Shown here: piece after piece, positions 1 to 64,000 of the stretch
How positions within the stretch are numbered: the first letter of the stretch is position 1
How the letters are laid out: each line of letters starts with the position of its first letter
NCBI RefSeq assembly: GCF_900141665.1
Contig: NZ_FQYI01000001.1
Coordinates: 1 to 64,000, forward strand
Length of the DNA stretch: 64,000 bases
Direction of reading: 5' to 3'
Source: Cruoricaptor ignavus
GTDB lineage: Bacteria; Bacteroidota; Bacteroidia; Flavobacteriales; Weeksellaceae
The notes under the pieces: generated by a model
The model's input: the letters and a program-made list of their open reading frames with translations, nothing else
Told to the model about the DNA's origin: nothing
The model's database searches: none
Program-made: the position numbers and the translations under genes

Positions 1-152
1 TCAATGGACTTAAATTCAGCCAAAATAATCAAGCCAATCAACTCTATATCAGATAGTTTTGGTTTTATAGGTTTAAAATAAAAATCTTCAGTTTCTGAAA
101 TGTCTCTTAAATTATTTAAAATTAAGTTGTAACTTGCCTCAAGGTTGCTCAT
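1..152 (-). CDS. IS982-family-like transposase, 5' part (runs off window edge)
   Basis: An open frame starts at ATG (150-152) and continues past base 1. Fifty residues are visible and contain the stretch KPKLSDIELI followed by LAEF, which I recall as typical of the N-terminus of IS982-family DDE transposases. In that family this segment precedes the catalytic domain, which would lie outside the window. Between this start and the next gene lie an 8-bp inverted repeat (ATTGTATT 154-161, AATACAAT 174-181) and a possible element end near 221-231, where the minus strand reads ACCCGTAGTGC. Family assignment rests on motif memory only. Whether the gene is intact cannot be seen. Confidence 0.6.
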   Translation of the reverse strand, partial: MSNLEASYNLILNNLRDISETEDFYFKPIKPKLSDIELIGLIILAEFKSI

Positions 153-153
153 A

Positions 154-181
154 ATTGTATTTGATTGGTAGTCAATACAAT
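154..181. repeat. 8-bp perfect inverted repeat upstream of transposase
   Basis: ATTGTATT (154-161) and AATACAAT (174-181) are separated by 12 bp and lie immediately upstream of the transposase start. The right-hand sequence TCAATACAATA recurs at 3100-3110 upstream of the rteC-like gene. This may be a promoter/operator or a subterminal element feature; function unknown. Confidence 0.45.
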
Positions 182-253
182 ATACTAATTTTTAGTCACT
201 TGAGCAACCTATTTTATAATGCACTACGGGTTTATACTTTATAATTTACCAAC

Positions 254-895
254 TCAAAGTCTTTTGTCGGTTGATTTTGCGCTGTAGCCGATGAGGTTGA
301 ACATTTCGCGCATCCTGGAACGAATGCGATTGCCGTAAACTTGCTCTATTTCAGCTGCAGTTAGGTTGGTGGTGAGATGGGTTGGGATGCCTTTTTCAAT
401 GAATAAATCATACCGAGAAAGCAGAATTTCCGCCATTACATTGCAGTTGTTACCGAAATATTTTGAGCTGGCTTCTGCACCGAGGTCATCAAAGCACCAT
501 ACAATAGGTTTGCGGTTGTAATTGTATTGCTGACCGAAAGAATAATTTTCTAATATTTCATATCCCTGCTGCATAAATTCCGAAACTACTTTGCGAGTGC
601 TGACGATGCCAAAGGATGCCTGATTTTTTGGGAATTTCTGCATAATGCGGAACAATGTGGTTTTACCGCATCCAATGGGGCCGCTGAGCATCAGGCCCTT
701 GTTCAAGTCCAATCCTATGGCTTCAGCGGCTTTCTCATCACGAAGGAAATAAACGAGAGCTGCAAAAACCATTGCGCGTTCGTGTTGGGGTATGAGAAAT
801 TCACGGTGCGTTAATTCCATGGCTATTTCACGGAGAAACTTCCCAGCTTTTTTGTAGTCGTAGGATATGGGAATGATGCCATCGGGGATTTTCAT
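254..895 (-). CDS. DnaC-like AAA+ ATPase of a mobile element
   Basis: A 213-aa P-loop ATPase. The Walker A motif GPIGCGKT is at residues 72-79, Walker B (IVWCFDDLG) around 131-139, a sensor-1-like THLTTN near 172-177 and basic GNRIRSRM near 188-195. This is the architecture of helicase-loader/IstB-like ATPases. In Bacteroidota such genes often sit in conjugative or integrative elements beside a winged-helix replication protein, as here. The role is probably loading the replicative helicase or assisting element replication (inference). The flanking gene is also minus strand, 110 bp upstream. Residues 142-157 are duplicated as a relic near 22,960-23,010. Confidence 0.75.
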   Translation of the reverse strand: MKIPDGIIPISYDYKKAGKFLREIAMELTHREFLIPQHERAMVFAALVYFLRDEKAAEAIGLDLNKGLMLSGPIGCGKTTLFRIMQKFPKNQASFGIVSTRKVVSEFMQQGYEILENYSFGQQYNYNRKPIVWCFDDLGAEASSKYFGNNCNVMAEILLSRYDLFIEKGIPTHLTTNLTAAEIEQVYGNRIRSRMREMFNLIGYSAKSTDKRL

Positions 896-924
896 AAAGT
901 TGTGGTGAATATGGGGATGATGGA

Positions 925-1089
925 GGAAGCGGACAGATGCACGATGCCATCAAGGCGAGTGCGCTGTACCGCTGAAAAAATAGGCTGCAGGGTGCGGCAT
1001 TTTTTTTAAAGTTTCTCCTGATAGGATTTTCCGGTGGAAGCGGACAGATGCCCAGCAGTATTAGCAACAATGGGCGCTGTGCCGCTGAA
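925..1089. repeat. Diverged duplication of the 3' end of the replication gene
   Basis: GGAAGCGGACAGATGC occurs at 925-940 and again at 1036-1051, followed in both copies by GCGCTGTRCCGCTGAA (961-976 and 1074-1089). The second copy codes the C-terminus of the adjacent replication protein (FSGTAPIV...). The first lies in the gap between that gene and the DnaC-like gene, and its reading frame is broken. A partial duplication followed by decay explains this. Confidence 0.6.
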
Positions 1090-1818
1090 TTTTTTCACAT
1101 TGATGAGCCAATTCCGAGCGGCGGCGTTCCAGTTTTTCATTTTGGATTTTCCACCGACAAGCCATCCGTTGCTTTCGTAGTGGTTGAAAAATTTTTCTGC
1201 TTCTTCGGGTGGTGCGTTTTTTTCGGCGAAAAATCTTTGGACTTCAGCAAATTCTGGGGGTGTAAAAGTATTTTTTTTTGAAGTTTTTCCCGCATTATTT
1301 TTTTTTGAAGGAGTTTGTCTATCAGATAAATATTTGGGTTGTGTGGTTCTTGTAATGTTTTTATTGTTTGTACTGTTTATAGTGTTTATATAGTTTATAG
1401 AATGTTCGTTCTGCTGTTCCAATGCCTGTTCAGTGCCTGTATTATCAGTTGTCCAATGCTTATCTAAAGGCTGTTCTTCCGATGTCTGTTTTTTGGATTG
1501 GCTTCTTGGCTGAAATTTGTCGGCAAAGGCTTCAAAATTTAACAAGCTTACAGTGCTGCCCTTGAAGGGATTAAAGGAAGGTGAATATTCAATATATCCA
1601 AAATCCTGCAGCTGACTGATGCATTTGTGGTAGGTGCTCAATGCTGAAATTTTACTTAGTTTCATCATTTCACTGCGAGAAATGCTTACGGGATTCTGAA
1701 AGCGGTTTAGATTCCAAAACTGAAATAGGGCAAGATAAAGGCTGATGTGCGAAGGGTTTAGCCTATCATCATTTAGGATTTTTTCATAAAATCCGGTTAA
1801 GTGTCTGATGTAGTTCAT
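1006..1818 (-). CDS. Winged-helix replication/regulatory protein of a mobile element
   Basis: A 270-aa protein. The N-terminal half (about 1-100) has a helix-rich pattern typical of replication-initiator or GntR-like winged helices (SHISLYLALFQFWNLNRF, then SRSEMMKLSKIS). The centre (about 105-175) is low complexity, rich in Q, T, N and K. A C-terminal block with FFAEKNAPPEEAEKFFNHY and NWNAAARNWL (about 190-245) resembles the small domain found at the end of Bacteroidota phage and ICE replication proteins. The start overlaps the stop of the upstream HTH gene by 4 nt (ATGA), implying translational coupling. The exact biochemical role is not recognised. Confidence 0.6.
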   Translation of the reverse strand: MNYIRHLTGFYEKILNDDRLNPSHISLYLALFQFWNLNRFQNPVSISRSEMMKLSKISALSTYHKCISQLQDFGYIEYSPSFNPFKGSTVSLLNFEAFADKFQPRSQSKKQTSEEQPLDKHWTTDNTGTEQALEQQNEHSINYINTINSTNNKNITRTTQPKYLSDRQTPSKKNNAGKTSKKNTFTPPEFAEVQRFFAEKNAPPEEAEKFFNHYESNGWLVGGKSKMKNWNAAARNWLINVKKFSGTAPIVANTAGHLSASTGKSYQEKL

Positions 1819-2093
1819 AATATCATTCCTGGGTTTTTGGATTCTTCCAGCATTCTGTCAATATCCCGATAATCATAGTAAAGGGTGCCGCCGATTTTGG
1901 AATAACGGAGTTTGCCTTTGATGCGGAGGTTTTGAAGGGTGCCGGATGAGACTTTTAAAATTTCTTTCACTTCTGAAGAGCGAAGCCAAAGTTTTTGGTG
2001 GGTAATCCTGGAATTGAGATGCACGGTGATGATGTCCATCATTTCCTTTTTGAAGGCTTCAAAATCTTCCCTGGTTATTAAATCTACTGCCAT
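1815..2093 (-). CDS. Excisionase-like helix-turn-helix protein
   Basis: A 92-aa protein with a MerR/excisionase-type HTH (about residues 36-85: LWLRSSEVKEILKVSSGTLQ, then RIKGKLRYSKIGGTLYY), the pattern of the HTH_17 family. Small proteins of this kind in Bacteroidota integrative elements act as recombination directionality factors or local regulators. The order HTH, replication protein, DnaC-like ATPase, all on the minus strand with a 4-nt overlap, suggests one operon. Excision would need the integrase, which survives here only as a stub, so the excision role is probably lost. Confidence 0.75.
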   Translation of the reverse strand: MAVDLITREDFEAFKKEMMDIITVHLNSRITHQKLWLRSSEVKEILKVSSGTLQNLRIKGKLRYSKIGGTLYYDYRDIDRMLEESKNPGMIL

Positions 2094-2175
2094 AAAATTT
2101 GATTTTTATTGATGCAAATTTGTTGGGTTTGGATGGTTTTATTTCACAATACGGAAGAGGTTGGTAACGATTTTT

Positions 2176-3051
2176 TTAGGAATCTTCTTCAGCCTCGTCA
2201 ATTCTCTGCTGCAGTTTTTCCTGGAGTTCTGAAATAAACTTTGTGGGGTTTGACTTTCTGCGGCGGATGTCTATAAAAGTTCGGGATGGCTGGGAAAGAT
2301 TAACATCAAAATAATCTGCAAAGGCGTCGGCAATATCTTTTAAATCTGCAGTACCATTGTTGAAAGCTCCTACGGACTGCAGGGAATAAATCAGTTCTAT
2401 GATGTCGGTTTTTGAGAGTGTCCAGGTAAGAGGGTATTTGCGGTGCTGTGAATTTTCGATATGCTGCGATGGGGTTTCAAGCTGTGCGATGCGATGGCTT
2501 AAATAGATTTCTAAAATTTCGTGAGCGCGGATTTTGCCGATTTTGAAACTGCGGTCAGTGAAAAATGCGGGGTCTGCAGCAAAAGAAATATTATCCACTT
2601 CCAAATCAAATTTCATTGCGCCACGGATGAAATATTTATGGTCCAGGTAGGTTTGGTCTGTGCGGTAATATTTGATAAAATCCCTGTGTTTGTTGAAATA
2701 TCTATTTATGTCCTGCTGCTGTGAACGAAAATAATCAATGAGAATTTCGGTGCTACCGGAAGGTTTGTCTGTTTCCATTCGATAAATACCATTGTGGTAG
2801 AACAATTTTGAGGTGAATTTTGGTTTGATTTCTTTGAAAAACTTAATCTCTTGTGCCGGAGTTGGCTTGGCTTTCAAAAAAATTGGGCGCACTTTATCCA
2901 GAGCATTTTGAATGATAGGAATGGCTCTTTTGCTTTTGGGGAAAGGTGCTTCTTCTTCCAGCTCGAGAAAATTCAGGTGCGTTTCCATCTCGCTGTAAAT
3001 CTGCAGTATTTTTTCAAACATATCTGTGAAAGTTTTGGGATTGTCTTTCAC
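2176..3051 (-). CDS. rteC: RteC-like regulator of a conjugative/integrative element
   Basis: A 291-aa protein resembling RteC of Bacteroides conjugative transposons, for example in the RSQQQDINRYFNKHRDFI and YRTDQTYLDHKYF segments and the C-terminal helical part with FIDIRRRKSNPTKFI. RteC of CTnDOT is a DNA-binding activator of excision genes. The first possible start is GTG at 3049-3051, but that codon overlaps a perfect -7 element (TAAATTTG, minus strand 3058-3051). The ATG at 3019-3021 (residue 11) is therefore a plausible true start with a leader of about 25 nt. A 12-bp direct repeat lies upstream. It is separated from the excisionase-like gene by 82 bp. Confidence 0.75.
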   Translation of the reverse strand: MKDNPKTFTDMFEKILQIYSEMETHLNFLELEEEAPFPKSKRAIPIIQNALDKVRPIFLKAKPTPAQEIKFFKEIKPKFTSKLFYHNGIYRMETDKPSGSTEILIDYFRSQQQDINRYFNKHRDFIKYYRTDQTYLDHKYFIRGAMKFDLEVDNISFAADPAFFTDRSFKIGKIRAHEILEIYLSHRIAQLETPSQHIENSQHRKYPLTWTLSKTDIIELIYSLQSVGAFNNGTADLKDIADAFADYFDVNLSQPSRTFIDIRRRKSNPTKFISELQEKLQQRIDEAEEDS

Positions 3052-3109
3052 AAATTTACTTAAGGCAGTATTAACTTCAAGACTATAAGTAATTGAATAT
3101 CAATACAAT

Positions 3110-3141
3110 AAATAGTTGTAAACAACAACAAATAGTTGTAA
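3110..3141. repeat. 12-bp direct repeat, 20-bp period, upstream of rteC-like gene
   Basis: AAATAGTTGTAA is present at 3110-3121 and 3130-3141, exactly two helical turns apart, 60-90 bp upstream of the rteC-like start. Spacing and position suit a regulator binding site, possibly autoregulation. This is inferred from geometry only. Confidence 0.45.
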
Positions 3142-3150
3142 TTATAAATA

Positions 3151-3180
3151 AAAAAGCCACTTTAGATAGTGGCTTTTTTT
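3151..3180. terminator. Bidirectional terminator overlapping the integrase stop
   Basis: AAAAAGCCACT (3151-3161) pairs with AGTGGCTTTTT (3168-3178), with a 6-nt loop and runs of A and T on the two sides. The TAA stop of the recombinase remnant (3162-3164) sits in the loop. Confidence 0.75.
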
Positions 3181-3385
3181 GCAGTTTCAGCGGTGCTTTT
3201 CTGCTGCAGTAAAGTCCGCAGGCTGGTCATATCTTCGCTGACTTTTTTATCTAGGACTTTGGCGTAATGCTGCGTGGTCTTTATGTTGCGGTGCCCAAGC
3301 ATTTTGCTGACGCTCTCAATCGGGACATTGTTGGAAAGAGTAACGGTGGTAGCAAAAGTATGTCGGGCACATTCTGAGATTTGAT
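3162..3385 (-). pseudogene. Tyrosine recombinase (integrase), 3' remnant
   Basis: On the minus strand the sequence reads ISECARHTFATTVTL, then SVSKMLGHRNIKTTQHYAKV and VSEDM. This is the C-terminal catalytic box of a Bacteroidota site-specific recombinase, with the R of the ARHTFAT box, the H of LGHRNIKTT and the terminal catalytic Y in QHYAK. The frame is blocked by a TAA a few codons upstream of this segment, and no N-terminal or core-binding domain follows. About two thirds of the gene is missing, so the element can no longer integrate or excise by its own enzyme. Confidence 0.85.
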
Positions 3386-3493
3386 TAAAACTTCTTTAAT
3401 ATCCTTGGTGGAAAGAGAGTCTTTTTTCTCTTGTGCATCTAAAAAATTCTTGCAACAATCAGTAATGATACAATAGATTTTTTCATATACTTT

Positions 3494-4028
3494 TTAAAAA
3501 GAATAGCCTATCCTTAAATGAATATCAAACTCTCCGTAGTTTCTATATTTAAACTCGTGGCGGAAACCCAATCCAAAGCCAGCTTCATAATTAAAATGAT
3601 TGCCTAAATTCCTTCTAATCCCCCATTTCGGAACAAAAGAAATGCTCTCAATTGTTTTTAGATTTTTATTGTTAGAGAAGACTACAGCATCCGGCCTGTA
3701 ATTAATTGCAATTCCAAAAAAATTCCCTGAATTGTAATTTATTGGGTAGCCTTTTTCAAGTCTTTTTTCAAGGTTATAATAATATCTTGGTTCAAGTCTA
3801 AAATTTGGATGCCATACAGTGCCGTCTCCTACAAGCCAAATAGGTTCAATTCCAATTTCTGATCTCAGAGCAATTGACCTTGACAATTTTAATTCGTTGT
3901 TTGCCCAAAAACCAACAAAGCCTGTCTGAATATTGAAGATTGATTTTTCGAGACTGGTGGTATTCTCTTGAGACAGTGCTAAAGTAGAAATAGTAAGTAG
4001 AGCAATTATATATATATATATATTTCAT
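3494..4028 (-). pseudogene. Outer-membrane beta-barrel protein, out of frame at a (TA)8 tract (possible phase variation)
   Basis: From the ATG at 4026-4028 the gene reads MKYIYIY and then enters a wrong frame after (TA)8, ending at 3846 as a nonsense peptide. In the other frame the same DNA encodes IALLTISTLALS followed by QENTTSLEKSIF, a convincing signal peptide, and continues open to 3494. The latter part has alternating aromatic/polar segments (GFWANNELKL, RYYYNLEKRL) and ends in LRIGYSF, a typical C-terminal barrel strand with terminal Phe. An in-frame TGA just upstream (4025-4027) means this frame has no start of its own. Nine or six TA units would restore the gene. It lies 14 nt downstream of the lipoprotein gene, so the two are probably co-transcribed. 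A sequencing indel is the main alternative. Confidence 0.65.
4007..4023. repeat. (TA)8 dinucleotide tract directly after a start codon
   Basis: Alternating A/T from 4007 to 4023 begins right after ATGAAA of the barrel gene. Sixteen nucleotides separate ATGAAA from the coding frame of the signal peptide, one more than a multiple of three. Gain of one TA or loss of two would put the gene in frame. Confidence 0.9.
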
Positions 4029-4042
4029 TTTTTGTAATTTGA

Positions 4043-4411
4043 TTATTGTTTTGTAACAGACCAGCTGCCATTTAAAGATCCTTGTTTCCAAGTTCCTGAT
4101 TTAGCATTTAAGTCGCCAGACAGATAAAAACCAGAATTTGAATAGGTGAACATAATAATACCATTATTATAGACTAGTCCATAGAAAGTCTCTGAAACAT
4201 TATTGAAAATTCGTCTCACTTCTATATTGCCAGCTTTATAGACCGTGATTTGCAACTGTCCGTTATCAGAGCCTGTATAAACTCCATACCAGTTTCCCTG
4301 GTATGGAGAAGTGTAATTGCTTAACTCTTTATTAAATTGATGTTGCTCAATAATTCGCTGGCAACCGGTGAAGCAAAATACAATAATTAATAAGAAAGTT
4401 AATCGTTTCAT
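4043..4411 (-). CDS. Small lipoprotein of unknown function
   Basis: A 122-aa protein with a lipoprotein signal peptide: KR after Met, a hydrophobic core (LTFLLIIVFCF) and lipobox FTGC with Cys17 as the lipidation site. The mature part is short and beta-rich (NWYGVYTGSDNGQLQITVY, then TWKQGSLNGSWSVTKQ), suggesting a small beta-barrel or lipocalin-like fold, but I do not recognise the family. It sits 14 nt upstream of the (TA)8-interrupted barrel gene, so the two envelope proteins may form a unit. Base composition is AT-rich like the rest of the island. Confidence 0.6.
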   Translation of the reverse strand: MKRLTFLLIIVFCFTGCQRIIEQHQFNKELSNYTSPYQGNWYGVYTGSDNGQLQITVYKAGNIEVRRIFNNVSETFYGLVYNNGIIMFTYSNSGFYLSGDLNAKSGTWKQGSLNGSWSVTKQ

Positions 4412-4609
4412 TTTTCTTAATTATTTATAGTACTAATCTTACTCCCATGCCATTCTATTGTAATATCATCTGTCGTTGCATTATAACGGACAAAATTATT
4501 TTCTACTTTTGCGGTAGAATTTTGTTTTACTGGCGTTCTGCCAGTTAACCAAAAACGCTGGTAAATCAAAGGATTTAGCAGCGTTTGCATCATTTTGTAA
4601 TAAAACTTG
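4412..4609. other. Intergenic region between lipoprotein gene and tRNA-Phe, with gene-like remnant
   Basis: The minus strand carries a short coding-like frame, LPAFLVNWQNASKTKFYRKS, running from the tRNA 3' end to a TAA at 4496-4498. No start codon or ribosome site is evident. It may be the tail of a gene cut when the island inserted next to the tRNA. An imperfect inverted repeat (CAAAATT/TTCTAC with GTAGAATTTTG) lies near 4490-4535. The promoter of the lipoprotein gene should also lie here. Confidence 0.3.
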
Positions 4610-4682
<73 letters not shown>

Positions 4683-4754
4683 ATCACTCGATTAGAGTGG
4701 TGCAAAAGTAATATTATTTTATTTAACCTGCAAGTTTTTTGATTTTATTTTTTT

Positions 4755-6611
4755 TCAAATCTTCATAGACGACTGCTCACCGGACGAGTAATCTGACATT
4801 GCCGGATCAGGCTTGTTGCTCAATTCCTCCAGCACAGGCTTTATCGTGCTCTCCGGCAAGTCGCTGATGCGGATGTACATCAGCCCGTCTATAGCATCGC
4901 TAAAGCTGGGATCCACATTGAAGGCGATTACCTTCGCATTCTGCTTGATGTATTTTTTGATGAGCACCGGCATCCGCATTCCGGGCTCCAGATCGTCTAT
5001 TATTTTATCAAGTTTGTTCAGGTCGGTGTCGATTTCCTGAAGGAAGAGGTTTCTGTCGCGCCTGTCCATCTTTATCCGGTACTCATTTTTTGGGTGTACA
5101 TACTGCGCCAGAGCAGAGTCATAATAGTTGGAGCGCATAAATTCAATCATCAGCGCCTTGGAGAAAGACGAGAATTTATTCGAAATACTTACGCCACCCA
5201 TCAGAAAATGATGATCAGGATTGCGCAGGCACACATACACGATGCCGCGCCACAGCAGGAACAGCGGCAAAGGTTTCTGCTGATATTCCTTTAAAATATA
5301 AGCCCTCCCCATCTCTATGGTTTTATGGAAAAAAGGCTTCAGTTCAGAATCGAAATCGAACAGCGATGCCGTGTAGAATCCTTTGATACCCAGCTCTGCC
5401 ATTATTTCCCTGCCAAGCCCCATCCTGTAGGCACCGGCGATTTTCTCTGCTTCGTTATCCCAAAGAAAAAGGTGGCGGTAATGCTGGTCGTACTCATCCA
5501 GGTCGAAAGGAAGGTTGCTCCCCTCCCCTACCTCGCGGAAGGTAAGCTCGCGCTGGCGCCCAATCTCCCTCATTATCGACGGGATTTCTCCGTACTCGGC
5601 AAAATAAACCTCATAGCTTCCGTTGGCGAAAAGCAATTTCTCCGCACGCCTCAGCGCCTGGATCTCGTGCCTAAGATCTTCCCTCGGCGTTTCAGAGATA
5701 ATGTTCTGAACTACGCTGCCCGAACTTAGGTCATGAAAGTTCAGACGCAGATTCGGAAGTTTCAGCAGATCGCGGATCTTTCGCCGCCTTTCGTAGTATG
5801 CCTTCAGAAGGTAGATTTTTTTCCGCAAGAGTTCCTCAATTTCCCCAGCAGATTCCGCTGCTTCAATGTTTTTTGCAGAGACGGCCCTCCCAATTCTGAT
5901 GCGCACCGGTTCGCCGCGCTTCCGCATCATTTCTGCGGGCAGCATCAGGGTCTGGAGATCGGGGTGTAGCCGCGCCATTCTGTAAAATATCCGGCTGTTC
6001 TCTGCGTGGAAATACATCGGAATTACCGGTACCCCGGCAGTTTTTATCATTTTTAAAACTGCTTTCTGCCACTCGCGGTCGCGCAGCTCGCGCTCTGCAT
6101 TATTTTTGTTGGATACTTCACCCGCCGGGAAAATGCCCACACAGCCACCATTCTGCAGGTGCCGCAGAGTTGCCCGCATCCCGGAGGTGCTACTGAAGGC
6201 ATCTTTCCTGCTTTCAAAAGGGTTCACGGGGATTACATAATCTGCCATAGGCTGAATTTTTTGCAGAAGAAAATTTCCCATTATCTTGAAATCCGGCCGC
6301 GCATCGCTGAAAATCTTCGTCATCAGCACCCCGTCGATCGCCCCAAGCGGATGATTTGCCATCACAATGAAAGCCCCGCCGGCAGGGATGCGCGCGAGAT
6401 CTTCTTCAAAAACCACATACTGTATGCCGAGCTCCCGCAGAAAGGTATCAAAAAACTCATTACCCTGTAAGTCTTTCACCTTATCGTACAGGGCATTCAC
6501 CTCATCAATTTTTGTGAGATTCATCACGCCGCGCGCGATTGGTTTTTTCAAAATACCCGCTCTGGAAAGCCCCGCTGCGGAAATCAAATCCTCCTGAGTG
6601 ATAAGACTCAT
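4755..6611 (-). CDS. olsF: OlsF-like bifunctional aminolipid acyltransferase
   Basis: A 618-aa protein with two catalytic parts. The N-terminal part (about 60-270) is a PlsC-type O-acyltransferase with NHPLGAIDG (86-94; H87 and D93 spaced as HX5D) and FPAGEVS (161-167). The C-terminal part (about 320-560) resembles the hemolysin-like GNAT N-acyltransferase of ornithine- and glycine-lipid synthesis (EYGEIPSIMREIGRQRELTF, then AGAYRMGLG). The fused order matches OlsF described in Flavobacterium and Serratia, where one protein makes the lyso-aminolipid and then acylates it. The head-group amino acid (ornithine, glycine or another) cannot be read from sequence. It stands alone between tRNA-Phe and lysC. 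Confidence 0.75.
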   Translation of the reverse strand: MSLITQEDLISAAGLSRAGILKKPIARGVMNLTKIDEVNALYDKVKDLQGNEFFDTFLRELGIQYVVFEEDLARIPAGGAFIVMANHPLGAIDGVLMTKIFSDARPDFKIMGNFLLQKIQPMADYVIPVNPFESRKDAFSSTSGMRATLRHLQNGGCVGIFPAGEVSNKNNAERELRDREWQKAVLKMIKTAGVPVIPMYFHAENSRIFYRMARLHPDLQTLMLPAEMMRKRGEPVRIRIGRAVSAKNIEAAESAGEIEELLRKKIYLLKAYYERRRKIRDLLKLPNLRLNFHDLSSGSVVQNIISETPREDLRHEIQALRRAEKLLFANGSYEVYFAEYGEIPSIMREIGRQRELTFREVGEGSNLPFDLDEYDQHYRHLFLWDNEAEKIAGAYRMGLGREIMAELGIKGFYTASLFDFDSELKPFFHKTIEMGRAYILKEYQQKPLPLFLLWRGIVYVCLRNPDHHFLMGGVSISNKFSSFSKALMIEFMRSNYYDSALAQYVHPKNEYRIKMDRRDRNLFLQEIDTDLNKLDKIIDDLEPGMRMPVLIKKYIKQNAKVIAFNVDPSFSDAIDGLMYIRISDLPESTIKPVLEELSNKPDPAMSDYSSGEQSSMKI

Positions 6612-6647
6612 CGAAAAATATTTAACAAAAAACTAAATTATGAAAAT

Positions 6648-7886
6648 TTAGCGAAACACAATCTGTAGTGCAGAAGGGCTAGATTGCTCGATAAGCACAT
6701 CTTTCCCCTCGTAAAATTTCTCCAGATCCCCAGGCGAAAAATGGCGGACAGTGAAAAGCGAGACATCCTTCACAAGGTCAACTTTGTAATCTTTCCTCAA
6801 TTCAGAAATTAATTCTTCCAGGTTTCGGAATCTATCTTCCAGACACAGCGCGAGTGATATGGCAGAATTCTGCATCAATGAAATGTTAATTTTATTTTGA
6901 GCTAAAAGTCTGAAAATGTGGCTCATATGCTCCTCAGCAATGAAAGAAAAATCTTTGGTTGAAATTTTCAGCAAATGTTGGTTCTGTTTTAAAATATAGC
7001 TTTCAACAAATTGATTATCAAGGCTTAATCCTATTTTTGTACCGCTAGCCGACGGTTCTAGAAATGATTTAACGAAAAAAGGAATATTCTTCTGCTTCAG
7101 GGGCTGTAAAGTTTTCGGGTGAATGACCGAAGCACCATAATAGGCAAGCTCAATAGCCTCCTCATAGGAGATGCTATTCAGCAGCTGCACATTCTCAAAA
7201 ACCTGTGGGTCGCCGGTCATCACGCCCGGAACATCTTTCCAGATAGTCATCGACTCCGCGTCGAGGCAGTACGCAAAAATCGCTGCGGAATAATCGGAGC
7301 CTTCCCTGCCGAGTGTTACAGTAGCGTCCTTCTCATCGGAGGCTATAAATCCCTGAGTTACAGCAGGTAAACTCATTTCCAGTTCAGAGATTTTCTTGGC
7401 GGTTGCGTCCCAATCCACATTGGCTTCCCGAAAATTGCTATCTGTTTTTATCACGCATCTCGCATCCAGCCAGTTGTTGTAAAAACCCGCATCATTCAGA
7501 TAAGCGCTGAGGATTTTTGATGAAATAATTTCTCCCGCACTTACCACCTGGTCATAAGCAAAATCATAAGACGCCGAAGGATTTTCTGATAAAAATTTAA
7601 AAATCTCAGAAAACCTTAATTTTATTTCAGAAAAAATAGTATGATTCACCTGAAATAATTCCTCGGCTATATCCAGGTGAAAACTTTCCGAATCGCGAAG
7701 CTTGCGCACAAAATCCTCTCCCGCCGCCCAAGCATTTACCACAGCTTCCAGCGCATTGGTTGTTTTTCCCATTGCCGATACTACAAGCAGGCATTCACCA
7801 AACCCCTGAGTATCAAGAACTTTCGATACATTTCTTACCGCTTTGGCATCTTTTACAGACGCTCCACCGAATTTGAAAACCTTCAT
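6648..7886 (-). CDS. lysC: Aspartate kinase (monofunctional)
   Basis: A 412-aa protein that phosphorylates aspartate in the first step of Lys/Thr/Met/DAP synthesis. The nucleotide-binding start KFGGASV is at residues 5-11. The substrate region includes TLGREGSDYSAA (about 191-202) and VPGVMTGDP (about 219-227). C-terminal ACT-like regulatory segments cover about 300-412. There is no fused homoserine dehydrogenase. A -7 element, TAATTTTG, lies on the minus strand at 7915-7908, giving a short leader. It is 36 bp downstream of the OlsF-like start and divergent from fbp. Confidence 0.92.
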   Translation of the reverse strand: MKVFKFGGASVKDAKAVRNVSKVLDTQGFGECLLVVSAMGKTTNALEAVVNAWAAGEDFVRKLRDSESFHLDIAEELFQVNHTIFSEIKLRFSEIFKFLSENPSASYDFAYDQVVSAGEIISSKILSAYLNDAGFYNNWLDARCVIKTDSNFREANVDWDATAKKISELEMSLPAVTQGFIASDEKDATVTLGREGSDYSAAIFAYCLDAESMTIWKDVPGVMTGDPQVFENVQLLNSISYEEAIELAYYGASVIHPKTLQPLKQKNIPFFVKSFLEPSASGTKIGLSLDNQFVESYILKQNQHLLKISTKDFSFIAEEHMSHIFRLLAQNKINISLMQNSAISLALCLEDRFRNLEELISELRKDYKVDLVKDVSLFTVRHFSPGDLEKFYEGKDVLIEQSSPSALQIVFR

Positions 7887-8005
7887 AATCTGCCATCATT
7901 TATACCTCAAAATTAAAATGATGATTCTTATCTGCAAAATTTTATTGAGCCAAGCGTGAAATATCAGTAAAAATTTTGCAAATTTGTGAGTAAATATTTC
8001 AGAAA

Positions 8006-9028
8006 ATGGCAGACCAGAATTTTCAGACGCTCGGCGAGTTTATCATTGAGAAACAGGAAGATTTCAAAGCTTCCACCGGAGAGTTTTCCAGGCTGATCAA
8101 TGCGATGAAACTCGCTGCAAAAATGGTAAACCGCGAGGTAAATAAGGCCGGGCTGGTGGACATCGCAGGCGTGGCAGGCAGTACGAATATACAGGGCGAG
8201 GACCAGCAGAAACTGGATGTGCTCGCCAACGAAATCTTCATCGAAGCGCTCTCTCAGCGGGAGGTGGTCTGCGGCATCGCAAGTGAGGAAAACGACGACT
8301 TTATTGAGATAAAATGCACCAAACGCGGCCACCTCAGCAAGTATGTGGTGCTGATAGACCCGCTGGATGGCTCTTCCAACATCGATGTAAATGTCTCCGT
8401 AGGGACGATTTTCTCCATCTACCAGCGCGTGTCCGAGCCCGGAACACCGGTAGAGATGCGCGATTTCCTGCAAAAGGGCGAAAACCAGCTGGCTGCGGGA
8501 TACATTATTTACGGCTCCTCCACAATGCTCGTGTACACAACAGGAAACGGCGTGAATGGCTTTACGCTGGATCCTGCCATCGGAACTTTTTACCTTTCTC
8601 ATCCGAATATGACTATTCCCGAAAAGGGAAAAATTTATTCAATTAATGAAGGAAATTACATCAAATTCCCTCAGGGCGTGAAAGATTATTTAAAATACTG
8701 CCAAATGAATGAGGATGACAGACCTTATACTTCGCGCTATATCGGTTCGCTGTGTGCGGATTTCCATCGGAATATGATAAAGGGCGGCATCTACATTTAC
8801 CCATCTTATGCCAAGGCGCCGAACGGCAAACTGCGCCTGCTTTACGAGTGCAACCCGATGGCTTTTCTGGCTGAGCAAGCCGGCGGAAAAGCGAGCGACG
8901 GTTTCCAAAGGATTATGGAAATAGAGCCTACGGAGCTGCATCAGCGTGTGCCGTTTTTCTGCGGAAGCAAAAATATGGTAGAAAAAGCCGAAGAATTTAT
9001 GGCGAAAAATCAAAAGGTCCAGGACTGA
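8006..9028 (+). CDS. fbp: Fructose-1,6-bisphosphatase, class I
   Basis: A 340-aa cytosolic gluconeogenic phosphatase. The metal- and substrate-binding motif DPLDGSSN is at residues 118-125, preceded by the acidic SEEN at 93-96. The C-terminal region has the [20 protein letters not shown] block (about 269-288), with the Lys and Glu that contact substrate and metal in the family. Length is normal. The 3' end is followed after 21 bp by menC on the same strand, so the two are likely co-transcribed although their pathways are unrelated. Confidence 0.96.
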
Positions 9029-9049
9029 TTTGAAAATTGTAAGCTTTTG

Positions 9050-10051
9050 ATGGAAGCCCAATTTTACAGGCACCTTCTGCAATTCAAAAGGCCGGGCGGA
9101 ACTTCTCGCGGAATTCTGACCGAGAAGGAAACTTTTATCCTGGAAATCTTTGACGGAGAGAAAAAAGGCATCGGTGAATGTGCTGTTTTCCGTGGGCTGA
9201 GCTCTGATGATGTCCCGGAATATGAGCAAAAACTTGAGTGGCTCTGCAAAAACATCAATGCAGAAGAAACTTTTATAAAAAGAGAACTTCGCGATTTTCC
9301 ATCCATTTGGTTTGGATTGGAGCAGGCTAAGCGGAATCTGGAATTTGGCGAGGGTGTTTATTTCCCTTCACAATTTACTGAAGGTCAAGGTTTTATAAAA
9401 ATCAACGGGCTGATTTGGATGGGCGATGCTGATTTTATGAAGTCGCAAATTCGGGAAAAACTGGATTTGGGATATGATTGCATCAAGCTGAAAATCGGCG
9501 TAAATTGGGATGAGGAGAAGGAAATCCTGAAAAATCTTCGCAAAGAATTTTCCGCAGAAAAACTTGAACTGAGAGTAGATGCCAACGGCGGTTTCAGTTT
9601 TAATGAAGCGATAACCGTTTTGCAGGAGCTTGCCGAGCTGAAAATTCACTCCATAGAGCAGCCGATAAAAGCCAGAAACGCCGATGAAATGGCGGAACTT
9701 TGTGCAGAAACGCCAACTGCCATCGCTTTGGATGAAGAATTAATTGGCGTCAATGATTTTTCCGAAAAAAAAATATTGCTGGAAAAAATCAGGCCGCAGT
9801 TTATCATCCTGAAACCATCGCTTTGCGGCGGATTTTCCGGCAGCGATGAATGGATAGAACTAGCTGAAAATCAAGGAATTGGATGGTGGATTACATCTGC
9901 GTTGGAAAGCAACATCGGCCTGAATGCCATTGCGCAATATACTTTCATCAAGAAACCGAAAATGCCGCAGGGTTTGGGAACAGGTGCGCTTTTCACAAAT
10001 AATTTTGAAAGCCGCCTGAATTTAGTTGGCGACAAGCTTTTTCATCTTTAA
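9050..10051 (+). CDS. menC: o-Succinylbenzoate synthase
   Basis: A 333-aa enolase-superfamily protein for menaquinone synthesis, dehydrating SHCHC to o-succinylbenzoate. Catalytic landmarks are KLK (146-148; K148), metal ligands D177 in VDANG, E203 in IEQP and D228 in LDEE, and K255 in ILKPS. ATG at 9050 is chosen; a TTG one codon upstream is less likely. The superfamily also includes dipeptide epimerases, but the overall sequence and a menaquinone-dependent flavobacterial host favour MenC. Confidence 0.85.
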   Translation: MEAQFYRHLLQFKRPGGTSRGILTEKETFILEIFDGEKKGIGECAVFRGLSSDDVPEYEQKLEWLCKNINAEETFIKRELRDFPSIWFGLEQAKRNLEFGEGVYFPSQFTEGQGFIKINGLIWMGDADFMKSQIREKLDLGYDCIKLKIGVNWDEEKEILKNLRKEFSAEKLELRVDANGGFSFNEAITVLQELAELKIHSIEQPIKARNADEMAELCAETPTAIALDEELIGVNDFSEKKILLEKIRPQFIILKPSLCGGFSGSDEWIELAENQGIGWWITSALESNIGLNAIAQYTFIKKPKMPQGLGTGALFTNNFESRLNLVGDKLFHL

Positions 10052-10088
10052 ATATTCCGAAAATTTACCTAAAAATTTCTGAAATCGC

Positions 10089-10096
10089 TATTTTTG
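10089..10096 (+). promoter_or_regulatory. -7 element of glnS promoter
   Basis: TATTTTTG matches the Bacteroidota -7 consensus TAnnTTTG. It ends 16 nt before the glnS ATG. Confidence 0.6.
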
Positions 10097-10112
10097 CAGG
10101 CGACGATTTATT

Positions 10113-11786
10113 ATGGAAGAAGAAAAAAAATCCCTGAATTTTATTGAGCAGATTATTGAAGATGATTTAGCTAAAGGATTGGAAAGCAATCAATTACGCT
10201 TCCGTTTTCCGCCGGAGCCAAACGGCTATCTTCACATTGGGCATACGAAGGCCATCTGCATAAATTTTGGTTTGGGTGAGAAATATAATGCGCCGGTAAA
10301 CCTGCGCTTCGATGATACCAACCCTGAAAAAGAGGAACAGGAATTTGTGGATGCCATCAAGAAAGATGTGGAATGGCTTGGTTTTCAATGGGATAAAGAA
10401 GTCTATGCATCTGATTACTTTCAGCAGCTGTACGATTGGGCTGTGGAAATGATAAAGCAGGGCAAGGCTTATGTGGATGAGCAATCGTCGGAAGAAATTA
10501 CGGAACAGCGGAAAAATCCTGCTGAGCCAGGCATCGAGAGCCCGTACAGAAACCGGCCTGCGGAAGAATCCCTGGCTTTATTCGAGAAAATGAAGAACGG
10601 CGAAATCGAGGAAGGAGCAATGTCGCTTCGTGCAAAAATCGATATGGCTTCGCCGAATATGAATATGCGGGATCCTGTGATGTACCGCATCCTGAAAAGG
10701 CCGCACCACAGAACGGGAACCGATTGGAAAATCTACCCGATGTACGATTGGGCGCACGGACAGAGCGATTATATTGAGCAGATTTCGCACTCACTTTGCT
10801 CGCTGGAATTCGAAAATCACCGGCCGCTTTATGATTGGTATATCGACCAAGTATATGATAATCAGCAACTTAGAAACAAGCAGCGGGAATTTGCGCGGAT
10901 GAATGTTACTTATATGATTACATCCAAGCGGAAGCTGCAGAGGCTGGTTGCGGAAAAAGTGGTGACAGGCTGGGATGATCCAAGAATGCCTACGATTTCT
11001 GGGATGCGCAGAAAAGGTTTTACGCCGAAAGCCATCCGAAATTTTATTGAGCGGGTTGGTGTTGCGAAAAGGGAGAATCTCATTGATATTCAATTACTTG
11101 AGTTCTGCGTTCGCGAAGATTTAAACAAAATTTCGAAACGCCTGATGGTGGTGATGGATCCCGTGAAACTCATCATCGAAAATTATCCTGAGGACAAGGA
11201 GGAATGGCTGGAAACGGAAAATAATCCGGAGGATGAAAACGCAGGAAACCGCGAAATCCCTTTCTCAAAGGAGCTTTTCATCGAGCGGGAAGATTTTAAG
11301 GAAGAGGCCAATAATAAATTTTTCCGGCTGAAACTTGGCGGGGAAGTTCGGCTGAAATCGGCGTACATTATTAAAGCCAACAGGGTTGAGAAAGATGAGA
11401 ACGGCGAAATTACCACGATTTACGCAACTTATGACGAAGATTCAAAATCAGGCAGCGGAACGGAAGCCAGTTTGCGCAAGGTAAAGGGCACGCTGCACTG
11501 GGTTTCGGCGAAGCACGCTGTGCCGATTGAAGTTCGCGTTTATGACCGGCTTTTCACCGTGGAACAGCCTGATGCTGAGAAAGATGCAGATTTTATGGAT
11601 TTCATTAATCCTGATTCCTTGCAGACGGTAACTGCTTTTGCTGAGCCGGAAATCAAGAATGTAAAAATTGGCGAACCGCTGCAGTTTCAGCGCATCGGAT
11701 ATTTCACGAAAGATGAAGATTCCACCGATGAAAAGGCGGTTTTCAACAGAACGGTGACGCTGAAGGATTCTTATAAGCCGGAGTAA
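10113..11786 (+). CDS. glnS: Glutaminyl-tRNA synthetase
   Basis: A 557-aa class I synthetase charging tRNA-Gln. The signature HIGH is at residues 41-44 within PPEPNGYLHIGHTK. The KMSKS-equivalent appears as TSKRKLQ (about 272-278), and a C-terminal anticodon-binding beta-barrel region starts around 340. The acidic insert near 370-385 (NNPEDENAG) looks lineage-specific. Direct GlnRS charging implies the cell need not use transamidation for Gln-tRNA. The stop is immediately followed by the ATG of a DoxX-like gene (TAAATG), suggesting translational coupling. Confidence 0.96.
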   Translation: MEEEKKSLNFIEQIIEDDLAKGLESNQLRFRFPPEPNGYLHIGHTKAICINFGLGEKYNAPVNLRFDDTNPEKEEQEFVDAIKKDVEWLGFQWDKEVYASDYFQQLYDWAVEMIKQGKAYVDEQSSEEITEQRKNPAEPGIESPYRNRPAEESLALFEKMKNGEIEEGAMSLRAKIDMASPNMNMRDPVMYRILKRPHHRTGTDWKIYPMYDWAHGQSDYIEQISHSLCSLEFENHRPLYDWYIDQVYDNQQLRNKQREFARMNVTYMITSKRKLQRLVAEKVVTGWDDPRMPTISGMRRKGFTPKAIRNFIERVGVAKRENLIDIQLLEFCVREDLNKISKRLMVVMDPVKLIIENYPEDKEEWLETENNPEDENAGNREIPFSKELFIEREDFKEEANNKFFRLKLGGEVRLKSAYIIKANRVEKDENGEITTIYATYDEDSKSGSGTEASLRKVKGTLHWVSAKHAVPIEVRVYDRLFTVEQPDAEKDADFMDFINPDSLQTVTAFAEPEIKNVKIGEPLQFQRIGYFTKDEDSTDEKAVFNRTVTLKDSYKPE

Positions 11787-12245
11787 ATGAAGCCACTATT
11801 AATTTTGCTCGGCACCTTCATTATTTCTGTCGGCATTTTTCAACTGAGATTCAAAAATCCACACTGGCATCGCGCCGGAAGAATTGCTATGGCTGCGATG
11901 CTTTTCTTCACATCGGTGGCACATTTTGCATTTCTCCAAGGAATGTCCCAAATGATTCCGGATTTCATCCCTTTTAAAAAAGAATGGGTAATTATTACAG
12001 GAATTCTGGAAATTGCTGCGGGAATAGGATTACTTTTCAAAAAATCCCGGAAAATCACTTCCATTCTTCTGATTATTTTTCTGATACTGATTTTGCCGGC
12101 AAACATCAATTCTGCAATGCAGAATCTCAACTATGAAACCGGAAATTTCGACGGAAACGGCATTTGCTATCTTTGGTTCCGCATTCCGATGCAGATATTT
12201 TATATCCTTTGGATCTGGAAGTTTGGCTACAAGCCAAAAGATTGA
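11787..12245 (+). CDS. DoxX-like integral membrane protein
   Basis: A 152-aa protein with four hydrophobic segments (about 3-20, 32-52, 65-83 and 88-108) plus a C-terminal aromatic segment around 128-146. The pattern, including the conserved-looking GILEIAAGIGLLF stretch in the third helix, resembles DoxX/DUF417-like small quinone-related membrane proteins. No catalytic residue is evident and the substrate is unknown. The gene starts directly after the glnS stop and ends 3 bp before the convergent ypdA stop. Confidence 0.65.
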   Translation: MKPLLILLGTFIISVGIFQLRFKNPHWHRAGRIAMAAMLFFTSVAHFAFLQGMSQMIPDFIPFKKEWVIITGILEIAAGIGLLFKKSRKITSILLIIFLILILPANINSAMQNLNYETGNFDGNGICYLWFRIPMQIFYILWIWKFGYKPKD

Positions 12246-12248
12246 TTA

Positions 12249-13223
12249 TCAGAAATTTAGATTTTTACGCAAAATGTCATTCACGATTAATTTTGCGTGT
12301 TGCCGTGAATTTTCGATGAACCAAAGGTGCGTATCTCTGCCGCCGCAAACTACGCCACCCAAATACAGGCCCTCCACATTGCTTTCCATCGTGTCAGGAT
12401 TATACACTGGCTTCAATTGTGAACCCTTCAAAATAATGCCCGAATTTTTGAGAAATTCAAAATCTGGTAAATAACCAGTCATTGCGAAGACGAAATCGTT
12501 TTCAATTTCAATCATTCTCCCAAATCTGTCCCTAAAAATTAAGGTATTTTCAGTGATTTCTGTAACACAAGCACCGAAATGTGCTTTGATCTTCCCTTCT
12601 AAAATTCTATTTTCAATGTCCGGCTTCACCCAGTATTTTACAGATTCACCGATGTGATTAGAGCGGACAATCATCGTAACTTCGCCACCCTTCCTGAAAA
12701 TCTCTAAAGCCACATCTACAGCGGAATTGCTGGCACCGATTACCGCAACCTTCTGCCCTACATAAGGATAAGGCTCCGTGTAATAATGCCGCACTTTCGG
12801 AAGTTCTTCACCAGGGATATTCATCAGATTAGGAATATCGTAAAAACCGGTAGCAATTACAACATTTTTCGCAAAATGAACTCCCTTGCTTGTTTCGATG
12901 TGAAAAATACTTTCTAACTTACTGATTTTCAATACCTTCTCATAAAGATTAATATTTAGGCTGTAGGTTCGTGCAACGGCGTGATAATATTCCAGCGCGT
13001 CTTTTCTGCCAGGCTTTACACTCGTTGTAATGAACGGAATTTCAGCAATTTCAAGCCGGTCTGCCGTCGAAAAAAACTGCATATAAAGCGGGTAATTGTA
13101 GATGCTGTTGGCAATCGTCCCCTTCTCGATGATGCGGTACGAAAGCCCTGCCCTTGCAGCTTCCACGGCTGTTGCCAAACCGATGGGTCCGCCGCCTATG
13201 ATTAGCAAATCCAAGATTTCCAT
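12249..13223 (-). CDS. ypdA: YpdA-family FAD-dependent oxidoreductase
   Basis: A 324-aa two-dinucleotide-fold flavoprotein. The FAD motif GGGPIG is at residues 10-15 and the NAD(P)H motif GASNSA at about 167-172; ATGFYD near 124-129 and AMTGYLPD near 251-258 are family markers. There is no CxxC disulfide centre as in thioredoxin reductase. In Bacillus and Staphylococcus YpdA is the bacillithiol-disulfide reductase, and Bacteroidota homologues usually carry that name. Whether this organism makes bacillithiol is not shown in the window. Confidence 0.8.
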   Translation of the reverse strand: MEILDLLIIGGGPIGLATAVEAARAGLSYRIIEKGTIANSIYNYPLYMQFFSTADRLEIAEIPFITTSVKPGRKDALEYYHAVARTYSLNINLYEKVLKISKLESIFHIETSKGVHFAKNVVIATGFYDIPNLMNIPGEELPKVRHYYTEPYPYVGQKVAVIGASNSAVDVALEIFRKGGEVTMIVRSNHIGESVKYWVKPDIENRILEGKIKAHFGACVTEITENTLIFRDRFGRMIEIENDFVFAMTGYLPDFEFLKNSGIILKGSQLKPVYNPDTMESNVEGLYLGGVVCGGRDTHLWFIENSRQHAKLIVNDILRKNLNF

Positions 13224-13339
13224 TGAGCAAAGATAGGGCTTACATAATTGATAAGTTCCTTTATATCAAATTCCATTGGTCTCGTAGGTGTATGGTAAAT
13301 TCATAGAAGCCTGCCATATTTTTTATTTAAATTTGTGGC

Positions 13340-13591
13340 ATGGGATTCATCTTGGTTTTTCTCGCAGTTTTAGGTATCGGTATGGGGGCAGGGCTTCTGC
13401 TGGCCGTCATAAAGAACTACGCACAAATCTTCCGCCCTCATCCCTGGGTAGCTTCGCTCTCTATTGCGGCTACTATTACCGTCCTTTTTATCCCAGATAC
13501 CATCCTTATGGTTTTGCTATTAGTCTTCGTTAACTGTTTGCCTATGTACTATGGGGCGAAAATACGGCAGCGGGATAGATTTAACTTTTAG
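13340..13591 (+). CDS. Small two-helix membrane protein
   Basis: An 83-aa protein with two strongly hydrophobic segments (about 3-22 and 40-62), a short middle loop RPHPWV, and a basic tail. I do not recognise a family. Its last codons overlap the convergent 3' end of a frameshifted phage-like ORF. A translation of ordinary composition and a clear ATG support a real gene, but conservation is unknown. Confidence 0.45.
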   Translation: MGFILVFLAVLGIGMGAGLLLAVIKNYAQIFRPHPWVASLSIAATITVLFIPDTILMVLLLVFVNCLPMYYGAKIRQRDRFNF

Positions 13592-13801
13592 CCGCTTGCG
13601 CTTCCTTTTCCCGTAACCACTGAAGTTCCCTCACACGCATGGCCCATTCCCTATCTGTGAGCAGGTCGGGATCGATGTGCATATAGAATCTCAATTGCGC
13701 ATCCAGCATTCGTATGCTCTGGCTGTCCTCATCCAACGGAATACTTCCCCGTACTTCTTTTTCCAGTTTTCGATTTGTTCCTGAGTGATTTCTGTATTCA
13801 T
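13581..13801 (-). pseudogene. Small phage-derived gene split by a -1 frameshift
   Basis: The first frame, from ATG at 13799-13801, reads MNTEITQEQIENWKKKYGEV and stops at 13691-13693. The second frame is open through the same region and encodes GSIPLDEDSQSIRMLDAQL, then DREWAMRVRELQWLRE, ending at TAA 13581-13583. Both halves have the flavour of short tail-region genes in Mu-like Bacteroidota phages. A -1 slip at GAAAAAG near the WKK codons would join them into about 72 residues. Decay of prophage genes is the simpler reading; programmed frameshifting, as in tail-assembly chaperones, is the alternative. Confidence 0.45.
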
Positions 13802-13839
13802 TTTAATTCTCCGCATTCAAGGAAACATCTTTCCGCAAA

Positions 13840-14877
13840 GTGTTGGAGAGCCTGCTGGTTGCCGAGGATGGCTCGCTTCGCCCTTGGAGTGAGTTCAAGA
13901 AGGAAGCCTGGAAGGTAAGCGGCGACTACAACCACCGCTGGCTTGAAACCGAATACCACCAGACCGTAGCCAATGCCAACGCTGCGAGAATGTGGAAAGA
14001 TTTCGGGCGGAATACAGACCTGTACCCCAATGTAAAATTTATGAGTGTGCGGGATGGCAGGGTTCGCCCGGAACACCGCGCCCTGGATGGTACCGTGCGG
14101 CCCTACAACGATCCGTTCTGGGATACCCACCTGCCACCGCTGGACTGGGGATGCCGCTGCACCGTGGTACAGACCGACGAAGAGCCTACCGAGGTGAAAG
14201 GCGGCGTGCAGATGAAGATTGAATTTGAGAACAATCCTGCAGTGAGCGGAAGGATTTTCTCAGGAAGTGGCTATCTCACAATGGGCGGCCTTACTCCCGA
14301 ACTAATCGAGAAACTTACCAGGGAAAGCATCAGCTTCGCCCAAAGAATGTTTAAAAAGGTTGTTAACGATGGCACAAGAATTATAACCAGCGTTATTCTT
14401 AAACTGCCTCGAAAATCTCAATTTTTTGGCTTAGGAAAAAATCTGTATCAGCACATTCTCGTTGATATCACTAAAGATGATTATTTGGAAATCCTAAAGG
14501 TTGGAAGAGAATTAACGAAAATTCATAAAAGGGTCGAACTTATGCCTGTAATTAATATGGGAGACAAAGTGGGCCGGCAGTTATTATTTCCAAAATTATT
14601 ATCTGAAACATCAAATCCTGATTTAAACGGAGATGGAACTTATTATGATTTAAAAAGGCCAAGGTCAATTAAGAATGTACTTCATAATGCGAATAAAGCT
14701 TCTGCACAGGGAGCCATAGCAATAATTTCTACACACCACTTGGATAAGAAAATTACCGAGAAAATATTACAGAATAGAGCAAATGATATACTTAGTGAAA
14801 AAAATAGGAAATATTACCGGTTCGATTCGGTATTTTTTTACCACAATGGCAGGCTCCTAAAATTCAATAAGGAATGA
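13840..14877 (+). CDS. 5'-truncated MuF-like phage head protein fused to a PD-(D/E)xK-like toxin domain
   Basis: The frame is open from about 13,807 with no good start; TTG at 13840 gives 345 aa. Residues 75-110 hold the phage Mu gpF minor-head signature (RVRPEHRALDGTVRPYNDPF, then PPLDWGCRCTV). The part before it is shorter than in intact family members. From about residue 180 a different domain begins. It ends with E256, PD 260-261 and DLK 270-272 (TYYDLKRPRSIKN), a PD-(D/E)xK arrangement as in CdiA-CT tRNA-nuclease toxins and phage-carried PBECR-type nucleases. MuF-toxin fusions are known in phages. This copy lies in a prophage scar, with no recognisable immunity gene downstream. Confidence 0.7.
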   Translation: MLESLLVAEDGSLRPWSEFKKEAWKVSGDYNHRWLETEYHQTVANANAARMWKDFGRNTDLYPNVKFMSVRDGRVRPEHRALDGTVRPYNDPFWDTHLPPLDWGCRCTVVQTDEEPTEVKGGVQMKIEFENNPAVSGRIFSGSGYLTMGGLTPELIEKLTRESISFAQRMFKKVVNDGTRIITSVILKLPRKSQFFGLGKNLYQHILVDITKDDYLEILKVGRELTKIHKRVELMPVINMGDKVGRQLLFPKLLSETSNPDLNGDGTYYDLKRPRSIKNVLHNANKASAQGAIAIISTHHLDKKITEKILQNRANDILSEKNRKYYRFDSVFFYHNGRLLKFNKE

Positions 14878-15192
14878 TAAAAATCATTCCTTAAGGGTGT
14901 GGCGACCGCGCAGGTCTCCTTTCAACCAGTTAATTCTGGTACTGCAAAGGTAAGAATTTTTATTCTAATATTCCAAATTTTATAGAAAAAAATCATTTTC
15001 CCCCTCCGTAGCACCCGCTTTGCTTGATGATGGCGGATACTGTGGAAGGAGAAAGTGGCGGAAACTGCCGTGCCGTCTCCTCCAGCAGCGCGGAAATCTT
15101 CCACTTGCAAGCGCGTACCTATGCAGGACATGTTCTCCCAGTGGAACAAAGTGTATGTGCATTCTATTTGTTATCTTTGGAAAAACTTACGG
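14878..15192. other. Region between MuF-toxin and Nudix gene: small hairpins, no confident gene
   Basis: Around 14,900-14,955 are two short hairpins (GACC...GGTC and ACCAG...CTGGT) just after the toxin stop. A minus-strand open frame at 14,922-15,149 (TTG start; MSCIGTRLQVEDF, SATFSFHSIRHHQAKRV) looks protein-like and may be another phage remnant, but it has no ribosome site or recognised family. The Nudix promoter lies at the right end. Confidence 0.35.
15172..15179 (+). promoter_or_regulatory. -7 element of the Nudix gene promoter
   Basis: TATCTTTG fits TAnnTTTG and ends 13 nt before ATG 15193. This rules out the longer upstream reading frame as the start. Confidence 0.55.
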
Positions 15193-15819
15193 ATGTCCTT
15201 CGGCAAAGACCTTTTGCGAAAAATCAAAGAAGCGGAACTTTACGGCGAGGATGCGCACAGTATTTTCTCGCCGCCTTCACGCCCGATTTTGTCGTACGAA
15301 GAAATCCTGAAGAATAATCCAAAATTTGCGGCGGTGAACATCCTGCTTTACCTGAAGGACAACCGCTGGCATTTTCCGCTGATGGTTCGCGCGAAAAACG
15401 ATAAGGACAGGCACAGCGGACAAATTTCCCTGCCCGGTGGAAAAAGGGAGGATGGCGATGAAAATTTTGCGGCTACGGCAAAGCGCGAAACTTCCGAAGA
15501 AATGGGCATAGACGAGCATTTCGTGCGTATCATTCGGGAAATTTCGCCCATCTACATTCCGCCGAGCAACTTCTATGCTTACGCCTTCGTTTCGTACACC
15601 GGCAAAAATCCGCGGTTCAATCTGCAGGAAGCTGAAGCCGTGGAGCTGATAGAATTCCCCGTAGAATCGCTGGTTTCGCTAGACGATGAGCCTGAAATAA
15701 TGGCCTTCGCAGGAAGCCGCGGAATGGAAGTGCCGGTCATCAATTTCAACGGCTACATCATTTGGGGTGCCACCGCTATGATTCTCAGCGAGTTCAGCCA
15801 GTTGCTCAAAAATTTGTAG
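15193..15819 (+). CDS. Nudix hydrolase, CoA-pyrophosphatase-like
   Basis: A 208-aa protein. The Nudix box GX5EX7REX2EEXG is complete at about residues 82-105 (GGKREDGDENFAATAKRETS, then EEMGI). It is preceded by SGQISLPGG, a segment typical of the CoA diphosphatase (NudL) branch, which cleaves CoA and derivatives. ATG 15193 is preferred because a -7 promoter element lies directly upstream. The open frame extends further 5' but that part (PSPPAARKSS) is not protein-like for this family. The gene ends 20 bp before the acyltransferase. Confidence 0.8.
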   Translation: MSFGKDLLRKIKEAELYGEDAHSIFSPPSRPILSYEEILKNNPKFAAVNILLYLKDNRWHFPLMVRAKNDKDRHSGQISLPGGKREDGDENFAATAKRETSEEMGIDEHFVRIIREISPIYIPPSNFYAYAFVSYTGKNPRFNLQEAEAVELIEFPVESLVSLDDEPEIMAFAGSRGMEVPVINFNGYIIWGATAMILSEFSQLLKNL

Positions 15820-15839
15820 ATTTGTCTGCATTTTTCGAA

Positions 15840-16649
15840 ATGGCGAAGACTAAGAAAAAAACGATTTTCCGCGATGCTTTCGGCACGCCTTACATCCTGA
15901 AAAGGCTGGTGATTTTCGTAATGGGGGTAATCTCTTACCGAAGGTTCAACGGCTTTAACAGGCTGAAAATCAGCGGCACGGAAAACATTGCAGAACTGCC
16001 GAAATCCAATGTGCTGCTGGTTTCCAACCATCAGACTTATTTTGCCGATGTGATGGCGATGTACCATGTGATTTTCGCGACAAACAACGGCTACCTGAAC
16101 ACGATAAAAAACCCAATCTACCTGCTGAACCCGAAGGTTGATATTTATTATGTAGCCGCCGAAGAAACGATGAGCAAAGGCATTGCCAAGCTTTTCAAAC
16201 TTGCCGGGGCGGTAACCGTGAAACGCACCTGGAGGGCCGGCGGAAAGGATGTAAACCGCATCGTGGATATGGGTGAAGTGGACAATATTTTGCGGGCGCT
16301 GGATAATGGCTGGGTCGTCACTTTTCCGCAGGGAACAACCGCCGCCTTTGCGCAGGGCAGAAAGGGAACGGCAAAACTCATCAAGCAGCAGAGGCCGATT
16401 GTAATTCCGGTGAAAATCAATGGTTTCCGAAGGGCATTTGACAAGAAAGGACTTAGGCTGAAAGTAACAGGCGTAGAACCAACGATGGAATTTAAAAAGC
16501 CGCTGGAAATAGATTACGAGAACGAAACTTCCCAGCAGATTCTGGATAAAATTATGTTTGCAATTGAGCAGACGAGCGATTTCAACAAGCTGCATAATTA
16601 CGAAGAGCAGCTGAAACAGCGCAAACTTGCCGAAGCTGAAAAGCAGTAA
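15840..16649 (+). CDS. PlsC-family 1-acylglycerol-3-phosphate acyltransferase-like protein
   Basis: A 269-aa protein with an N-terminal hydrophobic stretch (LVIFVMGVIS, about 24-33), the acyltransferase motif NHQTYFAD (63-70) and the second motif FPQGTT near 162-167. The usual family spacing is HX4D; here H64 and D70 are five residues apart, as also in the OlsF-like protein of this window. The role is probably acyl transfer to lysophosphatidic acid or a related lipid at the inner membrane; the substrate is uncertain. It follows the Nudix gene by 20 bp. ATG 15840 is chosen over an upstream start that would overlap that gene. Confidence 0.75.
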   Translation: MAKTKKKTIFRDAFGTPYILKRLVIFVMGVISYRRFNGFNRLKISGTENIAELPKSNVLLVSNHQTYFADVMAMYHVIFATNNGYLNTIKNPIYLLNPKVDIYYVAAEETMSKGIAKLFKLAGAVTVKRTWRAGGKDVNRIVDMGEVDNILRALDNGWVVTFPQGTTAAFAQGRKGTAKLIKQQRPIVIPVKINGFRRAFDKKGLRLKVTGVEPTMEFKKPLEIDYENETSQQILDKIMFAIEQTSDFNKLHNYEEQLKQRKLAEAEKQ

Positions 16650-16707
16650 TTTTTACCGAAATTTTATTTGCTGAATTTAAAAAAATCATCAAAATTTTTA
16701 CGAATAA

Positions 16708-18045
16708 TTGAAAACGCATTTTATTGCAATTGGTGGAAGTGCGATGCACAATTTGGCAATAGCGCTGAAGGACAAGGGCTACGAAGTTTCAGGTTCTGAT
16801 GATGCTATTTTTGAGCCATCGCTTTCCCGATTGAAAAACAAAGGCTTGCTGCCCGAAGAAAACGGCTGGTTTCCCGAAAAAATCACGGCGGATATTGATG
16901 CGGTAATTCTCGGGATGCACGCCCACGCTGATAATCCAGAACTGGCAAGGGCAAAGGAATTAGGCCTGAAAATCTACTCTTACCCAGAATTTCTCTACGA
17001 GCAAAGCAAGGATAAAACGCGGGTGGTAATTGCCGGTTCTCACGGGAAAACCACGATTACATCGATGATTTTGCATGCCCTGAATTTTCACCAAAAAGAT
17101 GTGGATTATATGGTGGGCGCTCAGCTGGAAGGCTTCGATTGTATGGTGAAAATTTCTGACGGCACAGATTTTATGATTCTGGAAGGCGATGAATACCTTT
17201 CTTCCACGCTGGATCTTCGCCCGAAATTTATGCTGTACAAGCCGAACATTGCGCTAATTTCCGGCATTGCCTGGGACCATATTAATGTGTTCAAAACCTT
17301 TGATGATTATGTGCAGCAGTTCCGAAATTTCGTGGAAACCATTACGCCAGGCGGTGTTTTGGTGTACAATGAAGAAGATGAGGAAGTGCGAAAGGTGGTA
17401 GAATCGGCGGACAATTATTTCCGTGCGATGCCGTACAGAACGCCGGCATACGAAATTCGTGACGGCAGGGTGTACCTGAAAACCGAATTCGGCGAAGTGC
17501 CAGTTTCCGTGTTTGGTGCGCATAACCTGCTCAATATGGAAGGCGCAAGGTTAATCTGCAACCAGCTTGGCATTCAGGATGAGGAATTTTATGAGGCAAT
17601 AATGAATTTCAAAGGCGCTTCCAAAAGATTGGAGAAAATCGAAAGAGCCGATGCAGCCACGGTTTACAAAGATTTCGCCCACGCACCTTCCAAGGTGAAG
17701 GCCACGGTGAAAGCCTTTTGCGAACAGTTTGCAGGTCAGAAAACCTATGGCTTTCTGGAGCTTCACACCTACTCTTCGCTCAACCCTGTTTTCCTGGAGC
17801 AATACGCCGGAACAATGGATGGGCTTTCCGAAGCGGTAGTTTTCTATTCCGAAGAAGCATTGAAAATCAAAAGATTAGAGCCGATTTCTGCGGACTTCAT
17901 CCGTGAGAAATTCCAAAGGGAAGATTTGTTGGTCTTCACAGATGCTCAGCAGCTCCACGCCTATTGGGATTTGCTCGATAAACAAAGCGGTGCCTTCCTG
18001 ATGATGAGCTCGGGAGACTTTGGAGGCATAAGCCTTCAGAACTGA
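16708..18045 (+). CDS. mpl: UDP-N-acetylmuramate:L-Ala-gamma-D-Glu-meso-DAP ligase (Mpl)
   Basis: A 445-aa Mur-ligase family enzyme of peptidoglycan recycling that joins recycled tripeptide to UDP-MurNAc. The N-terminal Rossmann motif is HFIAIGGSAMHNLA (4-17), and the ATP loop GSHGKTT is at 110-116. The start is TTG (16708-16710). The next ATG would remove the glycine-rich loop, so TTG is well supported. MurC is the alternative, but the GGSAM rather than GIGG..M start and the overall pattern favour Mpl. Confidence 0.88.
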   Translation: MKTHFIAIGGSAMHNLAIALKDKGYEVSGSDDAIFEPSLSRLKNKGLLPEENGWFPEKITADIDAVILGMHAHADNPELARAKELGLKIYSYPEFLYEQSKDKTRVVIAGSHGKTTITSMILHALNFHQKDVDYMVGAQLEGFDCMVKISDGTDFMILEGDEYLSSTLDLRPKFMLYKPNIALISGIAWDHINVFKTFDDYVQQFRNFVETITPGGVLVYNEEDEEVRKVVESADNYFRAMPYRTPAYEIRDGRVYLKTEFGEVPVSVFGAHNLLNMEGARLICNQLGIQDEEFYEAIMNFKGASKRLEKIERADAATVYKDFAHAPSKVKATVKAFCEQFAGQKTYGFLELHTYSSLNPVFLEQYAGTMDGLSEAVVFYSEEALKIKRLEPISADFIREKFQREDLLVFTDAQQLHAYWDLLDKQSGAFLMMSSGDFGGISLQN

Positions 18046-18078
18046 TAACTGTCCTATTTTTGGATTGAAGTAAATCCT

Positions 18079-18086
18079 TAACTTTG
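18079..18086 (+). promoter_or_regulatory. -7 element upstream of the CoA-transferase gene
   Basis: TAACTTTG fits TAnnTTTG, 22 nt before ATG 18109. A second match, TATTTTTG, lies at 18055-18062. Confidence 0.5.
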
Positions 18087-18108
18087 AGGAAATTAAAAAA
18101 CTTATACT

Positions 18109-19392
18109 ATGGAGGGATATTCGAGCATTGAGGAAGCAGCGGCACTGGTACAGAGCGGGCAGAGAATCTTTGGCCACGGCAGTGCCTGCACGCCCAATAT
18201 CTTTTACTCCGCGCTGGCAAAACGCGCCCGGGAGCTAGAGAATGTAGAGCTGGTAAGCATCACGCAGCAGGGCCCGGTAGAAATCGCCAACCCCGAGTAC
18301 GCAGGCAGCTTCCACATCCGCTCACTCTTCACTTCGGAGCCTGTACGCAAGGCGGTGAATGGGGAGAATGGAGATTATGTGCCGATTTTCCTCAGCGGTA
18401 TCCCGCATCTCTTCCGCAATGGCATCCTGCCCCTTGATGTCGCAGTAGTTACGGTATCCCCACCCGACGAGCACGGATACTGCACACTGGGTACCTCTAT
18501 CGATTGTGCTCAGACTGCAGTTCACACCGCCAAAACCGCCATTGCCATCGTAAACCCAAATATGCCCCGTACCTATGGCGACAGCGCCGTGCACAAAAGC
18601 CGCTTCGCCAAAATGGTGTGGCACGATGCACCCCTGATCACGCTGGATTACGGAGCAAAAGTTACAGATGTGGAGCGAAAAATAGGGCAGAATGTAGCAG
18701 AAATTATTGACGATAAAGCGACCCTGCAAATGGGCATCGGCACCATCCCGGATGCAGTCCTGAAATCGCTAAGCAACCACAAAGGCCTGGGCATCCACAC
18801 CGAAATGCTCAGCGACGGTGTTATTGACCTTATTGAGAAAGGCGTAGTTACCAATGCCCACAAAGGTTTTAACAATTATAAGACCGTAACCAGCTTCAGC
18901 TTTGGCACAAAAAAGCTTTACGATTTCCTTCACAACAACCCTATCGTAAGTTTTTACAATGTGGAGCTTGTAAATTCCCCCGCGATGATTTTAAGAAACA
19001 AACGGATGCACGCCATCAATTCCGCGGTGGAAGTAGACCTCACCGGCCAGGTGTGCGCAGATTCTATCGGCACCTACCAGTTCTCCGGTATCGGTGGGCA
19101 GATGGACTTTATGACTGGCGCAGCCTACTCTGAAGGTGGCAAACCTATCATCGCCATCAGCTCCCGTACCAACAAAGGCATCCCGAGAATTGTCCCCGTG
19201 CTGAACCCGGGGGCAGGCGTGGTAACTACCCGCGGGCATGTGCACTATGTGGTGACGGAATACGGAACAGTGAATCTCTTCGGCAAAGGGCTGAAGGAGC
19301 GTGCCAAGGCCCTTATCAGCATCGCCCACCCGGACGATCGGGAGGCGCTTACCAAAGCCGCTTACGAGAGATTTAAAGTTTCAAATCTTTGA
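18109..19392 (+). CDS. Acetyl-CoA hydrolase/transferase family protein
   Basis: A 427-aa class I CoA-transferase-type enzyme, close to acetate/4-hydroxybutyrate CoA-transferases. Visible landmarks are the glycine-rich GHGSACTP near 22-29, a MGIGTIPDAVL block (about 208-218) and GLGIHTEMLSDG (about 226-237), in which the Glu is the expected catalytic residue. A TFMTGA-like segment, QMDFMTGAAYSEGG, falls near 335-348. It probably moves CoA between acetyl-CoA and another acid; the acid is not predictable. A small secreted-protein gene follows after 4 nt. Confidence 0.85.
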   Translation: MEGYSSIEEAAALVQSGQRIFGHGSACTPNIFYSALAKRARELENVELVSITQQGPVEIANPEYAGSFHIRSLFTSEPVRKAVNGENGDYVPIFLSGIPHLFRNGILPLDVAVVTVSPPDEHGYCTLGTSIDCAQTAVHTAKTAIAIVNPNMPRTYGDSAVHKSRFAKMVWHDAPLITLDYGAKVTDVERKIGQNVAEIIDDKATLQMGIGTIPDAVLKSLSNHKGLGIHTEMLSDGVIDLIEKGVVTNAHKGFNNYKTVTSFSFGTKKLYDFLHNNPIVSFYNVELVNSPAMILRNKRMHAINSAVEVDLTGQVCADSIGTYQFSGIGGQMDFMTGAAYSEGGKPIIAISSRTNKGIPRIVPVLNPGAGVVTTRGHVHYVVTEYGTVNLFGKGLKERAKALISIAHPDDREALTKAAYERFKVSNL

Positions 19393-19396
19393 AGAA

Positions 19397-19855
19397 ATGA
19401 GAAAAATAGCAGTACTTCTGCCGATATTTATCGGCAGTTTTTTTGCCAAGGCACAATATGCTAAAATCAATGCCTTGCTGGATAAGATTGAGGCAAGGCA
19501 GGGCATCAATCAGGACCTCAGCAAAATTTCTCTGGAGGGGAAACGCTTTGTAATGATTGAAAAAAATACGGAGCAAAGCATTCGCAACTTCCTTTCCATC
19601 AACGGCGCCGTGGCAAATTACATCCGGGTGAGCGAGGATACTACAGGGAAAACCACATCGCAAATCTACACCGGTGATGTAGTGCGGACGGAAGATAATT
19701 TTCTTTCATTCCGGTTTGACAGGCTGGAGAATGAAAGAATCCCCCTGCCCGTTACCAAAACCTTGCTCCTTAAAAGCGAGAACAACATTCTGTACCTCAG
19801 CGATGTTAACACCCGTGAACGGTGGATAGACGAAACAATGCTTCGCCGCAGATAA
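19397..19855 (+). CDS. Small secreted protein of unknown function
   Basis: A 152-aa protein with a clear Sec signal peptide (MRKIAVLLPIFIGSFFAKAQ, cleavage probably after AKA). The mature part is mixed alpha/beta, with DLSKISLEGKRFVMIEKNTE and DNFLSFRFDRLENERIPLPV segments. I do not recognise a family. ATG 19397 is chosen because it gives the signal peptide and starts 4 nt after the CoA-transferase stop; a longer upstream frame overlaps that gene and is unlikely. Probably periplasmic. Confidence 0.6.
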   Translation: MRKIAVLLPIFIGSFFAKAQYAKINALLDKIEARQGINQDLSKISLEGKRFVMIEKNTEQSIRNFLSINGAVANYIRVSEDTTGKTTSQIYTGDVVRTEDNFLSFRFDRLENERIPLPVTKTLLLKSENNILYLSDVNTRERWIDETMLRRR

Positions 19856-19886
19856 GCCTACCGCTTACCGCTAACTGCCAAAGCGA

Positions 19887-22718
19887 TTAATGCGCTTCCA
19901 GCCAGTTCTTCCCTACGCCCACTTCCACAAGCAGCGGCACCTGGGTTTCCACGGCGCTTTCCATTTCAGATTTTATCAGTCGCGTAGCCACATCCACTTC
20001 ATCATTTGGCGACTCGAAAATTAGTTCATCGTGCACCTGCAGCAGCATTTTCGTGGTTAATGAATGTTCCGCAAGTTGGCGGTCAATATTTATCATCGCA
20101 ATCTTGATGATGTCCGCAGCGCTTCCCTGTATCGGTGCATTCACGGCATTTCGTTCGGCGTGGCCCTTCACCACGAAATTATTCGAGTTGATGTCCTTCA
20201 GGTGCCGCCTTCTGCCGAGAATTGTTTCCACAAAGCCTAGTTCGCGCGCTTTCCTCACCTGCTCTGCCATCCATTCTTTCAGCCTTGGATAATTGCGGTA
20301 ATACTCATCTATCATCTGCTTGGCTTCGGTGCGGGAAAGCCCGGTTTGCTCGGCAAGTCCGAACGCACCCTGTCCGTAAACGATGCCGAAGTTCACCGTT
20401 TTTGCCTGGCTTCTCTGCAGCTTCGTAACCTCCTCAATCGGCACGCCGAAAAGTTTGGAAGCCGTGGAAGCGTGGATATCCTGCCCTTCCTGAAACGCAC
20501 GGATCATATTGGTTTCATCGGAAATTTCCGCGATGAGCCGCAATTCAATCTGGGAATAATCGGCGGAAATAATCTGACTGCCTTCGCCCGCCACAAAGGC
20601 ACCGCGGATTTGCTGTCCGCGCAAGGTTCGTATCGGTATGTTCTGCAGATTGGGGTTCACGGAAGCCAGCCTGCCAGTTGCCGCCGTCGTTTGTGAAAAA
20701 TTCGTGTGCACCCTGCCGTCATCCGCATCAATCTGCGTAGGCAGCACATCCACATAGGTAGATTTTAGTTTCTGGTAAGTGCGGAATTCTAGAATAAGCG
20801 GGATGATGTCGTGCTTTGCCGAGAGCTTTTGCAGCACATCTTCGGAAGTCTGGTACTGCCCAGTTTTCGTCTTTTTAGCCTTTGGATCCAGTTGCAGTTT
20901 TTCGAAGAGAATCTCGCCCAATTGCTTTGGCGAGTTCACATTAAAATCCGTTTCGGCGAGTTCAAAAATTTTCTGCTCCAGATTTTGCAGGTCGCTCTGC
21001 AGATCTTCGCTTTCCTGCTTCAGCCAGTTTTCGTCGAGCAGCACGCCCTCCAGCTCCATTTTTGCAAGCACCTCCATCAGTGGCATTTCCACTTCGCAGA
21101 AAAGTTTCAGCAGATTTTCCTTCTCCAGCTGCGGTGCGAATACCTCGTAAAGTTGGTAGGTAACATCCGCATCTTCCGCGGCGTATTCCGTAGCTTCTTT
21201 CAGTGGCACTTCGCGGAAACTGAGCTGCTTTTTCCCTTTGCCGATGAGGGTTTCAATGGAAACGGGTTTGTAATTTAGGTAAATTTCCGAGAGGTAATCC
21301 AGCCCGTGCCTTCCATCGGGATTCAGCAGGTAGTGCGCAATCATCGTGTCGAACAGCAGACCTTTGAATTCCATGCCGTACAGCCTTAGGATTTTATAAT
21401 CAAACTTCAGGTTGTGCGCTATTTTCATCACCGTTTCCTTTTCAAAAAACGGCTTAAAAATGTTTAGAATCTCCAGCGCTTCTTCCCTATTTTCTGGCAG
21501 CGGTACATAGTATGCCAGGCCTTTTTTGTAAGAAAAACTAAGCCCTACCAATTCCGCTTCCATCTCGTTCAGCGAGGTAGTTTCCGTGTCGAATGCCACG
21601 GCTTTGTGCTGCATCAGGTTCTGCACCAGCAGCTTCATTCCGGTTTCAGTATCGATGAACTGGTAAAGGTGCTTGCTTTCTGCTATGGTGCTTTTCGCGG
21701 AAGCTGGCCGCTCCTGCTGTTCATAGTTGGCGAACAAATCCAGTTGCACGCTGCCATCTTTCGCTTCTGCCTTTTCGTATCGGGAAATCCTGTTAGGGTC
21801 GGTATTTACCGATGTTTCCGCGGATGCTTCCGGCGCAAAGGCACGGTACATATTCTCGTAAAGCCTGCGAAATTCCAGCTCATCAAATACTTCCTTAACT
21901 TTCTGAAAATCAGGCGTTTCCAGATTGTACTGCTCCTCTTCAAAATCAATGGGAACATCGCAGATGATGGTTGCCAGCTTTTTGGAGAGGATGCCCTGCT
22001 CTTTGCAGGCCTCCACCTTCTCGCGCAGCTTTCCCTTGATTTCGTGCGTGTTTTCCAGCAGATTTTCAATGCTGCCGTATTCCTTCAGGAATTTCTTCGC
22101 CGTCTTCTCTCCCACCCCATCCAGTCCGGGAATGTTGTCCACGCTGTCTCCCATCATTGCCAGGAAGTCTATGACTTGCTTTGGGTGCTCAATCTCGTAT
22201 TTCGCCTTGATTTCTTCCACGCCCAGTATTTCCACTTCGCTGCCTTTCAGCCCGGGCTTGTAGATTTTGATATTCTCCGTCACCAGCTGCCCGAAGTCCT
22301 TATCCGGCGTTACCATAAAGATTTTATAGCCTTCTTTTTCGGCTTTGTTGGCAATGGTGGCAATTACATCATCGGCCTCGTAACCTTCCACGCCCAGCAC
22401 AGGGATGCCCATAGCATCCAGGATTTTGTGGATGTACGGCACGGCGTTCAGGATGGCCTCGGGCGTTTCCGCTCTGTTCGCTTTATATTCGGCGAAATCG
22501 TTTGTGCGTACATTGGTTTTCCCCACATCGAAGACTACGGCAAGGTGCGTAGGCTTTTCGCGGCGGATGAGCTCAATCAGCGAGTTGGTAAAGCCGAAGA
22601 TTGCCGAAGTATCGAAGCCTGCGGAAGTCAGCCTCGGATTTCTAATCAGCGCATAATACCCGCGGAAAATCATCGCGTAGGCATCTATCAGGAAAAGGCG
22701 TTTGTCGGGGGCGTTCAA
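19887..22718 (-). CDS. polA: DNA polymerase I
   Basis: A 943-aa protein with three domains. The 5' nuclease covers about 1-290 (LFLIDAYAMIFRGYYAL; GVEGYEADD; GDSVDNIPG). The 3'-5' exonuclease covers about 345-530 and keeps the acidic site (AFDTETTSLNEM), so proofreading is probably active. The polymerase domain has motif A ISADYSQIELR, motif B QAKTVNFGIVYG and motif C QVHDELIFE. It acts in Okazaki-fragment processing and repair. The start codon is TTG (22716-22718); the next Met is residue 16, inside the nuclease core, so TTG is preferred. Confidence 0.97.
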   Translation of the reverse strand: MNAPDKRLFLIDAYAMIFRGYYALIRNPRLTSAGFDTSAIFGFTNSLIELIRREKPTHLAVVFDVGKTNVRTNDFAEYKANRAETPEAILNAVPYIHKILDAMGIPVLGVEGYEADDVIATIANKAEKEGYKIFMVTPDKDFGQLVTENIKIYKPGLKGSEVEILGVEEIKAKYEIEHPKQVIDFLAMMGDSVDNIPGLDGVGEKTAKKFLKEYGSIENLLENTHEIKGKLREKVEACKEQGILSKKLATIICDVPIDFEEEQYNLETPDFQKVKEVFDELEFRRLYENMYRAFAPEASAETSVNTDPNRISRYEKAEAKDGSVQLDLFANYEQQERPASAKSTIAESKHLYQFIDTETGMKLLVQNLMQHKAVAFDTETTSLNEMEAELVGLSFSYKKGLAYYVPLPENREEALEILNIFKPFFEKETVMKIAHNLKFDYKILRLYGMEFKGLLFDTMIAHYLLNPDGRHGLDYLSEIYLNYKPVSIETLIGKGKKQLSFREVPLKEATEYAAEDADVTYQLYEVFAPQLEKENLLKLFCEVEMPLMEVLAKMELEGVLLDENWLKQESEDLQSDLQNLEQKIFELAETDFNVNSPKQLGEILFEKLQLDPKAKKTKTGQYQTSEDVLQKLSAKHDIIPLILEFRTYQKLKSTYVDVLPTQIDADDGRVHTNFSQTTAATGRLASVNPNLQNIPIRTLRGQQIRGAFVAGEGSQIISADYSQIELRLIAEISDETNMIRAFQEGQDIHASTASKLFGVPIEEVTKLQRSQAKTVNFGIVYGQGAFGLAEQTGLSRTEAKQMIDEYYRNYPRLKEWMAEQVRKARELGFVETILGRRRHLKDINSNNFVVKGHAERNAVNAPIQGSAADIIKIAMINIDRQLAEHSLTTKMLLQVHDELIFESPNDEVDVATRLIKSEMESAVETQVPLLVEVGVGKNWLEAH

Positions 22719-23197
22719 CTTTTATATTCGTTTGAAATTTTTTATAAAATTAGCTATTTTGGATGATTAGGTAAACCTGATTTGGAAATTCACAATTATA
22801 TATCTGCCATTGGCATTGAAAGTGCCAGTCCAAATGGTGCCTATTTTATAGGAATAAAATTGTGGGTTAAGCATCAAAACCGCACGGGTTCACTTCTGCA
22901 AGGCGTTCCAATGAAGCAGGAAAGCGCGTGATTCCTTCTGCAAATGCGCCCAAAACTATTTCCGCCATTACATTGCAGTTGTTTCCGTAATATTTGGAGC
23001 TGGCTTTGGAGCACCTTCAATATCTGCGGCTCCGTAAATCTTGACTTAATAATTGCATCGTAAATTTAAACAATTATTTTCTGTAATCTTCCCCAAAAAC
23101 AGGATCATTTAAAAATATAGTTTTTAAATTTGCAAGACTATGAAAAACCAGCATCTACCAATGCTTTCTATAAATAGTTTGTAAAAGGGCTTAGTTT
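22719..23197. other. Insertion-prone intergenic region upstream of polA
   Basis: This 479-bp stretch holds a relic of the island DnaC-like gene (see the pseudogene at 22867-23010), an imperfect palindrome around 22800-22840 (CCATTGGCA...TGCCAGTCCAAATGG), and AT-rich sequence preceding the glycosyltransferase gene. No intact gene is visible. Confidence 0.5.
22867..23010 (-). pseudogene. Relic of the mobile-element DnaC-like ATPase gene
   Basis: The minus strand encodes ASSKYYGNNCNVMAEI, matching residues 142-157 of the DnaC-like protein at 254-895 with one change. At DNA level 22958-22982 is identical to 426-450 (25 bp), and the match extends about 24 bp further with three mismatches. Downstream of MAEI the frame departs into unrelated residues (GITRFPASLERLAEVNP) and stops at 22867-22869. 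The rest of the ATPase is absent. This marks a second, nearly erased copy of the same type of element. Confidence 0.75.
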
Positions 23198-24121
23198 ATG
23201 AAAATATTAACTGTTATTGTTACATACAACGCAACAAGGTTTGATTGGATAGAAAAATGCTTAAAATCAGTAAAAAAATCTACCTATAATACCGATATTT
23301 ATGTCATTGATAACGCATCAAACGATAATACAATCGATTATATTAAAACTAATTTTCCAGAAATAACTTTAGTTCAATCAGATGTTAATTTAGGATTTGG
23401 AAAAGCAAATAATAAAGGAATTGAATATGCCATTAAAAACAACTACGACTATATATTGCTATTAAATCAGGACGCTCAAATTGAGGTAGAAACGATTAGT
23501 ACATTAGTTTCATGTGCTATTAAAAATCCACTATTTGGCATATTAAGTCCATTACACTTAGATGGAAATGGGAAAAATATTGACGGAGAATTTTTAAGAG
23601 AAATAAGTCCCAAACACTGTCCATCTTTATTTTCAGATTCTTTGTTAAATAAAATAAAAGAAAGCCCTTATGAGGCTGAATTTATTTGTGCAGCATGTTG
23701 GCTTTTGTCTAAGGAATGCATTGAGAAGGTTGGGGGCTTTAGTCCCACATTTTTTCATTATGGCGAAGATAACAATTATATCCAGCGTCTATATTTTAAA
23801 GGTCTAAAAGCAGGAGTAGTCCCGCACACTAAAATATATCATGATAGACAGAGACCACAAAATTGGGAATATGGACAAAAACAATTTATTTCTAAGAGAA
23901 ACTATTTGATTAATTTATCAAACCCAAATAGGCCAATCTCTATTAAAAATGCTTTAAAGCATCTGAAAACAAGTCTAATTAAATCTTATGTAAAAGGTGA
24001 CAGGTCAAAAAGATTACAAATAATTGAGGAAATAAAATACTTTAAAAAAGAAGGTCACAAAATTGAAGAAAATCTAAAAAAATCTATCCAGGATAAATCT
24101 TTTGCTTTTTTAGAAATTTAA
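23198..24121 (+). CDS. Family 2 glycosyltransferase
   Basis: A 307-aa GT-A fold enzyme. The N-terminal nucleotide-sugar binding segment runs ILTVIVTYNATR, VIDNASNDNT, NLGFGKANNKG. The metal/donor site is expected at LLLNQDAQ (about 88-95), and the acceptor-side block is GGFSPTFFHYGEDN (about 177-190). The pattern is that of rhamnosyltransferase-like enzymes of O-antigen or exopolysaccharide synthesis. Base composition is far more AT-rich than the second GT2 of this window (34641-35477), and it is not in a polysaccharide cluster. It was probably acquired horizontally with the surrounding insertion. Confidence 0.82.
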   Translation: MKILTVIVTYNATRFDWIEKCLKSVKKSTYNTDIYVIDNASNDNTIDYIKTNFPEITLVQSDVNLGFGKANNKGIEYAIKNNYDYILLLNQDAQIEVETISTLVSCAIKNPLFGILSPLHLDGNGKNIDGEFLREISPKHCPSLFSDSLLNKIKESPYEAEFICAACWLLSKECIEKVGGFSPTFFHYGEDNNYIQRLYFKGLKAGVVPHTKIYHDRQRPQNWEYGQKQFISKRNYLINLSNPNRPISIKNALKHLKTSLIKSYVKGDRSKRLQIIEEIKYFKKEGHKIEENLKKSIQDKSFAFLEI

Positions 24122-24216
24122 GAAATATATAACCAGGGAATCAAACTCCAAAAACCAATAGAAATATATAAATCAGCAGCATAAAATTCAATTAAGAAAC
24201 CCTTAAAAGTGGTCTA

Positions 24217-24270
24217 GTGAAGTGAGGGTATTTCACGTTGCCGCTTTGTCCTCTTCACATTGACAAGGCG
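24217..24270. other. Structured intergenic element of unknown function
   Basis: Two hairpins occur in tandem. GTGAA (24217-24221) pairs with TTCAC (24232-24236), and CGCTTTGTC (24242-24250) pairs with GACAAGGCG (24262-24270) with one G-T wobble. The surrounding DNA is very AT-rich, so this GC-rich block stands out. The right flank AAAACAAAAA makes it weakly terminator-like on the minus strand. It could be a recombination site, small RNA or terminator; nothing decides. Confidence 0.4.
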
Positions 24271-24298
24271 AAAACAAAAAATTAGTCTTAAATATCTT

Positions 24299-24490
24299 TC
24301 ATTTTTTCAATTTCTTTATATTTAATATGGCAGTTACCATAATAAGTAAATTAGATGATAAAATCAAAAGAAATGAAGTTACACTTATATGTTTATCCAA
24401 AAAAGATATTATTGATACTATTTCTAAACATAATGTAAATACCAATAATACATAAAAAAAATATTTTTTGATAATAAATAAGTTACTCAT
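24299..24490 (-). CDS. Tiny two-helix membrane protein
   Basis: A 63-aa protein with two predicted transmembrane helices (about 8-30 and 38-57), separated by LDKHIS and ending in a basic KKLKK tail, as expected for cytoplasmic ends. The ATG overlaps the stop of the upstream lipoprotein gene (ATGA, 24487-24490), so translation is probably coupled. The family is not recognised. The overlap and membrane topology argue that it is real despite its size. Confidence 0.5.
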   Translation of the reverse strand: MSNLFIIKKYFFYVLLVFTLCLEIVSIISFLDKHISVTSFLLILSSNLLIMVTAILNIKKLKK

Positions 24491-24831
24491 AAAATCTTGT
24501 TTATATAATCTGCTTCAAGAGATGATAACATAGCCTTAAACTCTCCTTCATCATATTTTAGTTTTAAACCCGTTTCCTTATTTATTAAAGCGAAGTTTTC
24601 CTCATATTTACGTTTAATACTTTGTTCGTCCAAAACTACTTTATTAGTAGAAGAGTTGATTGTTTTTAATGATAAACCTTTCATTTGATCTTTAGCATTA
24701 ATAAAACCTTGTAAAATCTCAGGCTTATTTAAATTATTTACTTCAGTTTCAAAAGTTGTAACTTCTCTTTCATTGTCATTACATGAAATTACTGTCATCG
24801 TCAATAATACTGTACTTAAAACTTTCTTCAA
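24487..24831 (-). CDS. Small lipoprotein of unknown function (TTG start)
   Basis: A 114-aa protein starting at TTG (24829-24831), giving MKKVLSTVLLTMTVISC: charged N-terminus, hydrophobic core and a VISC lipobox. A longer frame reaches upstream but would hide the signal peptide. The mature part is helical and lysine/glutamate-rich (QSIKRKYEENFALINKETG), with no family I recognise. It forms a two-gene unit with the overlapping membrane protein inside the AT-rich insertion between polA and the HipA-like gene. Confidence 0.55.
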   Translation of the reverse strand: MKKVLSTVLLTMTVISCNDNEREVTTFETEVNNLNKPEILQGFINAKDQMKGLSLKTINSSTNKVVLDEQSIKRKYEENFALINKETGLKLKYDEGEFKAMLSSLEADYINKIL

Positions 24832-24965
24832 AACATTAAAACTTATTAATTTAATTATTGAACAAAAATAAAAAAAACGCACAATCTGACCGGCTTTTGT
24901 AGGTGTGGTGACCACAAAAATGAAGGTAAAACAGCAGCAATTCCAAAATACACTACCTTTACAGA

Positions 24966-25748
24966 ATGATTCCCGAACTGAAATTGCGCACGGTAACAGT
25001 GCAGCGCTACATACTGCCGCTGAGAGAGGGCGGCAGCCTGCCTGCCCTTGCCGAAGCCGATGATGACTTTAAATATGTGGTAAAATTTCGCGGCGCAGGG
25101 CACGGCACTAAAATGCTCGTCTCCGAATTGCTCGGAGGGAAAATAGCGCAGGCTTTAGGGCTGAACATTCCGGAACTGGTTTTTGCTAAGCTGGATGAGG
25201 ATTTCGGGCGAACGGAAGCCGATGAAGAAATTCAGGATTTGCTGAAGTTTTCCGAAGGCCTGAACCTTGCGATGCACTACCTGAGCGGTGCGTTGGCCTA
25301 CGATGCCTCCGTGCAGTTGGAGCCGCTGCTTGCTTCCAAAATCGTGTGGCTGGATGCGTTCATCACGAATATCGACCGCACCTTTAAGAATACCAACCTG
25401 CTGTGGTGGCACAAAGAGCTGTGGATCATTGACAACGGCGCATCCTTCTACTTCCACCACAACTGGCAGAATTTCGATGAGGCGGCGAAAAACCCGTTCA
25501 AATATGTGAAGGACCATATCCTTCTGCCGCAAGCTAAGAACTTGGATGATGCAGATGATTTTGCGAAATCTATACTAAACGAGGCTGTTTTCCGTGAAAT
25601 CGTAAATTTACTTCCAGACGATTTTCTGCAATGGCAGGATGCAGAGGAAACACCGGAGCAGATTCGTGAAGTGTATTTTAACTTTTTGGTGAATCGGCTA
25701 AGGCATTCACAGATTTTTGTTAAAGAAGCAGAAAATGCACGCGGATAA
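24966..25748 (+). CDS. HipA-like kinase domain protein
   Basis: A 260-aa protein resembling the kinase core of HipA. YVVKFRGAGHGTK (about 37-49) supplies the ATP-binding Lys. DAFITNIDRTFKNTNLL (about 128-144) matches the HipA catalytic loop with Asp and Asn, and IIDNGASF (about 154-161) matches the metal-binding DxG-type motif. It lacks the N-terminal HipA subdomain, and no HipB-type HTH antitoxin is adjacent. Its partner is the DUF3037 gene, whose start overlaps this stop by 14 nt. The target is unknown; a translation factor or tRNA synthetase is the family precedent. Confidence 0.72.
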   Translation: MIPELKLRTVTVQRYILPLREGGSLPALAEADDDFKYVVKFRGAGHGTKMLVSELLGGKIAQALGLNIPELVFAKLDEDFGRTEADEEIQDLLKFSEGLNLAMHYLSGALAYDASVQLEPLLASKIVWLDAFITNIDRTFKNTNLLWWHKELWIIDNGASFYFHHNWQNFDEAAKNPFKYVKDHILLPQAKNLDDADDFAKSILNEAVFREIVNLLPDDFLQWQDAEETPEQIREVYFNFLVNRLRHSQIFVKEAENARG

Positions 25749-26118
25749 ACTGTATGAATACGCCGTAATTCGTCTCGTGCCAAAACCTGAACGGGAAGAG
25801 TTTTTTAATATCGGCGTCGTGATGTTCAGCAAGAAAGAAAAATTCATTCGGGTGGAAACAAAAATTTGCCCGAAGAAATTCGCGCTTTTCTGCCCTGAAT
25901 TAGAATTGAAAGAAATTGAAAGAAGTTTAGATTATTTTAAGAAAATCGCAAACGGCGACAATTTTGCATCGCCATTGTCCCACTTAGAAATACCAGAGCG
26001 CTTCCGCTGGCTTACCGCGGTGCGCAGCGCCATTATTCAAACCTCGCGTCCTCATCCAGGAAAATCAGCAGATTTGAATAAAACTTTTGAGCGGCTGTTT
26101 GCAGAGGCGGTTTTATGA
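25735..26118 (+). CDS. DUF3037-like protein paired with HipA-like kinase
   Basis: A 127-aa protein beginning MHADKLYEYAVIRLVPKPER, then EEFFNIGVVMF, the signature start of DUF3037. ATG 25735 overlaps the 3' end of the HipA-like gene by 14 nt, so the products are made together and may interact. Function is unknown. A role as regulator or antitoxin of the kinase is only an inference from the fixed pairing. It is convergent with uvrD, with 23 bp between stops. Confidence 0.7.
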   Translation: MHADKLYEYAVIRLVPKPEREEFFNIGVVMFSKKEKFIRVETKICPKKFALFCPELELKEIERSLDYFKKIANGDNFASPLSHLEIPERFRWLTAVRSAIIQTSRPHPGKSADLNKTFERLFAEAVL

Positions 26119-26141
26119 ATTCGGATGATCTCAAAAACTCA

Positions 26142-28487
26142 TCATTCCACTTTCTCCAGCTTTGCGAACTTTAGTATCAGGTTTTTTTCGCCTTCATTTT
26201 GGAAGAGTACGCGCGCTTTGATGTTTTCAGGATCTGTACCATCCAGGAATTTTACTTCCCCGATGCCAAATCTGTCGTGCCGCACTTTGTCGCCCACCTC
26301 AATATTGTCGCTCGATTTGCCGCTCGGGTTGATGATTTTCGCCGAAGCTACCGGCGTTAATTTAGGTGAAATTTTTTCCGCTTGATGTGGCGGCGTATCT
26401 GTAGCGCGAATTTTCCTTTTTGGCTGAATTTTGTTGAAACTTCGCGGCATACTTGGCGTGTCATCGAAAATGCTTGACCTTAGCCCTGAATGATTCACGA
26501 AGCGGCTTTCTACAGCTGGATTAATGAATTCCAGATATTCCGCATCCACTTCGCTCAGGAAGCGGCTCGGCTCAGCATCGGTGATTTTCCCCCATTGGAA
26601 ACGCTGCACTGCATAGGTGAAGAAAGCCTGTTTTTCCGCCCTTGTGAGCGCTACATAAAATAGCCGCCGCTCTTCTTCCAGCTCTTCCCTAGTGCTGCTG
26701 CTCATAAAGCTCGGGAAGAGATTTTCTTCCAGACCAACCATATGAACCACCGGGAATTCCAGGCCTTTGGAAAGGTGGATGGTCATCAGCGAAACCTTAT
26801 CGCCGCCGTCATCCTTATTGTCTTGATCTGTGGAAAGCGCGATGTTTTCCAGGAAGCCGGATAGCGATGCATCGCCGTCTTCCAGCTGCTGCTGCTCTTC
26901 GATGAAGCCCTGCATAGAGTTCATAAGTTCCTGCACATTTTCCACGCGGGAAATGCCTTCTGGTGTCTGGTCGTCCTTCAGGAATTTGATGAGGCCGCTG
27001 CGTTTCGCCACTTCCATCGCCACGGTGTACACATTCTCGGTTTTCAGCATCGCCTGGAATGCCTTTATCATCGCCCAGAAATCTGCAAGTTTCGTAATTG
27101 CCGCATTGTTTAAGGCTAAATGCTGCGAGTAGAAGCCGATATTATCCAGAACCTTCGCCACGGAAATATCTTGAGAATCTGCAAAGGCGATGAGCTTGTT
27201 CTGCGTGGTTTCGCCTATTCCACGGGCAGGATAGTTGATAATTCTGAGCAGGGCTTCCGTATCATTTTCATTCACCAAAAGCCGTAGGTACGCCAGCAGA
27301 TCTTTCACCTCCTTCCTTTGGTAAAAGCTAAGCCCGCCGAAAACGCGATACGGAATGTTGCGCCTTCTCAGGGCATCTTCAAAGGCGCGCGTCTGAGAAT
27401 TGGTGCGGTAGAGGATTGCGAAATCGCTGAAATGCCGCTGTTGAGAATTGTGCAGATCCCAGATGTTCGTAGCTACAAACCCCGCCTCATCGGCATCGGA
27501 AAGAGCGCGGTAAACCTTGATTTTCTCGCCGGGCTCATTCTCGGAAAACACATTTTTCTTGAACTGAGATTTATTTTTGGCGATGACTACATTGGCCGCA
27601 TTTACGATGTTCTGCGTGGAGCGGTAGTTCTGTTCCAGCGAGACAATGGCAGCATCCGGATAGTCCTTCTTGAAATTCAGTATGTTGTAGATATTCGCGC
27701 CGCGGAAAGAATATATGGACTGTGCATCATCCCCCACCACGCAAATGTTTTCAAACTTCGAAGCCAGCGCCTTCACAATCAGGTATTGGGAATGGTTCGT
27801 ATCCTGATACTCATCCACCAGAATATAGCGGAACCTGTCCTGATACTTCGCCAGAACTTCCGGAAATCTTGTAAGTAGCTCGTTGGTTTTCAGCAATAAA
27901 TCATCGAAATCCATAGCGCCGTTCCGAAAGCACTGCTCCACATAGCGGCGGTAAATTTCGCCCGTGAATTTCATATTCGCCCTCTCATCAGCCTCCATCA
28001 GCTCAGGATTTTCGAAATAAGCCTTCACCGTGATGAGGTTGTTCTTGTAATTGGAAATGCGCGACATCACCTTTTTCGGCTTATAGAGGTCGCCGTCGAT
28101 GTTCATTTCCTTGATAACTTTCTTCAGCACATTGAGCGAATCCTGCGTATCATAAATCGTGAAATTCGCTGGGAAGCCCAAGTAATGCGCTTCGCTGCGG
28201 AGGATGCGTGCGAAAACCGAGTGGAAAGTCCCCATCCAGATGCTCTTCGCATTGCTTGTGCCCACCACTTTTGCTATGCGGTCCTTCATTTCGCGGGCTG
28301 CTTTATTGGTAAAGGTCAGCGCCAGAATGTTGAACGGGTCCACACCGTTCGTGATGAGGTGCGCGATGCGCATCGTGAGCACGCGCGTTTTCCCGGAGCC
28401 TGCGCCTGCAAGCACCATCAGCGGTCCTTCGGTGGTAGTTACCGCTTCGTACTGTGGCTCGTTCAATCCCTTCAGATAGTCTTCCAA
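26142..28487 (-). CDS. uvrD: UvrD/PcrA-type ATP-dependent DNA helicase
   Basis: A 781-aa superfamily 1A 3'-5' helicase for repair and replication-fork maintenance. The Walker A motif GAGSGKT is at residues 28-34, Walker B VDEYQDTN at about 224-231, and other SF1 motifs are DDAQSIYSFRG, EQNYRS and the late MTIHLSKGLEFP, then VALTRA. Length is close to PcrA of other Bacteroidota. The start is TTG (28485-28487); a stop lies five codons upstream and no ATG gives the N-terminal motif. It is divergent from pheS. Confidence 0.95.
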   Translation of the reverse strand: MEDYLKGLNEPQYEAVTTTEGPLMVLAGAGSGKTRVLTMRIAHLITNGVDPFNILALTFTNKAAREMKDRIAKVVGTSNAKSIWMGTFHSVFARILRSEAHYLGFPANFTIYDTQDSLNVLKKVIKEMNIDGDLYKPKKVMSRISNYKNNLITVKAYFENPELMEADERANMKFTGEIYRRYVEQCFRNGAMDFDDLLLKTNELLTRFPEVLAKYQDRFRYILVDEYQDTNHSQYLIVKALASKFENICVVGDDAQSIYSFRGANIYNILNFKKDYPDAAIVSLEQNYRSTQNIVNAANVVIAKNKSQFKKNVFSENEPGEKIKVYRALSDADEAGFVATNIWDLHNSQQRHFSDFAILYRTNSQTRAFEDALRRRNIPYRVFGGLSFYQRKEVKDLLAYLRLLVNENDTEALLRIINYPARGIGETTQNKLIAFADSQDISVAKVLDNIGFYSQHLALNNAAITKLADFWAMIKAFQAMLKTENVYTVAMEVAKRSGLIKFLKDDQTPEGISRVENVQELMNSMQGFIEEQQQLEDGDASLSGFLENIALSTDQDNKDDGGDKVSLMTIHLSKGLEFPVVHMVGLEENLFPSFMSSSTREELEEERRLFYVALTRAEKQAFFTYAVQRFQWGKITDAEPSRFLSEVDAEYLEFINPAVESRFVNHSGLRSSIFDDTPSMPRSFNKIQPKRKIRATDTPPHQAEKISPKLTPVASAKIINPSGKSSDNIEVGDKVRHDRFGIGEVKFLDGTDPENIKARVLFQNEGEKNLILKFAKLEKVE

Positions 28488-28566
28488 ACCAGGAATAGTT
28501 TAATTTGCAAAAATAAGGAAAATTTGAGGCGTCGAGCGCAATTGCTATTCTTATGGTCTAAATTTT

Positions 28567-28574
28567 TATTTTTG
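28567..28574 (+). promoter_or_regulatory. pheS promoter -7 element
   Basis: TATTTTTG fits TAnnTTTG, and TTG at 28542-28544 lies 22 nt upstream as a possible -33 element. ATG 28594 follows after 19 nt. Confidence 0.6.
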
Positions 28575-28593
28575 TAAACCTGAAACCAAATTT

Positions 28594-29604
28594 ATGTTAG
28601 AGCAGATAGACGCATTGCTGCTGGAGGTGGCGAAGTTCAGCCCGGAATCCAAAGAAGCCCTGGAGAATTTCCGCGTTAAATTCAGTGGGAAAAAGGGCAT
28701 CCTGAACGATCTTTTTGCCAAATTCAAAGAAGTGCCGAACGAGCAGAAAAAAGAATTCGGGCAGAAAATCAATGCGCTGAAACAGGCTGTAAATGAGCGC
28801 ATTGAAAATTTTAAAACTGAAAATTCTTCCGCAAAAACGGAGGCGAAAGAAGACCTGACGAGGCCAGGCTTCCCGATGGAAATGGGCAGCCGCCATCCAA
28901 TCAGCCTGGTGAAAAACCGCATCATTGAAATCTTCAAGTCCATAGGTTTTGCAGTGGCTGACGGACCGGAAATTGAGGACGACTGGCACAACTTCACCGC
29001 GCTGAACCTTCCGGAATATCATCCGGCAAGAGATATGCAGGATACCTTCTTCATCGAGCAAAATCCCGATGTGCTGCTGCGCACACACACTTCATCCGTA
29101 CAGGTGCGCTATATGGAATCGCACGAGCCACCCATCCGCATTTTGTCGCCGGGAAGAGTGTTCCGAAACGAAGCCATTTCATCGCGGTCGCACTGTATTT
29201 TCCATCAGATTGAAGGGCTCTACATCGATCAAAATGTAAGCTTTGCAGATTTGAAACAAACGCTGCAGTTCTTTACTACGGAACTTTTCGGCAAATCGAA
29301 AATTCGGCTGAGACCGTCGTATTTTCCGTTCACCGAGCCAAGCGCAGAGGTGGATGTTTACTGGGGCCTGAACTCTGAGACCGATTACAGAATCACGAAA
29401 GGCACAGGCTGGCTGGAAATTATGGGCTGTGGAATGGTGGACCCTGCCGTTCTGAAAAATGTGAATATCAACCCGGATGAATTTTCCGGCTACGCCTTTG
29501 GTATGGGCATAGAGCGCATCGTGATGCTGCTGTATCAAATTGGCGACATCAGGATGTTTTTTGAAAATGACCTGAGGATGCTAAGGCAATTCCGGAGCGT
29601 ATGA
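28594..29604 (+). CDS. pheS: Phenylalanyl-tRNA synthetase alpha subunit
   Basis: A 336-aa class II synthetase subunit. The N-terminal coiled coil covers about 1-90. The catalytic core has motif 2 (HTSSVQVRYME and PGRVFRNEAISSRSHCIFHQ) and motif 3 (GYAFGMGIERIVMLLYQ, about 304-320), plus FTEPSAEVDV for Phe binding. It requires PheT, which is not adjacent here. A bidirectional terminator follows. Confidence 0.97.
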   Translation: MLEQIDALLLEVAKFSPESKEALENFRVKFSGKKGILNDLFAKFKEVPNEQKKEFGQKINALKQAVNERIENFKTENSSAKTEAKEDLTRPGFPMEMGSRHPISLVKNRIIEIFKSIGFAVADGPEIEDDWHNFTALNLPEYHPARDMQDTFFIEQNPDVLLRTHTSSVQVRYMESHEPPIRILSPGRVFRNEAISSRSHCIFHQIEGLYIDQNVSFADLKQTLQFFTTELFGKSKIRLRPSYFPFTEPSAEVDVYWGLNSETDYRITKGTGWLEIMGCGMVDPAVLKNVNINPDEFSGYAFGMGIERIVMLLYQIGDIRMFFENDLRMLRQFRSV

Positions 29605-29623
29605 GCAAATCTTAAAAATGCAT

Positions 29624-29650
29624 AAAAAAAGCCTCTTTATTAGGCTTTCG
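29624..29650. terminator. Bidirectional terminator pheS / DUF3108 gene
   Basis: AAAGCCT (29628-29634) pairs with AGGCTTT (29642-29648), flanked by an A run to the left and T-rich sequence to the right, between convergent genes. Confidence 0.8.
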
Positions 29651-30421
29651 TTATTTGGTAAAATATAGCGGATATTTCACATTGGAGAAACTCTCGATAT
29701 CTGCCCGTATGGATCCCACCACGAGGTCGGCCTTGATGGCTAGCGGTATGTGGTTGGCATCGTTGCTTACCCACATTATCACGCTTTCTTTGGATTTAAA
29801 AACCTGCCCGCTCTTTACCACCGGTAAAATTTTTAGAGCGCTGATGCTGCCGAAACGGGTTTTCAGGTTCTCAACCGCTGCTACTTTCAGCTGGAAGGGG
29901 AACATCTCGTCATCGATCCAGACATTTACATTATGAACAGATCCTACGGTCAGCTGGGAGGCGGGCAAGCCCCTAAGATAATAGAATGCAGAGAGCATAT
30001 CCTGCATACCGGCAGGAAACTTGATAGCCCTATCCGGATTGGCGGGATTTTTTTTATCCTTTAAAATAAGCGTATTGCTTTGGTGGTTAAATGCCGCGGT
30101 AAGGTGCTGAGTATAGCCGCCCTCGCGTACATTCCGTACATAATAGCTGGGCAGCCCAGTATTCTGGTTGATGTAGCTTTCGTAATAATCTTCCACTTTG
30201 AAAAGACCTTTTACCGCGCCAGTAGTTTTCCCCACACCCCTTACATAAAGGTGGGGCTGTCCCTGGTAGCGCACTGCCTGCGTGGTAAGCGTAGCGGTGC
30301 CTGCATTAATAGGCCCGTAATGAACACGAAAATGGAGCCTTTCATTAGTGCTCACATTACTGGGCTGAGCATTGGCGGCAAGAAATAAAAACAGAGAGAA
30401 AAAATAAATGATTCGTTTCAT
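29651..30421 (-). CDS. DUF3108-like periplasmic protein
   Basis: A 256-aa protein with a signal peptide (MKRIIYFFSLFLFLAANAQ). The mature part has features I associate with DUF3108: NERLHFRVHYGPINAGTATL near the start, FKVEDYYESYIN in the middle and WVSNDANHIPLAIKADL (about 220-236). Members are beta-rich envelope proteins of unknown function. ATG 30421 is chosen to place the signal peptide first. A -7 element, TAGGTTTG, lies on the minus strand at 30455-30448. Confidence 0.75.
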   Translation of the reverse strand: MKRIIYFFSLFLFLAANAQPSNVSTNERLHFRVHYGPINAGTATLTTQAVRYQGQPHLYVRGVGKTTGAVKGLFKVEDYYESYINQNTGLPSYYVRNVREGGYTQHLTAAFNHQSNTLILKDKKNPANPDRAIKFPAGMQDMLSAFYYLRGLPASQLTVGSVHNVNVWIDDEMFPFQLKVAAVENLKTRFGSISALKILPVVKSGQVFKSKESVIMWVSNDANHIPLAIKADLVVGSIRADIESFSNVKYPLYFTK

Positions 30422-30511
30422 AGTGGCGACATTTGCAAAATTTCTGCCAAACCTAAATTTCCTTTTTGGGTCGGGCAACTTTACACTTTTTTCTCTGAGC
30501 CTTAATTTTTG

Positions 30512-30519
30512 TAATTTTG
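30512..30519 (+). promoter_or_regulatory. -7 element of FNR gene promoter
   Basis: TAATTTTG fits TAnnTTTG, 20 nt before ATG 30540. Confidence 0.6.
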
Positions 30520-30539
30520 TAAATTAAAAGGAAAATTTA

Positions 30540-31592
30540 ATGATTGAAACGGATTTGCTGATTATCGGCGCTGGGCCTACTGGGCTTTTCGCCGTTTTTG
30601 AAGCAGGGCTTCTCAAGATAAAATGCCACATCATCGATGCGCTGCCGCAGCCTGGCGGGCAGCTCGCCGAGCTCTATCCTAAAAAACCGATTTTCGATAT
30701 TCCCGGTTATCCGTCGGTTGGTGCCGGTGAATTGGTGGATAATCTGATGGGGCAGATTAAGCAGTTTCAGCCCGGTTTCACACTTGCTGAAACGGCGGAG
30801 ACTTTAACCAAAATTGACGATGAGTGGTTTGAGGTGGTGACGAACAAAGGCACCGTGCACCGTGCGAAAGCCGTGGCAATTGCCGGCGGTTTGGGAACCT
30901 TCGAGCCGAGAAAGCCTGTCCTGGAAAATCTTGCAGATTACGAAGATAAAGGCGTGGAATATTTCGTGAAAGACCCGGAGCATTTCCGAAACAAGCGCGT
31001 TGTGATTGCAGGTGGTGGAGATTCTGCGCTGGACTGGAGCATTTTCCTTGCCGATGTGGCTTCAGAAGTTACGCTGGTGCACCGCAGAAACGAATTCCGC
31101 GGCGCTCTCGATTCTGTGGATAAAGTGCAGGCGCTGAGAAACCAGGGAAAAATCAACCTGATAACGCCGGCGGAAATCGTGGCGCTGAAAGGCGACGGAA
31201 AGCTGGAAGCCGTGACGATAGAGCGGGAAGGTGAGCGTACCGATGTGGAAACGGATTTCTTCGTGCCGCTTTTCGGGCTTACGCCAAAGCTCGGCGAAAT
31301 CGCGAACTGGGGGCTGGAAATCGATAAAAATTCCATCGTGGTGAATAATGCGCTGGATTATCAGACGAACATCGAAGGCGTTTACGCTATCGGCGATATC
31401 AACACATATCCTGGCAAGCTGAAGCTGATTCTTTGCGGTTTTCACGAAGCCACGCTGATGTGCCAAAGCGTTTACCAAAGGCTGAATCCCGGCAAGAAAT
31501 ATGTGCTGAAATACACCACGGTAAGCGGTGTGGACGGCTTTGACGGCTCAAGAAAGGAGGCCGAAAAAGCGGTGGTGAAGAAGATAGACTGA
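30540..31592 (+). CDS. Thioredoxin-reductase-like ferredoxin-NADP+ reductase
   Basis: A 350-aa homodimer-type flavoprotein. The FAD motif GAGPTG is at 10-15, PQPGGQLAELYPKKPIFDIPG (about 36-56) is a strong marker of the YumC/FNR2 branch, the NADPH motif GGGDSALDW is at about 161-169, and the C-terminal GDINTYPGKLKL is at about 284-295. It lacks the CxxC of thioredoxin reductase. A 2Fe-2S ferredoxin gene follows about 100 bp downstream, making an obvious redox pair for NADPH-ferredoxin electron transfer. Confidence 0.88.
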   Translation: MIETDLLIIGAGPTGLFAVFEAGLLKIKCHIIDALPQPGGQLAELYPKKPIFDIPGYPSVGAGELVDNLMGQIKQFQPGFTLAETAETLTKIDDEWFEVVTNKGTVHRAKAVAIAGGLGTFEPRKPVLENLADYEDKGVEYFVKDPEHFRNKRVVIAGGGDSALDWSIFLADVASEVTLVHRRNEFRGALDSVDKVQALRNQGKINLITPAEIVALKGDGKLEAVTIEREGERTDVETDFFVPLFGLTPKLGEIANWGLEIDKNSIVVNNALDYQTNIEGVYAIGDINTYPGKLKLILCGFHEATLMCQSVYQRLNPGKKYVLKYTTVSGVDGFDGSRKEAEKAVVKKID

Positions 31593-31603
31593 TTTTTTAT
31601 AAA

Positions 31604-31684
31604 TGATAATTGATGAGTGATTTTGACCGTGAAAATTTTAAGGAAAGATGTTGCAACGATTCTTCCTTCGCTAATCAATTATCA
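31604..31684. repeat. 11-bp perfect inverted repeat between FNR and ferredoxin genes
   Basis: TGATAATTGAT (31604-31614) and ATCAATTATCA (31674-31684) bracket 59 bp of non-coding sequence. This may be a small mobile-repeat remnant or an mRNA structure separating the two genes. Confidence 0.5.
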
Positions 31685-31695
31685 CTGATTTAGAT

Positions 31696-32025
31696 ATGGA
31701 AATTAACCTGAAAATAACTGACCGAAACGGCGTGCTGCACGAGGTGGCGGCGCCCACAGATATGTCGATGAACCTGATGGAAGTTGTGCGCGCTCACGAG
31801 CTTGCGGAAGAAGGCACCATAGGTGTTTGTGGCGGTATGGCGATGTGTGCATCCTGCCAGATTTATGTGCTGGAAGGCGCGGAAAAACTGCAGCCGATGG
31901 AAGCCGATGAGGATGCGATGCTCGCCGAGGCCTTTCATACGCAAGACAATTCCAGGCTGGGCTGCCAGATTCCAATCACGGAAGAGTTGGAAGGCTTGTC
32001 AGTGGAATTGGCGCCGTATCCTTGA
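31696..32025 (+). CDS. 2Fe-2S ferredoxin (adrenodoxin-like)
   Basis: A 109-aa protein with cluster ligands C45, C51, C54 (CGGMAMCASC) and C90 (RLGC), the CX5CX2CXnC spacing of the adrenodoxin/Isc-type branch. It is an electron carrier in the cytosol. The reductase gene upstream on the same strand is the likely partner. It is convergent with pepD, with a terminator hairpin between. Confidence 0.9.
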   Translation: MEINLKITDRNGVLHEVAAPTDMSMNLMEVVRAHELAEEGTIGVCGGMAMCASCQIYVLEGAEKLQPMEADEDAMLAEAFHTQDNSRLGCQIPITEELEGLSVELAPYP

Positions 32026-32063
32026 TTTTAAAGTCAAGATGTAAGAGCCAGGAATAAAGATAA

Positions 32064-32090
32064 AAGGTTGCCGTTTCAGCAACCTTCCTC
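32064..32090. terminator. Terminator between ferredoxin and pepD
   Basis: AAGGTTGC (32064-32071) pairs with GCAACCTT (32079-32086), followed by CCTCTTT and preceded by an A-rich tract for the opposite strand. Confidence 0.65.
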
Positions 32091-32091
32091 T

Positions 32092-33531
32092 TTACTTTTC
32101 CGGAATATTTTTCAAAATATCCTGAAGGAAATCCCAGAATTTCTGTACGGATTTCACGCTTGCCTTTTCGTCCGGGGAGTGTGCGCCGCGGATTGTAGGC
32201 CCGAAGCTTACCATTTCCATTTCAGGGTAGTGGGCACCGATGATGCCGCATTCCAAACCTGCATGGCAAGCCACTACGGAAGGTTTTGCGCCGAATTTTT
32301 CTTGGTAAATTTTTTCCATCACCTGCACAATTTCTGAGCCGGGCTTTGGTTTCCAGCCTGGATAGGAGCCACCGAATTCCACGCTCATTCCCGCCAGTTC
32401 AAATACAGATTTGAGCTGTTCTGCCACCGCAATTTTGGTGGATTCCACGGAAGAGCGCGACAAGCAAAGCACCTTGAAATTGCCGTCTTTCAGTTCTACC
32501 CGAGCAATATTGTTGGAAGTTTCCACAAGGCCTTCCACATCGGGCGACATACGGTAAACGCCGTTGTGTGCGGCTTTTAGCGCAAGGATGATTTTTCGGG
32601 AATCTTCGTCAGATACTGCGTTTCCTGAAATGCCGCCTTTTTCGATTTTTATCTCCAAATCCTTTTCCAGCGATGCAAATTCATCCAGGATTTCGGATTT
32701 TAATTTTTCAGCCTTTGCCAAAAAATCATCGGCAGTTTTCACGGAAATTTCCGCCACAGCCTCTCTGGGAATGGCGTTTCTCAAACCGCCGCCATCAATG
32801 CTGATGAGTTTTAAACCACTATCAAGGCCTGCATAAAGCAGCCTGCCCAAAATCACATTGGCATTGCCAAGCCCTTTGATGATATCCATTCCGGAATGCC
32901 CGCCCTGCAAGCCTTTCACGGAAATTTTCACGCCATCAACCGAGGTTTGCACCGTCTCAAATTTTGTAGTGGCGGTCACATCCACACCGCCTGCACAGCC
33001 AATATCAATCTCGTCATCTTCCTCAGTATCAAGGTTTAACAGAATTTCGCCCTTCAGCGTTCCAGGCTTCAGGTTGAGAGCGCCGGTCATTCCAGTTTCT
33101 TCATCAATCGTGAAAAGCGCTTCCAGTTCAGGATGCGCCAATTCGCTGCTTTCCAGAACTGCCATCATCGATGCTACGCCAATTCCGTTGTCAGCACCAA
33201 GCGTGGTGCCCTTCGCCCAAACCCATTCACCGTCGGTCTCCATCTGAATGCCCTGAGTATCAAAATCAAAATCAACATCCGCATTTTTTTGGCACACCAT
33301 ATCAAGATGCGACTGCAGCACGGTGGGTTTGCGATTTTCCATACCGGAAGATGCAGGTTTCCGGATGATTACATTCCCAACCTCATCCACTGTTGTAGGC
33401 AATCCGAGATTTTCGCCGAATTTCCGGATGAATTCTATTACTCTTTCCTCTTTTTTAGAAGGCCGCGGAACTTCGTTCAGTGCCGCGAAGTTTTTCCAAA
33501 TGGCCTGTGGCTCAAGATGTTTTACTTCCAT
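32092..33531 (-). CDS. pepD: Aminoacyl-histidine dipeptidase (PepD, M20 family)
   Basis: A 479-aa di-zinc peptidase (Xaa-His dipeptidase/carnosinase-like). Metal-site motifs are LQSHLDMVCQK (His and Asp), TTLGADNGIGVA (Asp), TIDEETGMTG (Glu pair) and C-terminal VACHAGLECGI, with a final His in RGAHSPDE. ATG 33531 is chosen; the longer frame reaches into the upstream nucleotidyltransferase gene. The two starts and stops are only about 10 bp apart, so the pair may be co-transcribed. Confidence 0.92.
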   Translation of the reverse strand: MEVKHLEPQAIWKNFAALNEVPRPSKKEERVIEFIRKFGENLGLPTTVDEVGNVIIRKPASSGMENRKPTVLQSHLDMVCQKNADVDFDFDTQGIQMETDGEWVWAKGTTLGADNGIGVASMMAVLESSELAHPELEALFTIDEETGMTGALNLKPGTLKGEILLNLDTEEDDEIDIGCAGGVDVTATTKFETVQTSVDGVKISVKGLQGGHSGMDIIKGLGNANVILGRLLYAGLDSGLKLISIDGGGLRNAIPREAVAEISVKTADDFLAKAEKLKSEILDEFASLEKDLEIKIEKGGISGNAVSDEDSRKIILALKAAHNGVYRMSPDVEGLVETSNNIARVELKDGNFKVLCLSRSSVESTKIAVAEQLKSVFELAGMSVEFGGSYPGWKPKPGSEIVQVMEKIYQEKFGAKPSVVACHAGLECGIIGAHYPEMEMVSFGPTIRGAHSPDEKASVKSVQKFWDFLQDILKNIPEK

Positions 33532-33541
33532 AATTTTTTGT

Positions 33542-33841
33542 TTAGATTCTAATCCCTGTGCGTTCAACTTCGGCAAGAAAACCAGAAGGGTCAAAGTTTT
33601 TTTCAATCATCACAGGCTCAATTCTGCTGTCAATTTCGCCACGAAGTTCCCAAAGTTTCGGCACAATATCAAAATAATCACCCTGCATTTCAGCAACGAT
33701 GATGGCAATATCAATATCGCTGTCATCCGTGAAAGAGCCTTTTGCAAAAGAGCCAAACATTATCAGCTCTGCATCTTCAATCAGCCTCTGTACGCAGGAT
33801 TTGTACTGCCTGGCTAGGTTTATAGCTGCTGCCTGATCCAT
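33542..33841 (-). CDS. Small nucleotidyltransferase (MNT/KNTase-like)
   Basis: A 99-aa minimal nucleotidyltransferase fold. The signature GSFAKGS is at residues 30-36, followed by DSDIDIAI with D42 and D44, and a third acidic position in the RIEPVMI strand near 73-79. Proteins of this size often pair with a HEPN protein in toxin-antitoxin or abortive-infection modules, where the MNT AMPylates the HEPN partner. No intact HEPN gene is adjacent: downstream is pepD, and upstream about 120 bp contains only a short coding-like stretch. An orphan or relic module is possible. Confidence 0.75.
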   Translation of the reverse strand: MDQAAAINLARQYKSCVQRLIEDAELIMFGSFAKGSFTDDSDIDIAIIVAEMQGDYFDIVPKLWELRGEIDSRIEPVMIEKNFDPSGFLAEVERTGIRI

Positions 33842-34013
33842 TGTGTTAATTTTTTTGTTTGGTCAATTATCTCTCTGCACCGCTCAGTTGACAAAGCCTG
33901 AAAAAGCCTTTCTTTGCAATTAAAGCTTTTTTCAAATTTACAAATTTTACAAAAACTAAATTACAGCAATATCATTACAAATTGCTAATTATCCATTACC
34001 AATGCTAAATCCC

Positions 34014-34021
34014 TATCTTTG
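34014..34021 (+). promoter_or_regulatory. recR promoter -7 element, leaderless-type
   Basis: TATCTTTG fits TAnnTTTG and is followed by only four nucleotides before ATG 34026. The transcription start should fall at or next to the start codon. Confidence 0.65.
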
Positions 34022-34025
34022 CACG

Positions 34026-34637
34026 ATGGAATTTCCGAGCAAGGTTTTGGCAAAGGCGGTGGAAGAAATTTCCGGTCTTCCGGGCATCGGCAAAAAATCA
34101 GCGCTAAGGCTTGCCCTGCATCTTCTGCGCCAGCCCGAAAGCCAGGCCATAGCCTTGGGCGATGCCTTGCAAAAAATGGTCACGGAAATTCGGTACTGCA
34201 AGGAATGCCACAATTTTTCCGACTCAGAAGTTTGTGAAATTTGCGTCAGCGAAAAGCGAATTTCCGAAACTCTGTGCATTGTGGAAGATGTGCGCGATGT
34301 GATGGCCATTGAAAATACAGGGAAATTTTCTGGGAAATATTTGGTTCTTGGCGGTAGGATTTCACCGATGGAGGGCATTGGGCCAGGCCAGCTGAATATT
34401 TCATCCATCGAGAAAAAAATTGAGAGCGGGCAGGTTCGCGAAGTGATTTTTGCGCTGAGCGCAACGATGGAAGGCGATACCACGGCATACTATATCTACA
34501 AGAAATTCAGGCATTTACCAGTGAATTTTACGACGATAGCCCGCGGAATTTCGGTGGGTGATGAGCTGGAATATGCTGACGAAATTTCGCTTGGAAGATC
34601 CATCCAAAACCGCCAGCCTTATAACGAAAAAAGTTAG
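34026..34637 (+). CDS. recR: Recombination mediator RecR
   Basis: A 203-aa RecFOR-pathway protein that helps load RecA on gapped DNA. The N-terminal HhH segment is SGLPGIGKKSALRLALHLL (16-34), the Cys4 zinc finger is C58, C61, C70 and C73, and the Toprim part begins LCIVEDVRDV and contains GRISPMEGIGP. ATG 34026 is preferred over an ATG at 34002 because a -7 element lies between them. The GT2 gene follows after 3 nt. Confidence 0.96.
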   Translation: MEFPSKVLAKAVEEISGLPGIGKKSALRLALHLLRQPESQAIALGDALQKMVTEIRYCKECHNFSDSEVCEICVSEKRISETLCIVEDVRDVMAIENTGKFSGKYLVLGGRISPMEGIGPGQLNISSIEKKIESGQVREVIFALSATMEGDTTAYYIYKKFRHLPVNFTTIARGISVGDELEYADEISLGRSIQNRQPYNEKS

Positions 34638-34640
34638 CGG

Positions 34641-35477
34641 ATGAAGGTCAGTTTTATCATCGTCAATTATAATGTGACTGCGCTGCTGCGGAATTGCCTG
34701 AATTCCATCGTCCGTTTTGCCAATGTGCCGCACGAAATTATCGTGATTGATAACAATTCGCCGGATGATTCCTGGAGGCAACTTCAGGCGGAATTTCCTG
34801 CCGTGAAATTCTTCGCTAATGAAAAAAACGAAGGCTTCAGCAAGGCGAACAATAAGGCTGCCGCCAAAGCACAGGGCGATTTTCTCTACTTCCTGAACCC
34901 TGATACCGAGCTGAAGGATTTTTATTTGGCAGAGCTGATCGACTTTGCGGAAAGCACGCCGAATTTCGGCTGCCTTGGCTTGCGGATGCACGATAAAGAC
35001 GGGAATTTTCTTCCAGAAAGCAAGCGCTCAGTTCCCGATTTGGTGTATTCCTTCAAAAAACTTTTCCTGAATTCCAAAGGGAAAAAGTCGCAGAAAAATT
35101 ACTACCGAAACGATATTCCGCTTACTGCCATTGCAGAAGTGGAAGTGATAACTGGTGCAAATCTTCTGGTGCAACGCACTGTGTTTCACCAAGTTGGCGG
35201 TTTCGATGAAGCCTATTTTATGTACGGTGAAGATATTGATTTGTGCTACACTTTGATTTTGAACGGCTACCGAAATTTCTACTACGGCAAGCACGAACTG
35301 CTGCATCACAAAGGCCAAAGCACGGAAAAAAATCAAAAATACCTCGACCGGTTTTACGGTGCTATGGCAATTTTCGTCAATAAATATTACCGAAAAAATC
35401 CGCTGGAATTTCTCGTGATGTCGGCAGGTTTACGCATCCGCAAACTTTACGATATGCTCGTAATACGGTTACATTAA
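34641..35477 (+). CDS. Family 2 glycosyltransferase
   Basis: A 278-aa GT-A fold enzyme. Motifs are FIIVNYNVTALL (5-16), IVIDNNSPDDS (about 33-43), NEGFSKANNKAA (about 63-74), donor-site FLNPDTE (about 85-91) and FDEAYFMYGEDIDLCYTL (about 186-203). It is probably a sugar transferase for surface glycans. It starts 3 nt after the recR stop, so expression is tied to recR, and it keeps the host-like codon use, unlike the GT2 in the AT-rich insertion. Confidence 0.85.
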   Translation: MKVSFIIVNYNVTALLRNCLNSIVRFANVPHEIIVIDNNSPDDSWRQLQAEFPAVKFFANEKNEGFSKANNKAAAKAQGDFLYFLNPDTELKDFYLAELIDFAESTPNFGCLGLRMHDKDGNFLPESKRSVPDLVYSFKKLFLNSKGKKSQKNYYRNDIPLTAIAEVEVITGANLLVQRTVFHQVGGFDEAYFMYGEDIDLCYTLILNGYRNFYYGKHELLHHKGQSTEKNQKYLDRFYGAMAIFVNKYYRKNPLEFLVMSAGLRIRKLYDMLVIRLH

Positions 35478-35506
35478 AAAGCCTGCTGTATTCTCAGCAG
35501 GCTATT
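35475..35506. terminator. Terminator between GT2 and secG
   Basis: AGCCTGCTG (35480-35488) pairs with CAGCAGGCT (35495-35503). The T run lies on the minus-strand side, so it serves mainly secG and may act in both directions. Confidence 0.75.
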
Positions 35507-35523
35507 CTAATAACTAAAATTGA

Positions 35524-35862
35524 TTATTTCACGGGAGCTACAGGCGCAGGCTGCCCAGGTTTTACTGGCTGAGTATTCACAGGTGCGGTCTGCTTAGGCT
35601 TGGTCGGCAGCGGCTGCGTTTGGTTCGGCGTGGCAGTCATTACCACGCTCAGGGTTACGAGTACCACGATGGAGCAGGCAAGGATCCAGGTAGCTTTCTC
35701 CATAAAATCATTGGTGCGCTGCACGCCAAACTGCGCCGAAGAACTGCCGCCAAAAGTTGCCGAAAGGCCGCCGCCTTTAGGGTTTTGCGCCATTATTATA
35801 ATGATGAGCAGCACGCTCAATATCATCAGAAGTACCATAAATAAAACGAAAACACCGCTCAT
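35524..35862 (-). CDS. secG: Protein translocase subunit SecG
   Basis: A 112-aa protein with two transmembrane helices (about 5-25 and 54-73) and the SecG signature loop NPKGGGLSATFGGSSSAQFG (about 28-47) between them. It is a subunit of SecYEG. A Pro/Gln/Thr-rich tail (residues 77-112) extends beyond the minimal family. ATG 35862 is used; the longer frame adds a non-homologous leader. A -7 element, TACATTTG, lies on the minus strand at 35889-35882. Confidence 0.95.
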   Translation of the reverse strand: MSGVFVLFMVLLMILSVLLIIIIMAQNPKGGGLSATFGGSSSAQFGVQRTNDFMEKATWILACSIVVLVTLSVVMTATPNQTQPLPTKPKQTAPVNTQPVKPGQPAPVAPVK

Positions 35863-35907
35863 TCTGCAAAAATTTTGAGTGCAAATGTAAGGATTTTCCG
35901 CCAAAAC

Positions 35908-35938
35908 AAAAAGCCGCCCATTTTCTGAGCGGCTTTTG
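35908..35938. terminator. Terminator downstream of the M16 peptidase genes
   Basis: AAAAAGCCGC (35908-35917) pairs with GCGGCTTTT (35929-35937), with T-rich flanks on both strands. It lies between the M16 stop and the secG promoter region. Confidence 0.8.
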
Positions 35939-35955
35939 TATTACAAATTTTAATT

Positions 35956-38034
35956 TTACTGAAAATCAGAGTCTTTCGCCACATTCACTTGTTGGGAAGT
36001 CACCGTCATTTCAAGATTCATACCACCAATGGTTTGCGTAATCTTGAACGGCATCTTCACCCCGGAAACATCGCGGTAATCTGCGAACATTGTAGGGATG
36101 GTTTGCCCGGCAATTGTGCGCACTTCACCTGTTTTCAACCCGGTTTTCACGCTGTAATAATAGGTTGTAGTGCCGCTTTTCACCACATAGCAATCTTCAC
36201 CGTTGAAGTTTTCAATGCCGGAAAGCTGCGCACCTTTAAAATCCAGCTCCGGGAAAAGCGCGCGGTTTGCCAATTCTGCCGCAGCATCGGCAGGCATCGG
36301 CATTTTCTGTCCTTGCGCTTCCATATAGCCAGCCTTCCCGTCGAACACCATTTTCTGCATCGTCTGTCCCATCATCTTTACTTCCGTCCGGGTTTTTCCG
36401 CCTTCTGCCATCGTGCTCAGCATCGTAAGCTCCATACCCTGAAGCTTTGCGGAAGCCTCCGTGCTTACCGATTTTATTTTCTTCACATTAGCTTCTCCGC
36501 CGATTGCGTCGATGTACTTTTTGCCAACAGTTTCCGCCGTTACATTAGCATCCACTTTTTTCGCCAAAGGCTTTGCCACAGGGTTGGCATTCGTATCGTA
36601 GTACTTCACATCGTAGCCGAGTCTCTCCAGCGGCTCTCCGATTTCGGAAGCCTTGCCGGCGATGAAGATTCGGCTTTGCCCTGGAAGAATGTTGCGCTGA
36701 ACGGCCTTCTTCACATCATTTACCGTAACGGCATCGATGGATTTTAAATAATTTTGGTAAAAATTCGTTGGCAGATTGTAAATTCTCTGATTCACGGCGA
36801 AGCGCGCCAGAGTTTCCGGCCTTTCCAGAGAGCGGATGAAATCGCCCTTCAGCTTTGCCTTCGCATCTGCGAGTTCCTTTTCGGATACAGTGCCTATACC
36901 GTTCAATTCATTCATAAATTCCACCACCGCCTTGTCAGTCACTTCATTTCGTACACTTGCGTTTGCACGGAAACTCGGCGAATATTTGCTGACGCTAAGC
37001 CCTGAGTAGGCCCCGTAGGTAAAGCCGTTTTTCTCCCGAAGGTTCATAAACAGGCGGGATTCTCCACCGCCCCCGAGGATGTAGTTGGCAACCATAGACG
37101 CGAAATAATCTGGATCGCTCATTTTAAGCTCGGTAAGGTTGCCCACGCTGATGACTGACTGCACTGCGGAAGGCACATCTACGATGTTTATCTCCGTCCT
37201 GACAACATTATTGGCTGGCTCCAGCGCAGGGAATACCGTGCCGGATTTCTTCCAGCCGCTGAAGTGCTGCTCCGCCAGTTTTTTTGCCTCATCATATTTA
37301 ATATCCCCGCTGATAACGAGGTAAGCCTGATCCGGTGCATAGTACTTGTGGAAATAATTTTCCACATCGCGCGCCGAAACCCTGCGGATGCTCTGCTCGG
37401 TAGGGAATTCCCCGCGGGAAGTATTTTTGCCATAAATCACGGCGTTCCCTGTTCTGCGGGCGATGGCATCTGCGCTTTTCTCATCCACTTTCAGGCTTTC
37501 TATCTCGCGGTCTTTCGCCTTTTCTACCTCTTTCTGGTCAAATCTCGGATTCTTCACTGCATCTGCCATCATCCCGAAAACTTCCGGGAAATATTTGGAT
37601 AATGAATTGGCAAAGGCGCCACTCTGGGTAAAATTCAGCGAAGCACCGAGATAATCGATTCTCTTGTTGAAGGCATCTTTGCTCATCGTTTTCGTGCCCT
37701 CGCCCAGCTGGTTCGCAAGGATGTCGCTCACTCCGGCGATGTTGCCCTCCAGCACCGGCTGGCGGTCTATGGAGAGGGATGCCGTTACGCGCGGCAGCTT
37801 ATGGTTTTCTACAATCATCACCGTAAGGCCGTTTTCCATACGGAAGGATTTCGGCTCCGTGATGTTTACAGTGGGCGATTTTGTGGATACAGGCATTTTG
37901 TTTATGTCGATGCCGCCCTTGGTTTTTGTGTTAATATTTTGGTCTGTCACCACTTTTTTCGTAGCGTTGTTCTGGTTTTGGCAGCCGGTCGCAAATAAGG
38001 ACGCAGCAATCAGCGGGTATATTAGCTTTTTCAT
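35956..38034 (-). CDS. M16-like peptidase lipoprotein, catalytically inactive subunit
   Basis: A 692-aa protein with a lipobox ending at C18 (LFATGC). Two M16 domains follow (about 60-500), but the HXXEH zinc site is replaced: ILANQLGEGT (106-115) stands where active proteins have HFFEH...EGT. It is therefore a non-catalytic subunit. From about 515 to the end is an extra beta-rich domain resembling outer-membrane lipoprotein-sorting (LolA-like) modules (KKYIDAIGGEANVKKIKSVS). The active partner lies 4 nt upstream, so the two probably form a processing complex at the outer membrane. Confidence 0.85.
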   Translation of the reverse strand: MKKLIYPLIAASLFATGCQNQNNATKKVVTDQNINTKTKGGIDINKMPVSTKSPTVNITEPKSFRMENGLTVMIVENHKLPRVTASLSIDRQPVLEGNIAGVSDILANQLGEGTKTMSKDAFNKRIDYLGASLNFTQSGAFANSLSKYFPEVFGMMADAVKNPRFDQKEVEKAKDREIESLKVDEKSADAIARRTGNAVIYGKNTSRGEFPTEQSIRRVSARDVENYFHKYYAPDQAYLVISGDIKYDEAKKLAEQHFSGWKKSGTVFPALEPANNVVRTEINIVDVPSAVQSVISVGNLTELKMSDPDYFASMVANYILGGGGESRLFMNLREKNGFTYGAYSGLSVSKYSPSFRANASVRNEVTDKAVVEFMNELNGIGTVSEKELADAKAKLKGDFIRSLERPETLARFAVNQRIYNLPTNFYQNYLKSIDAVTVNDVKKAVQRNILPGQSRIFIAGKASEIGEPLERLGYDVKYYDTNANPVAKPLAKKVDANVTAETVGKKYIDAIGGEANVKKIKSVSTEASAKLQGMELTMLSTMAEGGKTRTEVKMMGQTMQKMVFDGKAGYMEAQGQKMPMPADAAAELANRALFPELDFKGAQLSGIENFNGEDCYVVKSGTTTYYYSVKTGLKTGEVRTIAGQTIPTMFADYRDVSGVKMPFKITQTIGGMNLEMTVTSQQVNVAKDSDFQ

Positions 38035-38038
38035 GTCG

Positions 38039-39352
38039 TTACTTTTTTTCCGGTACATAATTGATGATCACTCTCTGATTGCTGTTCAGATATTTCTTCG
38101 CCACATCGCGGATTTCCTCTCGCGTGATGGAGCGGTAGATGTCGATGTCTTTGTTAATTAGGTTCGTGTCGCCCATCAGCATATAGTTGGTGGCCAGCGA
38201 GCTCGCTATGCCCTGCACCGTGGAGTTCGCATTTACAAACTCATTTTCAAATTTGTTCTGCAGTTTTTGGTAATCCTCTTCGGAAATTAGGCTCGTCTGA
38301 ACTTTTTTAATTTCCTCGTCTATTACCTTTTGAAGGTCTGCCTTTGGCGTGGCGCCCATCGGGATTGCGAAGAATGCAAATACACCTGCATCCTCGAAGC
38401 CTATGCTGTTGGCGCTTACGCTCAGGGCTTTCTTCTGCTCGTCCACTAGTTTTTTGTAAAGCACGGAAGACTTCCCGCCGCTGAGATAGGTGGAAATCAT
38501 GTCTAGCACCCTGGCGTCTCGCGACTTGTTGGATGGCGTGCGGTAGCTGTAGATGTATGCCGGCAGCTGGATGTTGGCATCGGTAACCGTTACCTCCGTT
38601 TCTTTGGTAATCGGCTGCTCCTGTGGGAATTTTTTCTCAGCAACCACGCCTTTCGGGATACCGCCGAAGTAGGTTTCTACCCACCTTTTTGTCTGCTCCG
38701 GCTGGATGTCGCCAGCCACTACGAGCACAGCATTGTTCGGTACATAATATTTTTTGTAAAAATTCCGGAACTCCACCAGCTGTGCAGCATTCAGGTCTTC
38801 CATAGAGCCAATCACCGACCAGCGGTAAGGGTGGTTTTTAAAGGTATTGGCGAGGATGGAGTTGAAAAGATTACCATACGGCTGGTTGTCCATACGCATG
38901 CGTTTTTCTTCCTTCACCACCTCGCGCTGCGTATCTACGCCTATCTGCTCCACCTGCCCGCTGCGCATTCTTTCCGCTTCCATCCAGAGCCCCAGCTGCT
39001 CATTGTTGCTCGGGAAGGTTTCGTAGTAGTAGGTGCGGTCGTTGGTCGTGTTCGCGTTGTTGGTACCTCCGTTGCTGGATACGATCTTAAACCACTCTCC
39101 GCGCCCGATATTCTGCGTACCCTCGAAGAGCAGGTGCTCAAAGAAATGCGCGAAACCGGAACGCCCAATCTCCTCATCCTTGGAGCCTACATGGTACATC
39201 ACCCCTGTAGTTACCACCGGCACGGTATTATCCTGATGCAGAATTACATGCAGACCGTTGGGAAGGTCGTACTCCTCAAATTTAATCTGCTGTGCGCTCG
39301 CCACGGATCCCAGCAGGGCTGCAGCCGCCACAGAAAGAATACTTTTTTTCAT
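38039..39352 (-). CDS. M16 zinc peptidase, active subunit
   Basis: A 437-aa secreted pitrilysin-type peptidase with a signal peptide (residues 1-20, ending VASA). The inverted zinc motif HFFEH is at residues 69-73, followed by a distal Glu in REVVKEEKR (about 143-151) as the third ligand. The N-terminal active and C-terminal M16 halves are both present. It is placed directly upstream of the inactive lipoprotein homologue, the usual heterodimer arrangement in Bacteroidota. ATG 39352 is chosen for the signal peptide. Confidence 0.92.
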   Translation of the reverse strand: MKKSILSVAAAALLGSVASAQQIKFEEYDLPNGLHVILHQDNTVPVVTTGVMYHVGSKDEEIGRSGFAHFFEHLLFEGTQNIGRGEWFKIVSSNGGTNNANTTNDRTYYYETFPSNNEQLGLWMEAERMRSGQVEQIGVDTQREVVKEEKRMRMDNQPYGNLFNSILANTFKNHPYRWSVIGSMEDLNAAQLVEFRNFYKKYYVPNNAVLVVAGDIQPEQTKRWVETYFGGIPKGVVAEKKFPQEQPITKETEVTVTDANIQLPAYIYSYRTPSNKSRDARVLDMISTYLSGGKSSVLYKKLVDEQKKALSVSANSIGFEDAGVFAFFAIPMGATPKADLQKVIDEEIKKVQTSLISEEDYQKLQNKFENEFVNANSTVQGIASSLATNYMLMGDTNLINKDIDIYRSITREEIRDVAKKYLNSNQRVIINYVPEKK

Positions 39353-39504
39353 AAAAACATCATTGAAAACTTTGTAAAGATAAAAAATTTTCAATCAATC
39401 GAAATCTTTTAAATTGATAAGTTCATTATTCTAAATTTGCCCCCTGTCGTTTCAGCAGATTTCAGAAAGTCAATCTTTATTTGTTTTTGCTTTTGTATTT
39501 TGAT

Positions 39505-39512
39505 TAAATTTG
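39505..39512 (+). promoter_or_regulatory. ABC ATPase promoter -7 element, leaderless-type
   Basis: TAAATTTG fits TAnnTTTG. TTG (39481-39483) lies 21 nt upstream, and ATG 39517 starts only four nucleotides downstream. Confidence 0.7.
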
Positions 39513-39516
39513 CTGT

Positions 39517-40455
39517 ATGCTTTTGGAAATCCGCCACTTACATTTTTCGTATTCGCTAGAAAAACCGCTCTTTCAGGATCTAAATATTGAAATTGGGCAG
39601 GGCAAAATCGTGGCTTTAGCCGGCGAATCGGGCTGCGGAAAAACCTCCCTACTAAGCCTGATTTACGGCCTTCTTGATTGGCAAAGTGGCGAGATTTTCT
39701 TCGATGGAAAACCGCTTTTCGGCCCGAAAAGAAATTTGGTGCCCGGCGAAAGGGAAATGAAACTGGTAGCGCAGGATTATGACCTCCTGCCCTATTCCAC
39801 AGCTGCGGAAAATGTGGGTAAATTCCTGAGCAACAGCAATTTATCCCTGAAAAAATCTACCGTGGAAGAATTGCTTTGGGTGGTAGGGATGCAGGATTTT
39901 GCCGATGTAAAACCGCAGTTTCTTAGCGGCGGACAGCAGCAAAGAATTGCGATTGCAAGGGCACTTTCCGTGGTTCCAAAATTGCTTTTGCTGGATGAGC
40001 CTTTCAGCAATATCGATTTTTCGCGGCGTGCCGAACTTCGCGAAAATGTGCTGAACTATGCCAAAGCGAAAAATATTTCCGTGCTGATATCCACGCACAA
40101 TCTGCAGGAAATTTTGCCCTGGATCGATGAAATTATCGTGATGAAGGACGGCAAAATCATCGCGCAAAATTCACCGAAAACAATTTACAATCAGCAGGAT
40201 AGCGAATACATTGCCAAACTTTTTGGCGAAGTGAATGTAATTTCAGCAGAGCAGAGAGCGCAATTTAATCTCGGGAAAAAATTCTACTTTCCGCACGAAA
40301 TTCAGCTTTGCGAAAAGGGAATTTCCGGCGAAATCATCGAGAGCCTTTTTGCTGGAAGCTATTACAGAAACCGCGTCAATATTGCCGGTGAAGATTTTGT
40401 TTTCCATTCCCTGAAGCCGGTTTCAGGAAAGGTGCAGGTGTGTTTTTCGGAATAA
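39517..40455 (+). CDS. ABC transporter ATP-binding protein
   Basis: A 312-aa protein with Walker A GESGCGKT (36-43), Q-loop VAQDYDLLPY, signature LSGGQQQR, Walker B KLLLLDEP and the switch His in STHNLQE. The C-terminal about 70 residues form a TOBE-like extension (FPHEIQLCEKGI, GSYYRNRVNIAGEDFVFHSL), as in PotA/FbpC-type importers, and the ATPase part resembles that group. No permease or binding-protein gene is adjacent, so the transported substrate is unknown. Confidence 0.82.
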   Translation: MLLEIRHLHFSYSLEKPLFQDLNIEIGQGKIVALAGESGCGKTSLLSLIYGLLDWQSGEIFFDGKPLFGPKRNLVPGEREMKLVAQDYDLLPYSTAAENVGKFLSNSNLSLKKSTVEELLWVVGMQDFADVKPQFLSGGQQQRIAIARALSVVPKLLLLDEPFSNIDFSRRAELRENVLNYAKAKNISVLISTHNLQEILPWIDEIIVMKDGKIIAQNSPKTIYNQQDSEYIAKLFGEVNVISAEQRAQFNLGKKFYFPHEIQLCEKGISGEIIESLFAGSYYRNRVNIAGEDFVFHSLKPVSGKVQVCFSE

Positions 40456-40458
40456 TCT

Positions 40459-40791
40459 TCAGGCCTTCTTCACAAATTCCGATTTCAGCGCCATCGCACC
40501 GAAACCATCTATTTTGCAGTCGATATTATGGTCAGAATCCGGGCGAAGCCTGATGTTCTTCACCTTTGTGCCCGCCTTCACAGGCTTTGGCGCGCCTTTC
40601 ACCGGCAGATCCTTTATCACCACCACAGCATCGCCGTTCTGCAATTCATTGCCATTGCTGTCGAAAACTTTTTCAGAATCTCCCGCTTCATCAGGGTTAA
40701 ATTCGTGGAAGCACTGGCTGCAAACCACCATTCCATCCTGCTCATAAGTAAATTCCGATTGGCATTGCGGGCAAGCCGGAAGTTCCGTCAT
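40459..40791 (-). CDS. PhnA/YjdM-like zinc-ribbon protein
   Basis: A 110-aa protein. The zinc ribbon CPQC...CSQC has Cys at 7, 10, 24 and 27, and a C-terminal PhnA-type beta domain reads [15 protein letters not shown] and [21 protein letters not shown]. Despite the historical phn name, this family is not shown to act in phosphonate breakdown, and its function is uncertain. ATG 40791 is chosen. It is convergent with the ABC gene (3 bp). Confidence 0.85.
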
Positions 40792-40854
40792 CTCAAAAAA
40801 ATTTTCCGCAAATTTACACATTATATATATGGTGCGCGCTGAATTTCATTTCGC

Positions 40855-40862
40855 TAATTTTG
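40855..40862 (+). promoter_or_regulatory. -7 element of the RsmB-like gene
   Basis: TAATTTTG fits TAnnTTTG, 19 nt before ATG 40882. Confidence 0.55.
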
Positions 40863-40881
40863 CAAATTCACTCACTATTTG

Positions 40882-42087
40882 ATGGAACTCATTCACAGGA
40901 ACTTGCTCATCGGCATTCACGATGCGCTGAACGAAACTTTTTTCGAAAAAAATAAATATGCCGACAAGGTGATAGAGCGGCTGCTGAAGGCGAATAAAAA
41001 ATGGGGAAGCGCCGACAGAGCGGTGGTTTCTGGAATTTTCTACGACATCATCCGCTGGAAAAAGCGGCTGGAATATTTCATAGGTGAAGGCGCAAAACCG
41101 GGCAACATCTACAAACTCATCCTTGCCTACCTGCTTTGGACGGACACGAAATTCAAACGCTTCGATGAATTTGACGGGATAAAAACGGCGGACATCCAGG
41201 CGAAAATCAAGAAAGGAAAAGTGCCGACGAAAGCGATAGAATTTTCCATACCGGATTGGCTGGCGGAAACCTTTACCCAAGAACTTGGCGAAAATTGGGA
41301 AAAGGAAATGAAGGCTATGAACGAGCAGGCACCCACAATCCTTCGGGCTAACACGCTGAAAACCAATGCGCAAGACCTAATCACCGAACTGGAAAACGAA
41401 GGCGTGAAAAGCTTCCGCGTGAAAAATATTCCTGACGCCGTTCAGCTGGAAGAGAAGAAAAATGTGTTCCTGACTTCTGCATTTAAAAATGGCCTATTCG
41501 AAGTGCAGGATTCCGGCTCACAATTGATTGCGGAATTTCTGGATGTAAAACCTGGACAGCGCGTGGTGGATGCCTGTGCAGGTGCTGGCGGAAAAACGCT
41601 GCACATCGCTGCGCTGATGCAGAATAAGGGGCAGATTATCGCTCTGGATATTTTCAACTGGAAACTTGCCGAGCTGAAACGCCGCGCCAAAAGGGCCGGT
41701 GCACATAATATAGAAACCCGGCTGATTGACGACAATAAAGTGGTGAAACGGCTGCATAATTCAGCGGACAGACTGCTGATTGATGCGCCGTGCTCTGGGC
41801 TTGGCGTGCTGCGCCGAAATCCCGATACGAAATGGAAGATCGATGAAGCCTTTATCGAAAAAATCAAGGATGAGCAGCGGCAGATTTTGCAGGAATATTC
41901 CAAAATCGTGAAGAAGGGCGGTAGAATGGTGTATGCCACCTGCTCGGTACTCCCTTCAGAAAATGGGCAGCAGGTTTCTCTTTTTTTGAAGAATAATGCA
42001 GATTTTAATCTCGTAAAGGAAAAAACAATTTTACCAAGCGAAGGTTTTGACGGATTTTATATGGCGCTGCTGGAGAGAAAAAATTAA
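40882..42087 (+). CDS. RsmB/NOL1/NOP2-family rRNA m5C methyltransferase
   Basis: A 401-aa protein. The N-terminal NusB-like helical part covers about 1-150. The methyltransferase half has SAM motif DACAGAGGKTLHIA (about 227-240) and ALDIFNWKLAELK. The two catalytic cysteines lie in DAPCSGLG (motif IV) and YATCSVLPSENG (motif VI). This matches 16S rRNA m5C967 methylase RsmB or a close relative. An MFS gene begins 5 nt downstream. Confidence 0.88.
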   Translation: MELIHRNLLIGIHDALNETFFEKNKYADKVIERLLKANKKWGSADRAVVSGIFYDIIRWKKRLEYFIGEGAKPGNIYKLILAYLLWTDTKFKRFDEFDGIKTADIQAKIKKGKVPTKAIEFSIPDWLAETFTQELGENWEKEMKAMNEQAPTILRANTLKTNAQDLITELENEGVKSFRVKNIPDAVQLEEKKNVFLTSAFKNGLFEVQDSGSQLIAEFLDVKPGQRVVDACAGAGGKTLHIAALMQNKGQIIALDIFNWKLAELKRRAKRAGAHNIETRLIDDNKVVKRLHNSADRLLIDAPCSGLGVLRRNPDTKWKIDEAFIEKIKDEQRQILQEYSKIVKKGGRMVYATCSVLPSENGQQVSLFLKNNADFNLVKEKTILPSEGFDGFYMALLERKN

Positions 42088-42092
42088 GTCTG

Positions 42093-43493
42093 ATGGCGAA
42101 AAAATTAGACCGCTCCACTCCGGAAAAAAAGTTCCTGCCGTGGGCTCTTGCCACTGCGATGTTTATGCAGATGCTGGATTCCACGATTATGAACACCTCC
42201 CTGCCGGCGATAGCCGAAGACATCGGAGAATCGCCGCTCAATATGCAGAACGCCATCATCAGCTATGTGCTTACGCTCGCGGTGTGTATGCCGGCGAGCG
42301 GTTTTCTGGCTGACCGCATCGGTACGAAGCGCGTCTTCCTCGGTGCGCTGGCGGTGTTCGGCATCGGTTCTTTACTATGCGCCGCCTCCCCGAACCTGGA
42401 TACGCTGGTGCTTGCGAGAATAATACAAGGAATCGGGGGTAGCCTGATGACGCCGGTGGGCAGGCTCGCTATGATAAAGACCTTCCCGAAAGATGAATTT
42501 GTAAGTGCTTTGAACTATGCCTCCATCCCCGCCCTCATAGGCCCGGTACTCGGGCCGCTGGTAGGCGGCTACTTCTCGGTATACCTCAGCTGGCACTGGA
42601 TATTCCTCATTAATATTCCATTCGCTGTGGCGGGAATTATTTTTGGTTTAAAGTATATGCCAGATTACTACGGCACCAGCCCGGATTTTGATTTTGCCGG
42701 ATTCCTGCTCTTTGCAGCAGGGTCCCTGGCGCTCTCGATGTCGCTAGAGATGCTGGGACACTCAAGCAAAATTACTATCGTACTCCTGGTTGCCGTTCTT
42801 GGCTTTGCAATGCTTTACTTTTATTATCGCTATGCCCGGCGGGCGCGCAACCCGCTTTTCCCGCTATCGCTCTTTAGCCTGCGCACATTCCGGATCGGCA
42901 TCCTTGGCAATCTGGCTACCAGGCTGGGTATCAGCTCGGTACCGCTGCTTGTTCCCCTGATGATCCAGGTGGAATTTGGGGAGAGCGCCGTAGTTTCTGG
43001 ATGGATCGTGGCACCAATGGCGCTGACTTCAATGCTCGGCAAATCTGCTGTGGTGAGACTGCTGAACCGCTTTGGATACCGCAAAATTTTGATGACTAAT
43101 ACCGTGATCATCGGGCTTCTGATCTGCTGTCTCGGCATTCCCGGAATCCACGCCAATACTTACACTTTCCTGCCCATCGTGGCAGTACTTGGCTTTTTTA
43201 ATTCTATCCAGTTTACCGCTATGAATACCATCGCTATGGCGGATTTAACTAATAACCTCACCAGCCCCGGGAATTCTCTGATTGCGGTAAACCAGCAGCT
43301 CGCAATTGGCTTCGGTATCGCCTTCGGACTGGTGGTTTTGAAACTTTTCCAAAACTCTCCGGTCACCGTCGGCAGCAGCCATCTCGCCTTTCGCTATACC
43401 TTTTTCGTCATAGGAATTTTCACCGTACTTTCATCCGGGGTATTCCGCAGACTGCAGCTTACTGATGGAGATAATTTGCGGAGCCGCCAATGA
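42093..43493 (+). CDS. MFS drug exporter, DHA2/EmrB-like
   Basis: A 466-aa integral membrane protein with about 14 predicted helices. Motif A appears as GFLADRIGTKRVFLGAL (about 69-85), the first helix carries MLDSTIMNTSLPAIA, the DHA signature ARIIQGIGGSLMTPVGR is near 111-127, and motif C is PALIGPVLGPLVGGYF (about 149-164). It is probably a proton-driven efflux pump of the QacA/EmrB group. There is no EmrA adaptor nearby. It is close-coupled to the RsmB-like gene upstream. Confidence 0.88.
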   Translation: MAKKLDRSTPEKKFLPWALATAMFMQMLDSTIMNTSLPAIAEDIGESPLNMQNAIISYVLTLAVCMPASGFLADRIGTKRVFLGALAVFGIGSLLCAASPNLDTLVLARIIQGIGGSLMTPVGRLAMIKTFPKDEFVSALNYASIPALIGPVLGPLVGGYFSVYLSWHWIFLINIPFAVAGIIFGLKYMPDYYGTSPDFDFAGFLLFAAGSLALSMSLEMLGHSSKITIVLLVAVLGFAMLYFYYRYARRARNPLFPLSLFSLRTFRIGILGNLATRLGISSVPLLVPLMIQVEFGESAVVSGWIVAPMALTSMLGKSAVVRLLNRFGYRKILMTNTVIIGLLICCLGIPGIHANTYTFLPIVAVLGFFNSIQFTAMNTIAMADLTNNLTSPGNSLIAVNQQLAIGFGIAFGLVVLKLFQNSPVTVGSSHLAFRYTFFVIGIFTVLSSGVFRRLQLTDGDNLRSRQ

Positions 43494-43496
43494 GCC

Positions 43497-43527
43497 TTGT
43501 GACCAGTGTTTAAGTTTCGTAATTTTG
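43497..43527 (+). promoter_or_regulatory. rimO promoter (-33 TTG and -7 TAATTTTG)
   Basis: TTG (43497-43499) is separated by 20 nt from TAATTTTG (43520-43527), fitting the Bacteroidota sigma consensus. ATG 43547 follows after 19 nt. Confidence 0.7.
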
Positions 43528-43546
43528 CAGCCGCAAATTTTCGCTG

Positions 43547-44851
43547 ATGCGCACAAAATCTACAGGACGGAAAAAAATCAACATCGTAACGCTGGGTTGC
43601 TCGAAAAACCTTTACGATTCCGAAGTTTTGATGGGGCAGCTAAAGGCTTCCGGAAAGGATGTGGTGCACGAAGAAAAGGGCGATATTGTGGTAATCAACA
43701 CCTGTGGCTTCATCGATAATGCAAAGGAAGAATCCATCAACACTATTCTGGATTTCGTGGAAGCGAAGAACCGCGGCGAAGTTGAAAAAGTATTTGTAAC
43801 GGGCTGTCTTTCAGAACGATACAAGCCGGATTTGGAAAAAGAAATTCCCAATGTTGACCAATATTTCGGCACGAGAGATTTACCCATTTTGCTGAAACAT
43901 CTTGGCGCAGATTACCGCCACGAACTTGTAGGCGAAAGGCTTACCACCACGCCAAAGCACTATGCCTACCTGAAAATTTCCGAAGGCTGTGACAGGCCGT
44001 GCAGTTTTTGCGCCATACCTTTGATGCGCGGAAAACACACCTCCACGCCCATCGAAAAACTGGTGCTGGAAGCGGAAAACCTGGCAAGGCAAGGCACGAA
44101 GGAACTCATCCTGATCGCCCAGGACCTCACATATTACGGCCTGGATATTTACAGAAAACGGGCACTGGCAGAGCTGCTGAGAGCGCTAGCAAAAGTGGAC
44201 GGCATACAATGGATACGGCTGCACTATGCCTTCCCATCGGGCTTTCCAGAAGATGTGCTGGATGTGATTCGGGAAGAAGAAAAAATTTGCAACTACATCG
44301 ATATTCCGCTGCAACACATCAACACGGAAATTCTACAATCCATGAAGCGCGGAACCACGCACGAAAAAACGAACATGCTGCTGCAGAAATTTCGCGAGAA
44401 GGTGCCTGATATGGCCATCCGCACTACATTAATTGTGGGCTATCCCGGTGAAACGGAGGAGAAATTTCAGGAACTGAAAGCCTGGGTGGAAGCGCAGCAA
44501 TTCGACAGGCTGGGCTGCTTCACCTACTCTCACGAAGAAAATACGGCGGCTTTTGCGCTGGAAGACGATGTGCCGCAGGATGTGAAGGAAAGGCGTGTGG
44601 AAGAGATTATGGAAGTACAGGCGCAGATTTCCTGGGCGAAAAATCAGCGGAAAATCGGGAAGGTTTTCAAGTGCATCTTTGATCGGAAGGAAGGGAATTA
44701 TTTTGTGGGCAGAACGGAATATGATTCGCCGGATGTTGATAACACGGTGCTTGTTTCGGCAAAGGATGCCTACATTTCGCCCGGAGATTTTGCCAATGTA
44801 CTGATAACCTCTGCGGAAGAATTCGATCTGTATGGTGAGATTGTTGACTAA
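43547..44851 (+). CDS. rimO: Ribosomal protein S12 methylthiotransferase RimO
   Basis: A 434-aa radical-SAM enzyme that adds a methylthio group to S12 Asp. The N-terminal MTTase cluster cysteines are C18 (TLGCSKN), C53 (NTCGF) and C87 (TGCLSE). The radical-SAM cluster is C148-X3-C152-X2-C155 (CDRPCSFC), and a C-terminal TRAM domain begins near 370. MiaB is the alternative, but CSKN in the first motif is characteristic of RimO. Confidence 0.95.
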   Translation: MRTKSTGRKKINIVTLGCSKNLYDSEVLMGQLKASGKDVVHEEKGDIVVINTCGFIDNAKEESINTILDFVEAKNRGEVEKVFVTGCLSERYKPDLEKEIPNVDQYFGTRDLPILLKHLGADYRHELVGERLTTTPKHYAYLKISEGCDRPCSFCAIPLMRGKHTSTPIEKLVLEAENLARQGTKELILIAQDLTYYGLDIYRKRALAELLRALAKVDGIQWIRLHYAFPSGFPEDVLDVIREEEKICNYIDIPLQHINTEILQSMKRGTTHEKTNMLLQKFREKVPDMAIRTTLIVGYPGETEEKFQELKAWVEAQQFDRLGCFTYSHEENTAAFALEDDVPQDVKERRVEEIMEVQAQISWAKNQRKIGKVFKCIFDRKEGNYFVGRTEYDSPDVDNTVLVSAKDAYISPGDFANVLITSAEEFDLYGEIVD

Positions 44852-44855
44852 AAAA

Positions 44856-44886
44856 TTAAGCTGAGAAAAACTTCAGCTTTTTTGTT
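44856..44886 (+). terminator. rimO terminator
   Basis: AAGCTGA (44858-44864) pairs with TCAGCTT (44873-44879), followed by a run of T. Confidence 0.85.
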
Positions 44887-45080
44887 TTAACAATCTGATT
44901 ATCAATATTCTACACCTTATATCAATTCTAATCCCTAATCCAATATGTTAATTATCTTAACACTTACCTATTAGATTTAACACTTTTTAAGAATCATTGG
45001 AAAATGGCTTGGATAGGCATTTTGTACAATGGGTTAACATTTATTTAACAGTTCGTTAAGAAACATTAACTAACAAAACT

Positions 45081-45109
45081 TTGCAACAATGGAAGTGGGT
45101 ATAATTTTG
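45081..45109 (+). promoter_or_regulatory. Promoter of the RlpA-like gene
   Basis: TTG at 45081-45083 (as TTTG 45080-45083), an 18-nt spacer, then TAATTTTG at 45102-45109. This is the clearest -33/-7 pair in the window. It lies in a 286-bp AT-rich gap (44852-45137) in which I see no other feature besides the rimO terminator. Confidence 0.75.
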
Positions 45110-45137
45110 CGCCGTTAATCAACAAAAAAAATTGAAA

Positions 45138-45506
45138 ATGATTAAAAGATTTTTGCTGACGGTAATGATGGTGCTTTCCACGCTTACGCTATCTTCATTC
45201 CAAAACTATGCCGATAACGAAAAACAGACGACCATAGCTTCTTACTACGGCAACAGCCACCACGGCAAACCGACTGCAAGCGGAAAGAAATTCAGCAACT
45301 ATGAGCTTACGGCTGCGCACAAAACGCTGCCTTTCGGAACGAAGGTACGCGTAACCAACCCGAAAAACGGCAAGAGCGTTGTGGTAACAATTACCGACCG
45401 TGGGCCATTCATCAAGGGTAGGCAGCTGGATCTTTCCCAAAAGGCTTTCTCGGAAATTGGGAACCTGAAATCCGGGATTATGAAGGTGGAGTATGAAGTG
45501 ATTTAA
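45138..45506 (+). CDS. RlpA-like secreted protein (double-psi beta-barrel)
   Basis: A 122-aa protein with a signal peptide (MIKRFLLTVMMVLSTLTLSS) and one RlpA-type domain: ASYYGNSHHGKPTASGKKFS, AHKTLPFGTKVRVTN, VTITDRGPF and RQLDLSQKAF. The conserved Asp in TDRGPF is present. RlpA proteins bind or cleave peptidoglycan at the septum. The SPOR domain of longer RlpA proteins is missing, which is common in Bacteroidota. A strong promoter lies upstream. Confidence 0.9.
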   Translation: MIKRFLLTVMMVLSTLTLSSFQNYADNEKQTTIASYYGNSHHGKPTASGKKFSNYELTAAHKTLPFGTKVRVTNPKNGKSVVVTITDRGPFIKGRQLDLSQKAFSEIGNLKSGIMKVEYEVI

Positions 45507-45548
45507 GACTTGAGACACAAGAAGCAAAAGCCAAGAAAAAGTAAAAAG

Positions 45549-45573
45549 TGTCATCCTGAGCTTGCCGAAGGAT
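45549..45573. repeat. Dispersed 25-bp repeat, copy 1
   Basis: The core CCTGAGCTTGCCGAAGGAT lies within 45549-45573. A second copy with two substitutions is at 47895-47919. Both lie just after a stop codon in non-coding DNA. Similar CTTCGACAAGCTCAG-type repeats are widespread in bacterial genomes. Confidence 0.7.
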
Positions 45574-45597
45574 AATTTCAAATCTTGATTTTAAACT

Positions 45598-45634
45598 AAA
45601 AAAAAGAGGCTGTGGGAAACCGCGGTCTTTTTTA
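45598..45634. terminator. Bidirectional terminator with GAAA tetraloop
   Basis: CTGTGG (45610-45615), GAAA loop, CCGCGG (45620-45625), with A run before and T run after. It lies between the convergent rlpA-like and xth genes. Confidence 0.7.
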
Positions 45635-46393
45635 TTTCAGCTCCACCAGCACAGGGCAATGATCTGAATGCCGAACTTCCGGCAAAATGAGCGCGCGGGA
45701 AATGCGGTGCGCTATGCTGCGCGAAACCAAGTGATAATCCAGCCGCCAGCCTTTGTTGCGCTCCCTTGCTAATGCACGGTAGCTCCACCAAGAATATTGG
45801 TGCGGTCTATCGTTCAGCAGGCGGAAGCTATCCACAAAATCACCCTCATCCAAAAACCGGCCCAGCCATTCCCTTTCCATCGGCAGAAAACCGGAAACAT
45901 TTTTCAAGCGAACCGGATCGTGAATATCAATCGGCTGATGACAAATGTTGAAATCGCCAGAGATTATCAGGTTGGGAATTTGCTTCTTCAGATTTTTAAC
46001 ATAAACCAGCAAATCTTCGCAGAACCGCATCTTGAAGCCAAGCCTTTCGATATTTGAAGCCGAAGGCACATAAACGGAAATCACGGAAAAATTCGGGAAA
46101 TCTGCACGGATGATTCTGCCCTCGCTGTCGTAATCTTCGATGCCGCAGCCCAATTCCACATTCAGCGGCTGCACCTTCGATGCTATGCCCACACCGCTGT
46201 AGCCTTTGCGAACGGCGCTATGCCAGTAGCTGTGGTAGCCCAGTTTCTCGAAACTCGCGATATCAATCTGGTCATTGCCCGCCTTGCTTTCCTGGATGCA
46301 GATGATGTCCGGCGATGCTGCCTGCAGCCAGCCGAGAAAATCCTTGGTGAAAGCTGCGCGAATTCCGTTTACATTGTAGCTGATGATTTTCAC
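45632..46393 (-). CDS. xth: Exodeoxyribonuclease III
   Basis: A 253-aa AP endonuclease/3'-exonuclease for base-excision repair. Motifs are MKIISYNVNGIRAA (Asn), ICIQESKA (metal Glu), ISGDFNICHQPIDIHDP (Asp/Asn) and the final RHSDHCPVLVEL (Asp-His). The start is GTG (46391-46393), four nucleotides after a perfect -7 element, so the transcript is probably leaderless. It is divergent from the symporter gene with back-to-back promoters. Confidence 0.93.
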   Translation of the reverse strand: MKIISYNVNGIRAAFTKDFLGWLQAASPDIICIQESKAGNDQIDIASFEKLGYHSYWHSAVRKGYSGVGIASKVQPLNVELGCGIEDYDSEGRIIRADFPNFSVISVYVPSASNIERLGFKMRFCEDLLVYVKNLKKQIPNLIISGDFNICHQPIDIHDPVRLKNVSGFLPMEREWLGRFLDEGDFVDSFRLLNDRPHQYSWWSYRALARERNKGWRLDYHLVSRSIAHRISRALILPEVRHSDHCPVLVELK

Positions 46394-46397
46394 GCGC

Positions 46398-46405
46398 CAA
46401 ATTTA
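46398..46405 (-). promoter_or_regulatory. xth promoter -7 element, leaderless-type
   Basis: TAAATTTG on the minus strand, followed by four nucleotides (GCGC) and the GTG start. Confidence 0.65.
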
Positions 46406-46414
46406 GGCTTTTAA

Positions 46415-46422
46415 TATCTTTG
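46415..46422 (+). promoter_or_regulatory. -7 element of the symporter gene
   Basis: TATCTTTG fits TAnnTTTG, 18 nt before ATG 46441. It lies 9 bp from the divergent xth element. Confidence 0.6.
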
Positions 46423-46440
46423 CGAAATATCTAAAAAATT

Positions 46441-47880
46441 ATGTCACCTACCTTACTGCTCATCATCGTTCTGGCCTACTTTGGTTTGCTGCTTTTCGTG
46501 GCGCTTCGTACCGGAAAAAACAGCGATAACGAAAGCTTCTTCATTGGTAACAGAAAATCGAACTGGATGCTCGTAGCGTTCGGGATGATTGGCACATCGC
46601 TTTCCGGCGTCACCTTCGTTTCGGTGCCCGGTGCTGTAGGTGCGGATAAGTTTCATTACCTGCAGATTACCATCGGCTATCTCATTGGGTATCTTACGAT
46701 TGCGTATATCTTGCTGCCGCTGTATTACCGCCTGAAACTTACTTCCATCTATGGCTATCTTCAGCAGAGGATGGGCGAAATTTCGTACAAAACCGGTGCG
46801 TGGATTTTCATCGTTTCAAGGTTGGTGGGTGCTACGGCAAGATTGTACTTGGTGGTTAATATATTGCAGGTCAGCATTTTGCAGAATTTGGGCGTGCCAT
46901 TCATTGTGACCACCATTGTCATTCTGGCGATGATCATCCTATACACCTATGAAGGTGGCGTGAAAACAATTGTGTGGACGGATACGCTGCAAACCACCTG
47001 TATGCTGCTTGGGCTGGTGATTTGCTCCGTGTACATAATGCAGGATTTGAACCTGAACTTCCCGGAAAGCCTTTATGAAATGGATAAATACGGCTTCACG
47101 GAAGTTTTCGTGGGCGATGTGAACAGCAGCAAATTTTTCATCAAGCAAATACTTGCCGGCGCATTCATCACCATTACAATGACGGGAATTGATCAAGAAA
47201 TGATGCAGAAATCCCTCTCCGTAACGAAGCTGAAAGACTCGCAGAAAAATATGGTGAGCCTTGGTTTTATAATGCTTGGCGTTATTTCCCTATTCCTTTT
47301 CCTCGGCGGCTTGCTGCACCTATACGGCATCAAGGAAGGAGTGCAATCAAGCGGCGACCAACTTTTTCCCGATATCGCCATCAATCACATGCCGCCGTTC
47401 ATTTCCATCATCTTCATCATTGCGCTCATTTCAGCGCTTTTCCCAAGTGCAGATGGTGCCATCACGGCGCTCACATCCTCCCTCTGCATCGATGTTTTTG
47501 GGATAAAATCAAAACCGTGGACGCCGCAGCGCAAGGAAAAATTCCGCAAGAATGTGCACCTCATCGTAGCGCTGGCGTTTTTGGTAATGGTGGTGATTTT
47601 CAAGATTATTGATGATAAATCGATGATTGGCCTGATTCTCAAACTGGCAGGCTTCACATACGGACCATTGCTTGGGCTTTTCGCCTTCGGAATTTTCACG
47701 AAATACCGCGTGAAAGACCGCCTCGTTCCGTTCGTCTGCATACTGGCACCGCTCATTTCCTTCATCATTGATAAATACCAGGCCCAGCTTTTCGGCGATT
47801 TCCAAATCGGGCTGGAACTACTGATAATCAATGGCTTACTGACTTTCCTCGGATTGTGGATGATTAGAGAGAAGAGATAG
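46441..47880 (+). CDS. Sodium:solute symporter (SSS family)
   Basis: A 479-aa integral membrane protein with about 13 helices. Family features are the early GTGKNSDNESFFIGNRKSNW-type loop (about 22-43), GMIGTSLSGVTFVSVPGAV (about 49-67), YTYEGGVKTIVWTDTLQ (about 160-176) and SALFPSADGAITALTSSL (about 331-348), which contributes to the sodium site. The solute (sugar, amino acid, pantothenate or other) cannot be assigned. There are no catabolic genes adjacent. Confidence 0.88.
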   Translation: MSPTLLLIIVLAYFGLLLFVALRTGKNSDNESFFIGNRKSNWMLVAFGMIGTSLSGVTFVSVPGAVGADKFHYLQITIGYLIGYLTIAYILLPLYYRLKLTSIYGYLQQRMGEISYKTGAWIFIVSRLVGATARLYLVVNILQVSILQNLGVPFIVTTIVILAMIILYTYEGGVKTIVWTDTLQTTCMLLGLVICSVYIMQDLNLNFPESLYEMDKYGFTEVFVGDVNSSKFFIKQILAGAFITITMTGIDQEMMQKSLSVTKLKDSQKNMVSLGFIMLGVISLFLFLGGLLHLYGIKEGVQSSGDQLFPDIAINHMPPFISIIFIIALISALFPSADGAITALTSSLCIDVFGIKSKPWTPQRKEKFRKNVHLIVALAFLVMVVIFKIIDDKSMIGLILKLAGFTYGPLLGLFAFGIFTKYRVKDRLVPFVCILAPLISFIIDKYQAQLFGDFQIGLELLIINGLLTFLGLWMIREKR

Positions 47881-47894
47881 TTAAGGTTAAGGTT

Positions 47895-47919
47895 TGTCAT
47901 TCTGAGCTTGTCGAAGGAT
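47895..47919. repeat. Dispersed 25-bp repeat, copy 2
   Basis: The core TCTGAGCTTGTCGAAGGAT lies within this span and matches 45549-45573 with two changes. It lies 15 bp after the symporter stop. Confidence 0.7.
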
Positions 47920-48011
47920 AAAAAATCTAACAGTTAATAATTCATACGCTTTGACTTCTCACTTTGCTCAATCGCTCTTTTTTCCCTAAATTCGCAGACT
48001 AAGATTTTGGT

Positions 48012-48863
48012 ATGGATTACAATCTTGATGAGCTGAAAATCAAGGCGATACAGATTCGTAGAGATATTTTGAGAATGGTGCACGCCGTAAATTCCGGACA
48101 TCCTGGCGGTTCACTAGGCTGCACGGAATTTTTCGTGGCACTCTACGGCGTCATTATGGATTACAAACTTCCTTTCACAATGGAAGGCAAAAACGAAGAC
48201 CTGTTCTTCCTTTCCAACGGCCACATTTCCCCGGTTTTTTACTCAACTTTGGCACGCTTCGGCTTCTTCCCGATTCCGGAACTCGCCACCTTCCGAAAAC
48301 TCGATTCAAGATTGCAGGGCCACCCCACAACGCACGAAGGTTTGCCGGGAGTTCGCGTAGCATCCGGCTCGCTCGGCCAGGGACTTTCCGTGGCCATCGG
48401 TGCAGCATTGGGCAAAAAGCTGGATGGCGATGAAAACCTCGTGTTCTCACTTCACGGTGACGGCGAATTACAGGAAGGCCAGATCTGGGAAGCGCTGATG
48501 TTCGCCGCGCATCACAAGGTGGACAACTTGATTTCTACCATCGATTATAACAACCGCCAAATCGACGGGGATGTGGATGATGTGATGTCTCTCGGCGATT
48601 TGCACGCCAAGCTTTCCGCTTTTGGCTGGGAAGTTCTGGAAGAAAAAAATGGCAACGATCTGGAAGCCGTGATTGCTATTCTGAATTTTGCAAAATCTAA
48701 AACCAGGCAGGGAAAACCGGTGGTCATCATCCTTCATACTGAGATGGGCAGCGGTGTGGATTATATGATGGGAACGCATTCCTGGCACGGCAAGGCGCCA
48801 AACGACGAGCAACTTGCGCTCGGCATCAAGCAGCTATACCTGGAAGCACCGGGCGATTATTAA
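48012..48863 (+). CDS. Transketolase, N-terminal (TPP-binding) subunit
   Basis: A 283-aa protein corresponding to the pyrophosphate-binding half of transketolase: VNSGHPGGSLGCTE (about 26-39), GSLGQGLSVAIG (about 119-130) and the TPP/metal motif GDGELQEGQIWEALMFAAH (about 151-169), with NN further on. In the pentose phosphate pathway it transfers two-carbon units. It needs the C-terminal subunit encoded 24 bp downstream. Split transketolases are common in Bacteroidota and archaea. Confidence 0.93.
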   Translation: MDYNLDELKIKAIQIRRDILRMVHAVNSGHPGGSLGCTEFFVALYGVIMDYKLPFTMEGKNEDLFFLSNGHISPVFYSTLARFGFFPIPELATFRKLDSRLQGHPTTHEGLPGVRVASGSLGQGLSVAIGAALGKKLDGDENLVFSLHGDGELQEGQIWEALMFAAHHKVDNLISTIDYNNRQIDGDVDDVMSLGDLHAKLSAFGWEVLEEKNGNDLEAVIAILNFAKSKTRQGKPVVIILHTEMGSGVDYMMGTHSWHGKAPNDEQLALGIKQLYLEAPGDY

Positions 48864-48887
48864 TTTAGATGAAACTTTCATCAGGCA

Positions 48888-49832
48888 ATGAAATACACTT
48901 ACACAGACAAAAAAGATACAAGAAGCGGATTTGGCGCAGGATTGGCGCAACTTGCTGAAAATCCGAATGTTGTGGCACTTTGCGCCGATTTGATTGGCTC
49001 GCTGAAAATGGAAGGCTTCATCGAAAAGGCGCCCGAAAGATTTTTTCAGGTGGGCATTGCAGAAGCCAATATGATGGGGATTGCTGCTGGCCTGGCGATA
49101 AATGGCAAAATTCCGTTCACCGGAACTTTTGCAAATTTCTCGACTTCACGGGTTTACGATCAAATTCGGCAGAGCATTGCTTATTCCGGGAAAAATGTGA
49201 AGATTTGCGCTTCTCACGCAGGTTTGACATTGGGTGAAGACGGCGCTACGCATCAGGTTTTGGAAGATATCGGGATGATGAAAATGCTGCCCGGAATGAC
49301 GGTCATTAATCCTTGTGATTTCAACCAAACCAAGGCTGCAACGCTTGCCATCGCAGATTTTGATGGGCCTGTTTATCTTCGCTTTGGAAGGCCTGCCGTT
49401 CCGGTTTTCATCCCGGAAGATATGCCGTTTGAAATCGGAAAAGGCATTCTTCTGCAGGAAGGAACGGATGTGACGATCGTAGCCACAGGGCATTTGGTGT
49501 GGGAATCTCTGGTTGCGGCGGAAGAATTGGCGAAGGATGGCATTTCCTGCGAAGTGATTAACATCCACACAATCAAGCCGTTAGACGAAGAAATCATTTT
49601 GAAATCCGTTGAAAAAACCAACTGCATCGTAACGGCGGAAGAGCATAACTTCCTCGGTGGTCTAGGTGAATCCGTTGCTGGAATGCTCGCAAGAAAAAGA
49701 CCGACAAGGCAGGAATTTGTTGCGGTAAACGATACTTTCGGAGAATCTGCAACACCGGCCGAACTGATGAGGAAATATGGAATTGATTCCGTTGCGGTAA
49801 CTGAAGCGGTGAAGAGATTGGTGAAAAATTAG
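48888..49832 (+). CDS. Transketolase, C-terminal subunit
   Basis: A 314-aa protein corresponding to the pyrimidine-binding and C-terminal halves of transketolase. DTRSGFGAGLAQLAEN is near the start, followed by FFQVGIAEANMMGIAAGLA (about 62-80, with the catalytic Glu that activates TPP), SHAGLTLGEDGATHQ (about 110-124) and the C-terminal domain from about 190 (DVTIVATGHLVWE, VTAEEHNFLGGLGE). It forms an operon with the N-terminal subunit. DXS-like C-terminal halves are similar, but context fixes the assignment. Confidence 0.93.
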   Translation: MKYTYTDKKDTRSGFGAGLAQLAENPNVVALCADLIGSLKMEGFIEKAPERFFQVGIAEANMMGIAAGLAINGKIPFTGTFANFSTSRVYDQIRQSIAYSGKNVKICASHAGLTLGEDGATHQVLEDIGMMKMLPGMTVINPCDFNQTKAATLAIADFDGPVYLRFGRPAVPVFIPEDMPFEIGKGILLQEGTDVTIVATGHLVWESLVAAEELAKDGISCEVINIHTIKPLDEEIILKSVEKTNCIVTAEEHNFLGGLGESVAGMLARKRPTRQEFVAVNDTFGESATPAELMRKYGIDSVAVTEAVKRLVKN

Positions 49833-49841
49833 GATTAAAAT

Positions 49842-49878
49842 AAAAAGCGTTGGAAAATTTTTACCCAACGCTTTTTTA
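49842..49878. terminator. Bidirectional terminator after the transketolase genes
   Basis: AAAAAGCGTTGG pairs with CCCAACGCTTTTTT across a 10-nt loop, between convergent genes. Confidence 0.85.
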
Positions 49879-49889
49879 TTCAAAAAATC

Positions 49890-50267
49890 TTAACGGAAAA
49901 ATTTCCACCGTGGAATTACCATAAACAATCCCAAGGCAAAATACACGAAAAGCAGCTGCACATCGAAGTACAAGAAGGTTGAAAGGTAAAAGCGGTGCAA
50001 CATAAAGTGCAGCACGACAAGCACGGGCATTGCAATTACGCCGATTTTCCTTTGAAACAGCATCAAAATTACGCAGGCAAAAATCGCCAGGTCGATGGAG
50101 AAAATCAGCCAGAAATACCAGTCCTGAATTTCCACATCCTTCCTTTCGCTGAACAGCGCCAGGTCTGTATTCACGCTGAGAAACGCCGCCACCAAAAGTA
50201 CTGCGATGCCGATGTAGTAAGGCAGCGTAGGCTTTTCGGGAACATTCCCAAAATAATTGTCGTCCAT
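49890..50267 (-). CDS. Small four-helix membrane protein
   Basis: A 125-aa protein with four hydrophobic segments (about 15-33, 48-67, 70-88 and 94-120) and an acidic N-terminus (MDDNYFGN). I recognise no family. The start ATG 50267 is preceded by a -7 element, TATTTTTG, on the minus strand ending only 3 nt away, so a leaderless transcript is likely. The longer frame upstream would run through that promoter. It ends with a basic PRWKFFR. Confidence 0.55.
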   Translation of the reverse strand: MDDNYFGNVPEKPTLPYYIGIAVLLVAAFLSVNTDLALFSERKDVEIQDWYFWLIFSIDLAIFACVILMLFQRKIGVIAMPVLVVLHFMLHRFYLSTFLYFDVQLLFVYFALGLFMVIPRWKFFR

Positions 50268-50270
50268 ATT

Positions 50271-50278
50271 CAAAAATA
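50271..50278 (-). promoter_or_regulatory. -7 element, leaderless-type, of the small membrane protein gene
   Basis: TATTTTTG on the minus strand, followed by AAT and then ATG. Confidence 0.55.
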
Positions 50279-50279
50279 A

Positions 50280-50314
50280 AAAACTTTTGAAAACCGAGGT
50301 CCTCAAAAGTTTAC
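50280..50314 (-). terminator. Terminator of the Lrp-family gene
   Basis: AAACTTTTGA (50281-50290) pairs with TCAAAAGTTT (50303-50312), and the minus strand continues into T-rich sequence. It partly precedes the next gene's promoter. Confidence 0.65.
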
Positions 50315-50332
50315 AAAATATTATAAGAAAAT

Positions 50333-50803
50333 TTACAGTTCTATTGCTTGTATCAATTTATTGCGGTCGCATAGATACTCTTCCATTGATATCATACTTT
50401 CGGTGCGCATCACATCTTCGATGTCATCGATCATATAGATCACGCGTTTTGCGTCCTCAGTATTTTTTGCCCGGATCTTGCAGAAAATATTATACTTGCC
50501 AGAGAGAACGCTCATCTCAATAACATTCGGAATTTTTGAAATTTCTTCAAGAACCTCCTGTGTACGGTTAGATTTTGTCAAAAAAACTCCAACGTAAGCA
50601 GTAAAATTAAAATCCAGTTTGGAATAATCCAATGTAAGCGAGGAGCCGAGTATTATGCCTGCGTCTTCCATCTTTTTCACGCGTACATGGATTGTTCCTG
50701 CTGAAACATCCATTTGCTTGGCAATTTCCGTGAACGGCATCCGGGTGTTATTCACGAGGTAATCCAGGATTTGTTTGTCGATTTCGTCCAGTTGAAATTT
50801 CAT
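50333..50803 (-). CDS. Lrp/AsnC-family transcriptional regulator
   Basis: A 156-aa protein. The N-terminal winged HTH is DEIDKQILDYLVNNTRMPFT, then EIAKQMDVSAGTIHVRVKKM (about 6-45). The C-terminal RAM/ligand domain has ITAYVGVFL-type beta strands and NVIEMSVLSGKYNIFCKI (about 92-109). It senses amino acids in most relatives; the ligand is unknown here. A -7 element, TAATTTTG, lies on the minus strand at 50844-50837. The nearest divergent or downstream genes give no clear target. Confidence 0.9.
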   Translation of the reverse strand: MKFQLDEIDKQILDYLVNNTRMPFTEIAKQMDVSAGTIHVRVKKMEDAGIILGSSLTLDYSKLDFNFTAYVGVFLTKSNRTQEVLEEISKIPNVIEMSVLSGKYNIFCKIRAKNTEDAKRVIYMIDDIEDVMRTESMISMEEYLCDRNKLIQAIEL

Positions 50804-50897
50804 AGTGTATTTTTAAATTTTCCGAAATAATTTTTACAAAATTACAAATTTTGTGCTAATAATAGCCAGAGTATAAATTTCCGATAAAATTTAACAT

Positions 50898-53800
50898 TCA
50901 GTTCACATTTCTTGATGAACCAGTGCTGTCGGTTCGGATGCTGTCAGCAGGTTTTCTGGTTCTATTCCGGCGCCGGAATATTGTATTGAAACTTTTGCTA
51001 TACACTACCCCTACGCCATAAGTCTGGTTGGCAGATGGGCTGCCCGTTGCGGTACCGGCAACCAGCCCGATATTAGAAGGTTTTGAGTATACGCGCAGTA
51101 GCCGGGTGCCGTCGTTTGCCTTACTCCAGTCATACTCTACGATGCCCTCGCCAGAGAGGTAGCTGTTGTTGGCATCCTCCGTCTTGGTTACCGGGACGCC
51201 AAGGCCGGTGCGGATGCTCACACGGGGGGAGAGGGAGAAGGTCACTGTGGCATTGGCGCGGTCTCCCGTGTTGGTCATATCGTCCCCCTTCAGGTAGTTC
51301 ATATCAATCTGAAATTCATTGCTGATGGTATTCAGTACAGAGCCCAGCTGCTTGAAGAGGAGGTTGTAGCCGGAAGATTCCAGCTGGTTGGAAACATCGA
51401 AATCCAGCCCGGCAGTCCCGGAAAGGTTGAAACTGTTCAGCACCAGCACGGAGCCGAACTGGATGAGCTTCTCATCCTCATTGCTCATCTTGGTTGCAAG
51501 CGTTTCTTTCAGCTGGGAGGACAAGTCCGGAGCCGTCACATCCAGATTTACCTCCGGGCTGTTCAGCGTGCCGGTAATATTAACCCCCAGCACCACATCG
51601 ATCGGCGGAAGCGAGCCGACATTGAGATATGGCCCCGCGTTGGTCACGGTGCGCATATAGTTGGCATTGATGGCAAGCTGGGGCTCCATCACATCCCCAT
51701 CCCAGCGGATGCTGCTGCCCCGCACGATCTGGAAGGTGCGCTCCAGCACCGCTCGGCTTACGAAAGTTCCGTTATCCACAAGGTAATCGCCATTCATAAG
51801 AATTTCGCCGCTTCGGAATAGCCGGAATCTCAGTTTTTCCGCAGTACCGCGCACGGAAATATCGCCTACATCCTCACCCACAAGGACATTCACGGTAGTT
51901 CCCTTGTCCACTGCCAGCGTAAAATCGATATTGATGCCCGGGCCGGCAGGTTTTTTCTGTTCTGCGATTATTCTCCCTGTTTCATCTGCTTTTAGAAATC
52001 TCAGCATTTTAAATTCCTCCACATTGGAAGTAGAATCGCTGTTGAATGTAAAAACGCTGTTGTTCAGAGCCTTCATATTCGGCGTACTGATGTCCAGAGA
52101 AGAGAGCGGCCCGGAGACGAAGAGGTCTCCCTGCCCGTACACCCTGCCCCAAAACAGGTCAGAATCTTTCTCCGTAGTATTTAGCAATATGAGATTATCG
52201 GCACGCATAATGAGGTTCACCCCCATATTCGACAGCGTCTCAAACTGGATGGTACCGGATATATTGCCCGAGGAATTTGGCCTTCCGTCGGAAACCTGGA
52301 TGTTGTTCAAAATTGCCAAGCCACGGGATAAATTGATCACTGTATCCTCAAAGGAATAATCAGCGCCGGTAAAATCCAGCTTCATCCCAAATCCGGAAAG
52401 TGCGATATCTCCGCTGTAATCCAGATCCTTGAAGTTTCCGCCGATTTTCAGTTCGCCATTGGCATATCCACGGATATTACTGAAAACTCCTTTCAGAAAT
52501 TCCTGCGCAAATGCCAGCTGGAAATCGTTCATTTTGGCTGAAACATCCAGCTTTGGAGATGCAAAGTTGGCATCCACGGTTCCGGTAACTTTCAGATTAT
52601 CAGCACCGAATATTTCGGATGAAACTATCCTGGCATCGATGTCGAAAATATTTGCCACTCCGCTTTCTTTTGCACTCAGCACCAGCCTTCCCATATCGCT
52701 GCCGCTCATCAGGATATCATCCACCGTGAGGTTCAGCTTCGGCTGCAGAACCTTACCTTTTACATCTAGTTTAATCTCTCCGTTGGCAACCCCTTGAAAG
52801 TCAATGCTTTGATCTGCACCCTGCATCTCAAATATCTTTGCAATTTGAAAGTTTTTCGCCGCCGCATCAAGGCTTAAATCCTCTGCTGATTTAAATTTCG
52901 CATTCCGAATTAAAAGTTCGCTGTCATCCGAAAAAAGTCTGAGATTTTGTACGAGAAAATCGCCCTGTTTCTTTCTGAAAACTATAGAGTGGCTTCCCTC
53001 GCCGTCGCCAATCTGCCACTGCACACCGCGGAATTTAATGCCGGTATCATTAAACCGGAATACATAATCTCCCGCCGCATCGGTGGTTTGGGTAAGGCTT
53101 AGCGCATACTGCTGAAGTTTGTCCTGAGCGTCCTCCGCCGTGGTTCCGTGCAGAAAACGGGCATCTACGGCAAGCATCTCCTCGCTACTTTTATCTCCGG
53201 AAAGCGCAATATCCCGGAAGATATTATTTCCAAAATCCGCACGGGAGGCGGAAAGCAAAAACTGTTTCTGAGGCGCCCCTGTATCTATTTTCAGATTAAG
53301 ATCCTTCACAGCAAGTTCATTATCCGCCGAAATTTCGTCCGTAGCATCCGCCTCATTTTTCAGCTGATAATTGAGGCTTCTTGCAGAGATATCTAGTTGC
53401 AAATTATTACTGTTCCCAAGGTAGCGGCCTGCAATCATCGCTCCCTCTGGTAAGCGAAGTTCAGGGAGGAAATAATTCATCAACCCTTGGTTTACAATAA
53501 AATTCAAACTAAAATCCTGCCCTCGATAAATCCTCTGGTTGCCGGAACCGGCGAGTATTTTCGAGAGCCCGCTCTCTACCATTCGTGGCAAATCTTCTAG
53601 GCTAAAATTTCCGCGAATCTCTCCCTCAGCGATGCCTGGCAGGTGCGCCTGTGCGATACGCGAGCCGCCTTCTAGCCAGGTCTTTAGGCTGCCGCTTGTG
53701 ATTTGGAAATGCTGTCCGCCCGCATACGAATCTACATCCGCAAGCTCTGCATCCATCTGTAAATCAGATAGATCCGTCATTGAAAGCTTTGCATTTATCA

Positions 53801-55637
53801 ATCCTTTCAGGATTTGCCTCTGCGGAGATTCGGAGAAGTAGGCAAAGTTTAAATAATCAATATCCCCCTGAAAATCAGCGGAAAACCGTCTTGTACTGAA
53901 ATCAAAAAAACCCCGGATGTCCGCCCTTGCATTAGCATCTTTGGATGAAATAATACCTCGGTAAGTTTTTTTGTCCAGAAGCCCATCAAGGGATACATTC
54001 TTCAGAACTTTCTCGAGAATTTCGATGCGTTCTATTTCTGCTTTCGCATTGATAATCATATTGTTAACATCAAAGCTTTGCCCCTCGAGGATTACTTTTC
54101 CGGTGATGAGCCCCACGGTTTTATTGTGAGTAATGGCGGCAGCATTCAGGTTGGTAAAATCTGCCGACCCACGGTAAACCGGAGTATCTGTATCGAATTT
54201 CTCGAGGTAAAAATTTCTCACCGAGGCCTGCCCGATTTCTGCAATCAGGTTGCCGCTCGGGATGAAGACCTGCTTTGGCGTCACCCGCGCCTGCCCGGCA
54301 TAGCGCATTCTGCCGAAGCCGTCCGCAAAATTTCCCATCTTCTCCGCGACGAATGTGGGCATCAAAGCTTTCAGGCCTTGGTAAGTAAGGTCGAAACTGA
54401 GAGTACGGCTCTCGATCCGAAAATCTTCATTTTTGTGCAGTAAACTTTTAAGCCTTGCCGTTCTCGTCGCGATGCTTACGCCCCCACCCCCGACCACGAA
54501 ATTCTCCAGATAGAAATCATTCAGCGGGCCGGTCATCTTCCCAGAAATTCTGAAATCACCGTAGTTATCCCAGTTAGTCGCAAAGTAGCTGATGTCGTAC
54601 CCGCTGGCGAAACTGCCGGGTTGCAACTTCAGATTCCAGCGAACTTTGTCGGCAAAATCCTGCCAGCCGGTTTTCGGGTCAAGGATAAATTCTAAATCTC
54701 CCTGCAGCAGAGAATGATCGGTATAAAATGTGAGATTCTTTAGGCTAAGGTGCCTTTTAGTAAGCTCCAGATCGCCCGAAAAGGTATCCACGGTGTGGGC
54801 CTTGCCCCAGCGCCGCGTAGTGAAACTGAAGTTATTAACCTGTGCCTTTACATCAGGTCCGTTCACCCTCAGTTTCGGCACTATCAGGTTTACATTTTTC
54901 GCATCCAGCCAGCGTCCCTCATCTTCTTCACTGTTTTCATTAACGATGGAGAGCCTGGAGCTGAGGAGCTCCACTCTGGAATTCAGCTGGAAGGGCGGCT
55001 TATCCGGGTCGCGCTCTTTCCCGCTGTCAAACAGATTGATATATCTGATAAAATTCGATATGCTATCACCCTTGTAAGTGATCACGCGGATGTCGGCATC
55101 CCGCAGCTGGAGGGCGTCGAAGCTGAGGCTGTTGTTTTTATTTTTGCTGAGTGCGTTTGCCGCCAGAGCAATCCAGTTGGATCTCGCGCGGAACTCCTTA
55201 GCCTTGATGAACTCCAGACCCCGGTAGTCCTTGATGCGCAGATCTTCAATTTTCACATCGCCGAAATAATCCACCGTCACCACGCCCGTTCTCATCTCCG
55301 CCTTGAAATCCTGATTCAGAATTTGCAGGGCCTGCTGTGCCGCCCATCTTTTTGTAACATCCAGATTTACAGCGATTAATATCAGCGTAATGAGTGTCAG
55401 CCCACTCCAGAACAAAATTAACAAAAGCTTGGCCCACCATTTATAATTGGTAACATCCTTGGCTGCTTGTCCAGCAAATTCCTGAGCAGTCTCTATCGGG
55501 TGGTTCACCGCGTCCGACGCCAGTTGGCGGGCATCTTCCGCACCCCGCTGGAGCTTCCCGGCGCCCCTTCGAACTGTCCTGCCTACCTCTCTCTGCAGCA
55601 ATTTGCGGCGCTTTCTGTTATTATCTAAATTTGCCAT
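50898..55637 (-). CDS. TamB-like translocation/assembly (AsmA-type) protein
   Basis: A 1579-aa protein. A basic cytoplasmic N-terminus is followed by one transmembrane helix (about 70-91: LLLILFWSGLTLITLILIAV), then very long beta-rich repeats typical of AsmA/TamB lipid-bridge proteins. The C-terminal 450 residues match the TamB (DUF490) domain (GQGDLFVSGPLSSLDISTPN; PPIDVVLGVNITGTLNSPEV; GLDFDVSNQLESSGYN). It spans the periplasm and is thought to move phospholipid or assist outer-membrane protein insertion. The start codon is 5 nt from the divergent tsaD start. Confidence 0.9.
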   Translation of the reverse strand: MANLDNNRKRRKLLQREVGRTVRRGAGKLQRGAEDARQLASDAVNHPIETAQEFAGQAAKDVTNYKWWAKLLLILFWSGLTLITLILIAVNLDVTKRWAAQQALQILNQDFKAEMRTGVVTVDYFGDVKIEDLRIKDYRGLEFIKAKEFRARSNWIALAANALSKNKNNSLSFDALQLRDADIRVITYKGDSISNFIRYINLFDSGKERDPDKPPFQLNSRVELLSSRLSIVNENSEEDEGRWLDAKNVNLIVPKLRVNGPDVKAQVNNFSFTTRRWGKAHTVDTFSGDLELTKRHLSLKNLTFYTDHSLLQGDLEFILDPKTGWQDFADKVRWNLKLQPGSFASGYDISYFATNWDNYGDFRISGKMTGPLNDFYLENFVVGGGGVSIATRTARLKSLLHKNEDFRIESRTLSFDLTYQGLKALMPTFVAEKMGNFADGFGRMRYAGQARVTPKQVFIPSGNLIAEIGQASVRNFYLEKFDTDTPVYRGSADFTNLNAAAITHNKTVGLITGKVILEGQSFDVNNMIINAKAEIERIEILEKVLKNVSLDGLLDKKTYRGIISSKDANARADIRGFFDFSTRRFSADFQGDIDYLNFAYFSESPQRQILKGLINAKLSMTDLSDLQMDAELADVDSYAGGQHFQITSGSLKTWLEGGSRIAQAHLPGIAEGEIRGNFSLEDLPRMVESGLSKILAGSGNQRIYRGQDFSLNFIVNQGLMNYFLPELRLPEGAMIAGRYLGNSNNLQLDISARSLNYQLKNEADATDEISADNELAVKDLNLKIDTGAPQKQFLLSASRADFGNNIFRDIALSGDKSSEEMLAVDARFLHGTTAEDAQDKLQQYALSLTQTTDAAGDYVFRFNDTGIKFRGVQWQIGDGEGSHSIVFRKKQGDFLVQNLRLFSDDSELLIRNAKFKSAEDLSLDAAAKNFQIAKIFEMQGADQSIDFQGVANGEIKLDVKGKVLQPKLNLTVDDILMSGSDMGRLVLSAKESGVANIFDIDARIVSSEIFGADNLKVTGTVDANFASPKLDVSAKMNDFQLAFAQEFLKGVFSNIRGYANGELKIGGNFKDLDYSGDIALSGFGMKLDFTGADYSFEDTVINLSRGLAILNNIQVSDGRPNSSGNISGTIQFETLSNMGVNLIMRADNLILLNTTEKDSDLFWGRVYGQGDLFVSGPLSSLDISTPNMKALNNSVFTFNSDSTSNVEEFKMLRFLKADETGRIIAEQKKPAGPGINIDFTLAVDKGTTVNVLVGEDVGDISVRGTAEKLRFRLFRSGEILMNGDYLVDNGTFVSRAVLERTFQIVRGSSIRWDGDVMEPQLAINANYMRTVTNAGPYLNVGSLPPIDVVLGVNITGTLNSPEVNLDVTAPDLSSQLKETLATKMSNEDEKLIQFGSVLVLNSFNLSGTAGLDFDVSNQLESSGYNLLFKQLGSVLNTISNEFQIDMNYLKGDDMTNTGDRANATVTFSLSPRVSIRTGLGVPVTKTEDANNSYLSGEGIVEYDWSKANDGTRLLRVYSKPSNIGLVAGTATGSPSANQTYGVGVVYSKSFNTIFRRRNRTRKPADSIRTDSTGSSRNVN
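55626..55633 (+). promoter_or_regulatory. tsaD promoter -7 element inside the tamB start
   Basis: TAAATTTG fits TAnnTTTG and lies opposite the first codons of the tamB-like gene. ATG 55643 follows after 9 nt. Confidence 0.6.
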
Positions 55638-55642
55638 AAATT

Positions 55643-56674
55643 ATGAGCCAGCCTATCATTCTTGCTATCGAATCTTCCTGCGATGATACTTCTGCAGCGG
55701 TAATTCGCGGCAGCGAAATTCTTTCCAATGTAGCAGCAACGCAGGCCATCCACAACGATTATGGCGGCGTGGTGCCGGAACTTGCTTCCAGAGCCCACCA
55801 GCAAAACATAGTGCCTGTGGTACAGCAAGCGCTAAGGCAAGCAAATATAGGAAAAAAAGACATCTCGGCAATTGGTTTTACGCGTGGTCCCGGTTTGCTC
55901 GGTTCGCTGCTTGTGGGCACTTCCTTCGCGAAAAGTTTGGCGATGAGTCTTTCCGTTCCGCTCATCGAGGTCAATCATCTTCAGGCGCACATTCTGGCGC
56001 ACTTCATTGCCGATGCCAATCCTGAGCCGCTGAAGTTCCCGTTCCTTTGCCTTACGGTTTCCGGCGGACATACGATGATTGTTTTGGTGAAAGATTTTTT
56101 CGAAATGCAAATTATTGGCAGAACGACGGACGATGCAGCTGGCGAAGCTTTCGATAAAATCGGGAAAATTTTCGGGCTAGATTATCCTGCTGGCCCAATT
56201 ATCGACCGGCTTGCAAAATCGGGAACGCCGGAGTTTCAGTTTGGGAAGCCAAAGTTGGACGGCTACGATTATTCTTTTTCCGGCATAAAAACTTCGGTGC
56301 TTTATTTCATTCAGAAACAGCTGAAGGATAATCCAAATTTCATCGCCGAAAACCTGAACAACCTTTGTGCATCGGTTCAAAAAGCGATTGTGGAAATTTT
56401 GATGGAAAAGCTAGAAAAAGCTGCTAAAGATTTGAATATCAATGAAGTAGCAATAGCAGGCGGAGTTTCTGCAAATTCCGAACTGAGAACTGCGATGAAG
56501 GAGAATCAGCAAAAATTGGGGTGGGAAATTTACATCCCGAAATTTGAATACACCACCGATAATGCTGCGATGATTGCTATGGTTGCCCAGTTGAAATTTG
56601 CCCGAAGAGATTTTGCGGATTTGGAAGTTTCAGCCACAGCACGCTATGATTTTGCTAAAGATTTTGAAAATTAA
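55643..56674 (+). CDS. tsaD: tRNA N6-adenosine threonylcarbamoyltransferase TsaD
   Basis: A 343-aa ASKHA-fold metalloenzyme that makes t6A37 with TsaB, TsaC and TsaE. The start ILAIESSCDDTSAAVI is diagnostic. The metal site NHLQAHILAHF (about 111-121) holds the HxxxH pair, CLTVSGGHT (about 136-144) and DDAAGEAFDKIGK (about 166-178) form the nucleotide site, and the C-terminal AGGVSANSELR and TTDNAAMIA follow. rsmE starts 6 nt downstream. Confidence 0.97.
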   Translation: MSQPIILAIESSCDDTSAAVIRGSEILSNVAATQAIHNDYGGVVPELASRAHQQNIVPVVQQALRQANIGKKDISAIGFTRGPGLLGSLLVGTSFAKSLAMSLSVPLIEVNHLQAHILAHFIADANPEPLKFPFLCLTVSGGHTMIVLVKDFFEMQIIGRTTDDAAGEAFDKIGKIFGLDYPAGPIIDRLAKSGTPEFQFGKPKLDGYDYSFSGIKTSVLYFIQKQLKDNPNFIAENLNNLCASVQKAIVEILMEKLEKAAKDLNINEVAIAGGVSANSELRTAMKENQQKLGWEIYIPKFEYTTDNAAMIAMVAQLKFARRDFADLEVSATARYDFAKDFEN

Positions 56675-56680
56675 TTACTG

Positions 56681-57382
56681 ATGAAATTATTTGTCGGAAG
56701 CATTTTTCCGGAAATCGAAATCAATAGTGATGAGCAGCACCACATCTCAAAAGTTTTGAGAATGAAGGCTGGCGAAGAAATTCACATCACCGATGGGCAG
56801 GGCAATTTGGCAAAAGGCAGTTTAATTTTCGAAGGGAAAAAAGCAACGCTTCAAAACCCTGAAATCTTCCAAAATCTTCCGAATTTTTCGCCGAAGCTAC
56901 ACATCGCCATTGCGCCAACCAAAAGCATCGACCGTACCGAATTTTTCGTGGAAAAAGCCACAGAATTAGGCATTTCGGAAATCACCTTCCTTCTCACAGA
57001 AAAATCCGAACGGAAAAATCTGAATTTGGAACGCATTGAAAAACAATGCATTGCAGCATCCAAGCAAAGCCTGCTATTTCATTTTCCAAAAATCAACGGG
57101 CTTGTAAAACTTTCAGATTTCGTGCAAAATCTCCCACCGGAAAACTCCTTCGTATGCCACTGCCACGAAAATTTGGAACGACTTGATTTACTGGAAATCC
57201 CTCATTATCAACGCCTTACATTTCTCATCGGCCCTGAAGGCGATTTTTCCGAAAAGGAAATTTCCCTGCTAAAATCTCACGGCATCAAAGCTGTAAGCCT
57301 TGGCAAGCAGCGCCTTCGCACAGAAACCGCCGGCATTTTCATCGCCGCTTGGAATTATGAGAATTTAATTGGTGAAAAATAA
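56681..57382 (+). CDS. rsmE: 16S rRNA m3U1498 methyltransferase RsmE
   Basis: A 233-aa SPOUT-class enzyme. The N-terminal PUA-like part (about 1-70) contains EQHHISKVLRMKAGEEI. The knotted SAM domain has APTKSIDRTEFFVEKATELG (about 86-105), TFLIGPEGDFSEKEI (about 181-195) and the final SLGKQRLRTETAGIFIAAW (about 206-224). It follows tsaD by 6 nt, consistent with a tRNA/rRNA modification operon. Confidence 0.95.
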   Translation: MKLFVGSIFPEIEINSDEQHHISKVLRMKAGEEIHITDGQGNLAKGSLIFEGKKATLQNPEIFQNLPNFSPKLHIAIAPTKSIDRTEFFVEKATELGISEITFLLTEKSERKNLNLERIEKQCIAASKQSLLFHFPKINGLVKLSDFVQNLPPENSFVCHCHENLERLDLLEIPHYQRLTFLIGPEGDFSEKEISLLKSHGIKAVSLGKQRLRTETAGIFIAAWNYENLIGEK

Positions 57383-57445
57383 GCGATAGTAGGCAGAACG
57401 CTGTTAAAACAACTTCACAACTATCAATCATCATTTATCAATTTC

Positions 57446-59098
57446 CTACTCCTTCACCACCTTTTTTGTTGAAGATTTTCCATTGGTGAAATCTGCTTTT
57501 AGCAAGTAAATTCCTTTCGGTAAATTACTGATATTCAGAATATTAGAGTTTTTCTCAGCTAATTTTTTACCATCCAAACTGAAAAGTGCCACCTTCTCTA
57601 TTTTCTCAGTGCTCTCCACTTTTACTACATCCTTCACAGGATTAGGGTAGATGGAAACCTTGCCCTGCGAGATTTCATCGGTACCCATAATTACCGTGGT
57701 GTAAACGGCGGAAGTAAAGCCGCTGCTTAGCCCGTTGCTGCATTTCGCCTGCACAAAGGCTTCGTAGCGGTAGCCATCCATCAGGTCTGCCCTTGTGTCT
57801 TTCGGCTCTCCGCTTACCTCCTGCAGTTTTTCATCCATCAGGCCTGCGTAGGTGTTGTACCTGCCCCAAAGCGTTTGCCACTGCATTGTCGCCGGCTCAT
57901 CCTTCCATTCCAAAGTTACCTTCGTACCGCTTTGCTCGGTGATTTTCAGGTCGTAGGGTTGCGCGCATTTTTCAGCGTTGGAAGGTGCATTCTGAAGATA
58001 CATGGAAATCGGGAAATAGCCCTGCTTTCCTACAAACTTAGCATCCGGTACATCTATTTTCACCGTGTGATTTCCAGCGGAAAGATTGCCTAGGTAAATT
58101 TCGCGGTTCGGAATCAAATCGCCGGGACACCAGTTGCTCCAGCTCACCCATCGTCTCAAAGTTCGCGGCGAAGAGCTGTAAATTCCGTTGCCCTGCGTAT
58201 TATAAACCCTAAAATCTTCGCAGCTTTTTCCGCCGGGCGTAAACTCCATCACCAGCTGATTGTCCACATAAACGAAGTGCTTCCTGCGGTTGTATTCTTC
58301 GCCGCCGCTGTTTGCACCGTGGTTGGAAATTATCAGGTGAAGCCTCGCATCATTCATCGGCTCCTGAAGCGTGAAATTCACAATTCTCGTGGTTTGCCCT
58401 TCTACATCCGTAGCGTTGTAATTGTTCAGATATTTCCTGTACTGAAGCGGCAGCAGAGCATTTTGCCCTACCGATTGAAACGGCTGAGACGATACAAATT
58501 CCAAATCTCCACGGAAAACATCCGTTCTTCCAGCGCAGCCTGCCACCTGAGAATTCGCCGCTTCAGAATAGCCATCAGCACGAAATTCAATCCAGAAATC
58601 GTAAACCGCTGCAAGCTTTGCATCGTGCAAAATCTGCGACACATTATCCACCTGAAAGCTGTACGGCACTTCGTTCGGCATCTTGTTTTTGTTCATAAAC
58701 GGCGTGATGAACCTGCCGATTTCTATGCGCTGCACCTGCTGATTTTCCCAAGTGTAAGTGCTGAGACCTTTCGGAACCAGCGCCAAATTCACACCGGCAA
58801 TCCTGTCATAATTATCGCAGGCTGCCTTTATTTTCACATTCATTTTCAGACCGTTGCCAAACTGGGCGATTTCTTCCGAGGAAAGTTTTCGGGAAATAAT
58901 GTCCCTCTCATAGCCGTGAATGCGGATGGCACCTGCCGGAATTTGCGAAAATGCTTCGGGCGGCAGCTGCTGCCCTTCGCCAAGATAGTGGTACATACTG
59001 TAGAAAGGCACATCTTCGAAAATCTTCACGGTTTGTGCGGGCGCTAAGTTTGTTGCGACATGTATCACAACTATTGCAGCAGATAATTTTAACTTCAT
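57446..59098 (-). CDS. PNGase F-like amidase with T9SS sorting domain
   Basis: A 550-aa secreted protein. A signal peptide (about 1-21) is followed by a region similar to PNGase F of Elizabethkingia: DNYDRIAGV (D98 at the position of the catalytic Asp), IEIGRFITPF (126-135), WIEF (E171) and GGEEYNRRK (E267/E268), with the SNWCPGDLIPNREIYL segment (about 321-336). An FNIII-like linker (about 365-465) leads to a type A T9SS C-terminal domain (KVSIYPNPVKD near 480). It would be exported by T9SS and release N-glycans from glycoproteins. Substrate range is unknown. Confidence 0.85.
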   Translation of the reverse strand: MKLKLSAAIVVIHVATNLAPAQTVKIFEDVPFYSMYHYLGEGQQLPPEAFSQIPAGAIRIHGYERDIISRKLSSEEIAQFGNGLKMNVKIKAACDNYDRIAGVNLALVPKGLSTYTWENQQVQRIEIGRFITPFMNKNKMPNEVPYSFQVDNVSQILHDAKLAAVYDFWIEFRADGYSEAANSQVAGCAGRTDVFRGDLEFVSSQPFQSVGQNALLPLQYRKYLNNYNATDVEGQTTRIVNFTLQEPMNDARLHLIISNHGANSGGEEYNRRKHFVYVDNQLVMEFTPGGKSCEDFRVYNTQGNGIYSSSPRTLRRWVSWSNWCPGDLIPNREIYLGNLSAGNHTVKIDVPDAKFVGKQGYFPISMYLQNAPSNAEKCAQPYDLKITEQSGTKVTLEWKDEPATMQWQTLWGRYNTYAGLMDEKLQEVSGEPKDTRADLMDGYRYEAFVQAKCSNGLSSGFTSAVYTTVIMGTDEISQGKVSIYPNPVKDVVKVESTEKIEKVALFSLDGKKLAEKNSNILNISNLPKGIYLLKADFTNGKSSTKKVVKE

Positions 59099-59171
59099 AT
59101 TGTTCCTAATAAGGCAACAAACTTAAAGGATTACTGCGAAAAATGCAAGAAAAAAACTAATCAGAAATAAA

Positions 59172-59195
59172 AAAATCCTGGAATTCCCAGGATCA
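59172..59195. terminator. Terminator downstream of tRNA-Ser
   Basis: ATCCTGG (59175-59181) pairs with CCAGGAT (59187-59193), and the minus strand continues into TTTTTTT. Confidence 0.8.
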
Positions 59196-59196
59196 G

Positions 59197-59283
59197 CAGA
59201 AAGGAAGGGATTCGAACCCTCGATACGGTTACCCGTATACTACCTTTCCAGGGTAGCCTCTTCAACCACTCGAGCACCTTTCT
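59197..59283 (-). tRNA. tRNA-Ser (GGA)
   Basis: A class II tRNA on the minus strand. Acceptor AGAAAGG/CCTTTCT with discriminator G, D arm CTCGAGTGGTTGAAGAG, anticodon arm CTACC-CTGGAAA-GGTAG with anticodon GGA, a long variable arm (TATACGGGTAACCGTATC) and T arm GAGGG-TTCGAAT-CCCTT. CCA is not encoded. Confidence 0.95.
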
Positions 59284-59328
59284 TTGTGGTTTGCAAAAAT
59301 AGGAATTTTTTTCTAAGCTGGCAAAGTT

Positions 59329-60345
59329 TTATTCCGAGATTTCGCCGCAGAGGTTTTTTGCAAAATTTTCTGCAAAACTGCCAGTGTACTGAGGATTATC
59401 GAGAATGTGCATAGCTTTGGTAATAGCCGCTTCCGCAGTGAGATCTCCACCGCTGATGGCACCTAATTTCGTAAAAACATTGCTGTTTTCATACTTGCCG
59501 AACGAAATTTTCCCGGAAACACATTGGCTGATCACCACCACATCAATATTTTTCATCCGAAGTTTCCGCAAAGTCTCCGCGGTTTTTCCGTCATTCGGTA
59601 CCGTTCCGGAGCCGTAAACCTGCAGTATCAACACGCGAAGCTGAGGCAGCGAAAGTAAAATTTCCAAGTCCATCCCTGGAAAAATGCGCCAGAAAACCAC
59701 CCCTTCGGCAAGATGCGCATCTACCGAAAACGCCTTCCCCTGCTGCCCTCGGTACAGCGCCTCTTTCACAACATTCAGGTGTACGCCGCTCTGCCCGAGC
59801 GCCGGCCAGTTCGGGCTTTGGTAGGCATCAAAATATTCGGCAGAATATTTCAGCGAGCGGTTACCGCGCAACAGCTTGTATTCAAAATAAAGTGCAACTT
59901 CCTGAATTACAGCGTCTTCGTTATCGTAAAGAGATGCGTAGTAAATGCTCGTCAGCAGATTTTCTTTCGCATCTGTTCTTAAATCGCCAATCGGCAATTG
60001 CGAGCCCGTTAAAATTACCGGTTTGCGAAGATTTTTCAGCATAAAACTCAGCGCGGAAGCAGTGTATGCCATAGTATCCGTGCCGTGGAGAATCACGAAG
60101 CCATCCGTCTCCTGATAATGTTTTTGAATTATTTCTGCAATTTCCTTCCATTCCGCAGGCCCCATATCGCTAGAATCCACCGGATTTTTAAAAGAATGGA
60201 CGGCAATTTCACTTTCTATTAAACCCAGCTCGGGAAGTTTTTGGAAAATTTTCCCGAAATCAAACGGGCGGAGGCTCCCCGTTTCGTAGTCTTTCTCCAT
60301 CCCGATGGTGCCGCCTGTGTAGATCAGCAGAACTTTTCTTTTCAT
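59329..60345 (-). CDS. ansA: L-asparaginase, type I
   Basis: A 338-aa cytosolic asparaginase. The first catalytic block is IYTGGTIGMEK (8-18, nucleophile Thr13) and the second is FVILHGTDTMAYTASALSFM (about 83-102) with the Thr-Asp pair and Lys nearby (LKNLRKPV). The third, TGSQLPIGDLRTDAKENL, is near 112-129. There is no signal peptide, so type I rather than periplasmic type II. It is divergent from the TrmH-family gene. Confidence 0.93.
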   Translation of the reverse strand: MKRKVLLIYTGGTIGMEKDYETGSLRPFDFGKIFQKLPELGLIESEIAVHSFKNPVDSSDMGPAEWKEIAEIIQKHYQETDGFVILHGTDTMAYTASALSFMLKNLRKPVILTGSQLPIGDLRTDAKENLLTSIYYASLYDNEDAVIQEVALYFEYKLLRGNRSLKYSAEYFDAYQSPNWPALGQSGVHLNVVKEALYRGQQGKAFSVDAHLAEGVVFWRIFPGMDLEILLSLPQLRVLILQVYGSGTVPNDGKTAETLRKLRMKNIDVVVISQCVSGKISFGKYENSNVFTKLGAISGGDLTAEAAITKAMHILDNPQYTGSFAENFAKNLCGEISE

Positions 60346-60363
60346 TTTTTAAAAATACTGAAA

Positions 60364-60371
60364 TATTTTTG
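60364..60371 (+). promoter_or_regulatory. TrmH-family gene promoter -7 element, leaderless-type
   Basis: TATTTTTG fits TAnnTTTG, followed by CAGA and then ATG 60376. Confidence 0.65.
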
Positions 60372-60375
60372 CAGA

Positions 60376-61032
60376 ATGAAATCCCAGCAGGAAATTTATG
60401 AATATTTAAAACAGTTCCTTACCGCCGAGCGGCTTGCCAAAATAGAGTTTTTCGCATCAGAAAGCTCAGATTTTGTTTTGCCCGTGCTGGAGGATGTTTA
60501 CCAGTTCCGGAATGCCGCGGCGATTGTGCGTAGCGCCGAAGCCTGCGGTTTCCACAAAGTGGTGGCGATGGAGAAAAAAAATATCTTCAAGCCGAATCTG
60601 GAAGTGACCAAAGGCGCCGATACCTGGGTGGAAATCGAGCGGCTCCCGCACAGCATCACTTCACTGGAAAAAATTAAAAGGCGCGGGTACAGACTCATCG
60701 CGGTATCACCGGAGGACGATGCCGTCCCGCTGCCAGAATTTAAAATCGCCCAACCGGCTGCCCTGATATTCGGCACCGAGTGGCAGGGCGTTTCAGGGGA
60801 ATTCATTGAACTTTGCGACGAAACGCTCGCCATACCGATGTATGGTTTTACCCAAAGTTTCAATGTCTCGGTGGCAGCGGCAATCTGCTGCTACGATCTT
60901 AAACAGAAACTGATCCAGAACGGTATTGACCATAAACTCTGCCATGAAATGCAGCTCCCTCTAAAAATCCGTTGGGCTATTAATTCCATCCGCAGCGGTG
61001 AGGAAATTTACAGACAGTTTTTAGAAAGTTGA
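60376..61032 (+). CDS. TrmH-family tRNA/rRNA 2'-O-methyltransferase
   Basis: A 218-aa SPOUT enzyme. Motif 1 is NAAAIVRSAEACGFHKV (about 47-63; the catalytic Arg is in IVRSAE), motif 2 is ALIFGTEWQGVS (about 131-142) and motif 3 is IPMYGFTQSFNVSVAAAICCY (about 154-174). A C-terminal helical extension resembles TrmH, the tRNA Gm18 methylase. ATG 60376 is chosen because a -7 promoter element ends 4 nt before it. Confidence 0.88.
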   Translation: MKSQQEIYEYLKQFLTAERLAKIEFFASESSDFVLPVLEDVYQFRNAAAIVRSAEACGFHKVVAMEKKNIFKPNLEVTKGADTWVEIERLPHSITSLEKIKRRGYRLIAVSPEDDAVPLPEFKIAQPAALIFGTEWQGVSGEFIELCDETLAIPMYGFTQSFNVSVAAAICCYDLKQKLIQNGIDHKLCHEMQLPLKIRWAINSIRSGEEIYRQFLES

Positions 61033-61064
61033 GAGAAAATTTTCGTAGATTAAAAAAAGTTTTC

Positions 61065-61072
61065 TAAATTTG
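61065..61072 (+). promoter_or_regulatory. -7 element upstream of a 15-codon ORF
   Basis: TAAATTTG is a perfect TAnnTTTG match, 25 nt before ATG 61098. No clear -33 TTG is seen at the expected spacing. Confidence 0.5.
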
Positions 61073-61097
61073 CCAAATAATCATCAGGAGATCCGCA

Positions 61098-61145
61098 ATG
61101 GCGGACACCAACCGAGAGACCAGAATCCACGGTGGTACAGTATGA
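61098..61145 (+). CDS. Candidate 15-aa peptide (leader peptide or small protein)
   Basis: ATG (61098-61100) to TGA (61143-61145) encodes MADTNRETRIHGGTV. It is preceded by AGGAG at 61086-61090, a Shine-Dalgarno-like site that is unusual for this lineage, and by a -7 promoter element at 61065-61072. A small hairpin (TCCGC...GCGGA) overlaps the start codon. The unrecognised 175-aa gene begins about 60 nt after the stop. It may be a leader peptide, a small protein or a gene remnant. Confidence 0.35.
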   Translation: MADTNRETRIHGGTV

Positions 61146-61204
61146 GGGCTTTGCCAAAATATAAGAAGTTTGCCTTGCGTTTTTCCTGATAAAATTTTTT
61201 TTCA

Positions 61205-61732
61205 ATGAATGATTTTATCACGGCAGCGGCGGCAATTTCCGGCAGGCAAGATTTAGATTCTAAGATTGCTCCGCAAAGTTTCCAATTAAGTTTTGAGATT
61301 AATGATGAGCTGGTCTGGGTGGAATTCCGGCAGAGCGGGAATATTTTTGTCGGCGAGTTTCTGAACATCTTCCGAGGTGCTGCTTTTGAGACAAAATTTG
61401 AGGCAAAAGATCACGGAGCTGGCTCACCTTCGGACGAGAAACTCATTCAGGCAGTGGAGAAACATTTCAACTATTTTAATGTATTTCGAAGTGCTGGCGC
61501 GGAGGCATTATTTACACAAAATTTCTGTCCGCTGAGGAAGCGCGCGCTGCGGAGGCACCGCCCGAATTTTGATTATGTGAAATATTTCCTTTCCGAAGGA
61601 AATTTCGACTTGAAATCTTACGGCGCGAGGGCAAACGCAAGCTGGTACCGACTGTATGCCCAGTGCCTGCGCGGCCCGGAGGAGTACAGGCGTGCCACTG
61701 CGCTGAGCAGCTATTCCGCAAAGAGCGCTTAA
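61205..61732 (+). CDS. Conserved-looking hypothetical protein
   Basis: A 175-aa soluble protein I cannot place. It has no signal peptide or membrane segment. It begins MNDFITAAAAISGRQDLDSK, has a mixed alpha/beta middle (WVEFRQSGNIFVGEFLNIFR, then EKHFNYFNVFRSAGAEALF) and a basic stretch RKRALRRHRPNFDYV near residue 115 that could bind nucleic acid or phosphate (inference). Composition matches the flanking core genes. It is followed by a terminator shared with the phytase gene. Confidence 0.55.
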   Translation: MNDFITAAAAISGRQDLDSKIAPQSFQLSFEINDELVWVEFRQSGNIFVGEFLNIFRGAAFETKFEAKDHGAGSPSDEKLIQAVEKHFNYFNVFRSAGAEALFTQNFCPLRKRALRRHRPNFDYVKYFLSEGNFDLKSYGARANASWYRLYAQCLRGPEEYRRATALSSYSAKSA

Positions 61733-61735
61733 GCA

Positions 61736-61765
61736 AAAAAAGCTGCATTACTGCAGCCTCTTTTA
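61736..61765. terminator. Bidirectional terminator
   Basis: GCTGCA (61742-61747), TTAC loop, TGCAGC (61752-61757), with an A run on the left and T-rich on the right, between convergent genes. Confidence 0.8.
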
Positions 61766-62815
61766 TTTGTTGATTTTCAAATCTTTCCCCGCGATGTCTT
61801 CCCAGCGATAGTAGTGGAAGGTGCGGTCGGTACTCATCACCACAAACATACCGTGGCGGAATTTATCATTCAGCGGAATGCTAACCATATCGGAGCCGTC
61901 GCTCTCCTGCGCTGCCACTTTTACTACTTTCAGCAGTTCCTGCCTGTTGCCTTCCCTTCGGAAGATATGGAATTTATTGGCTCCCTGATTGGAGACCAGG
62001 ATGTAGCCAGTTTTGGGCCCGGTCTTGTAGATCGATATGCCTTCGTGATCGGATGCGAAACCAGTCTGAGCAAACAGGTTAAGTTCCTCGTTGCCTTTAG
62101 CAGGATCGGCGTGGTATTTTCTCACGCCCACCTGCTCGTCGGAGTAATAGATGAAGCCGTTTTCATTATCTACCGCGATGGACTCTATCTCCTTTTTGCC
62201 GCTGTATTTTCCAAATTTCCGAACCAAATCGGCTTTTACTACGCCTCTGCCATCATCCTCCAGGAGGTATTGCCAAAGGTATCCCTCCGCAGGACCCGTC
62301 TTCCTCCCTACAATGGCGTAAATTTTCCCGTCGGGGGCGGTGTATAATGCGATGCCCATAAGATCGCGGAAGCCTTCGCCAGCCTCGCCTTCGAAAACAG
62401 GTATACCGCCGCCGTCCACCGCCTTCATATCCGGAAGAGAGAAAATGCGCAGTTTGTGTGTGAGCCGCTCGGTAGTTACCGCGATGTCTGTCGGTCTACC
62501 ATTGATTTTCAAGCCGTAGGCGATGTCTACATTATTTGGCCGCTGTAGTCCGGAAACGGTAAGCTCGGGAATAATCCTCCCCTCCAGATCGAAAACGAAG
62601 AGCGCACCGTCCTTATCCTTATCTGTGCCTACAATCAAGCTTTTGGACGGGTCTTTTTTATTAATCCAAATGGCGGGGTCGTCCGTATCGTGCTTTACTG
62701 GCTGGGTAATGACGGCAGGCTGTATCACCTCTTCCGAAATAGCCGCGCTCTGCTGCGTAGTTTTGCAAGAAATAATGATTGCAGAAAAAACTGCTGCTCT
62801 TACAAATTTTTTCAT
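61763..62815 (-). CDS. Beta-propeller phytase, lipoprotein
   Basis: A 350-aa protein. The lipoprotein signal ends IISC (Cys17). The mature part begins the phytase propeller with DTDDPAIWINKKDPSKSLIV (about 44-63), LQRPNNVDIAYG (about 89-100), YSDEQVGVRKY (about 227-237) and ASDHEGISIY (about 261-270). The Asp/Glu-rich loops are calcium and phosphate ligands in the family. It would release phosphate from phytate at the cell surface. A beta-helix protein gene lies 7 nt upstream, probably in one operon. Confidence 0.9.
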   Translation of the reverse strand: MKKFVRAAVFSAIIISCKTTQQSAAISEEVIQPAVITQPVKHDTDDPAIWINKKDPSKSLIVGTDKDKDGALFVFDLEGRIIPELTVSGLQRPNNVDIAYGLKINGRPTDIAVTTERLTHKLRIFSLPDMKAVDGGGIPVFEGEAGEGFRDLMGIALYTAPDGKIYAIVGRKTGPAEGYLWQYLLEDDGRGVVKADLVRKFGKYSGKKEIESIAVDNENGFIYYSDEQVGVRKYHADPAKGNEELNLFAQTGFASDHEGISIYKTGPKTGYILVSNQGANKFHIFRREGNRQELLKVVKVAAQESDGSDMVSIPLNDKFRHGMFVVMSTDRTFHYYRWEDIAGKDLKINK

Positions 62816-62822
62816 AATAAAA

Positions 62823-64000
62823 TTATTTCACTCCATACGCACCTATCGTCGCTGATGGCGCGGGGGATTCATAGGTTATTCCATCCATCACCAGACCTTT
62901 CGGGAAGTTTTTGGTGATGTTCGTTTTGCCCTTACCGATGGCCGGCGAGCCCGGCATCAGCCGGAAATCCCACTCCGGATTAAATACAGCATTATACATA
63001 TCGGTATTCAGTGGATAGTTTACAAATTTCGGGTCGTTGGCGCCAGGTGTCTTGGTATCGAGGATATCGTTTACTCCCCCCACCTGATCTTTCCCGTTCG
63101 GCGTAAAGCCTTTTACCGCTTCTGCATTATGGCCATAGTATAGATTGTTCGCTATGGTGGAGCGCGCATCCTTAGGCTTTTTGGTATCCTCCTTTACTCC
63201 GAAACGCGTATTCACGAAAAGTGTGTTGTAGATTTCTGCATGCACCGTCTGCTCCAGCCATATAGAGCCGCCTTTTATGCTCGGTTTCCGCCAGCCGGTA
63301 TTCAGTATCGTATTGTTGTAAGCTACTACATGCGCCTGGGGAGATCTGTCGCCCGCGTTGGAAAGCTTCATCGCGTTGGTATTGTTGGAATAAAACAGGT
63401 TATAGCTTACATCCGCAAGCGTGCCCGAGTTGATATATACACCCTCGCCGCCGCTTTTCCCGGTGGTGTAGAATTTATTTCCCGTAATGATGAGCTGCCC
63501 GCCATCGAAGTAACTAGAATGAACAAAGAAGTTTTTGATAATTGAGTTCTTCAACACAAGCTTCCCATTGCTGTTTGAAAACCATATCGCCGGAAGATCC
63601 TTTCCGGCTGCAGCTTTGTAGAGCCCAAGTTTTACAGAAAGCGAAGACTGCGTAGTGGATGCGCCGCCATATTCGATGATTGCGTGCTCTAAAAGAACTT
63701 CCTCCGCAGACTGCCCGCATAAGATTCCGCCCCAGTTCTTCCCCCAGGAATCGGGGGTGCGGAGCTCTTTCACGGTGGTAATCCTCACCGGGTTTTCCTC
63801 AGTGCCTTTTACATAGAGATTCCCCAGCACAATGAATTCCGGCTTCGCCTCGGCATCCATCTCCACCGTGCAGCCCTCCTCTATCACGAGGCGCTTCCCG
63901 GCAGGGATCACAATATCTCCGGATACTTTTACGACGCTGTTTCTCGTCCAGGTTCCAGAAACCTCTCCGGAAACGCCGGCAGAGCTGGAATTGATTTCAG
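62823..64000 (-). CDS. Secreted right-handed beta-helix protein (N-terminus outside window)
   Basis: The frame is open from base 64000 to the stop at 62823, so the 5' end is cut by the window. About 390 residues are visible. They show short repeated strands with Asn ladders (VLGNLYVKGTEENPVRITTV, IEYGGASTTQSSL, IIKNFFVHSSYFDGGQLIIT, NKFYTTGKSGGEGVYINSG) typical of pectate-lyase-like parallel beta-helices. The end reads SPAIGKG, a common closing motif of such proteins in Bacteroidota. It may be a surface polysaccharide- or phosphate-related protein. The coupling to phytase suggests phosphate acquisition, but no catalytic residues were identified. Confidence 0.75.
   Translation of the reverse strand, partial: EINSSSAGVSGEVSGTWTRNSVVKVSGDIVIPAGKRLVIEEGCTVEMDAEAKPEFIVLGNLYVKGTEENPVRITTVKELRTPDSWGKNWGGILCGQSAEEVLLEHAIIEYGGASTTQSSLSVKLGLYKAAAGKDLPAIWFSNSNGKLVLKNSIIKNFFVHSSYFDGGQLIITGNKFYTTGKSGGEGVYINSGTLADVSYNLFYSNNTNAMKLSNAGDRSPQAHVVAYNNTILNTGWRKPSIKGGSIWLEQTVHAEIYNTLFVNTRFGVKEDTKKPKDARSTIANNLYYGHNAEAVKGFTPNGKDQVGGVNDILDTKTPGANDPKFVNYPLNTDMYNAVFNPEWDFRLMPGSPAIGKGKTNITKNFPKGLVMDGITYESPAPSATIGAYGVK

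Follow-up and report, generated by a model that had tools for sequence, protein, structure and literature searches.

The gene considered here raises a simple question: why is an outer-membrane barrel protein encoded by an intact reading frame that its own start codon does not enter? The gene lies on the minus strand of the window, by which is meant the whole 64,000-nucleotide stretch of DNA that was analysed; it opens a 471-kb contig in a genome of 29 contigs that is 99.98% complete. A run of TA repeats stands between the start codon and the barrel frame. Such a run may mark a surface-protein gene that is switched on and off, a gene that has recently been lost, or an error in the assembly, or the protein may be made in spite of it.

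A TA tract between the start codon and the barrel frame

The features of the gene and its surroundings are collected in Table 1. A sequence-only reading of the DNA had described ATG AAA followed by 16 nt of alternating TA, a nonsense frame beginning at the ATG, and a signal peptide and barrel ending in Phe in another frame, and each of these is borne out. After (TA)8 the strand of the gene continues ATTGCTCTACTTACTATTTCTACTTTAGCACTGTCTCAA. Reading from the ATG gives 60 nonsense codons and then a stop, while the signal-peptide core and the complete barrel are encoded in a different frame, the codons of which after the tract are ATT GCT CTA CTT ACT ATT TCT ACT TTA GCA CTG TCT CAA; no stop interrupts this frame between the TGA that overlaps the ATG and its own end at 3494. 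One tract length in three puts the ATG in frame and eight units does not, so that the earlier arithmetic, by which six or nine units would restore the gene, is right, and “switched OFF” is a true description of the gene in this assembly. As in a contingency locus, the number of TA units sets whether an otherwise intact barrel gene is in frame; the repeat is the sole lesion that was detected in it.

The in-frame part of the barrel protein (P0001) is 169 aa long and matches no Pfam family at E <= 0.1. An AlphaFold2 model, for which eight sequences from the window and from public loci were aligned, has eight strands (mean pLDDT 82.4), and the best PDB match found by Foldseek is the N-terminal barrel of OprF (4rlc, E 4e-4); NspA, OmpA and OmpX come next. 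The eight predicted strands, the signal peptide in the shifted frame and the C-terminal F together support an exported 8-stranded outer-membrane barrel as the likely product. It resembles the OmpA/OprF/NspA-type barrels (4rlc, 1p4t) in this predicted fold and in its C-terminal Phe, but identity to them is 8-15% with no Pfam match, and it is best regarded as a separate Flavobacteriia family to which no function is assigned.

Table 1. Positions of the barrel gene, its neighbours and comparable tracts in other genomes
Feature	Position	Strand	Remark
ATG start codon of barrel gene	4026..4028	-	true barrel frame has its upstream stop in the overlapping TGA
AAA codon after the ATG	4025-4023	-	
(TA)8 tract, 16 nt	4007..4022	-	directly after ATG AAA; puts the ATG out of frame
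Intact barrel frame	3494..4006	-	rest of signal peptide and 8-stranded barrel, C-terminus GYSF, stop included; no usable in-frame start
Small lipoprotein gene (MKRLTFLLIIVFCFTGC...)	4043..4411	-	intact, upstream of barrel gene; no Pfam family above cut-off
Stub of operon head gene	4417..4454	-	C-terminal tail WHGSKI(S/N)TINN of the 542-aa protein before the lipoprotein in relative G320
Outer-membrane receptor gene, N-terminal fragment	3374..3486	-	frameshifted within its own signal peptide, then cut off; paralogue with intact start at G000:C18
Presumed tyrosine recombinase, C-terminal remnant (…SECARHTFAT…LGHRNIKTTQHYAKV…)	3162..3380	-	N-terminal part gone; assigned by motif
tRNA-Phe(GAA)	4609..4682	-	cassette directly downstream of its 3' end, same strand
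G217 lipoprotein (L148/L124)	G217:C9:83805-83833		OFF; ATG-tract-signal-peptide layout like the window gene
G176 lipoprotein (L145/L123)	G176:C19:193229-193252		frame breaks exactly at tract
G286 lipoprotein (L155/L128)	G286:C1:1380598-1380615		frame breaks exactly at tract
G354 immunity-like gene, ~130 aa (L129)	G354:C1:621287-621302		(TA)8, out of frame
G355 counterpart, other species (L130)	near C1:1728273-1728291		(TA)7, in frame

Origin, age and setting of the tract

The tract is the only run of at least seven TA units that a pattern search found in the whole 2.23-Mb genome, for which a first-order Markov model predicts about 7e-5 (TA)8 tracts by chance. In a contiguous 464-kb sample there were 98 TA/AT tracts with three units, three with four, two with five and one with eight, and (TA)6, which has three overlapping matches in the real window, had none when the window was shuffled 100 times. 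A chance tract is ruled out by the shuffles, the genome-wide uniqueness and the Markov expectation; the tract is thus an outlier that repeat expansion, and not base composition, has produced. A tandem repeat longer than chance would provide is thus found at the coding start, again as in a contingency locus. Scanned for all units of 1-6 bases, the 464 kb yielded no further long tract of dinucleotides or tetranucleotides, and there is no repertoire of such tracts, either for TA in the whole genome or for all units of 1-6 bases in the 464 kb. Open frames for MutS (860 aa) and MutL (598 aa) are both present in the genome, so that hypermutability through lost mismatch repair is unsupported.

Elsewhere, an (AAAACT)4 hexamer repeat (L110:16677-16701, G000:C24:320677-320701) was seen a few dozen bases upstream of the start of a secreted-protein gene (MKKLFLSVAFSFAGLLSAK, minus strand), where it could affect promoter spacing.

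The nearest orthologue of the barrel gene, in genome G014 (L004/L029, 89% identity), has an in-frame start; it begins ATGAAAAAAATATATATAATT..., giving MKKIYIIGLL, with A7(TA)4, that is four TA units, within a TA-rich start (…AAAATATATATA…). Since the closest orthologue combines a shorter tract with an in-frame start, the shift in the barrel gene is derived. Pairwise comparison of the two gives dN 0.056, dS 0.72 and dN/dS 0.08. With G320 as the outgroup, the branch of the barrel gene carries 6 nonsynonymous and 19 synonymous changes (10 and 14 on the G014 branch), and with L030 as the outgroup 7 and 20. For 19 synonymous changes about 70 nonsynonymous ones would be expected under neutrality, and the counts leave room for no more than about 20% of the branch to have been free of constraint. 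They support strong purifying selection on the barrel gene until recently, the gene having been functional for most of its recent history; the OFF state is therefore young or intermittent, and an old pseudogene is rejected.

The barrel gene lies in a truncated, decaying cassette beside tRNA-Phe. In G320 the order is 542-aa gene, lipoprotein and barrel; here the head gene survives as the tail WHGSKISTINN between the lipoprotein gene and the tRNA, the rest being gone. In several relatives, too, the small lipoprotein gene stands ahead of the barrel gene as its conserved partner. On the other side, the receptor fragment, recognised through a paralogue elsewhere in the genome, breaks off where the C-terminal part of another gene starts, which by its motif is presumed to encode a tyrosine recombinase. 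RteC- and excisionase-like genes farther along are marks of an integrated element, and tRNA-Phe is the probable integration site of the island; a search within it for a directly repeated copy of the 3' end of tRNA-Phe gave no match as long as 10 bases. No clear promoter for the cassette was found at the locus: the promoter-like TACTTTTG of tRNA-Phe (4710-4703) has the cassette's orientation, and TAATTTTG at 4498-4491 has, by eye, no upstream box.

Three further observations concern these surroundings. The receptor and recombinase fragments (3162-3486, minus strand) meet in a recombination junction, which forms the margin of an RteC-type element. The stretch 4490-4600, which separates the tRNA-Phe 3' end from the cassette, holds three short inverted repeats, AACGCTG/CAGCGTT, ACTGGC/GCCAGT and TTCTAC/GTAGAA, which are possibly an attachment region. 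In G014, at the start of a contig (L093:1-60), the orthologous lipoprotein has what looks like a scrambled signal peptide (CPEINYAIRIVFCCISC), through either decay or an assembly artefact of the contig end.

Homologues and TA tracts across the family

Homologues of the barrel gene are patchily distributed: 70 of the 321 genomes from the Chryseobacterium and Riemerella family (Weeksellaceae in GTDB) carry one, and they occur also in other Flavobacteriales; one homologue of 38% identity is carried on a Chryseobacterium balustinum plasmid. The orthologues begin with an ordinary ATG. Eight of 80 distinct homologous loci are disrupted, the barrel gene of the window included, four in the signal-peptide region (the window gene, L014, L017 and L022) and four elsewhere in the gene (L076, L082, L085 and L089). 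Start-proximal disruptions are in excess (nominal, post hoc binomial P 0.007), which selection for switching would predict, as would the liability of A/T-rich signal peptides to slippage (compare PMC2831843). In none of the three other start-shifted homologues does the shift fall at a TA tract; in L014 and L017 it is a shift of a single base within the A run behind the ATG. The starts of the other homologues examined are free of long TA runs. No second member of the species, and no plasmid, phage or viral-contig copy with another tract length, was found; the source genome is alone in its genus among the genomes compared.

Tracts of at least eight TA units are present in 23 of the 321 family genomes, mostly between genes, as judged from one such tract per genome, a few further tracts being left aside. 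Six lie clearly within genes. The frame is broken in five of these, namely the window barrel gene, the lipoproteins of G217, G176 and G286, the tracts of which are (TA)8 or (TA)9, and the immunity-like gene of G354, while a gene of G099 is in frame; four of the five encode exported proteins. Five OFF out of six is indistinguishable from the two thirds expected if the frame does not matter. The immunity-like gene has a counterpart in G355, and over about 550 aligned bases surrounding the tract the two differ in nothing but the number of TA units. The tract length has therefore changed faster than any base, and the pair, (TA)8 and OFF in one and (TA)7 and ON in the other, indicates that TA tracts do toggle frames in Weeksellaceae.

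In the family of the G217 lipoprotein, 3 of 20 homologues examined have a signal-peptide shift, one of them at (TA)8; in the other two (L166 and L174) it falls in a run of A and in a run of T.

From the window gene, G217, G176, G286 and G354/G355 it may tentatively be proposed that TA tracts are an unrecognised, sporadic means of frame-switching in Weeksellaceae (Chryseobacterium and relatives), although we hold this wider proposal to be rather unlikely. The tracts would arise where accessory genes of surface lipoproteins and barrels begin with an A/T-rich signal peptide, as well as in an immunity-like gene, and would turn these genes ON or OFF. The family-wide set of tracts is nevertheless a more interesting lead than the barrel locus alone.

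Proposed slippage inactivation, its alternatives and known systems

Taking these results together, we lean slightly towards a recent inactivation of an accessory gene by slippage, reversible in principle and without maintained switching. The barrel gene would be carried beside tRNA-Phe by a cassette that moves horizontally and is partly degraded, with a start that was naturally TA-rich before the expansion, as in the nearest orthologue. Slipped-strand mispairing would then have lengthened the run to eight units in this lineage and so uncoupled the ATG from the frame of the signal peptide and barrel; no barrel protein would then be expected, and further slippage in this strain could restore the frame. 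The simplest account is the loss of a presumably dispensable gene from a cassette that is itself decaying. Against plain inactivation, the barrel gene has no lesion besides the tract, the lipoprotein gene upstream is intact, and the four signal-peptide disruptions among the eight in the family would fit selection for reversible, start-proximal switching.

The main rival is that the tract is a contingency element, at which slippage flips the gene OFF and ON in single cells, the sequenced clone being OFF. The layout matches that of signal-peptide repeat switches such as Helicobacter pylori oipA (PMC10564699). The strong recent purifying selection on a gene that is now OFF points the same way, as do the in-gene tracts of relatives in exported or immunity-like genes and the one-unit difference between G354 and G355. 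However, the genome holds a single such tract, the cassette is truncated on both sides and the starts of the other homologues examined carry no long TA run; furthermore, mutS and mutL are present, and mismatch repair corrects dinucleotide slippage. We regard such a switch as possible but somewhat improbable. Of the phase-variable locus put forward in the sequence-only reading, what stands is the OFF state, the derived expansion of the tract, the predicted exported barrel, the recent purifying selection and the one-unit toggle in a related pair; against it are the lone tract, the decaying cassette and the four homologues disrupted outside the signal-peptide region, a pattern of decay which that reading had itself named as counting against a switch.

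It is very improbable that the real tract has another length and that the gene is intact. Consensus errors do concentrate at repeat tracts, and the remainder of the gene is intact and constrained; but any short read spans a 16-nt tract, dinucleotide stutter is modest at this length, and an assembler is unlikely to invent a TA expansion. Alternatively, the barrel could be made despite the shift, from a non-standard start (an ATA or ATT within the tract or directly behind it) or through slippage in transcription or translation. The openness of the barrel frame back to the TGA, and the constraint upon it, would allow this, and yet the frame has no ATG, GTG or TTG upstream of 3886, with initiation at the ATT the signal peptide would lack a basic N-terminus, neither a notable fold nor a hairpin signal was seen in the tract region (folding z -0.66), and the orthologues use a normal ATG; we consider expression of this kind very unlikely indeed.

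If switching is real, slippage-based surface variation would be added to what the literature searched reports for the family, and there is a short list of loci that can be tested by repeat counts in existing reads. If, on the other hand, this is decay, the in-gene TA runs of these genomes are still mostly frame-breaking, and annotation should flag them as possibly switchable genes and not as sequencing faults or ordinary pseudogenes. No specific report of slippage switching in Flavobacteriia was found in the literature searched, which is weak evidence of absence as most subscription papers lie outside its coverage.

Among known systems, phase variation of Bacteroides surface proteins likewise concerns a Bacteroidota bacterium, but it works through invertible promoters and invertases (reviewed in PMC11868660), that is by DNA inversion, whereas the change proposed at the barrel gene is one of slippage. 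Homopolymeric tracts located at the 5' end are hot spots of gene inactivation, for example in Listeria inlA (PMC2831843), where start-proximal slippage also inactivates the gene of an exposed protein, often one way in practice; the runs there are of A or T, in contrast to the dinucleotide run here. In Haemophilus influenzae a (TA)9-11 tract of similar length is also tied to a surface structure, but it lies in the promoter of hifA/hifB and alters the -10/-35 spacing (PMC2651432), whereas the barrel-gene tract lies within the coding sequence and alters the frame. The resemblance to oipA (hopH) is that an early dinucleotide run in an outer-membrane-protein gene, CT repeats in the signal-peptide region, sets the frame by its number of units and hence the ON or OFF state (PMC10564699); the run in the barrel gene is of TA instead of CT and is known from one genome, whereas the length of the oipA run is polymorphic population-wide, with both ON and OFF isolates. 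The observation itself is real, and the barrel locus is a plausible addition to this known kind of repeat-shifted genes.
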